Positions 1 to 31,326 are shown, counted from the first letter of the stretch. The stretch: DNA of 31,326 nt from Candidatus Termititenax sp. (GCA_020719045.1 DYQY01000016.1:1-31326), one strand, 5' to 3'. The notes: generated from the letters alone by a model not told the origin. Numbers and translations are program-made.

Positions 1-577
1 GCTTATTAAGTATTAGCTTTTTGTTTGTAAATATTAGGTAGATAAATAAGCTAACGATTGGGATTATAATCATGTATTTGCTTAAGAAAGCTAGTCCAAA
101 CAAAACAGTAAGTATATATAGGTGTTTCGGCTTATTTTCATTTATGTATTTAAAAGAAAAATAGGTTGCCATAGAAAAAAACATTAATAGTGGCTGGTCT
201 ACTTGCATTGTAATAGCAAAGATGAAGTTATAAGGTATTAGGAAATAGAGTAGTGCTCCTAAATAAGCCTTTGTTTTGTTTTTAGTTAGATAAATAATCG
301 TTTTGTATACAAATAATAGTGTAACTCCAAGGCAAACACCTGCAGCAATTCTAATGCTTACGAGAGGTTCTCTGAATATAAAAATAAAAATATTATTAAT
401 CCATGACACCATCCCTGGGTGATCCATATATGAAAGGGCAGGATGGTAAGCCCATTGTAGGTAATAACTTTCATCTGCTGTAAGTGGAGTTAAGAAAGTT
501 AGAATAACTCTTACTGCAATGAAAAAACCTACAAATGAATGAAATAAGCCAATTATTGGAAATTTAATGGATATCAT
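1..577 (-). CDS. Partial membrane glycosyltransferase, GT39/GT83-like (PMT_2/ArnT type)
   Basis: The first 192 residues of a gene that leaves the window at its left edge. An open frame runs without a stop from the ATG at 577 to base 1. The N-terminus has a membrane segment, then a loop with ADESYYLQWA and YMDHPGMVSW. This resembles the first periplasmic loop of ArnT/PMT_2 enzymes, where an acidic residue and a DHP motif sit near the catalytic site. Several hydrophobic segments follow. Such enzymes move a sugar from a polyprenyl-phosphate carrier onto lipid A, glycan or protein at the outer face of the inner membrane; acceptor and sugar cannot be told here. There is no Shine-Dalgarno, but a good promoter ends 6 nt before the ATG, which supports this start and suggests a leaderless mRNA. 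The C-terminal half is not visible. Confidence 0.8.
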   Translation of the reverse strand, partial: MISIKFPIIGLFHSFVGFFIAVRVILTFLTPLTADESYYLQWAYHPALSYMDHPGMVSWINNIFIFIFREPLVSIRIAAGVCLGVTLLFVYKTIIYLTKNKTKAYLGALLYFLIPYNFIFAITMQVDQPLLMFFSMATYFSFKYINENKPKHLYILTVLFGLAFLSKYMIIIPIVSLFIYLIFTNKKLILNK

Positions 578-583
578 TAATTA

Positions 584-612
584 ATAATAAAAAATATTAA
601 ATTAATCGTCAA
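584..612 (-). promoter_or_regulatory. Promoter of the partial glycosyltransferase
   Basis: On the minus strand, TTGACG (612-607), a 17-nt spacer and TATTAT (589-584) match a sigma-70-type promoter at 5/6 and 5/6 positions. The -10 box ends 6 nt before the ATG at 577, so transcription should start at or next to the start codon. Confidence 0.65.
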
Positions 613-675
613 TGTAATTAGTGAGAAGTATGCCTATACTGGAAACTATCAATAGATAAACTCCCCCTATGTTGA

Positions 676-681
676 TATAAT
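676..681 (+). promoter_or_regulatory. -10 box before small ORF
   Basis: A perfect TATAAT lies 6 nt before the ATG of the 33-codon ORF at 688, the same geometry as other genes here that lack a Shine-Dalgarno. No convincing -35 is seen 16-18 nt upstream. It could instead serve thiC from a distance. Confidence 0.4.
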
Positions 682-687
682 GATAGT

Positions 688-789
688 ATGAAAATAGAAA
701 ATAAAGTGAATGAAAAAGAAATGATTAAGAGAAAAGTAAAAGATATTTTTAATAAATATCAAAAAGCTTTTAAGAATTTAAGTAAATAA
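688..789 (+). CDS. Possible 33-aa basic small protein
   Basis: The ORF encodes a lysine-rich, probably helical peptide beginning MKIENKVNEK and ending FKNLSK. There is no Shine-Dalgarno, but TATAAT ends 6 nt before the ATG, the same spacing as several credible genes in the window. No family is recognised. It sits between the divergent glycosyltransferase and thiC, and the reading is low-complexity and AT-rich, so a chance ORF is quite possible. It could also be a short leader ORF for the thiC transcript. Confidence 0.3.
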   Translation: MKIENKVNEKEMIKRKVKDIFNKYQKAFKNLSK

Positions 790-830
790 ATGCTTTTTAT
801 AATCTCAAAATAAGTATTTAGTAGAAAGAA

Positions 831-888
831 TTAATCCTTCCTTTTACAAGGGAAGGGGGACCGCTTTAGCGGTGGAAGGGTGAATTAA
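831..888 (+). repeat. Intergenic palindromic repeat R1, before thiC
   Basis: The element starts TTAATCCTTCC and ends GGAAGGGTGAATTAA, giving imperfect terminal inverted repeats. Inside are two hairpins: a 9-bp stem (836-844 with 848-856, one G-T pair) and ACCGC-TTTA-GCGGT at 860-873. The right end runs into the thiC start codon and its GGAAGGG (874-880) is the apparent thiC Shine-Dalgarno. Related copies lie at 2116, 16521 and 28608, with a stem-only copy at 7810. Confidence 0.7.
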
Positions 889-2108
889 TGATAGATAGCA
901 AAATAATACCTGAGAAGACATACAAAGAATTAGCGCAAGAAGAGGGTGTTTCTGAAACACTTATTAAAGATTTAGTTACATCTGGGACCGGTGTAGTTCT
1001 GGGGAATAAACATCATAAGAATGTTAAGCCAGTAGCGGTTGGTAAAGGATTAAGAGTAAAGATTAATGCAAATATTGGAATTTCACCAGCAACATCTAGT
1101 GTAGAAGAAGAGCTTTCTAAGGTAAAGTTATGCGAAGAGCTTGGTGTTCATTGCATTATGGATTTGTCATTAGGTGAAGATATCAGAAAGTTAAGAAAGA
1201 CCATAATAGATAGTACTTATATTCCAGTAGGGACAGTGCCTTTATATGGACTATTTTTTGAAAAACCAGACCATCCTGAAGATATGATTGAAAGATTTCT
1301 TGATATTCTGGAGGAGAGTGGACAAGATGGTGTGGATTTTGTTGTTATTCATGCAGGCTTACTTCAGAAGCATATTGAGCTTACAAAGTCTCGTTTAATC
1401 CCAGTAACTAGTCGTGGTGGTTCTCTTATGATGAAGTGGATGAAGAAATGGAATAAGCAGAATTTTCTTTATGAAAATTTTGATAGAATTATTGATGTAT
1501 GTAAGAAGTATAATATGACCATTTCTTTAGGTGATGGTATGCGTCCAGCAACAATTATTGATGAAACAGATGAAGCTCAATTAGAAGAGATGCGTATTCT
1601 AGGACAACTTGTTTTAAGATGTAGAGAAGCTGGTGTCCAGTGTATGGTAGAAGGACCAGGGCATATCCCATTTCATAAAGTTAAGCTAAACATTGATTTG
1701 CAAAAGGAATATTGTCACGGTGCACCTTTCTATGTGCTAGGACCGCTAGTTACAGATGTAGCTCCTGGTTATGACCATATAACTTCTGCCATTGGTGCAA
1801 CTATGGCCGCTTATAGTGGAGCTGACTTTTTATGCTATGTAACTCCTTCAGAGCATTTGGCGCTACCAGACCTTAAGGATGTTCGTGATGGTATTATGGC
1901 TTATAAGATAGCAGCCCATGCTGCTGACTTAACAAGAGGCAAAGATATTGAGTGGGACAGACAGATGTCAAAGGCTCGTTCTGAAGTAGATTGGAAAAAA
2001 CAAAGAGAACTTTGTATGGATCCTCAGAAATTTGATGAGTATTTTAGTAGAAGAAAACAGGATTATGAAACGTGTACAATGTGCGGTGAGTTTTGTGCAT
2101 TAAAATAA
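888..2108 (+). CDS. thiC: Phosphomethylpyrimidine synthase ThiC
   Basis: ThiC is a radical-SAM enzyme that rearranges aminoimidazole ribotide into the thiamine pyrimidine HMP phosphate. The 406 residues match the short form without the long N-terminal domain. Family motifs: KINANIG near 57-63, MDLS near 90, VGTVPLYG, SRGGSLMMKW, SLGDGMRP, MVEGPGHIPFHK and the block from LGPLVTDVAPGYDHIT to AAHAADLTRGK. The C-terminal cluster motif has cysteines at 396, 399 and 403, that is CX2CX3C, one residue shorter than the CX2CX4C of E. coli ThiC. The ATG is preceded by GGAAGGG inside repeat R1. thiL follows 93 nt downstream, favouring thiamine synthesis over the related 5-hydroxybenzimidazole synthase BzaF. 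I see no TPP riboswitch motifs upstream. Confidence 0.93.
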   Translation: MIDSKIIPEKTYKELAQEEGVSETLIKDLVTSGTGVVLGNKHHKNVKPVAVGKGLRVKINANIGISPATSSVEEELSKVKLCEELGVHCIMDLSLGEDIRKLRKTIIDSTYIPVGTVPLYGLFFEKPDHPEDMIERFLDILEESGQDGVDFVVIHAGLLQKHIELTKSRLIPVTSRGGSLMMKWMKKWNKQNFLYENFDRIIDVCKKYNMTISLGDGMRPATIIDETDEAQLEEMRILGQLVLRCREAGVQCMVEGPGHIPFHKVKLNIDLQKEYCHGAPFYVLGPLVTDVAPGYDHITSAIGATMAAYSGADFLCYVTPSEHLALPDLKDVRDGIMAYKIAAHAADLTRGKDIEWDRQMSKARSEVDWKKQRELCMDPQKFDEYFSRRKQDYETCTMCGEFCALK

Positions 2109-2115
2109 TCGTGAG

Positions 2116-2201
2116 TAAACCCTCTCTGTCACTTAGTGATGGAGTAGCGACAAGAAATATGATTAAATGAAGGATAGTAAATTTCGCTGGGAGAGGTAAA
2201 A
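2116..2201 (+). repeat. Intergenic palindromic repeat R2, between thiC and thiL
   Basis: The element begins TAAACCCTCTCT and ends TTTCGCTGGGAGAGGTAAAA. Both ends match repeat R4 (28608-28687), while the middle differs. An inner hairpin TCACT-T-AGTGA lies at 2129-2139. The right end contains GGGAGAGG (2189-2196), which serves as Shine-Dalgarno for the GTG of thiL. Confidence 0.65.
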
Positions 2202-3173
2202 GTGAACGAGATTGAACTTATTGATTATTTAACAGAAGGATTTCCAATAAGACATAACAATGTTATTAAAGGTATTGGTGATGATTGTTCTGTATGGAAA
2301 GAAGACGATGAATATCGTGTTTTTACAACTGATTCTATGGTTGAAGGTGATCATTTCCTTAAGGATTGGTTTACAGCAGAAGAGATTGGTATGCGAGCTG
2401 TTGAGACAAATTTAAGTGATATCGCTTCTATGGGAGCCATTCCTACGTTTTTGTATGTTTCATTAATAATAGATGATAGAACTTCGCCAGAGTGGCTAGG
2501 TGATTTATATAAAGGGATTAGATCAAAATGTGATGAACATAAATTAACACTAATGGGTGGCAATGTAACACACGGAAAGACCTTATCAATAACTATTGGT
2601 GTACAAGGTGACAGTAAAAGTATGCCTGTCTATAGAAATGGTGCTAGAGAGGGTGATTTAGTTGTTGTTACGGGTACTATAGGTGATGCTTGTGTTGCCA
2701 GAATGGTGCTGAATAAAAAGAAACAAATACCTGATGCATTAAAGGATAGATTAGCTCATCCAAGAGCAAGGATTCGTGAAGCTTCTGTAATAGCTAAGTT
2801 TGCTTCCGCTATGATAGACATAAGTGATGGTATTGCATCTGAGGCAAGACATATAGCTTCGCAAAGTAATTTAGGAGTTGTGATAGATGCCGATAGTATC
2901 CCAACAAGAATGCAAGTAAAAGAGCTTGCATTAATAGCTGGTATAGATGTTTTGGAAGCACAGATGCGTGGTGGTGAAGACTATGAGCTTATGTTTACTA
3001 TATCACCTGATAAATTCGAAGAACTAAAAAATGAATATCATTTGCATTCGCAGATAGGGATTACACCTATTGGTAAAATGATTGCAGAAAAGAAATACGT
3101 ATATTTAAAAAATAGTGTAGAAGCCACTCTACCAAAAGGTTTTGACCATTTCTCAAGTAATATTAATCTTTAA
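2202..3173 (+). CDS. thiL: Thiamine-monophosphate kinase ThiL
   Basis: ThiL phosphorylates thiamine monophosphate with ATP to give thiamine pyrophosphate, the active cofactor. The 323-residue length is normal for the family, which shares the AIRS/PurM fold. Visible motifs: GIGDD (24-28), TTDSMVEGDHF (42-52), NLSDIASMGA, LMGGNVTHG, VVTGTIGDA, MIDISDGIASEA and GGEDYELMF; the acidic clusters bind magnesium and phosphate. The start is GTG with GGGAGAGG 5 nt upstream, supplied by repeat R2. It lies downstream of thiC in the same direction, so cotranscription is likely. Its stop overlaps the argJ stop on the other strand by 4 nt. No other thiamine genes are present. Confidence 0.95.
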   Translation: MNEIELIDYLTEGFPIRHNNVIKGIGDDCSVWKEDDEYRVFTTDSMVEGDHFLKDWFTAEEIGMRAVETNLSDIASMGAIPTFLYVSLIIDDRTSPEWLGDLYKGIRSKCDEHKLTLMGGNVTHGKTLSITIGVQGDSKSMPVYRNGAREGDLVVVTGTIGDACVARMVLNKKKQIPDALKDRLAHPRARIREASVIAKFASAMIDISDGIASEARHIASQSNLGVVIDADSIPTRMQVKELALIAGIDVLEAQMRGGEDYELMFTISPDKFEELKNEYHLHSQIGITPIGKMIAEKKYVYLKNSVEATLPKGFDHFSSNINL

Positions 3174-4336
3174 TTGTAGTCTGCGTTTATTTGCACATAA
3201 TCATGTGATAAATCTGAAGTCCAACCAGTTACACATGCGTCACCTAAGTGAAGGTCTAAGGTTATGTTTATTTCCTTATTTTTCATGTACTGATCTAGCA
3301 CCGGTTTATCTTGATTTGTGATAGAGCCATTCTCGTATAGCAGGTATTCACCTAACCATAAAGTAGTTTTATCTGGATCAATGTTTGACTGTATTTTCCC
3401 AGCAGAGCTTAGGATTCTTCCAAAGTTTGGGTTCTCGCCAAAGATTGCAGTTTTAACTAAAGGAGAGTTCGCAATAGAGTAGAAGATGTTTTTTGCTTCT
3501 ATTTCACTTGATGCGTTGTTAATATTAATAGTAATAAACTTAGTTGCACCTTCTCCGTCTCTAATAATTAGTTTAGCAAGCTCAACAGAAACTTCTTTTA
3601 CAGCTGCTTTGAAAGCTTTCACGTTATTATTGTTTATTTTTACACCTGTATTACTTGAAAGCAGTAAACAAGTATCATTAGTTGAAGAGTCACTATCAAC
3701 AGTAATAGCATTAAAAGAAGAATCAACAGAGTAATTAAGGGTTTCTTGTAGAGTTTTCGCATCTACGTTTGCATCAGTCATGATAAAAGCAAGCATTGTC
3801 GCCATATTAGGTTGAATCATTCCGCTGCCCTTGGTGACACCAAGGATGTTTACTGCCTGACCATCAATAGTAATAGTTTTATAAGCAACTTTTTCGAAAG
3901 TATCAGTTGTCATAATTGCTTTTACAAAGTCATCAACATTTTCTGTAAGGCTTAAAACAAGTTTGTTTATGCCTTTTTTTATTGTATCTACTTGGAGTGG
4001 TTTTCCGATAATGCCAGTAGAAAGTGTTAGTGATGAATTTTCCTTTAGATTTAGTTCAGCATTAAGAGATGCAAGAACGCTATTAATGTTTTTCATGCCT
4101 TCTGCACCAGTTAAGCAGTTTGCGTTGCCACTATTAACAATTACGCAGTTAAGGACGTTATTGTTTTGTGACAGTATCTGTTTTGATGAAGGGATAGTTG
4201 GTGATGCAAACTTGTTTTTGGTAAAAACACCAACACATGTTGCACCAGTTTCACAATAAATAAGTCCAAGGTCTTTTTTTTCTTTTTTGATACCACAATG
4301 AATTCCTGCAAATTTGAATCCTTTAATTTCTTTCAT
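3170..4336 (-). CDS. argJ: Arginine biosynthesis bifunctional protein ArgJ
   Basis: ArgJ transfers the acetyl group of N-acetylornithine to glutamate; many versions also make N-acetylglutamate from acetyl-CoA. The 388-residue precursor cuts itself at the A-T bond of KGSGMIQPNMATML, here Ala179-Thr180, and Thr180 becomes the nucleophile. NSGNANCLTG, GEGATKF, NFGRI and the C-terminal WTSDLSHDYV are also typical. The ATG overlaps the stop of the LeuD-like gene as ATGA, with AAAGGA 8 nt upstream, so translation is probably coupled to the aconitase-like pair. No other arginine gene is in the window. Whether this ArgJ is mono- or bifunctional cannot be read from the sequence. Confidence 0.95.
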   Translation of the reverse strand: MKEIKGFKFAGIHCGIKKEKKDLGLIYCETGATCVGVFTKNKFASPTIPSSKQILSQNNNVLNCVIVNSGNANCLTGAEGMKNINSVLASLNAELNLKENSSLTLSTGIIGKPLQVDTIKKGINKLVLSLTENVDDFVKAIMTTDTFEKVAYKTITIDGQAVNILGVTKGSGMIQPNMATMLAFIMTDANVDAKTLQETLNYSVDSSFNAITVDSDSSTNDTCLLLSSNTGVKINNNNVKAFKAAVKEVSVELAKLIIRDGEGATKFITININNASSEIEAKNIFYSIANSPLVKTAIFGENPNFGRILSSAGKIQSNIDPDKTTLWLGEYLLYENGSITNQDKPVLDQYMKNKEINITLDLHLGDACVTGWTSDLSHDYVQINADYN

Positions 4337-4827
4337 TTTTTTAATCCTTTTCTAAGTTGATTTAATATTCCACCATCCAAGTATAATTGATAGAAATATT
4401 TTTTAATAGGCTTGAATTTTATGCCTACTTTTTTGGTTTTATTCCTAATATATGATTGATTAATGTCTATAATTAGTTCGTCATGGCTATCAATATAGTC
4501 AGTATTGGCTTCAATGCAAATAAGTCCAACATTAAAAGCATTTTTATAGAATGGAAAGAAAAATGATTTTGCTAATATTATTTTTATTCCACAGTGCTTG
4601 AGTATACTTGCAGCTAATTCCTTAGAAGAACCATATCCAAAGTTTTCTGTTCCAACTAATATTTTTTGGTTAAATGTTTCTTCCATGAAATCAGGAATGA
4701 TAGAACTAAAAGGTTGGACTGATGTTGGGTCATGATATGACGAGGTAATTGTATTTGCTACAATATCTCTAGCTGAAATAACCTTATTTAGTTTATAAGC
4801 AAAGCCTTCAATATTTTCTACGCTCAC
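4333..4827 (-). CDS. LeuD-like aconitase-family small (swivel) subunit, divergent
   Basis: The 164 residues fit the swivel domain of isopropylmalate or homoaconitate dehydratase small subunits. GTENFGYGSSKELA (59-72) replaces the usual G-NFGCGSSREHA, and AKSFFFPFYKNAFNVGLICIE follows the family pattern of AKSFARIFYRNAINNGLP. The N-terminal DNVDTD-IIP signature is largely lost (NKVISARDIVANTI), and the substrate-loop Arg of SSRE is Lys. The start is GTG, overlapping the stop of the LeuC-like gene as GTGA, with a full AAGGAG 5-6 nt upstream. ArgJ overlaps its end in the same way. The partner is far more degenerate, so an isopropylmalate or homoaconitate function should not be assumed. Confidence 0.75.
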   Translation of the reverse strand: MSVENIEGFAYKLNKVISARDIVANTITSSYHDPTSVQPFSSIIPDFMEETFNQKILVGTENFGYGSSKELAASILKHCGIKIILAKSFFFPFYKNAFNVGLICIEANTDYIDSHDELIIDINQSYIRNKTKKVGIKFKPIKKYFYQLYLDGGILNQLRKGLKK

Positions 4828-6035
4828 TCGAACTCCTTTAAGGATGTAAGTTTTCCAGCAATAGCAGTTGCAATAGCTGTTTTAACAGAACCTGTATAAA
4901 CGCTTGCTTTGCTCTTACCAGCTGACATGGATAAACTAGCAATTCCGCTTGATAGTACGTTTTCATTTTTAAGAACAACCACTCCATTCGTACTTTGGCA
5001 TATACCTGTTGATGGTGTCAGTAGTGTGCATCCAGCATTAAGAATTGCGCTTAGATATCCTTTATTGGTTGCTTCTCTTAGAATGTCTGAGCAAGCAGGA
5101 GTAATAAAACAGGGGATTGATACTTTCTTATTATTTAGTACTTTAGCTAAGAACGCTAAGTCATCTATCGTACCACCAATAGTATTACCTATAAAAACCT
5201 TGTGTATATTGAGGTTCTCTAATTCAGAAACATGAAACACGTTATGTTTAAGTTTAACCATTGGTTCAAGCTTTGAGACATCAAATCTAAGTTCTTTGTA
5301 GTATTTAGTATCCTCGTCACGCTCTACTGCAGATTGGTTGTTTTTCCTGTAAATAATTGGTGGAAATAAAAAGTTTTCAGCATTAAGCGTATAGTGGTGG
5401 AAGGCTAGGGTGTGAAGTTCATTTTGAGATACATTTTGTAGAAATTCACCAGAGAATTCAATAGCATAGTTCTTAAGATTAAGTTGATCCATTTCTTGTT
5501 TTAAAAACAATGCTACATCTTTTGCATTAGTTTGTGGAAGTAATTTACCGATTAGATTAATGTTTACAAGCTGAGGTACCAAATAATCCATTTTGCCGGT
5601 AATCAGTGTTTTAATAATATCGCTATTTCCACAGCTGATACTTAAGGTGTTAAGTGGTGAAAAGAAGTTAATGGTTGAATCGCTACCAATCAAAACTTCT
5701 CCAGGTTTAATTTTGTTTTGGTTTAAAAGGTTATGATGCCAATGTCCTTGCAGCTCGCCCATAATATTAATTTTATACTTTTTAGCATCTTCAATAATTT
5801 TTGCCTGTATTTCAGGGTAATGTTTTTGTTGTTGATAATGAAAGTAGGTAAGTCCAAGAAAGACAGGGCATTTAGGTTTATATATACTAAATTCTTCCAT
5901 TGCTTTAAGGATAGGAACAGCACTGTTGTCAGATATGAAGATATGATCAACTTCAATTGGAATAACGTCTCCAGTCTGAAAATCTTTCTTTTCAGTATGA
6001 GCTAGTAGAATTTTTTCAAGGATAGACCCTTTCAT
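4824..6035 (-). CDS. LeuC-like aconitase-family large subunit lacking cluster and catalytic residues
   Basis: The 403 residues align end to end with archaeal-type LeuC/homoaconitase large subunits (about 420). Preserved landmarks: SILEKIL, TGDVIPIEVD, KPGEVLIGSDS, SCGNSDIIKTLITGKMDYLVP, AKDV, VFIG and ITPAC. The chemistry is not preserved. FIGSCTNGR is FIGNTIGGT, so the first cluster cysteine is Thr285. NPSCSAC is TPSTGIC, so the second is Thr343 and only Cys346 remains. The DHQVP, GADSHT and SNRNF-GR motifs are also gone. The frame is intact and coupled to LeuD-like and argJ genes, so it looks selected rather than decayed. It may be a cluster-free dehydratase, a binding protein or a structural partner. 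No Shine-Dalgarno is present; a TATAAT ends 7 nt before the ATG. Confidence 0.7.
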   Translation of the reverse strand: MKGSILEKILLAHTEKKDFQTGDVIPIEVDHIFISDNSAVPILKAMEEFSIYKPKCPVFLGLTYFHYQQQKHYPEIQAKIIEDAKKYKINIMGELQGHWHHNLLNQNKIKPGEVLIGSDSTINFFSPLNTLSISCGNSDIIKTLITGKMDYLVPQLVNINLIGKLLPQTNAKDVALFLKQEMDQLNLKNYAIEFSGEFLQNVSQNELHTLAFHHYTLNAENFLFPPIIYRKNNQSAVERDEDTKYYKELRFDVSKLEPMVKLKHNVFHVSELENLNIHKVFIGNTIGGTIDDLAFLAKVLNNKKVSIPCFITPACSDILREATNKGYLSAILNAGCTLLTPSTGICQSTNGVVVLKNENVLSSGIASLSMSAGKSKASVYTGSVKTAIATAIAGKLTSLKEFE

Positions 6036-6042
6036 GGGACTA

Positions 6043-6048
6043 ATTATA
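6043..6048 (-). promoter_or_regulatory. -10 box of the LeuC-like/LeuD-like/argJ operon
   Basis: A perfect TATAAT on the minus strand, ending 7 nt before the ATG at 6035. No clear -35 is seen. It faces a second TATAAT on the plus strand at 6069-6074, so the divergent genes have mirror-image spacing. Confidence 0.45.
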
Positions 6049-6068
6049 TCACGGCTTAAGAATAGTGG

Positions 6069-6074
6069 TATAAT
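6069..6074 (+). promoter_or_regulatory. -10 box of the patatin-like gene
   Basis: A perfect TATAAT ending 7 nt before the ATG at 6082. It supports that ATG over the in-frame ATG at 6034, which would overlap the divergent gene. The -35 region is weak. Confidence 0.45.
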
Positions 6075-6081
6075 AGGACTT

Positions 6082-6867
6082 ATGTTCTTTTTCTTTAAAA
6101 AATCAAAAAAAATTGGATTAGCTTTAGGTGGTGGGGGTGCAAGAGGGATTGCTCATTTAGGTATACTTCAGGTATTAAATGAAGAGAATATTCCTATTTC
6201 TTGTATTTCTGGGACAAGCGTTGGTGCTTTTATTGGTGCTTTTGTTGCAGAAGGCAGACCAATAGAAGAGATGATAGAAATGGTAAATTCACTTAAGTTA
6301 AAGGATTTTATGGTTCTTGATTTTAAGTTCCAAGGAATTTCAAGTAGTGAAAAAACTATTGGTAAAATTGTAAAAAAGCATATAAAACATGACTCCTTTA
6401 GTGGATTAAAGATTCCATTTTCAGTTGTTACTAGCGATATTGATAGAGGTGTGCCAGTTGTTCTAAAAAAAGGCTCTCTTTCGAAAGCAGTTTCCATGAG
6501 TGCTAATTTCCCTGGTCTTTTTTCTCCAATAGAACATGAAGGAAGTCATTATGTTGATGGTGGTGTGTTTGTAAATGTTCCTACAAGGCAAGTTAGACAC
6601 TTAGGTGCTGATATTGTTATCGGGATAGATTTAAATCCAGAGAAAAACTTTTCTTGTGCGAGAAAAAGTGTTCTTGATGTAGCTAATAGATCGATAGATT
6701 TATTGATTGATAATCAACAGATTAGGCGTGCGGATCTAATAGTTAATCCAGTTAAAGAGTTTTACTCGTTGTTTGAAACAAAGAATAATAAACTGATGTT
6801 AGAAATGGGTAGAAAATGTGCAGAAAACGAGATAATACCTTTCCTAATAAAGAAGAAAGTTATTTAG
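6082..6867 (+). CDS. Patatin-like phospholipase (RssA/YchK type)
   Basis: A bacterial patatin-like acyl hydrolase of 261 residues. The oxyanion motif GGGGARG is at 16-22, the nucleophile Ser46 sits in GTSVG, and Asp159 of the DGG motif completes the Ser-Asp dyad. The N-terminus is short and basic with no signal peptide, so a cytoplasmic lipid esterase is likely; the substrate is unknown. An upstream in-frame ATG at 6034 would add 16 residues but overlaps the divergent LeuC-like start codon and precedes the likely -10 box, so I chose 6082. The 3' end overlaps the tail of the AlbA_2 gene on the other strand by 8 nt. Confidence 0.9.
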   Translation: MFFFFKKSKKIGLALGGGGARGIAHLGILQVLNEENIPISCISGTSVGAFIGAFVAEGRPIEEMIEMVNSLKLKDFMVLDFKFQGISSSEKTIGKIVKKHIKHDSFSGLKIPFSVVTSDIDRGVPVVLKKGSLSKAVSMSANFPGLFSPIEHEGSHYVDGGVFVNVPTRQVRHLGADIVIGIDLNPEKNFSCARKSVLDVANRSIDLLIDNQQIRRADLIVNPVKEFYSLFETKNNKLMLEMGRKCAENEIIPFLIKKKVI

Positions 6868-7471
6868 CTAAACGATAAGCTGTATTTCTTCCTTGTCCAA
6901 ACTTATCTATTACGCCTTTTGTTAGTAATTCTGTTAGTTCTAAATGTGCTGTTTTGTGAGAAACATTGGTTCGAAGACGATATTCTCTATTGGTTATAGC
7001 TAATTCTTTCTTCAGGAACTCAATTGTGTCTTTTTGTCTTTCATTAAAGATATCATTCATTGGGGCTGTTGCTCCAACTCCACCGATACCATATAGGTCT
7101 TCTTTTCTTATTTTTTCGATTTCTTTATTCTTTCTAAGGTAATACTTATTTCTGTATGAATATGGTTTAGATCTGCCGTCTGGGACCTTTATGTAAATAA
7201 TATTCTTCCCACTACGTATAACATTCTCAATATCTATATGAATATGTGGTTCTATTTTTTGTGTAGCAGTTTCAATAAAGCTTAAAGATACGTTACTTCC
7301 AACAAGATGGTCATTCTTATCATCTATTCCAATGATAATCCTTCCACCTTTATTGTTAAGAAAAGCAATGATGTATTTTAAAATGTTTTCTGCTGAGTCA
7401 ACAGATATAAGGAATTCAGTAAATTCATCTTCGCCAGTTCTTAGACAATCTATAATGTTTTTCCAACTCAT
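6860..7471 (-). CDS. AlbA_2/Schlafen-type putative ATP-binding regulator with C-terminal winged helix
   Basis: The 203 residues begin MSWKNIIDCL. Residues 10-100 resemble the AlbA_2 (Schlafen-like) domain: GEDEFTEFL, then IIAFLNNKGGRIIIGID (near 34-50), where AFxNxxGGxxxIGVxD is the hallmark, and later YYLRKNKE. The C-terminal 60 residues look like a winged helix: a recognition-helix-like VSHKTAHLELTELL, then GRNTAYRL. Such proteins are usually annotated as ATP-binding transcriptional regulators, and the targets are unknown. The frame stays open upstream to 7603, but that extension is poor protein and overlaps the 58-aa gene, so the ATG at 7471 is preferred. The family's usual VEFK is TEFL here. 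Confidence 0.75.
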   Translation of the reverse strand: MSWKNIIDCLRTGEDEFTEFLISVDSAENILKYIIAFLNNKGGRIIIGIDDKNDHLVGSNVSLSFIETATQKIEPHIHIDIENVIRSGKNIIYIKVPDGRSKPYSYRNKYYLRKNKEIEKIRKEDLYGIGGVGATAPMNDIFNERQKDTIEFLKKELAITNREYRLRTNVSHKTAHLELTELLTKGVIDKFGQGRNTAYRLAK

Positions 7472-7550
7472 CTTAGTTTTAAAATAACACAAAAAAATAA
7501 TAATTACAAATATGTAATAAAAATTAGTTGATGGTTGGGTGCTGATTAGG

Positions 7551-7727
7551 TTACAGTTGTAATGAAAGAGCTTCTTTTTTATTAAATGATAGCATTTCTT
7601 CACTAGTTACGTAATCGGTTATGATTTGACCACAGGTTTCACATAGAAAGCATTTTTCAGGATATTGAGTGTGATGGAATATCCCAAGGAATTTTGTTCG
7701 TTTATGTTTACATTTAATCTTAATCAT
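7551..7727 (-). CDS. 58-aa Cys/His-rich small protein
   Basis: A short protein starting MIKIKCKHKR with a good AAAGGA just before the ATG and a second AAGGAG further upstream. Cys6 and His8, then Cys26, Cys29 and Cys32 (CFLCETCG), with His18 and His19 between, suggest a small zinc-binding fold. The tail ITDYVTSEEMLSFNKKEALS looks helical. No family is recognised. It is read in the same direction as the AlbA_2 gene 79 nt downstream, so the two may be cotranscribed. The Shine-Dalgarno, the cysteine spacing and the way it explains the false N-terminal extension of its neighbour make a real gene likely. Confidence 0.6.
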   Translation of the reverse strand: MIKIKCKHKRTKFLGIFHHTQYPEKCFLCETCGQIITDYVTSEEMLSFNKKEALSLQL

Positions 7728-7809
7728 TCCTTTGTCTCCTTATGATTATTACATGATTACTTGTACCTCAAATTTATAGTGGTTAAACATTGAAGGAAAT
7801 TGGTGTATG

Positions 7810-7827
7810 CCTCTCTTCGCCGAGAGG
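7810..7827 (-). repeat. Hairpin R5 after mutS (repeat stem or terminator)
   Basis: CCTCTC (7810-7815) pairs with GAGAGG (7822-7827) around a TTCGCC loop, 6 nt beyond the mutS stop. The stem matches the CCCTCTC...GAGAGGG stem of repeat R4. There is no U-tract on the mutS side, so it is not a classical intrinsic terminator, but it could mark the transcript end. 7728-7809 shows nothing else clear. Confidence 0.4.
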
Positions 7828-7833
7828 GTGGGG

Positions 7834-10293
7834 TTAGCTAAATAAGCCTAACTGTTCAATGATTTTTTTCTTAGATTTACTAAGTGAAAGCTCTTCTTCT
7901 TCTAAATGATTAAGGATATTATTGGCATCTTCAATAACTTTAGCTGGTAGGCCTGCAAGTTGCGCAACGTGTATACCATAGCTTTTTTCAGCGTGACCAG
8001 CTACAACTTTATAGCTAAATCTAATAGTTCCATTTTCTTCTAGTACAGCTACATTCATATTTTTGATTTCTTTATATTTTTCTGAAAGTGAGGTCATTTC
8101 ATGGTAATGGGTAGCAAATACTGTTTTAGCCTTTGTTTCTAGGATAAGGAACTTGGCAATTGAGGCAGCAATACTAAGTCCATCATAGGTAGATGTTCCT
8201 CTGCCAATTTCATCTAGGATAATAAATGAGTTGGCTGTTGCACTGTTTAGGATATTTGCAGTCTCAAGCATTTCAACCATAAAGGTACTTTTACCTTCAA
8301 ACAGGTTGTCGCTTGCACCAATTCTTGCAAATATTTTGTCAGTTAAGCAAATATTGGCTTTTTTAGCTGGAATATATGAGCCTACTTGTGCCATTATTAA
8401 ATTAAGTGCTATTTGTCTCATGTAAGTTGATTTCCCAGCCATATTTGGCCCAGTAAGAAGTATGAACGGTTTTTTGTCTTGCTCAATTAGCACATCATTT
8501 GGCGTAAAGCTAAAAGATGATGAGCTTCTTTCTATTACAGGATGCCTTGATTCAGTTATGGATATTTTCCCTTCGTCGTTAAAGGTCGGGTTACAATAGT
8601 TGTTTTCTTTAGCATTTACTGCAAAACAAGACAAACAATCAATTTTTGCAAGTTTCTCAGCAATGATTATTAGCATGTTTTGATATTTTTCTATGAAGGA
8701 AATAACCTCATCAAATATCTCAGTTTCTTTTCTAAGCATCATCTCATCAGCATGTAAGATAAAGTCTTCTTTTTCCTTAAGCTCCTGAGTATAGTATCTT
8801 TCGGAGTTAACTAATGTTTGTTTTCTTATAAAGTTTTCTGGTATTAAGTGAATGTTAGATTTAGTAACATCAAGATAATATCCAAAGGCTCTTGTGTATT
8901 TAATTTTGAGAGTTCTGATTCCAGTTTCTTCTTTAAGCTTATTTTCGTAATTCAAAAACCAAGTCTTGTTGTTCTTTACTTCTTCACGAATAGAGTCTAG
9001 TTCTTCAGAGTATCCAGTTTTAATAAATCCACCATTTAGCATCACGGCAGGAGGTTCTTCAACAATCGTCTTTTCTATAAGTTCAGCTATTGTGTTCGTG
9101 TCATTAGTCCAATCTTTAGGAAATAGGATATATTCTGCTAGTTCTTCTTTAATGCTTTCTAAGTTCTCAACAATTTTTGGTAGGATATTTAAGGAATTTT
9201 TAAAGGATATTAGATCTTTTGGATTGGATTTATGGTTAGAAATCTTGGTAGTAAGTCTTTCGATATCATAAACTGAGTCCAGATTGCTACGAATTTCATT
9301 TAGAGATTTAAAGTTATTATAAAAGTATTCTGTAATATCTAATCTTTTTTTAATCTCATCTAAATCCGATAAAGGTCTTATGAGCCATTTTTTTAAACAC
9401 CTGGAGCCCATAGCTGTTTTTGTGTTATCCATCACCCAATAAAGCGAGCCTTTTTTGTCCTTGTTTTGGATAGACTGAACTATTTCTAAATTATTTAATG
9501 TAATGCTATTAAGAAATAGGGTGTTTTTCAAAGAGTACATTTTAGGTTTTTGAATGCTAGCGGCGTTTTTTTTGCTTCTTATAAGATAGTTTATGATTGT
9601 TGCTACAGCATGCGTTGCTGATGCGTGTTCAGTTAGTCCAAGAGATTCGAGTGAAAAGATATTAAACGTTTCCTTACAGATTTCTATTGATCTATCTAGA
9701 GAAAATGACTCAGCAGTGGTTACATAATTCTTGTCTTTATATTTTAAAGGGTCAATAGTTGTAGGTACGAGTAGTTCTCTAGGTGAAATTCTTTCTATTT
9801 CGTTTAAAAAAAGCTCTTCTGATGAGGTCTCTGTATAGTTGAACTCACCAGTGGAAACATCGCAGTAGGCTAAGCTATATATCCCTTTTAGGCTGTTAAC
9901 ATCAATAGCTGCTAAATAGTTATTATCCGTTCCGCTAAGTAAGTGTTCCTCAATAATAGTTCCAGGGCTTATTACATCAACAACTTCTCTTTTAGTTATT
10001 CCTTTGCTTTGAGAAGCATCTTCTGTTTGTTCGCAGATAGCTACTTTTATGTTGTTTTTCAGAAGCTTTGGGAGGTAGTTATTAAGAGCATGGTAGGGTA
10101 TTCCACACATTGGGATTTTGTTGTCATATTCGTCCTTACCTCTGGCGGTAAGTGTTAATCCAAGCACTCTAGAAGCTTTATAGGAATCTTCAAAAAACAT
10201 CTCATAGAAGTCGCCTAATCTAAACAATAGGAGACAGTCGTCGTATTTCGACTTGATCTCTTGATATTGTTGCATCATTGGGGTTAATGCCAT
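7834..10293 (-). CDS. mutS: DNA mismatch repair protein MutS
   Basis: MutS recognises mismatches and small loops and, with ATP, becomes a sliding clamp that recruits MutL. The 819 residues span all MutS domains. The mismatch-reading motif GDFYEMF has Phe29 and Glu31. The connector, lever and clamp regions follow. The C-terminal ATPase has the Walker A GPNMAGKST (615-623), DEIGRGTSTYDG and ATHYHE. The ATG lies 1 nt after the pheT stop, so mutS is the third gene of a pheS-pheT-mutS operon. This is an uncommon partnership that would tie mismatch repair to synthetase expression. mutL is not in the window. Confidence 0.97.
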   Translation of the reverse strand: MALTPMMQQYQEIKSKYDDCLLLFRLGDFYEMFFEDSYKASRVLGLTLTARGKDEYDNKIPMCGIPYHALNNYLPKLLKNNIKVAICEQTEDASQSKGITKREVVDVISPGTIIEEHLLSGTDNNYLAAIDVNSLKGIYSLAYCDVSTGEFNYTETSSEELFLNEIERISPRELLVPTTIDPLKYKDKNYVTTAESFSLDRSIEICKETFNIFSLESLGLTEHASATHAVATIINYLIRSKKNAASIQKPKMYSLKNTLFLNSITLNNLEIVQSIQNKDKKGSLYWVMDNTKTAMGSRCLKKWLIRPLSDLDEIKKRLDITEYFYNNFKSLNEIRSNLDSVYDIERLTTKISNHKSNPKDLISFKNSLNILPKIVENLESIKEELAEYILFPKDWTNDTNTIAELIEKTIVEEPPAVMLNGGFIKTGYSEELDSIREEVKNNKTWFLNYENKLKEETGIRTLKIKYTRAFGYYLDVTKSNIHLIPENFIRKQTLVNSERYYTQELKEKEDFILHADEMMLRKETEIFDEVISFIEKYQNMLIIIAEKLAKIDCLSCFAVNAKENNYCNPTFNDEGKISITESRHPVIERSSSSFSFTPNDVLIEQDKKPFILLTGPNMAGKSTYMRQIALNLIMAQVGSYIPAKKANICLTDKIFARIGASDNLFEGKSTFMVEMLETANILNSATANSFIILDEIGRGTSTYDGLSIAASIAKFLILETKAKTVFATHYHEMTSLSEKYKEIKNMNVAVLEENGTIRFSYKVVAGHAEKSYGIHVAQLAGLPAKVIEDANNILNHLEEEELSLSKSKKKIIEQLGLFS

Positions 10294-10294
10294 A

Positions 10295-12661
10295 TTAACC
10301 GAAGATTAAATCCAGCTTGGTGACGCTCTCTACGATCTTACTGAACTCTCTGTTGACCGTTTCTTCTTCCAGAGTTTTTTCTGGATCTTGAAAGATAAGC
10401 TGAACAGCGAAGTTGATTTTATCGTCACCATACTTTTTGCCGTCATAAATATCTACCAAAACAATATCTTTTAAAAATGGAGATTTAGCTTTATTAATTG
10501 TCTGAACTATTTGTTCAAAAGATACGTTTTTGTCTATCCAAAAAGATAAGTCTCTTCTTACTGTAGGATAGAGAGAAAACTTTTTGTATTTCTTTTTATC
10601 GCTTATATATTTTTTGATGTTTTCTGGCATTATTTCAATAAAAAATAGTTTATTTTTTATGCCATAGAATTTTGTTATATCAGGATGAACCTCACCAAAT
10701 ACGGCTAGTGTGTCTTTGCCAATGCTTGCTTTTGACGAGTTGCCTGGATGTAGGAATTCAAAAATGTCGTTTTGGAAAAACTTAGTTTGTTTTATACCCA
10801 AATATGTAAGAATTTCTTCACAGATTCCCTTTAATTCTAAGAAACTAAAGTTTGTTTGGCTTTTTGTTGTAGTAGCTTTATTAGGTGATGAAGAAAACAA
10901 TGCACCAGTGTGTAATTCTTCTACAACTTTATCATTTTCTGAATAATAAATCTTACCAACTTCGAATGTATTTAAATCAGCTACAAGGTGACGATTGTTA
11001 TAATCATAGTTTTTTATCAAAGAAACAAAAAGGTTAGTTCTTAAAACTGACTCATAGGAAGTGAGTGGGTTTTTTAAAACTAAAGGTTTTTTGTTCATAA
11101 TAGCTGGATGTTCGTCTGGTGATACCATTGAATAAGAAACTATTTCGGAATTGCCTTGTAGTGTAAAGAATTCTCTTATTTTTTTATTCATATCGAAGAA
11201 GGATAAGTCCTTAGGTTGCTCGAAATTTGTTATAGGTGCTAATTTAAGTTCAATATTGTTATAACCATAGATTCTACCAATTTCCTCAATAATATCAGCC
11301 TCTCTATTAACTTCAGCTTGTCTCCATGATGGAACAGTAATTAGGTCATTTGTTACATTAAATCCAAGTCTTGTAAGGATGCTTATCATGTCTGATTTAG
11401 GAATTTCAGTACCAAGTAGGGAGTTAACCCTTTCTGGCCTTAGTTTAAGTTCTACTACTTCAGGTTCTTTTTCGAAAACATCGCAGATATCTGACGCTAC
11501 GTATCCTCCGCAAATCTCAAGAATTAATTTGATTGCTCTTTTAAAGGAGAACTCAACATTCTGGAAATCAACACCTTTTTCAAAACGCTGTGAAGCTTCT
11601 GTTCTGATTCCCTTTAGGAAAGAGGATTTACGAACGTTGCTTGGATTAAAGCTAGCTGCTTCAAGGACAATATCAGTTGTATCATCATGAATAGCGGACT
11701 GCATGCCACCAATTATTCCAGCAAGTGCAACTGGTACTTTTTTGTCAGCAATAATTAGGTCTTTATCAGTTAGCTCAACTTTTTGGTCATTAAGAGCTTG
11801 GATTGTTTCTCCATTTTTTGCTCTTCTGACAACAATTGTGGAATCAGCTAGCTTCTCATAGGAAAAAGCGTGTAATGGCTGTCCGCACTCATATAGAACG
11901 TAGTTGGTAATATCAACAATGTTATTTATAGGTTTAATATTAACTTTACTTAGTTTATTTTGCATCCATTCAGGAGAAGGAGCTATTTTGATGCCTTTTA
12001 TTACGACGCCCATGTATCTTGCACATAAGTCAGTTGCTTCATTAATAACTTCAAGTGGTGCATCATGTTTTATTTTATCAGTATAAGAAATGTCTATTTC
12101 CTTAACTGGCAGCTCAAATATTGCAGAGATTTCTCTAGCTAGACCTCTTATGCTTAGTAAGTCACCACGATTTGGAGTAATAGATACATCAAGTAGCTGG
12201 TCATTCATTTTTAGATACTCAGCAATAGGTGTGCCAAGTTTAGGCTTATCCGTTAATATCATTATTCCTTTTGCTTCATCAGAAAGTCCAAGTTCCATCT
12301 CTGAACAAAGCATTCCATTGCTGTCTACGCCTCTAAGTTTTGAGTTTTTAATTAGCACTCCATTTGGTAAGTCGGCTCCATCTAAAGCAACAGGAATTAC
12401 AGCACCTACGAAAACATTAGTTGCACCGGTTACTATTTGATACTGATTGGTTCCAGCGGTTATCTGACAGACAACTAATTTGTCTGCATCAGGATGTTTG
12501 TCAATCTTTGTTATTTCGCCAACAACTACTTTATCGAACTTTTTCTTTTGGTCGATAATCTCGTCTATTTCACAGCTGTGTTCAATTAATCTTTCAGCTA
12601 AGTGACTAACTTCTTCTTTTATATCAACTAATTCTTTTAGCCAGTTAATAGGTAATAACAT
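10295..12661 (-). CDS. pheT: Phenylalanine-tRNA ligase beta subunit
   Basis: This is the 788-residue beta subunit of the alpha2-beta2 phenylalanyl-tRNA synthetase, which charges tRNA-Phe and edits Tyr. An N-terminal OB-fold tRNA-binding domain (about 39-150, with HPDADKLVVCQI) is followed by ITPNRGDLLSIRGLAREISA, the B3/B4 editing region, the B5 domain (about 405-475) and a C-terminal anticodon-binding FDX-ACB domain (from about 695; YPTVRRDLSF). The length is typical of bacterial PheT. The ATG overlaps the pheS stop by one base (TAATG), so translation is coupled. mutS follows after 1 nt. Confidence 0.97.
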   Translation of the reverse strand: MLLPINWLKELVDIKEEVSHLAERLIEHSCEIDEIIDQKKKFDKVVVGEITKIDKHPDADKLVVCQITAGTNQYQIVTGATNVFVGAVIPVALDGADLPNGVLIKNSKLRGVDSNGMLCSEMELGLSDEAKGIMILTDKPKLGTPIAEYLKMNDQLLDVSITPNRGDLLSIRGLAREISAIFELPVKEIDISYTDKIKHDAPLEVINEATDLCARYMGVVIKGIKIAPSPEWMQNKLSKVNIKPINNIVDITNYVLYECGQPLHAFSYEKLADSTIVVRRAKNGETIQALNDQKVELTDKDLIIADKKVPVALAGIIGGMQSAIHDDTTDIVLEAASFNPSNVRKSSFLKGIRTEASQRFEKGVDFQNVEFSFKRAIKLILEICGGYVASDICDVFEKEPEVVELKLRPERVNSLLGTEIPKSDMISILTRLGFNVTNDLITVPSWRQAEVNREADIIEEIGRIYGYNNIELKLAPITNFEQPKDLSFFDMNKKIREFFTLQGNSEIVSYSMVSPDEHPAIMNKKPLVLKNPLTSYESVLRTNLFVSLIKNYDYNNRHLVADLNTFEVGKIYYSENDKVVEELHTGALFSSSPNKATTTKSQTNFSFLELKGICEEILTYLGIKQTKFFQNDIFEFLHPGNSSKASIGKDTLAVFGEVHPDITKFYGIKNKLFFIEIMPENIKKYISDKKKYKKFSLYPTVRRDLSFWIDKNVSFEQIVQTINKAKSPFLKDIVLVDIYDGKKYGDDKINFAVQLIFQDPEKTLEEETVNREFSKIVESVTKLDLIFG

Positions 12662-13683
12662 TAGAATTGCTCCAAAAAGTAGGCGTGATTATCATAATAA
12701 AGTTTAATATTATCAATTCCGTATTTAAGCATAGCCAGTCTTTCTACTCCCATTCCAAAAGCAAATCCTGAATATTCTTCAGGGTCGATATTAACATTTT
12801 TAAGTACATTTGGGTCTACCATACCAGCACCAAGTACTTCTAGCCAGCCAGTTTGTTTGCAAACGCCACAACCTTTACCACCGCAAATAACGCACTGAAC
12901 ATCAACTTCAACACTTGGTTCAGTAAATGGGAAATAGCTTGGACGTAGACGAATGTTGGTGTCTTTTAAGAAGAACCTCTGTGTAAAGTACTGTAGTGTA
13001 GCTTTTAGATTCGCAAAAGAAACATTCTTATCAACATATAGTCCTTCTATTTGATGAAAAACAGGGGAGTGGCTAACATCTGAGTCACTTCTGAATACTT
13101 TGCCAGGCATAATAACTTTCACTGGAGGAGCCATTTTTTTCATAACATGTATCTGCACGTTAGAAGTATGGGTCCTTAGCAAATGGTTTTCCTTTGTGTC
13201 TAAGTAGAATGTGTCATGCATGTCTCGTGATGGATGGTCGTGTGGAAAGTTTAGTGCTTCGAAGTTGTAGAAGTCTGTCTCAACTTCTGGTCCTTCAGCA
13301 ACAACAAATCCTAGTTCCTTAAAAATGCTTTCTGCTTCGTATATTACTTGTGTAATAGGGTGTAGTGTTCCAGTTTTAGTTTTTTGAGAAGGTAAGGAAA
13401 AATCAGATTTCTCAGAAAGTAACTGTTTATTCATTATTTCTTTATTTATTTGTGAAATTTTTGCTTCTATTTGAGAGTTAATACTATCTCTAAGTTGGTT
13501 TAATAAAGGTCCATAGATTTTCTTATCTTCAATAGATAAGTCCTTCATACCTTTTAGCAGTTCAGTAACAGTGCCTTTTTTGCCAAGTAAATCTACTCTT
13601 ATTTTGTCTGCTGTTTCCAAATCTAAACATTTTTGAATAGAGGAAGCAAAGTCGTTTTGTATAGTCTCTACCTGTTTGTGCAT
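12661..13683 (-). CDS. pheS: Phenylalanine-tRNA ligase alpha subunit
   Basis: The catalytic alpha subunit, 340 residues, has an N-terminal coiled coil (1-90) that contacts tRNA and a class II core. HPITQVIYEAESIFKELGF, the motif 2 region (LLRTHTSNVQIHVM, VFRSDSDVSHSPVFHQIEG) and motif 3 (GFAFGMGVERLAMLKYGI) are all present. FTEPSVEVDVQC and the CxxC pairs of CVICGGKGCGVC are typical of this family. A strong promoter lies about 30 nt upstream and AGGAA precedes the ATG. The leader is too short for a T-box or attenuator. It is the first gene of pheS-pheT-mutS. Confidence 0.97.
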   Translation of the reverse strand: MHKQVETIQNDFASSIQKCLDLETADKIRVDLLGKKGTVTELLKGMKDLSIEDKKIYGPLLNQLRDSINSQIEAKISQINKEIMNKQLLSEKSDFSLPSQKTKTGTLHPITQVIYEAESIFKELGFVVAEGPEVETDFYNFEALNFPHDHPSRDMHDTFYLDTKENHLLRTHTSNVQIHVMKKMAPPVKVIMPGKVFRSDSDVSHSPVFHQIEGLYVDKNVSFANLKATLQYFTQRFFLKDTNIRLRPSYFPFTEPSVEVDVQCVICGGKGCGVCKQTGWLEVLGAGMVDPNVLKNVNIDPEEYSGFAFGMGVERLAMLKYGIDNIKLYYDNHAYFLEQF

Positions 13684-13714
13684 TAATATTCCTATTACTT
13701 TAAAGATGGATTTA

Positions 13715-13743
13715 ATTATAAGAGAAAGAGTATTTTATAGCAA
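13715..13743 (-). promoter_or_regulatory. Promoter of pheS-pheT-mutS
   Basis: On the minus strand, TTGCTA (13743-13738), a 17-nt spacer and a perfect TATAAT (13720-13715). The predicted start near 13708 gives a leader of about 25 nt containing AGGAA before the pheS ATG. Confidence 0.7.
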
Positions 13744-13822
13744 CACGATAATAGGGACTAAATGAGTGGCAGTGACTATGTTCTTAATTTAAAAAAATGG
13801 AATGAATAAAAAAATTATAGGA

Positions 13823-13847
13823 TATAATTTGATTATTTAAATATAAT
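13823..13847 (+). promoter_or_regulatory. Tandem -10 boxes before the methyltransferase
   Basis: Two perfect TATAAT hexamers (13823-13828 and 13842-13847) precede the methyltransferase in an AT-rich stretch. No strong -35 accompanies either. The second would give a leader of about 25 nt containing the AGGAG at 13869-13873. Confidence 0.4.
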
Positions 13848-13879
13848 CGATAATAATAAATTAAGGATAGGAGATTTAT

Positions 13880-14914
13880 TTGAATAATAACATTTGTTTA
13901 GATACAAAAAAACAAGAAAAACAAATTATTCTTAATCGTCCGAGGCTATTGGTTAAGAGTCAATTATCATTTACAAGAATAAGAAAAGAAAAAAAAGCTT
14001 ATGACTTTAAGTTTATTGATTTATTTGCAGGAATAGGTGGAATAAGGATAGGATTTGAATCAATTAACGGGGAGTGTGTGTTTTCTTCAGAGTGGGATAA
14101 ACATGCACAAAAAACATACGAGGCTAATTTTGGAGAAATACCTTACGGAGATATTACTAAAATAGATGAAGCTCAAATTCCTGATTTTGATATTTTGGTG
14201 GCTGGTTTTCCTTGTCAGCCTTTTTCTCATGCTGGTCTTAAAATGGGATTTGAAGATTCAAGAGGAACCTTGTTTTTTGATATAGCTAGAATAGTGAAGT
14301 TCCATAAACCGAAGGTTGTTTTTTTAGAGAATGTTAAAGGCTTTAAAAATCATGACAAAGGAAATACGTTTAAGGTTGTATGTAATACATTAGAAGAAAC
14401 GGGATATACTGTATATTCTAAGGTTTTAAATGCTCGAGACTTTGGTGTTCCTCAAAATAGGGAAAGAATTTATATAATTGCTTTTTTAGAAAAGGTTTCT
14501 TTTTGTTTTCCAGAGCCACTCAAAAAAGTAGTGAGGTTAGGAGATATTCTGGAAAGAGAAGTTGATGTTAAATATACAATTTCAGATAGGTTATGGGCAG
14601 GACACCAAAGAAGAAAAAGAGAATATATAAATAAAGGTAACGGATTTGGCTATTCGTTGTTTAATGAAAATTCAGAATATACAAGTACTATTTCTGCCAG
14701 ATATTATAAGGATGGATCCGAAATATTAATTGAACAAAGCAAAAAAAACCCACGTAAGCTTACACCTAAAGAAGCATCTAGATTACAGGGTTTTCCAGAA
14801 CATTATGAAATTCCATGTAGTGATTTGCAAGCATACAAACAATTTGGGAACAGTGTTGCTGTTCCTGTAATAAAAGCTTTGGCTGAATCAATTAAAGAGG
14901 CACTTAAAAAGTAA
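13880..14914 (+). CDS. DNA (cytosine-5) methyltransferase of a type II R-M system
   Basis: A C5 cytosine methyltransferase of 344 residues, using SAM to methylate cytosine in a short DNA site. Motif I FIDLFAGIGG (45-54), motif IV GFPCQPFS with catalytic Cys112, motif VI ENVKG with Glu150, motif VIII QNRERIYI (192-199), motif IX LTPKEASRLQGFP and motif X QFGNSVAVPV are complete and in normal order. The target-recognition region is about 225-290; site specificity cannot be read off. The start is TTG with AGGAG 6 nt upstream; no other start lies before motif I, and about 40 residues precede it. The nuclease follows after 9 nt. The base composition is more AT-rich than the flanks, suggesting acquisition by transfer. 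Confidence 0.95.
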   Translation: MNNNICLDTKKQEKQIILNRPRLLVKSQLSFTRIRKEKKAYDFKFIDLFAGIGGIRIGFESINGECVFSSEWDKHAQKTYEANFGEIPYGDITKIDEAQIPDFDILVAGFPCQPFSHAGLKMGFEDSRGTLFFDIARIVKFHKPKVVFLENVKGFKNHDKGNTFKVVCNTLEETGYTVYSKVLNARDFGVPQNRERIYIIAFLEKVSFCFPEPLKKVVRLGDILEREVDVKYTISDRLWAGHQRRKREYINKGNGFGYSLFNENSEYTSTISARYYKDGSEILIEQSKKNPRKLTPKEASRLQGFPEHYEIPCSDLQAYKQFGNSVAVPVIKALAESIKEALKK

Positions 14915-14923
14915 AAGTATTGA

Positions 14924-15949
14924 ATGAAAATTAATAAACTACAAATAGAAAAGCAAAAATTTGATATTAATCTAAAATTTTATTTTTTATTAAAGCAGTT
15001 GGTTAAATCCAAATTATCAGAAAATCAATCATTATTAATTTTAGAGATATTGAATTTATTTAATAGCTCAATTAAAACATGTATTGAAAAGCTTACAGGC
15101 TTTGCTTCTTGCATTAAAGGTGAAGAAAAAAAAGAAATAGTTTTTTTAATTATTGATACAATCGAAAATGAGACAGACATAGAGTTATTAATTTTTAGTT
15201 TGAATTTGTATCTTATAAAGGATTTACTATTAGAGGAGGCAAAGTTAAACGAAGTTATAGGGCTTTCTGAGTTGCAAGAATTAGATCCATTGTCGTTATC
15301 ATATGATAAAAAATCTGTGTACCGTCCTTATTCTACAAGGGTAAGTGGTGCTTTGTTAGCGTTGCTTTTCTTTTCACATTTAGAAGAAGGGAAAACTAAC
15401 TTTATGTCTATAGATTCCTATGATTTTGTGAAAAATTTATCAAAATATTCAAATAAACTTAAAATTAAAGGCGTGGAGCCAAATCAAATTTTTATGCTTA
15501 TGTTTTCAGAAAGTGTTAATCAATCAATTATTTCAGATTCAGGAACTGACTATGAGGATAGAATTTTGTCTGTACTTACTAAAATTGGTATACCAGAAAA
15601 AGATATTTTAAAAACACACTATAAGGATGATGCAAGTACAGAATTTGATTTCTTTTTTGAGTTAAATAATAAAACATATGGAATTGGAGCTAAAAGGACA
15701 TTACGAGAAAGATATAAGCAATTTATAAAGACAGCACATATGAGCAGAATTGATATTATGATAGAAATAACATTAGGCTTAGATTTAAATGAAGATAAGG
15801 CAAAAAATATATTAAGTCATGGTGTTTATATTTTTGTGTCAGATGAGGTATATAACGCTAGGGATTTTTTACGGAAACTTGATGGCATTTATTCTGTAAA
15901 AGAGTTAACTGTTGAGAAATTGAGTTCATTGAAAGTTATTCAAGACTAA
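14924..15949 (+). CDS. Putative type II restriction endonuclease (PD-(D/E)XK type)
   Basis: A 341-residue protein placed 9 nt after the methyltransferase, the usual position of the cognate nuclease. The N-terminal half is helical and unrecognised. The C-terminal half has a plausible PD-(D/E)XK core: Glu211 in DYEDRILSVL, then EFDFFFEL with Asp242, then GIGAKRTLRERYKQF with Lys257. The KRTLRERYKQ stretch recalls the KRT-RWRQ pattern of the EcoRII/Ecl18kI-like group, from memory. The usual E/D of ExK is Gly here, so the acidic role may be taken by Glu262, as in migrated active sites. No Shine-Dalgarno is seen, so translation may depend on the methyltransferase. The recognition site is unknown. 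The gene is strongly AT-rich. Confidence 0.75.
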   Translation: MKINKLQIEKQKFDINLKFYFLLKQLVKSKLSENQSLLILEILNLFNSSIKTCIEKLTGFASCIKGEEKKEIVFLIIDTIENETDIELLIFSLNLYLIKDLLLEEAKLNEVIGLSELQELDPLSLSYDKKSVYRPYSTRVSGALLALLFFSHLEEGKTNFMSIDSYDFVKNLSKYSNKLKIKGVEPNQIFMLMFSESVNQSIISDSGTDYEDRILSVLTKIGIPEKDILKTHYKDDASTEFDFFFELNNKTYGIGAKRTLRERYKQFIKTAHMSRIDIMIEITLGLDLNEDKAKNILSHGVYIFVSDEVYNARDFLRKLDGIYSVKELTVEKLSSLKVIQD

Positions 15950-15985
15950 ATAATTAGCTCAAAGCTATATTTATATATGTTACTA

Positions 15986-16345
15986 TTATTTGTCTTTGAG
16001 AATGTTAGTATCACTCAGTTTATGCATAAAATTAAGTATTTCTTTGTAAGCAGTACAATTTTTAGTTTTACCTATTTTCGAAATAATATCACTATAATAT
16101 ATACAATTAATGCACTTAAGTGGTTTTTCGCTGGATAAGGAATATATAGCTAATTGTTTGTCAGCCCAAGAACCACCAATAACAGAATATGTTGTAAGAG
16201 AGTATCCGTTTTTATTTAATAATGACTGTAATTCTATTATTAACTCAAAAATGCTTCCGTCTCCAGAGGATGCTTGTTTTAATAATGTTTGAAGACCTTT
16301 ATCCTTGGTTTCTTCAATAATCTCATGCATTGATAAATTATTCAT
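15986..16345 (-). CDS. Hypothetical 119-aa protein at the R-M locus
   Basis: A small protein convergent with the nuclease, 36 nt from its stop. AAAGGA lies 10 nt before the ATG. The N-terminal half looks helical (MHEIIEETKDKGLQTLLKQA). A middle strand-rich part contains YSVIGGSWADKQLAIYSL. Two cysteines (CINC), then a third (NCTAY), could bind metal. I do not recognise a family. It shares the AT-rich composition of the R-M pair and probably arrived with it. A regulator, nuclease partner or unrelated cargo are all possible. Confidence 0.55.
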   Translation of the reverse strand: MNNLSMHEIIEETKDKGLQTLLKQASSGDGSIFELIIELQSLLNKNGYSLTTYSVIGGSWADKQLAIYSLSSEKPLKCINCIYYSDIISKIGKTKNCTAYKEILNFMHKLSDTNILKDK

Positions 16346-16476
16346 AACTATTAATTCCTTTAGAATGTTTTGTAAAATATTAATAAATTATATGATTAAA
16401 ATATCTTTTATTGAAGATACATAAAATTTATAGGTATTTTTATTGAGTGCGAATCGGAGCAAGATGACTTTGTAGT

Positions 16477-16502
16477 AATTTTCATTTCATTTGATGAAAA
16501 TT
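16477..16502. repeat. Perfect inverted repeat, possible operator
   Basis: AATTTTCAT (16477-16485) and ATGAAAATT (16494-16502) are perfect 9-bp arms around 8 nt. An alternative tighter fold is TTTCAT-TTG-ATGAAA at 16485-16499. It lies in the 320-nt gap between the 119-aa gene and wzz. It could be an operator or a terminator-like hairpin; the sequence does not decide. Confidence 0.35.
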
Positions 16503-16520
16503 GTAAGAAGAACATAATTA

Positions 16521-16587
16521 TTTACCCTCCCAGATGTTCAGATATAGATATAAAGAGAGTGGTCAGCTTGGCGGGTGGATTGAAAAT
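16521..16587 (+). repeat. Intergenic palindromic repeat R3
   Basis: The element starts TTTACCCTCCC and ends GGCGGGTGGATTGAAAAT, resembling the ends of R1, R2 and R4 with a divergent middle. It abuts the second element at 16588-16654. Confidence 0.45.
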
Positions 16588-16654
16588 TACCCAAAAGTCA
16601 CGAAGCGACTTGAGCGCTCTTGATTTTTGTTTACTTTTTATCAAGAAAAAGTAA
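16588..16654 (+). repeat. Multi-hairpin intergenic element before wzz
   Basis: Three palindromes in a row: AAGTC-ACGAAGC-GACTT, then GAGCGCTC, then TTACTTTTT (16631-16639) with AAAAAGTAA (16646-16654) around ATCAAG. From memory, similar AAAAGTCAC...GAGCGCTCTTGATTTTTG runs occur between genes in unrelated bacteria, so this is probably a mobile or widespread intergenic repeat. It encodes a false N-terminal extension of the downstream ORF and overlaps the likely wzz promoter. Confidence 0.5.
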
Positions 16655-16658
16655 TAAT
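16630..16658 (+). promoter_or_regulatory. Promoter of wzz
   Basis: TTTACT (16630-16635), a 17-nt spacer and AATAAT (16653-16658), with the -10 box ending 7 nt before the ATG at 16666. The promoter is built from the last hairpin of the repeat element. Confidence 0.45.
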
Positions 16659-16665
16659 TTCATCT

Positions 16666-17406
16666 ATGGTACAACAAAAAACAGTAATCGAACAAAACAG
16701 CTACGATGATGAGATAGATATTATCGAGTTAATAAAAGTTCTTATAAAAAATTGGTTCTTAATTCTAAGCATTACTATAATCGCTACAGGAATTGGGGTA
16801 TATGTTGCAAAAAAAGCTACTCCAATGTACAAGGCTGATACAAAGTTCTTTGTTCCAGCTCAAGACAAATCAGCGTTATCCGGATATATGTCTGCAATAA
16901 GTAGTCTTGGTTTTGGTGGATTAAGCGGTGGCAATTCTTCATCTGAAATAGTGCTTAACTTAATTAACTCTAGAAGAATGGCTCGAGATATTGTTAATAG
17001 ATTCGAGCTAGTTAAGGTATATCAGGACAGAAATTCCAAGAAAATTAATTATGAAAATGGCGTTAAAGAAAAGATGATTTATGATGCGGTAGTTAGAATA
17101 AAGAGTAGTCTGACAGTAAATAGCGATAAATCAGGATTAATCACTCTAGCTGTAGAGGACGAAAACCCACAATTAGCAGCAGATATTGCTAACTATATGA
17201 TTAGGAATATTGATTCAATAAACGAAGAGCTACAGATAAGTTCGCAGAAGCCGATGGTTACTGTTTTAGATGCTGCGGAGAAGCCTTTAGTTACCTCTAA
17301 ACCAAACAAGAAAATGATGGTTATTGTTGGGTTTATAACTGGAGCTGCTTTATCGGTATTACTTGCTTTTACTTTAGAGTATTTTAAAAAAGCACTAAGA
17401 AAATAA
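16666..17406 (+). CDS. Wzz-family polysaccharide chain-length determinant
   Basis: A polysaccharide co-polymerase of 246 residues, inner-membrane anchored, which sets O-antigen or exopolysaccharide chain length. The N-terminal DDEIDIIELIKVLIKNW (14-30) leads into membrane helix 1 (about 30-48). A periplasmic domain follows with a Gly/Ser-rich stretch near 76-90. A second helix lies near 221-240 after PLVTSKPNKK, the typical proline-containing approach. No tyrosine-kinase domain is attached. The frame extends 13 codons upstream to 16627, but that part lies in a repeat, so the ATG at 16666 is preferred. No Shine-Dalgarno is present. It leads a three-gene unit with the pseudouridine synthase and a membrane protein. 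Confidence 0.85.
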   Translation: MVQQKTVIEQNSYDDEIDIIELIKVLIKNWFLILSITIIATGIGVYVAKKATPMYKADTKFFVPAQDKSALSGYMSAISSLGFGGLSGGNSSSEIVLNLINSRRMARDIVNRFELVKVYQDRNSKKINYENGVKEKMIYDAVVRIKSSLTVNSDKSGLITLAVEDENPQLAADIANYMIRNIDSINEELQISSQKPMVTVLDAAEKPLVTSKPNKKMMVIVGFITGAALSVLLAFTLEYFKKALRK

Positions 17407-17412
17407 CTCTTT

Positions 17413-18102
17413 ATGGAAGAAGAGCTAGTTCGTATCCAAAAGTATTTCTCTAACCAAAATATTCTATCTAGAAGAAAAACAGAGGAGTATATTCAAAAAG
17501 GTTGGATACTTTTAAATGGAGAAGTAGTAACTGATTTAGGTACTAAAATGAATCCTGCAATTGATAAAGTTGAGATATCGCCATTAGCTGAAAAGGTGGA
17601 GTACACATATTTACTATTTAATAAGCCTTGGGGTGTATTTACTAACTGCCCAGACGAAGGTTGTGAACAGATAACAGATTTACTACCAAAACAGTATCGT
17701 CATTTGAGTAGCGTTGGAAGACTGGACAGAGACTCTGAGGGTCTTATTTTGATGACTGACGATGGGATAGTTGCTAATCATTTTCTAAACGCTGGAATAG
17801 AGCATGAACGTGAGTATGAAGTAACTATCGATACTATTCTGACTCAAGGGATGATTGATAAATTAGAGTCAGGAATAAGGATGATGGATACTATTACCAA
17901 GCCAGCTAAAGTTAAGGTTGCTAGTTCAAAACAACGATTTACAATCACTTTATCTGAAGGAAAAAACAGACAGATAAGAAGAATGCTTAGAAAAGTTGGG
18001 GCAAATGTTATTAAGCTTACAAGAATAAGTTTTGCTGGATTAAAATTAGGCGACCTTCGTTCAGGCGACTTTAGACTTATAAACAAATTAGATTTAATGT
18101 AA
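17413..18102 (+). CDS. RsuA/RluB-family pseudouridine synthase
   Basis: A 229-residue enzyme that isomerises a uridine in ribosomal RNA. An N-terminal S4 RNA-binding domain (about 4-60, RIQKYFSNQNILSRRKTEEYI) precedes the catalytic domain. The signature GRLDRDSEGL holds catalytic Asp105, and EGKNRQIRRMLRKVG is the second conserved block. Which rRNA position is modified (RsuA, RluB, RluE or RluF type) cannot be settled. It starts 6 nt after the wzz stop, so the two are probably cotranscribed, although their roles look unrelated. Confidence 0.92.
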   Translation: MEEELVRIQKYFSNQNILSRRKTEEYIQKGWILLNGEVVTDLGTKMNPAIDKVEISPLAEKVEYTYLLFNKPWGVFTNCPDEGCEQITDLLPKQYRHLSSVGRLDRDSEGLILMTDDGIVANHFLNAGIEHEREYEVTIDTILTQGMIDKLESGIRMMDTITKPAKVKVASSKQRFTITLSEGKNRQIRRMLRKVGANVIKLTRISFAGLKLGDLRSGDFRLINKLDLM

Positions 18103-18111
18103 TATATAATT

Positions 18112-18804
18112 ATGCAAATGGAAAAAACTCCTTTTGGGATAGTAAAGTTCTTTTTATTTATAATAAATATAATAATAGTTCTTATGCTTGGCGTATATTT
18201 ATATGATATTGCAAGCAGATATTATTTCTTTCTTCTATATCCGTCACCAATCTTAGTTAATTACTACTTATCCATGTTGCCAATCGATGTAAGTGCTTTT
18301 GTTTTTGATGCGATTATTATTTATTTCTTATTTTCAGCAAGAAGAATAATCTTGGACCGAGTATTAGGTGGTGCTGGTAACCTAAGTGCAGTAGTCTTAA
18401 CTGCTTATGTTTTTTATTTATTAAAGTTTATTTTTTTAAATATCTTTGTCTTTTTAAGCCTTGTTCCTTTTGAGAACCAAATGCATTTTTTCCTATTATA
18501 TCAAGCCTTTATTTTTAGACTAATGGTTTTCTTTTTTGCCTATTTAGCTTTTGCCTTATCTTTGGAATATTCTAAAAGTGTAAAATGGTACTTTGGTCAA
18601 AACTATAAAGGTATTTTTTCCATAAAAAGAACCTTGTATTATCCAATCAATAAATATTTGTTACTTATCGCTAAAGTCTTTCTAGCAGTTATTGCTTTGA
18701 ATGTGGCTTTATTTTTCCCAATCGAGATATATGCTAAAGTAATGATCAGCTTATTATTTGTGGCTGGTACTGTTTTTTTATTGTTTTTTAAAAAGAAAAA
18801 ATAA
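18112..18804 (+). CDS. Hypothetical polytopic membrane protein
   Basis: A 230-residue protein with about six hydrophobic segments (roughly 10-30, 58-72, 88-118, 128-148, 180-200 and 206-225) and a Lys-rich C-terminus. No family is recognised. It starts 9 nt after the pseudouridine synthase; an internal ATG two codons on (18118) is an equal candidate. Its position in the wzz unit hints at an envelope role, but nothing more specific is supported. It ends 1 nt before the glnS stop on the opposite strand. Confidence 0.75.
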   Translation: MQMEKTPFGIVKFFLFIINIIIVLMLGVYLYDIASRYYFFLLYPSPILVNYYLSMLPIDVSAFVFDAIIIYFLFSARRIILDRVLGGAGNLSAVVLTAYVFYLLKFIFLNIFVFLSLVPFENQMHFFLLYQAFIFRLMVFFFAYLAFALSLEYSKSVKWYFGQNYKGIFSIKRTLYYPINKYLLLIAKVFLAVIALNVALFFPIEIYAKVMISLLFVAGTVFLLFFKKKK

Positions 18805-18814
18805 CTTATTTTTT
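18796..18814. terminator. Possible bidirectional AT terminator between convergent genes
   Basis: AAAAAATAA (18796-18804) and TTATTTTTT (18806-18814) form a palindrome across the two adjacent stop codons, followed by more T on the plus strand. It has no GC stem, so it is weak, but there is no other place for the convergent transcripts to end. Confidence 0.3.
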
Positions 18815-20482
18815 TTGAAGTTTAGCCCAAGTATCTTTGAGCGTAATTATTCTATTAAATACTGGATTACTTGGAGTAGAGTATTTACTGTCTACACAGA
18901 AATATGCATTACGTAAAAACTGATACGGTACACTAGGTTTAGCCTCGGTTAAGCTAGGCTCGATATATGCCTTAATCTTAACAAGTGAATTAGGATTTAC
19001 TGTTTCTATCCAGTCTTTACCTTCAGCTACATCGTATGGATTCTCTTGTGCAAATAGATGGTCATATAGTCTAACTTCAGCCTCTTTGGCGTGTTTTACA
19101 GAAACCCAGTGTAGAGTCCCTTTAACTTTTCTACCATCGGTGCTGTTGCCACTTCTTGTATTTGGATCGTAGGTGCAATGTATCTCTGTTATGGTACCAG
19201 TATCATCTTTTACAATGTGGGTACATTTAACAAAGTAGGCGTGCTTAAGTCTAACTTCTTTATCAATAGATAATCTGAAGAAATCCTTGGGTGCAAACTC
19301 CATGAAATCATTTCTTTCAATATATAGTTCTTTCGAGAATGCTATTTGTCTTGTACCAGAATTCTCGTCTTCAGGATTGTTATCTGCTTCAACCATTTCT
19401 TCTTGATTGTCAGGATAGTTATCGATGATTAGTTTAACAGGGTCTAAAACAGCCATAACTCTAAGCGCTTTTTTATTTAAATCATCGCGTAGGAAATGTT
19501 CAAGCAAAGCAAAATCAATAGTGCTGAACATTCTATTAACACCAATTCTGTCTGCAAATGCTTTAATCGCTTCTGGAGTATATCCTCTACGTCTTATGCC
19601 AGCAATTGTTGGCATTCTTGGGTCGTCCCATCCATCTACTACCTTTTCTTGCACTAATCTAAGCAACATTCTTTTACTCATAACAGTGTAGCTAAGGTTG
19701 AGCCTTGCAAACTCAATTTGTCTTGGCTTTGATGGAACTGGTAGGTTATTTAAAAACCATTCATATAAAGGTCTATGGTCTTCAAACTCTAAGGTGCAAA
19801 TAGAGTGAGTTATATGTTCAAGTGCATCTGATTGGCCATGTGTAAAATCGTACATTGGGTAAATGCACCATTTATTAGCAGTTCGTGGATGGTGAGCGTG
19901 TTTTATTCTATATAGAACTGGGTCTCTCATGTTTAGATTTGGAGAAGCCATATCGATTTTAGCTCTTAAAACTCTGTCTCCATCTTTAAACTCACCGTTC
20001 TTCATTCTGGTAAATAAGTCTAGGTTTTCTTCAATAGTTCTGTTCCTATATGGACTTTCTTTTCCAGGCTCAGTAAGTGTTCCCCTATATTCTCTTATTT
20101 GTTCTGCAGTTAAGTCTTCAACATACGACTTACCGTCTTTGATTAATAGAACAGCCCAATCATAGAGCTGGTCAAAGTAATCTGATGCATAGTAAATATG
20201 ATCTCCCCAGTCAAATCCAAGCCACTTAATGTCTTCTTTGATAGAATTAATATATTCCATTTCTTCTTTTTCAGGGTTGGTATCATCAAAACGTAGATTG
20301 CATCTTCCACCAAACTTTTGAGGTAGTCCAAAGTTAAGGCAAATAGATTTTGCATGTCCAATATGCAGGTATCCATTAGGTTCAGGAGGGAAACGGCTAA
20401 TAACTTCTTGATGTTTTCCAGAAGCTAGGTCTTCAGTGACGATTTGTTCAATGAAATTAAGGCTTTTATCTAGTATTTCCAT
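18806..20482 (-). CDS. glnS: Glutamine-tRNA ligase
   Basis: A class I synthetase that charges tRNA-Gln directly. The 558 residues match the E. coli length. [15 protein letters not shown] carries the HIGH motif at 40-43, and VMSKRML near 267 is the KMSKS loop. [40 protein letters not shown] and the beta-barrel anticodon-binding domain after about 340 are typical of GlnRS rather than GluRS. Its presence means the organism need not rely solely on the Glu-tRNA amidotransferase route. No Shine-Dalgarno is seen. TAGAAT ends 9 nt before the ATG, so a very short leader is possible. Confidence 0.96.
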
Positions 20483-20552
20483 GTTGGGATAATTCTAACA
20501 TAATTTTTCAAATTGTAGATTGAAATTTATTTAAATATTACAAATACGAGGG

Positions 20553-20581
20553 CTGGCAAATAATCAAATATACATTACAAT
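20553..20581 (+). promoter_or_regulatory. Promoter of the K+ channel/IOR operon
   Basis: CTGGCA (20553-20558), a 17-nt spacer and TACAAT (20576-20581), with the -10 box ending 6 nt before the ATG at 20588. No Shine-Dalgarno lies between, so a leaderless start of this long operon is likely. Confidence 0.5.
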
Positions 20582-20587
20582 TAAAAT

Positions 20588-21628
20588 ATGGATTCAAATG
20601 CCAAGCTTTTTTTAAAAAAACTGATACATGCAATTATCATTACATTTTCTTTTATTTTTTTAGCTACTTTAGGGTATAAAATTCTTTACCCAGATGTTAG
20701 TTATCTTCGAATACTTTTTGCGACGATTATTACTGTTACTACAGTTGGATTTGAGGACGTTTTATCAGTTTCGAGTAATAATATTTCACTGATTTATACA
20801 ATATTTGTTTTGTTAATTGGATTGGGTTTGGTTTTATATTGTGTTTCAGTTTTTACAGCAATAATGATAGAGGGTTATATGCATTCAGTTTTTGCAGAAA
20901 GAAATTCTAAAAGGAGGGCGAAGAAGATGAAAGGACATTCAATAGTATGCGGAGTAGGAACAACTTCTTTTCATGTAGTTGAGAGATTGTATAAGGAAGG
21001 ACAACAGTTTGTTGTTATAGAGAACAACCAAGAGAATATTAGTAAAATACAAAAATCATTTAAAAATATAACGCTTCTTGTTGGTGATGCTACAACGGAG
21101 GAATTGCTTAATGAGGCTAACATCTCGGAAGCAGCAACACTAGTTGCTTCACTTTCTAATGATAGGGATAATTTGTATTTAACAATAACAGCTAAAATGA
21201 TGAATCCCAAAATACAGATTATCGCCAGAGCCATTGATTACAACTTGCAGGATAAATTCAAGAAAGCTGGTGCTAATTATGTTATTTCTCCAAACTTTTT
21301 AGGTGGTCAAAGAATTGCAGCTAGAATTGTTAATCCGAATATCGAGGAGTTTTTAGAAGTTATTATTAAGCAAGACGCGGATAAAACTATAAATCTTTAT
21401 CATATTTGCATTCCAGAGAATAGTGAGCTAATTGGTAAAACGCTTAAGGAGTCTAAAATTTCTCAAACAACAGGAGTAAATATTATTTCTTATTCACCAG
21501 ACGGAAATACTGAGGACTATATATTTAATCCATCTGCAGAGTTGGAAATTAGACCAAAATCTATGTTATTATTTATTGGTTCAATAGAACAGAAAAGAAT
21601 GCTAGAGGAAATGGCAGGCATTGTTTAA
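20588..21628 (+). CDS. Two-TM potassium channel with RCK (TrkA-N/TrkA-C) domains
   Basis: A 346-residue MthK-like protein: TM1 about 11-31, pore helix and filter 38-58, TM2 about 66-95. It then has a TrkA-N/RCK domain (117-235, VCGVGTTSFHV with a near-Rossmann GxGxxS) and a TrkA-C domain (about 262-346). The filter reads TTVGFED (51-57), where TVGYGD is standard: Phe for Tyr is tolerated, but Glu56 replaces the second glycine. Four subunits would form the pore, with RCK domains sensing NAD(H), nucleotides or Ca2+. The start has no Shine-Dalgarno. The stop overlaps the next ATG (TAATG), linking it to the arylacetate-CoA operon. Confidence 0.88.
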   Translation: MDSNAKLFLKKLIHAIIITFSFIFLATLGYKILYPDVSYLRILFATIITVTTVGFEDVLSVSSNNISLIYTIFVLLIGLGLVLYCVSVFTAIMIEGYMHSVFAERNSKRRAKKMKGHSIVCGVGTTSFHVVERLYKEGQQFVVIENNQENISKIQKSFKNITLLVGDATTEELLNEANISEAATLVASLSNDRDNLYLTITAKMMNPKIQIIARAIDYNLQDKFKKAGANYVISPNFLGGQRIAARIVNPNIEEFLEVIIKQDADKTINLYHICIPENSELIGKTLKESKISQTTGVNIISYSPDGNTEDYIFNPSAELEIRPKSMLLFIGSIEQKRMLEEMAGIV

Positions 21629-22911
21629 TGATAGATTGCTGGGATAAGACAAACGAATTTTTAACAAGAGAAAAACTTGAGGAAAAGCAATTAGTCTTAC
21701 TTAATAAGAATTTTCAGAACGCAAAAAAATCAACGTACTATAGTAAGGCTTTTAGTAAGATTGACAAATTTTCTTCATTAAAAGAGATAGAGAAAGTCCC
21801 TTTTGTAACCAAAGATGATTTAAGAGAAAATTTCCCTTATGGGTTTGTATCTGTTCCAAAATCAGAGTTAGTTAGACTGCACTCATCTTCTGGAACAACA
21901 GGGACGCCAACTGTCGTGTTTTATACTAAAAAAGACTTAGATGACTGGGCAGAACTAATTGCTAGATGTATGGCAATGACAGGTGGTACAAAAGAAGATG
22001 TTTTTCAGAATACAATGGGACATGGTTTATTTACTGGTGGGCTTGGATTTCATTATGGTGCGGAAAAGGTTGGAATGTTAACAATACCTTTTGGTCCAGG
22101 AAATTCTCCAAGACAAATATGGTTTATGAAAGAGTTTGGAGTTACAGTTGCGCACATACTGCCAAGCTATGCAATGCATTTGTATTCAGGGTTTGCTGAA
22201 GCTGGAATCGACCCAAAAGAGCTTAAGTTAAAAACAGCATATATTGGTGCCGAGCCACACTCTGAGGAGATGAGGAGCCAGATTGAACAGCTATATGGTA
22301 TTAAAGCTTATAATTCATATGGACTATCAGAAATGTGTGGTCCAGGCGTTGCTTTTGAGTGTAAGTATCAGAATGGTATGCATATCTGGGAAGACCATTT
22401 TTATGCTGAGGTTATTGATCCAGTAACTGGAAAAGTCCTTCCTGACGGTGAAGAAGGCGAATTGGTTTTAACGACCTTACAGAAAGAGGCAATGCCTTTG
22501 TTTAGGTATCGAACAAAAGACTTAACAAGGATTATTCCTGGTGTATGTGAGTGTGGCCGTGTTCATCGAAGGATAGAAAGAATTAAAGGCCGCTCAGATG
22601 ACATGCTTATATTAAATGGGGTTAATACCTTCCCAATCCAAATAGAGAAAGCCTTAATGAAAGTTGAAGGTATTGGTAGAAATTATAAGATTGAAATTCA
22701 TAAACGAGGATATATGGATAAACTAGTGGTTTATTCTGAGTTAACAGAGGAGTCTTTTACAGATAATTTTAAGGATTTAGAACAACTTAAATGTAAAGTA
22801 ATAGAATCTTTAAAGAGCGAATTGTTAATTACACCTGAAGTTCATTTGGTGAGACCAGATTCTATCGAGGTGCTTCCAGGTAAAGCTAAACGTGTTTTTG
22901 ATATGAGATAA
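21628..22911 (+). CDS. Phenylacetate-CoA ligase family protein (PaaK-like) 1
   Basis: An adenylate-forming enzyme of 427 residues, about the length of PaaK, which converts an aryl acetate, ATP and CoA to aryl-acetyl-CoA via an acyl-AMP. SSGTTGTP (87-94) is the phosphate loop, YGLSEMCGPG the A5 motif, RYRTKDL the A7 motif, CECGRVHRRIERIKGRSDDM the A8 region, and PGKAKRVFD holds the catalytic Lys419. Translation is coupled to the K+ channel through TAATG. Next to iorAB it may release aryl acetate with ATP formation, or run in reverse to feed arylacetates into amino acid synthesis. Confidence 0.92.
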   Translation: MIDCWDKTNEFLTREKLEEKQLVLLNKNFQNAKKSTYYSKAFSKIDKFSSLKEIEKVPFVTKDDLRENFPYGFVSVPKSELVRLHSSSGTTGTPTVVFYTKKDLDDWAELIARCMAMTGGTKEDVFQNTMGHGLFTGGLGFHYGAEKVGMLTIPFGPGNSPRQIWFMKEFGVTVAHILPSYAMHLYSGFAEAGIDPKELKLKTAYIGAEPHSEEMRSQIEQLYGIKAYNSYGLSEMCGPGVAFECKYQNGMHIWEDHFYAEVIDPVTGKVLPDGEEGELVLTTLQKEAMPLFRYRTKDLTRIIPGVCECGRVHRRIERIKGRSDDMLILNGVNTFPIQIEKALMKVEGIGRNYKIEIHKRGYMDKLVVYSELTEESFTDNFKDLEQLKCKVIESLKSELLITPEVHLVRPDSIEVLPGKAKRVFDMR

Positions 22912-22948
22912 AAGACAATAGACTAAAGTCGAAAGGAAAAAGAAGCAA

Positions 22949-24529
22949 ATGAAAGCAATACTATCAGGGAACGAGGCAATAGCGAGAGGAGCATATGAAG
23001 CAGGAATTAAGGTTGGGGTTGGTTATCCAGGCACTCCTTCTACTGAAATTTTAGAGAATTTTATAAAATACGATGATGTAGTAACTGAATGGTCAGTCAA
23101 CGAAAAGGTAGCGATGGAGGTTGGACTTGGTTCTGCTTTGGCTGGAAAAAGAACACTTGTTACGATGAAGCACGTTGGTCTTAATGTGGCTGCAGACCCA
23201 CTATTTACTGCTTCTTACATCGGGTCAAACGCTGGTATGGTTATTGTTGTTGCTGATGATCCTGACTTGCATTCATCACAGAATGAACAAGACAGTAGGC
23301 ACTATGCTAGAGCAGCAAAAGTTCCTATGGTTGAGCCTTCTGATTCACAGGAAGCTAAAGAGTTTGTTCGATATGCTTGTGAGTTAAGTGAAGGATTTGA
23401 TACTCCGATTTTCTTTAGGAGTGTTACTAGAATATCTCACTCAAAAACAATAGTTAGTCTTGAGAAGAAATTAGATTATAAGCATGATAAGGGTTTTGAG
23501 AAGGAAAACATAAAGAAACATGTTATGATTCCAGGATTTGCAAGACAGAGGCACTTTATTGTTGAAGATAGAATGAAATCACTTGAAGAGTTTTCTAATA
23601 GAATAGAGATTAACAGGATTGAAAAAGGGAACGGTAAAATTGCTGTAATTACTTCAGGTCTTTGTTACAACTATGTAAAAGAAGTATTACCAGAGGCAGA
23701 CATCTTTAAATTAGGCATGATTTATCCGTTACCAATGAAAAAATTGATAGATTTCTGTAAAGGCTATGACAAGGTATATGTGGTTGAAGAGCTTGACCCA
23801 TTTATTGAAGATCAACTTAAGGCAAAAGGTGTTTCCAATGTTGTTGGCAAAGACATAATGCCAATAACAGGCGAATATAGCCCAGAATTAATCTACACAG
23901 CTATAACAGGTAAGAAATTTAATAGTGAAATTAATGTTGAAATAAAACCTTTTCCAAGACCGCCGATGTTGTGTCCAGGTTGTCCGCATGCACAAACATT
24001 TAATGCTATGCGTAAGTTAGGGTTAACAGTGAGTGGCGACATTGGTTGTTATACGTTGGGAACATTGCCACCATACTCTGCAATGCATGCATGTGTTGAT
24101 ATGGGCGCTAGTATACCTTTTGCTCAGGGACTCGAGATAGCGCAGGGTAGTGAGTTTAAACATGATGTGGTTGCCGTTATTGGTGATTCAACTTTTGCTC
24201 ACTCTGGCATAACTGGATTAATTAATGCAGCTTATAATAAACGTCGTATTTTGGTGATTGTGCTTGATAATAGCACGACAGCAATGACTGGTATGCAACC
24301 AAACCCATTTAATGGTTCAACAATTACTGGCGAAGAAACCGTGGTTATCGACTACCAAAAACTTGCAGAAGCAATTGGGATTAAGAAAGATAACTTTAGA
24401 ACAGTAACGGCATATAAGGAAGAAGTTATTTCGGAAACTATACAAGAGTTACTTGCTAAAAAAGAGCTTTGTTTGATGGTTGTGACTGGTCCTTGCTTAA
24501 TATATAAGAGAAAAAAGGAAAAAGTATAA
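22949..24529 (+). CDS. iorA: Indolepyruvate:ferredoxin oxidoreductase alpha subunit, no ferredoxin domain
   Basis: IorA with IorB oxidatively decarboxylates aryl pyruvates to aryl-acetyl-CoA using thiamine pyrophosphate and reduces ferredoxin. Residues 1-180 form the pyrimidine-binding domain (GNEAIARGAYEAG, GYPGTPSTEI, EWSVNEKVAMEVGLG). A linker domain follows, then the TPP domain (about 340-520) with LCPGCPHAQTF, GDIGCYTLG, GDSTFAHSG and DNSTTAMTG. The protein stops at 526, shortly after LMVVTGPCLIYKRK, whereas typical IorA continues with two 4Fe-4S motifs. The stop is a clean TAATG into iorB. AAAGGA precedes the ATG. Electrons must leave by another protein, or the enzyme differs in acceptor. 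Confidence 0.9.
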   Translation: MKAILSGNEAIARGAYEAGIKVGVGYPGTPSTEILENFIKYDDVVTEWSVNEKVAMEVGLGSALAGKRTLVTMKHVGLNVAADPLFTASYIGSNAGMVIVVADDPDLHSSQNEQDSRHYARAAKVPMVEPSDSQEAKEFVRYACELSEGFDTPIFFRSVTRISHSKTIVSLEKKLDYKHDKGFEKENIKKHVMIPGFARQRHFIVEDRMKSLEEFSNRIEINRIEKGNGKIAVITSGLCYNYVKEVLPEADIFKLGMIYPLPMKKLIDFCKGYDKVYVVEELDPFIEDQLKAKGVSNVVGKDIMPITGEYSPELIYTAITGKKFNSEINVEIKPFPRPPMLCPGCPHAQTFNAMRKLGLTVSGDIGCYTLGTLPPYSAMHACVDMGASIPFAQGLEIAQGSEFKHDVVAVIGDSTFAHSGITGLINAAYNKRRILVIVLDNSTTAMTGMQPNPFNGSTITGEETVVIDYQKLAEAIGIKKDNFRTVTAYKEEVISETIQELLAKKELCLMVVTGPCLIYKRKKEKV

Positions 24530-25113
24530 TGGAAAAGGATATAAAAATGAATAAAATCAAAAATATTTTAATGGTAGGTGTTGGTGGACAAGGGATAATA
24601 ACTGCAAGCGATATATTGTCAGAAGCAGCTCTTTTAGATGGTCATGATGTTAAGAAATCCGAGATACATGGGATGAGCCAACGTGGTGGTTCAGTTTTTA
24701 GTCATGTTAGATATGGAGAAAAGGTTTATTCTCCAACAATAAAAACTGGTGAGGCTGACATCCTTCTATCCCTTGAAGTTATTGAAACAGTTAGATGGCT
24801 AGTATATGCAAATAAGAGTACTAAAGTAATCCTTTCTGAAACAAGGATACAGCCACAAACTGTTAAAGAATATCCAGAAGGTGTTATTGAAAGCTTAAAG
24901 AAGGAGTTTAAGGACTTTTTCTTAGTAAATCCTATTGAAATAAATAAGCAAAATGGAGACAATAAAGTTCTGAATACAACTTTATTGGGTATTCTTTCCA
25001 ATCTATTAGATATTAGTGATTCTTCATGGGAGAAAGCTATGGAAAAATTAGTTCCTAATGGTACTTATGAAAGTAACTTGGCTGCGTTTAGATTAGGTAA
25101 AAAACTTTTTTAG
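24529..25113 (+). CDS. iorB: Indolepyruvate:ferredoxin oxidoreductase beta subunit
   Basis: The gamma-type domain partner of IorA, 194 residues. NILMVGVGGQGIITASDILSEAA, KKSEIHGMSQRGGSVFSHVRYG and EADILLSLEVIETVRWL are the family blocks; the GVGGQG loop binds CoA or nucleotide. The first ATG overlaps the iorA stop. A second ATG at 24547 has AAAAGGA 7 nt upstream and would give 188 residues, closer to the usual IorB N-terminus, so the true start may be there. No cysteine clusters are present. A second PaaK-like gene follows 12 nt downstream. Confidence 0.93.
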   Translation: MEKDIKMNKIKNILMVGVGGQGIITASDILSEAALLDGHDVKKSEIHGMSQRGGSVFSHVRYGEKVYSPTIKTGEADILLSLEVIETVRWLVYANKSTKVILSETRIQPQTVKEYPEGVIESLKKEFKDFFLVNPIEINKQNGDNKVLNTTLLGILSNLLDISDSSWEKAMEKLVPNGTYESNLAAFRLGKKLF

Positions 25114-25125
25114 AAAGGTGTAAAT

Positions 25126-26418
25126 ATGTGGAATAAGGATATTGAAACTATTGATGTTAAAAAGTTACGCTCACAACAATCAAAGTCACTTAAAAAGTTA
25201 GTCGAGAAAGTCTATAAAGTTCCTTTTTATAAAAAGAGAATGGATGAACTTGATGTTGATCCCAGTGATATCAAATCTATTGATGATATTTCCAAACTTC
25301 CATTCACAACAAAATATGATTTGAGAGAAGTTTATCCTTATGGTCTTTGTACCTGCAATATGGATGACATTGTAGAAGTGCATATGTCTTCAGGAACTAC
25401 TGGAACGCCAGTTGTTGATGCCTATACGCTAAATGATATTGAGATTTGGTCAGAGGTTATGGCAAGGACACTTTCAATGGGCGGAGTAACTAAGTCTGAT
25501 ATAGTTCAAAATGCTTATGGCTATGGTCTTTTTACTGGTGGGTTTGGGGTTCATTATGGTTCTAGAAAGATTGGTTGTTTAACAATACCAATTTCTGGTG
25601 GAAATACGCAAAGACAGTTACAGGTCTTAAAAGACTTTGGTTCTACAGTTTTAACTTGTACACCATCTTATTCGTTATATTTAGCTGAGGCTGGCAAAGA
25701 GATGGGGATTGATTTCTCTAAAATGCCACTTAAGGCAGGGTTTTTTGGGGCTGAAGCATGGAGCGAAACAATGCGTACAGAGATTGAAGCTAAGCTTCAT
25801 TTGAAAGCATATGACATCTATGGTCTAACGGAGATTATAGGTCCAGGTGTAGCTGCTGAGTGTGAATGTCAGAAAGGGTTACATGTATTCGAGGACCATT
25901 TTTATCCAGAGATTATTAACCCAGAAACAGGCGAAGTTCTTCCAGATGGGGAGAAGGGTGAGCTTGTGTTTACTACTCTTACGAAAACAGGTACTCCAAT
26001 CCTTCGTTATAGAACACGTGATATTACTTATATATTTAAAGAAAAATGTGAGTGTGGCAGAACTCATAGAAGAATTCATAGGTTGCTTGGTAGAACCGAT
26101 GATATGTTAATTATTAGAGGTGTTAATATATTCCCTTCTCAGATTGAGAATGTGTTACTTAAGCAAAAAGGTATTGAGCCACATTATTTGCTAGTTATTG
26201 ATAGAGTAAACAATCTTGATTGCTTAGAAGTACAAGTTGAGATGAGCGATGATTTAGGGTTTGATGAAGTTAAGGTTATTGAGAGTATAGAGAAAACCAT
26301 AGAACATGCTCTTCATAATGAACTGCTTATTTTTGCAAAGGTTAAGCTTGTTGAGCCAAAGAGTATTCAACGTTCTGAGGGTAAAGCAAAACGTATTGTT
26401 GATAATAGAAAGATTTAG
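25126..26418 (+). CDS. Phenylacetate-CoA ligase family protein (PaaK-like) 2
   Basis: A 430-residue paralogue of the ligase at 21628, with SSGTTGTP (88-95), YGLTEIIGPGVAAEC, RYRTRDITYIF, CECGRTHRRIHRLLGRTDDM and EGKAKRIVD. The two genes align throughout without large gaps but differ around the acyl pocket (for example YGLSEM against YGLTEI), so different aryl substrates are plausible. AAAGGTG precedes the ATG. Having two ligases around one IorAB suggests separate handling of, for instance, phenylacetate and indoleacetate; substrates cannot be assigned from sequence. Confidence 0.92.
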   Translation: MWNKDIETIDVKKLRSQQSKSLKKLVEKVYKVPFYKKRMDELDVDPSDIKSIDDISKLPFTTKYDLREVYPYGLCTCNMDDIVEVHMSSGTTGTPVVDAYTLNDIEIWSEVMARTLSMGGVTKSDIVQNAYGYGLFTGGFGVHYGSRKIGCLTIPISGGNTQRQLQVLKDFGSTVLTCTPSYSLYLAEAGKEMGIDFSKMPLKAGFFGAEAWSETMRTEIEAKLHLKAYDIYGLTEIIGPGVAAECECQKGLHVFEDHFYPEIINPETGEVLPDGEKGELVFTTLTKTGTPILRYRTRDITYIFKEKCECGRTHRRIHRLLGRTDDMLIIRGVNIFPSQIENVLLKQKGIEPHYLLVIDRVNNLDCLEVQVEMSDDLGFDEVKVIESIEKTIEHALHNELLIFAKVKLVEPKSIQRSEGKAKRIVDNRKI

Positions 26419-26427
26419 GAGGCAAAA

Positions 26428-26856
26428 ATGATTAAGCAAATTTCTGTTTTTATGGAAAATAAGCCAGGTAGATTATTAGAAGTTACAAAATTATTAGCGA
26501 GTAACAAAGTTAATATTAGAACGCTTTCTTTAGCTGATACAGCAGAGTTTGGGATAGCAAGACTTATTGTAGATAGTCCTGAAGCTGTTGTTGAAATATT
26601 AAAGAACAATAGGTTTACAGCAAGGATTACTCCTGTTTTAGCTGTTGAGGTTCCTGATGATGCAGGAGGTCTTGCTAAGGTTTTAGAAGTTTTTTCAGAG
26701 TCCGGGGTTAATGTTGAATATATGTATGGGTTTGTAGAGAAAAGACACCCAGATAAAGCTTTGCTTGTATTCAAAGTAGAAGATCCAGAGAGATCAAAAG
26801 ATCAGCTAATTGCAAAAGGATTAACTGTTATTTCTGAAAAAGATATTATGTTTTAA
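26428..26856 (+). CDS. Tandem ACT-domain protein
   Basis: A 142-residue protein of two ACT domains: the first from MIKQISVFMENKPGRLLEVTK, the second from about residue 70 (LAVEVPDDAGGLAKVLEVFSE). ACT domains bind small ligands, usually amino acids. Small ACT proteins are often found next to paaK-like genes, so it probably senses an aromatic amino acid and controls the neighbouring ligases or oxidoreductase. A strong AGGAGG precedes the ATG. Its stop overlaps the prmA start as TAATG. Confidence 0.88.
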   Translation: MIKQISVFMENKPGRLLEVTKLLASNKVNIRTLSLADTAEFGIARLIVDSPEAVVEILKNNRFTARITPVLAVEVPDDAGGLAKVLEVFSESGVNVEYMYGFVEKRHPDKALLVFKVEDPERSKDQLIAKGLTVISEKDIMF

Positions 26857-27707
26857 TGCAATATTTAGTTAAGATTTTAACAAATAATGCTGAATTAGAA
26901 TTAGTTGAAGATTTTTTAAATTTTAAGGGCTATATATTTTCAATAGAATTATTTCCTGGTGAGCATAAGGATACTTTGTTTAATGTATATAGCGGGGATG
27001 TTGAGACGAACAACAGCGAGTTCAGTGCAATAGTTGAATTTGTGGTTGAAAATGGAAAACAGGAGCTTTTGGATGTTTCTAAAGATATTTTGCAAGACAA
27101 GGACTGGCAGGAAGCTTGGAAAATTCATTTTGTTCCAATTGTTGCAGGAAGATTAGTCGTTGGTATTTCCGAAGAGGAGATTAAAGATTTTGATAAAATC
27201 AAAGTAGTGATTGACCCGGGAATGGCGTTTGGAAATGGTTCTCACCCAACAACAAAAGGTTGTTTAATCCAAATAGATAAGTATTTTAAGGCTAAGATGA
27301 GGGTTCTTGATTTTGGTGCTGGTTCAGGGGTTTTGGCAATTGCTTGTGATAAGTTAGGTGCTAGCTATGTGGATGCTATGGATAATGATGAAGTTGCGGT
27401 GGAAGCTTGCAAGAGAAATGTAAGCAGAAATAACTCAAATGTTAATAGCTACTTATCTGGTGACTTTGTGATTAAAGATGATTATGAATTTGTTATTGCG
27501 AATATAACTGTTGATGTAATTATTCAATTTTTTAATTACTTCACTGAAGGCCAGAAGAAGCTTAAATATGTTTTACTTTCTGGTATAAGTGATTTCAGAA
27601 AAGCTCAAATGGATTTATTCCTACATACAGAAGGAATTGTTCCTGATGATATTTATGAAGATGATGGTTGGTATACATATTTGTTAACTTATAATAAGGA
27701 GAAATAA
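26856..27707 (+). CDS. prmA: Ribosomal protein L11 methyltransferase
   Basis: PrmA trimethylates lysines and the N-terminus of ribosomal protein L11 using SAM. The 283 residues show the N-terminal substrate-binding domain, then DPGMAFGNGSHPTTKGCL, the SAM motif VLDFGAGSGVLAIA, acidic DAMDNDEVAVEACKRN and the catalytic-site FVIANITVDVI. It is coupled to the ACT gene by TAATG, which places a ribosome-modifying enzyme in an aryl-acid operon. A decayed flavodoxin-like gene begins 1 nt after its stop. Confidence 0.92.
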   Translation: MQYLVKILTNNAELELVEDFLNFKGYIFSIELFPGEHKDTLFNVYSGDVETNNSEFSAIVEFVVENGKQELLDVSKDILQDKDWQEAWKIHFVPIVAGRLVVGISEEEIKDFDKIKVVIDPGMAFGNGSHPTTKGCLIQIDKYFKAKMRVLDFGAGSGVLAIACDKLGASYVDAMDNDEVAVEACKRNVSRNNSNVNSYLSGDFVIKDDYEFVIANITVDVIIQFFNYFTEGQKKLKYVLLSGISDFRKAQMDLFLHTEGIVPDDIYEDDGWYTYLLTYNKEK

Positions 27708-27708
27708 C

Positions 27709-28006
27709 ATGAAAGTAATCGGAATCAATGGAAGTGCAAGAAAAGACGGAAATACTGCTATATTAATAAACAAAGTTTTTGAAGAACTAAACAATGAGGG
27801 AATTGAAACAAAACAAATTCAACTTGCAGGCACTGGGCTTCATGGTTGCTTAGGTTGTCGTAAAATGTGCTGAGATGAAGGCTTTTATTGATAGAGTCGG
27901 ATATGTTGCTAGATCAAATGACCATCTTAATTTCTCAAATTGCAAACATTTCTGGACATTACCAATTCCTTTCTTAAAAAAGAGGAATCTAAAAGTCCCC
28001 TTTTAA
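27709..28006 (+). pseudogene. Decayed flavodoxin-family NAD(P)H/FMN reductase
   Basis: The first 54 codons read MKVIGINGSARKDGNTAILI... and end at HGCLGCRKMC with a TGA at 27871. The start matches the NADPH-dependent FMN reductase family: an FMN-phosphate loop GSARKDGNT and the CxxC of iron-sulfur flavoproteins. In another frame from 27872, EMKAFIDRVGYVARSN matches a later part of the same family, which normally lies some 40-50 residues further on. So an internal deletion with a frameshift joined them. The remainder to the TAA at 28004 does not resemble the family. AAGGAG before the ATG is intact, and the gene is in position to be the last member of the K+ channel-prmA operon. Confidence 0.85.
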
Positions 28007-28041
28007 ATAAGCCAAGTTAGTGCAACTAATAAAAAACGATT

Positions 28042-28590
28042 TTAAAACGCGTAAGCTTTAAGTTCCTTTTGCAGTGCTTTGGCATTTGTGCCACATAGCA
28101 CACTAAGACTATCCCAAAAGTCCTTTTGATGACCATGGTACTTAAGGTGATTAAGTTCATGAAGTATCACATAATCCATAAGATGTTCAGGAAGTAGTGC
28201 AAGCTTAATAGATAGGTTGATATTCCTTTTGGTTGAGCAACTTCCCCAACGTGTAGAAGTGTCTCTTAAAAACACACGATTGTAAGAAAAATTATGTTTG
28301 TTAGCTAACAATTCTAACCTATCTGGGAGTATGTTTTTTGCTTTCTTTTTAAGCTCTTTTTTATCGATATTGTTAGTTTGATGTTCAGCTAGCTTTGAGA
28401 CATTAGTTTTTATCCAGTCAAGATTATTTAGAACAGTTTTCTCAGCGTTTTTAAAACCGTAGAAAGGATGAAAAGAAACCAGAACATATTCTGGCTTAAC
28501 AGATATGCGAAGACTTCTATTGTTTTTATTTTTTCTAAGAATAACTTTGCCAATATCTTCAATTACTAATATTTTTTCTTTAGCAAACAT
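28042..28590 (-). CDS. YgjP-like (DUF45/WLM-type) metallopeptidase-domain protein
   Basis: A protein of 182 residues with the YgjP-type zincin domain. DTSTRWGSCSTKRNINLS and YVILHELNHLKYHGHQKDFW are family hallmarks; HELNH gives the two zinc-binding histidines, with a downstream histidine (HGH). Function in vivo is unclear in this family: peptidase-like fold, and a nucleotide-hydrolase activity has been proposed for YgjP. An ATG three codons upstream (28599) is in frame but lies inside the TATAAT box, so I prefer 28590, which places the box 7 nt upstream. No Shine-Dalgarno is present. Confidence 0.88.
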   Translation of the reverse strand: MFAKEKILVIEDIGKVILRKNKNNRSLRISVKPEYVLVSFHPFYGFKNAEKTVLNNLDWIKTNVSKLAEHQTNNIDKKELKKKAKNILPDRLELLANKHNFSYNRVFLRDTSTRWGSCSTKRNINLSIKLALLPEHLMDYVILHELNHLKYHGHQKDFWDSLSVLCGTNAKALQKELKAYAF

Positions 28591-28597
28591 GGTTAGC

Positions 28598-28603
28598 ATT
28601 ATA
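28598..28603 (-). promoter_or_regulatory. -10 box of the ygjP-like gene
   Basis: A perfect TATAAT on the minus strand ending 7 nt before the ATG at 28590. The -35 region falls in repeat R4 and is not consensus-like. Confidence 0.4.
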
Positions 28604-28607
28604 CCCT

Positions 28608-28687
28608 AAACCCTCTCTTTTAGGAGAGGGTGCTGATAATAAAGAAAACATGAAGCACTTATTAGCTTTCAGCGGGAGAGGTTAAAT
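28608..28687 (+). repeat. Intergenic palindromic repeat R4
   Basis: The left end forms a perfect 8-bp hairpin, ACCCTCTC (28610-28617) with GAGAGGGT (28624-28631) around TTTTAG. The right end, TTTCAGCGGGAGAGGTTAAA, matches the end of R2 and overlaps the stop codon of the 817-aa fusion gene. An imperfect inner pairing joins GCTGATAATAAAG and CTTATTAGC. It may end the fusion transcript. Confidence 0.65.
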
Positions 28688-31135
28688 AAACAAGTTATTA
28701 TCAGCTGTTTCAGCTGCACCTAGATAGGTGGCAACTCCTCCAATTTCAACTCCGTCGATAAGTTCTTCTGGCTTAAAACCCATTAAATCCATAGACATCT
28801 GACAAGCAATAATCTTGACTCCATTATCCATAGCATCTTTTATCATACCTTCTAAGGAAGTCACATTCTTTTGCTTCATTAGCATCTTAATCATAAGTGG
28901 TCCCATCCCAGCCATGTTCATTTTAGAAAGACCAAGCTTTTTGCTTCCTTTTGGCATCATGAATCCAAACATCTTGCCCATGATGTCTTTTTTTGCTTTC
29001 ACATTTCCTTCTTTTCTTAAAATATTTAGTCCCCAGAAAGTAAAGAACATAGTAACTTTCCTTCCCATTGAAGCACCACCGTTAGCAATGATAAATGCTG
29101 CAAGAGCTTTATCTAAATCCCCACTAAAAACAACTATTGTCTTATCATGAGGGATATCACCTTTAAGTTCTCTTGCTTCTGGTTGCTTACCTTTTTTGAT
29201 TTGAGCTGTTATTTTGCCTCCAATAGATTCTACGGATAGAAGTTCGTTATTTGTTTTCTCAGCCCAAACACCAACGTCTCGAAGGAATCCTTGGTCTGTA
29301 GACTCAATTGCGATAGTGTCTCCAATTTCGGCAATTTCAATGCTTTTTGAAAGCTTCATAATTGGGCCAGGGCATTGCATGCCACATGCATCAACTTTTA
29401 TGAGTTTCCCAGCTGGTGCAATTATTTTTTGAACATCATCTTTTTTATCTATGTAATCATCATCAAATATCCCTATATTCTCTTGTTTAAAAATTGTAAA
29501 TTTAAACAGTTTAATACCTCCAGATAAGTTTTTAACATTAGTAAATCCATTTTGTTTAAGTATTGATAAAGCAAAATAACCGGACTTACCTTGATTGCAG
29601 TAGGTGATAATATCTTTATCTTTTGGTAGTTCAGCTAACTTTTCTCTAAGATTCACTAATGGAATATTTATTGCATCACCTATATGATCTAAGTCATATG
29701 ACATCTTGTCTCTTACATCTAAAAAGAGAGCACCATTTTGTTTGTATTTATTGACCTCATTCCAAAAGATAACATCATTTTTGCCTTCTTCTTGGTTAAT
29801 AGCAATCATAGCTGCTACGTTAACTGGGTCTTTTGCAGAGTTAAACGGTGGTGCATAAGATAACTCTAAACTTGCTAGGTCATAAATCGTTCCTTTATGT
29901 TGAAGTAGTGTTGCAATAACATCTATTCTTTTATCAATTCCATCTGCACCAATTAGTTGTGCTCCTAGAACTCTAAAATCAAATTTGCTATATAGCAACT
30001 TAAGCATTAATGGAAAAGCATCTGGATAATATCCCGCATGAGAAGATGGCTGTAAGTATACCTTTGAGTAGTTTATATTATTTTTAATCAAGTTTTTTTC
30101 ATTACTACCAACAGTTCCGACTACCATATCAAATACTTTTGCAATGGATGCTCCTGTTGTGCTGGTGTATTCTCTTTCTATTCCACAAAGATTGTCAGCA
30201 ACAATTCTGCCTTGTTTATTAGCAGAATTTGCAAGAGGGATAAGGTTCATTTTCTCTAATACACAATCCTTGATTTCAGTTGCGTCACCAAGTGCGTAGA
30301 TGTCTTTATCTGATGTTTGCATCTTAGAATTAGTTTCAATGCCACCGAGAGCTCCAATATTTAGCCCAGCGTTTCTTGCCAAAGTTGTATCTGGTTTAAT
30401 GCCAATAGAAAGCATTACAATATCAGCTTTAATAGTTCTATTTGAGTTCAAAACAACCTCTAGTTGTTTTTCCTCATTTTCTCTAAATTCTTTTACGCCA
30501 TCTTTTAAATAGAGCCCGATATTCTTGGTGTGTAAGTGTTGGTGAATAATTGTAGCCATTTCATAATCAATAACGTTCATTACTTGGTCAGCCAGTTCTA
30601 CTATTGATACTTTAATCCCAAGTTCGCTTAAGTTTTCTGCTATTTCTAGTCCAATAAATCCAGCCCCAATAATTACTGCTTTTTTAGGGTTGTTGGCATT
30701 AATGAAGGCTTTAATTTTATCCATATCTGCTAGAGTTCTGATAGTAAATATTTTTTCGCTTCCAATCCCTGGGAGTGGAGGTTTAATAGGATTACCGCCA
30801 GGTGAGAGCACAAGCTTATCATATGTTTCTGTATATTCAGTGTTGTTTAGATGGCTTCTAACTGTAACAACCTTATTTGTTCTATCAATATTTATTACCT
30901 CGGAATAATTTCTGACATCAACATTTAACATTTTTTTAAAATCATTTGGAGTTAGAAGTTCTAGTAATGACCTGTCTTTTATTACCTCACCAATATAGTA
31001 TGGGATCCCACAGTTTGCATAGGAAACTTCTTTACCTTTCTCAAAAACTATTATTTCGGCTTTCTCGTCGTTTCTTCTAAGTCTAGCAGCTGTGCTAGCT
31101 CCGCCTGCAACTCCACCTATAATTACTACCTTCAT
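28682..31135 (-). CDS. CoA-disulfide reductase-rhodanese-TusA-DsrE fusion protein
   Basis: An 817-residue fusion for persulfide handling. Residues 1-450 are a CoA-disulfide-reductase-type flavoprotein: FAD motif IIGGVAGGAS, redox Cys42 in SYANCGIPYYIG, NAD motif VIIGAGFIGLEIAENL (154-169), FAD motif IYALGDATE. Residues 455-555 are a rhodanese with active Cys513 in CNQGKSG. Residues 578-650 are a TusA/SirA domain with CPGP at 588-591. Residues 665-817 are DsrE-like with Cys778 in IIACQMSMDLMG. Together they could pass sulfane sulfur from CoA persulfide or polysulfide between cysteines. GGGGG precedes the ATG. The divergent CsoR/CstR-type repressor and shared operator suggest induction by persulfide or metal. 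Confidence 0.94.
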   Translation of the reverse strand: MKVVIIGGVAGGASTAARLRRNDEKAEIIVFEKGKEVSYANCGIPYYIGEVIKDRSLLELLTPNDFKKMLNVDVRNYSEVINIDRTNKVVTVRSHLNNTEYTETYDKLVLSPGGNPIKPPLPGIGSEKIFTIRTLADMDKIKAFINANNPKKAVIIGAGFIGLEIAENLSELGIKVSIVELADQVMNVIDYEMATIIHQHLHTKNIGLYLKDGVKEFRENEEKQLEVVLNSNRTIKADIVMLSIGIKPDTTLARNAGLNIGALGGIETNSKMQTSDKDIYALGDATEIKDCVLEKMNLIPLANSANKQGRIVADNLCGIEREYTSTTGASIAKVFDMVVGTVGSNEKNLIKNNINYSKVYLQPSSHAGYYPDAFPLMLKLLYSKFDFRVLGAQLIGADGIDKRIDVIATLLQHKGTIYDLASLELSYAPPFNSAKDPVNVAAMIAINQEEGKNDVIFWNEVNKYKQNGALFLDVRDKMSYDLDHIGDAINIPLVNLREKLAELPKDKDIITYCNQGKSGYFALSILKQNGFTNVKNLSGGIKLFKFTIFKQENIGIFDDDYIDKKDDVQKIIAPAGKLIKVDACGMQCPGPIMKLSKSIEIAEIGDTIAIESTDQGFLRDVGVWAEKTNNELLSVESIGGKITAQIKKGKQPEARELKGDIPHDKTIVVFSGDLDKALAAFIIANGGASMGRKVTMFFTFWGLNILRKEGNVKAKKDIMGKMFGFMMPKGSKKLGLSKMNMAGMGPLMIKMLMKQKNVTSLEGMIKDAMDNGVKIIACQMSMDLMGFKPEELIDGVEIGGVATYLGAAETADNNLFI

Positions 31136-31166
31136 TTTTTGCCCCCTATATCCAAATTTGCTAAGT

Positions 31167-31193
31167 TTTACGTCTATTAATTTATGCTATAAT
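31167..31193 (+). promoter_or_regulatory. Promoter of the csoR/cstR-like gene
   Basis: A perfect extended -10, TGCTATAAT (31185-31193), with a weak TTTACG (31167-31172) 15 nt upstream. Transcription from about 31200 would run straight into the operator at 31206-31224, so the gene is probably autoregulated. Confidence 0.55.
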
Positions 31194-31201
31194 TACTTTC
31201 A

Positions 31202-31231
31202 AGTATATACCCCCTAGGGGTATAAGAGCAA
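31202..31231 (-). promoter_or_regulatory. Promoter of the sulfur-transfer fusion gene
   Basis: On the minus strand, TTGCTC (31231-31226), an 18-nt spacer and TATACT (31207-31202). The operator fills the spacer and touches the -10 box, so a bound repressor would block polymerase. Confidence 0.5.
31206..31224. promoter_or_regulatory. CsoR/CstR-type palindromic operator
   Basis: TATACCCC-CTA-GGGGTATA, perfect 8-bp arms around 3 nt. It resembles the TACCCC...GGGGTA operators bound by CsoR-family repressors. It lies between the divergent fusion gene and the family member at 31253 and overlaps elements of both promoters. Confidence 0.8.
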
Positions 31232-31252
31232 GAATAATGGTAAGGAAAGCAA

Positions 31253-31326
31253 ATGTCTAAAAAAGAAGAGGTTCTTCATCAGTTAAAGATAGTAAGAGGT
31301 CAGCTTGACGGAATAGTTTCTATGAT
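31253..31326 (+). CDS. Partial CsoR/CstR/FrmR-family repressor
   Basis: Only the first 24 codons are in the window (MSKKEEVLHQLKIVRGQLDG...), running off the right edge. The pattern LxxLKxxxGQxxGIxxMI is the first helix of the DUF156 repressor family (CsoR for copper, CstR for persulfide, RcnR/FrmR for nickel or formaldehyde). AAGGAAAG lies 3-10 nt upstream. The ligand-sensing cysteine lies beyond the edge, so copper and persulfide sensing cannot be separated directly. Divergence from a rhodanese-TusA-DsrE gene favours a CstR-like persulfide sensor. Confidence 0.8.
   Translation, partial: MSKKEEVLHQLKIVRGQLDGIVSM

Follow-up and report, generated by a model that had tools for sequence, protein, structure and literature searches.

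In one order of marine Margulisbacteria, a degenerate LeuC/LeuD-like gene pair, here termed BIG and SMALL, has lost two of its three cluster ligands together with the residues of its former active site, is kept open in every orthologue, and is linked to argJ. Repurposing of this LeuCD pair to a new role is well supported. The initial annotation had proposed such a new role from the sequence of a single locus; its general part holds, as the omega values indicate conservation and not decay and the pair forms a separate clade, whereas no specific role is established. The reading that we prefer, and put forward tentatively, is that of a cluster-free pseudo-isomerase, specific to the order, which now serves as a non-catalytic partner or regulator, most likely of ArgJ, and is made in a fixed ratio with it.

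A LeuC/LeuD-like pair overlaps argJ

The window, that is, the whole stretch of 31,326 bases that was analysed, corresponds to the full contig G000:C2 of a 1.75 Mb Margulisbacteria genome, and three related loci carry the name Candidatus Marinamargulisbacteria. On the minus strand lie BIG (positions 4824-6035), a degenerate LeuC-like large subunit of 403 aa identified by ORF call, family models, alignment and a fold model; SMALL (4333-4827), a degenerate LeuD-like small subunit of 164 aa with a GTG start, identified by ORF call, family models and alignment; and argJ (3170-4336), which encodes 388 aa and was identified by ORF call, a family model and alignment. The BIG stop and the SMALL start share the four bases GTGA (4824-4827), and the SMALL stop and the argJ ATG share ATGA (4333-4336), overlaps that predict a translational coupling of all three genes. 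The ORFs, coordinates and overlaps first reported were all recovered, the overlaps by reading them directly in the sequence, and both the BIG and SMALL frames are open as claimed, with no stop codons in the orthologues either. Outside the operon, and belonging to a conserved synteny block, are two plus-strand neighbours, the convergent thiL (2202-3173) and a divergent gene for a patatin-like phospholipase (6082-6867).

An extended -10 element, TGATATAAT (TGnTATAAT), was located at 6043-6051 on the minus strand, 7 nt upstream of the BIG ATG, and all six genomes whose sequence covers the region have this motif 7-10 nt ahead of the start ATG of BIG, so that the -10 box ascribed to the operon is borne out. 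Because the element lies just 7 nt before the start codon, translation of BIG probably starts on a leaderless mRNA and does without a Shine-Dalgarno site, and the operon transcript is probably leaderless or nearly so at BIG. A scan for the consensus two-hexamer promoter did not single out the site, a result that fits an extended -10 promoter lacking a good -35. The good Shine-Dalgarno sites that had been claimed were found for SMALL (AAAGGAG, 4833-4839, minus strand, spacer 5 nt) and argJ (AAAGGA, 4345-4350, minus strand, spacer 8 nt), but the claim does not extend to the probably leaderless BIG.

BIG and SMALL align with archaeal-type isomerase subunits but lack their catalytic residues

Residues 5-398 of BIG align to positions 3-413 of the 415 in NF001614 (archaeal IPMI/homoaconitase large subunit; E 1.7e-60), in agreement with the end-to-end alignment to archaeal-type LeuC noted at the outset, and its scores lie under the curated cut-offs of both NF001614 (205 vs 385 bits) and TIGR02086 (194 vs 410 bits). 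SMALL scored 96.8 bits against LEUD_arch (TIGR02087), for which the cut-off is 109. The AlphaFold model of BIG (mean pLDDT 75, pTM 0.72) found its best fold match in M. jannaschii LeuC MJ0499 (Z 30.8, 377 residues, 4.4 Å), followed by homoaconitase and aconitases. Four segments of this model have pLDDT <50 (122-127, 220-223, 343-352 and 365-379), and three of them coincide with the loops that once held DSHT, the cluster CxxC and NRNFxGR. The structure model of SMALL reached a pLDDT of 34. The overall fold and full-length two-subunit architecture of LeuCD are retained, as judged for the fold from the BIG model and for SMALL from its sequence.

At the cluster site of BIG, Thr285 and Thr343 occupy the positions of Cys 1 and 2, and Cys346 is kept at position 3. 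Across the six genomes, ligand 1 is T/T/S/S/H/H and never Cys, ligand 2 is always Thr, and ligand 3 is Cys in five genomes and Ser in G004. The DHxxP block is gone, with the Asp of DH being Thr in all clade genomes; DSHT has become DSTI in the window, and its His is Thr clade-wide; and neither the N and E of the NM..E block nor the two arginines of NRNFxGR survive in the clade. The two threonines and the missing DHxVP, DSHT and SNRNF-GR blocks that the initial annotation listed are seen in the window, and the losses extend throughout the clade. In the substrate and acid-base blocks, the only invariant residues are the DSHT serine and, in GSSRE, the first serine and the glutamate. An alternative set of three conserved Cys was found in neither subunit across the clade, where the conserved cysteines are C336 (6/6) and C346 (5/6) in BIG and C104 (7/7) in SMALL; cluster cysteines at shifted positions were looked for in the relatives and not found, and the claimed loss of cluster cysteines stands.

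SMALL lacks the DNxDTD signature, confirming the reported loss of DNVDTD, and its clade retains 14 of 34 conserved columns. The GSSKE motif said to be kept is indeed intact in the window, but it varies among the relatives, reading GSFKE in G001, ASTRE in G006 and GSSNE in G004; given this variation, it does not count as a preserved catalytic motif.

Conservation was further assessed on a reference set of 99 LeuC columns that are at least 92% conserved in 26 relatives. The BIG clade keeps 25 of these invariantly, while 47 are variable and 15 are fixed to another residue. Invariant columns make up 24% of all BIG columns in the clade, and of the 74 columns that are not strictly retained, 15 have another residue fixed; the former active-site columns thereby vary at about the clade-average rate. 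As these columns are no more conserved than average, a new lyase at the former site seems somewhat less likely, and loss of catalysis is favoured over re-specialised catalysis there. The newly fixed residues at ex-active-site or family-conserved columns are T63 (formerly Asp), S120, T121 (His), N123 (Cys), H213/H214 (Met/Ala), N218 (Gly) and T343 (cluster Cys), and the polar residues T63, S120, T121, N123, H213, H214 and T343 would also fit ligand binding or new chemistry.

Within the phylum, the trio was found in one order only, inherited in a synteny block

The trio argJ-SMALL-BIG was found in the same order in six genomes of one order of marine Margulisbacteria, and a seventh, G006, carries SMALL-argJ on a contig that ends within the start of SMALL. 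Gene order and coupling are the same in every genome of the order whose contig allows testing (6/6 for the trio), and the trio was not found in the remaining 67 of the 74 phylum genomes searched. In these 74 genomes, the SMALL profile gave E <1e-75 in the seven genomes of the order only, with the next best match (2.9e-34) in G007, from a different order of the same class. BIG identities to the orthologues are 78% (G001), 46% (G004), 41% (G003), 39% (G002) and 38% (G005). Even the relatives of lowest identity show the same losses and the same gene order, which is more than chance would produce. As to the distribution beyond the phylum, a single scan of genome contigs with short peptide patterns returned just three loci, all Marinamargulisbacteria, so that the pair may also occur elsewhere. 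A plasmid search with SMALL yielded distant matches only; the five matches listed stand at 29-36%, and three of them are annotated as 3-isopropylmalate dehydratase.

Over the stretches that the contigs cover, the genomes of the order share the block thiC-thiL-argJ-SMALL-BIG-patatin-AlbA2; in G003, the orientation of thiC relative to thiL is reversed. An extra gene of ~300 aa, with no Pfam match in the three copies scanned, lies between BIG and patatin in G002-G005 and is missing in G000/G001. The flanks of the trio are convergent or divergent and partly rearranged; the trio genes themselves overlap or lie at most ~14 bases apart. The question of recurring argJ linkage raised at the outset is answered in part: the linkage holds in all genomes of the order, but as a single inherited block, and recurrent independent linkage was not found.

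In phylogenetic trees, the BIG-SMALL pair forms the separate clade with shared missing residues that had been looked for, with support of 100/100. The concatenated tree groups the pair with G007_C61 and the phylum's second, archaeal-type LeuCD (99/98), and the neighbours of this parental-type LeuCD (miaA, pyrC, pabB) gave no clue to function. Descent of the pair from the host genome's own leuCD was rejected (AU p 0.008). The placement of G007_C61 as sister of the pair has moderate support (89/83 concatenated, 94/93 small subunit) and carries a long-branch warning; the stem branch of the pair is very long, at 2.96 changes per site. G007_C61 (L034:7264-8631 and 8634-9143), the nearest relative by tree, belongs to the sister order and is not near argJ. 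It keeps all three Cys and 78 of the 99 conserved columns, with ESHS for DSHT and GIMG for GRMG, and looks like a surviving, half-degenerate intermediate.

Selection on the pair and the setting of ArgJ

For G002 vs G005, BIG has a dN of 0.047, a dS of 1.61 and an omega of about 0.03; omega is 0.02-0.06 for SMALL and 0.035-0.042 for argJ. These ratios are approximate, as dS is near saturation, and still far below 1. The BIG dN/dS, about level with that of argJ, is indicative of strong purifying selection, and the identities between the same two genomes (92% for BIG and 95% for SMALL) are both above that of ArgJ (89%). The selective maintenance claimed for BIG and SMALL is supported by these values, and neither relaxed selection nor stop codons were seen in the relatives. 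No outcome that the initial annotation had listed as a refutation was observed.

ArgJ scored 460 bits on NF003802 (cut-off 351), its KGSGM...NMATM nucleophile region is intact, and argJ is a single-copy gene in the genome. Two sites that are invariant in 21 unlinked ArgJs differ in each of the seven linked ones, through D302N (within GxDPNWGR) and G373T. With 6 of 73 conserved columns changed in the linked ArgJs vs one to four in control groups, these two changes are suggestive at most of a co-change of ArgJ with the pair. The host genome also encodes a separate, intact leuC-leuD (L026), the normal second copy for which a check had been advised, and an aconitase (L027), and its detected arginine genes are argB, argC, argH and one argJ, with argD matches below cut-off. 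The sister-order genome G007 has its argJ in an ordinary arg operon, beside argB, argG and argH and away from any LeuC, and wherever both argJ and a LeuC-family gene were located in a genome outside the order, the two are not neighbours. Elsewhere in the phylum, ArgJ functions with no partner of this kind, an observation that counts against the ArgJ-partner reading. The ArgR repressor was not detected in ten genomes, with the control detected in 9 of 14, and nine of the ten genomes searched encode a short GNAT that partly resembles ArgA, so ArgJ may not be the sole source of N-acetylglutamate.

A proposed role for the pair and its alternatives

Across the whole order, these descendants of an archaeal-type LeuCD have lost the [4Fe-4S] ligands, substrate-binding arginines and acid/base residues, with fold and full length kept. 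In the reading that we tentatively prefer, the BIG and SMALL chains would still pair as LeuC does with LeuD, aconitase-type dehydration/hydration would no longer be possible, and the non-catalytic pair, presumably produced in a fixed ratio with ArgJ, could bind ArgJ and alter how active or how stable it is; a small molecule bound in the former cleft might be the signal. The interaction with ArgJ is inferred, and this is weakened by the argJ linkage being part of a seven-gene synteny block; as the block also holds unrelated genes, gene order alone is no proof of an ArgJ function. The more specific version, in which the cluster-free pair would be a dedicated ArgJ regulatory complex whose cleft metabolite sets the rate of acetyl recycling in a lineage without a detected ArgR, is doubtful.

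If the pair instead had a job unrelated to ArgJ, such as ligand sensing or RNA binding in the manner of IRP1/IRP2, the operon would be an accident in a slowly rearranging block. The synteny of the entire thiC-AlbA2 block across the order fits this, and cluster-free IRP2 is an RNA-binding regulator without aconitase activity (PMC4056636); but the trio stays intact while its convergent and divergent flanks are partly rearranged, and a probably leaderless BIG mRNA would leave no 5′ UTR for self-regulation, and we regard this explanation as unlikely. Improbable, too, is a new enzyme that needs no cluster, be it a lyase, an isomerase or a hydrolase, and whose amino-acid or acyl-amino-acid substrate belongs to the ArgJ step or to one close to it. 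The newly fixed polar residues of the old cleft (T63, T121, N123, H213/H214, N218, T343) might form its catalytic set, the strong purifying selection would fit it, and AcnX offers a precedent in the superfamily for swapped substrate and cluster sites (PMC8184944). However, characterised aconitase-fold enzymes, AcnX included, rely on an Fe-S cluster (PMC8184944), variable residues have taken the place of both substrate-binding arginines in NRNFxGR, the modelled active-site loops (122-127, 343-352, 365-379) are the low-confidence parts, and no arginine step is missing among argB, argC, argH and argJ, with argD matches falling below cut-off.

That BIG-SMALL still works as an isopropylmalate/homoaconitate isomerase whose cluster cysteines have moved and whose active site is unusual is very improbable. 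The fold match to MJ0499 LeuC (Z 30.8) and the persistence of C336, and mostly of C346, speak for it, but three conserved Cys are present in neither subunit, position 346 is Ser in G004, nothing remains of the two Arg, the Asp-His, the His of DSHT or the N/E pair, and a normal leuCD is encoded elsewhere in the genome. Hardly credible is a LeuCD in decay, or an assembly artefact: the loss of all catalytic motifs and the very long stem branch (2.96 changes per site) could be read in this way, but pseudogene and artefact alike are ruled out by the low omega (about 0.03) and the open frames in six independent genomes, and the promoter element and coupling are conserved, with conservation at least equal to that of argJ in one genome pair.

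Comparison with known systems

A limited search of the open-access literature returned nothing relevant on argJ-linked aconitase-like genes or LeuC pseudoenzymes, and no description of a bacterial LeuCD-derived cluster-free pair. Should the pair indeed bind ArgJ, it would represent a new way of controlling arginine synthesis.

Archaeal-type IPMI/homoaconitase LeuC-LeuD (MJ0499, 4kp1/4nqy; TIGR02087) likewise consists of two separate subunits, aligns end to end with the pair, and shares its gene order and, by the BIG model, its fold (Z 30.8). Unlike this system, BIG-SMALL lacks ligands 1 and 2, DH, the DSHT His, the N/E pair and NRNFxGR, is linked to argJ, and in BIG scores far under the large-subunit family cut-offs. 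AcnX apart, the enzymes of the aconitase superfamily have nearly all of about 20 active-site residues in common (PMC8184944). AcnX itself (cis-3-hydroxy-L-proline or mevalonate-5-phosphate dehydratase) is a superfamily branch with a non-canonical active site, and its type II is heterodimeric like the pair; but it holds its Fe-S cluster via three Cys at positions of its own (PMC8184944), a set that BIG-SMALL lacks. Moreover, BIG-SMALL is nested with IPMI-type sequences, the BIG model matches AcnX with a Z of just about 11-12, and the NCBIfam cis-3-hydroxyproline dehydratase model gave BIG an E of 0.02 (13 of 700 bits).

A cluster-free aconitase fold, which BIG has by sequence and model, is also that of IRP2 and apo-IRP1; eukaryotic IRP2 is enzymatically silent, having lost its activity and become a regulator (PMC4056636). 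IRP, however, is a eukaryotic single-chain RNA binder, whereas the two-chain BIG-SMALL is bacterial, descends from a LeuCD and is coupled to a metabolic gene. Nearest by tree is the half-degenerate LeuCD of G007, from the same class, which differs in keeping the three Cys and in being unlinked to argJ. With this half-way form in the sister order, a LeuC-LeuD pair losing its machinery in both subunits would make the conversion of a two-chain Fe-S enzyme into something else traceable.

Genes and promoter-like elements neighbouring the LeuC-like gene

The patatin-like phospholipase gene, divergent from that of the degenerate LeuC-like large subunit (BIG), carries TATAAT 7 bases upstream of its ATG (window 6069-6082, GGTATAATAGGACTTATG), the same arrangement as that of BIG. 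By quick inspection of 13 window genes, this pattern was clear only in these two, and leaderless mRNAs may be frequent in this organism. In four relatives of the same order, G002-G005, a gene of ~300 aa separates BIG from the patatin gene (L022:7634-8539, L023:1636-2547, L024:3514-4407, and L025:3017-4012); it is missing from the window's genome (G000) and G001, and the three copies scanned (L022, L023, and L024) gave no Pfam match. Elsewhere in the window (13880-15949), a C5-cytosine DNA methylase may form a restriction-modification pair with the 341 aa protein encoded after it, which has no Pfam match.

Related LeuCD and arginine biosynthesis genes

The leuC-like and leuD-like genes of G040, another genome compared, are separated by a gene (L040:10476-11570) whose 364 aa product contains HTH repeats and matches LAGLIDADG weakly, possibly a homing-endonuclease insertion. 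The half-degenerate LeuCD of the sister-order genome G007 (L034:7264-9143), which adjoins pabB, has ESHS replacing DSHT and GIMG replacing GRMG with all three cluster cysteines present, and is an apparent intermediate. A short GNAT with partial ArgA similarity (G000:C22:84242-84622, with equivalents in relatives) is a candidate stand-alone N-acetylglutamate synthase, its gene and argH lying on one contig in several genomes. ArgJ itself (window 3170-4336) shows order-wide GENPNFGR at the otherwise invariant GxDPNWGR and, near the C-terminus, TSD, TTD or TCD at the otherwise invariant GCD.
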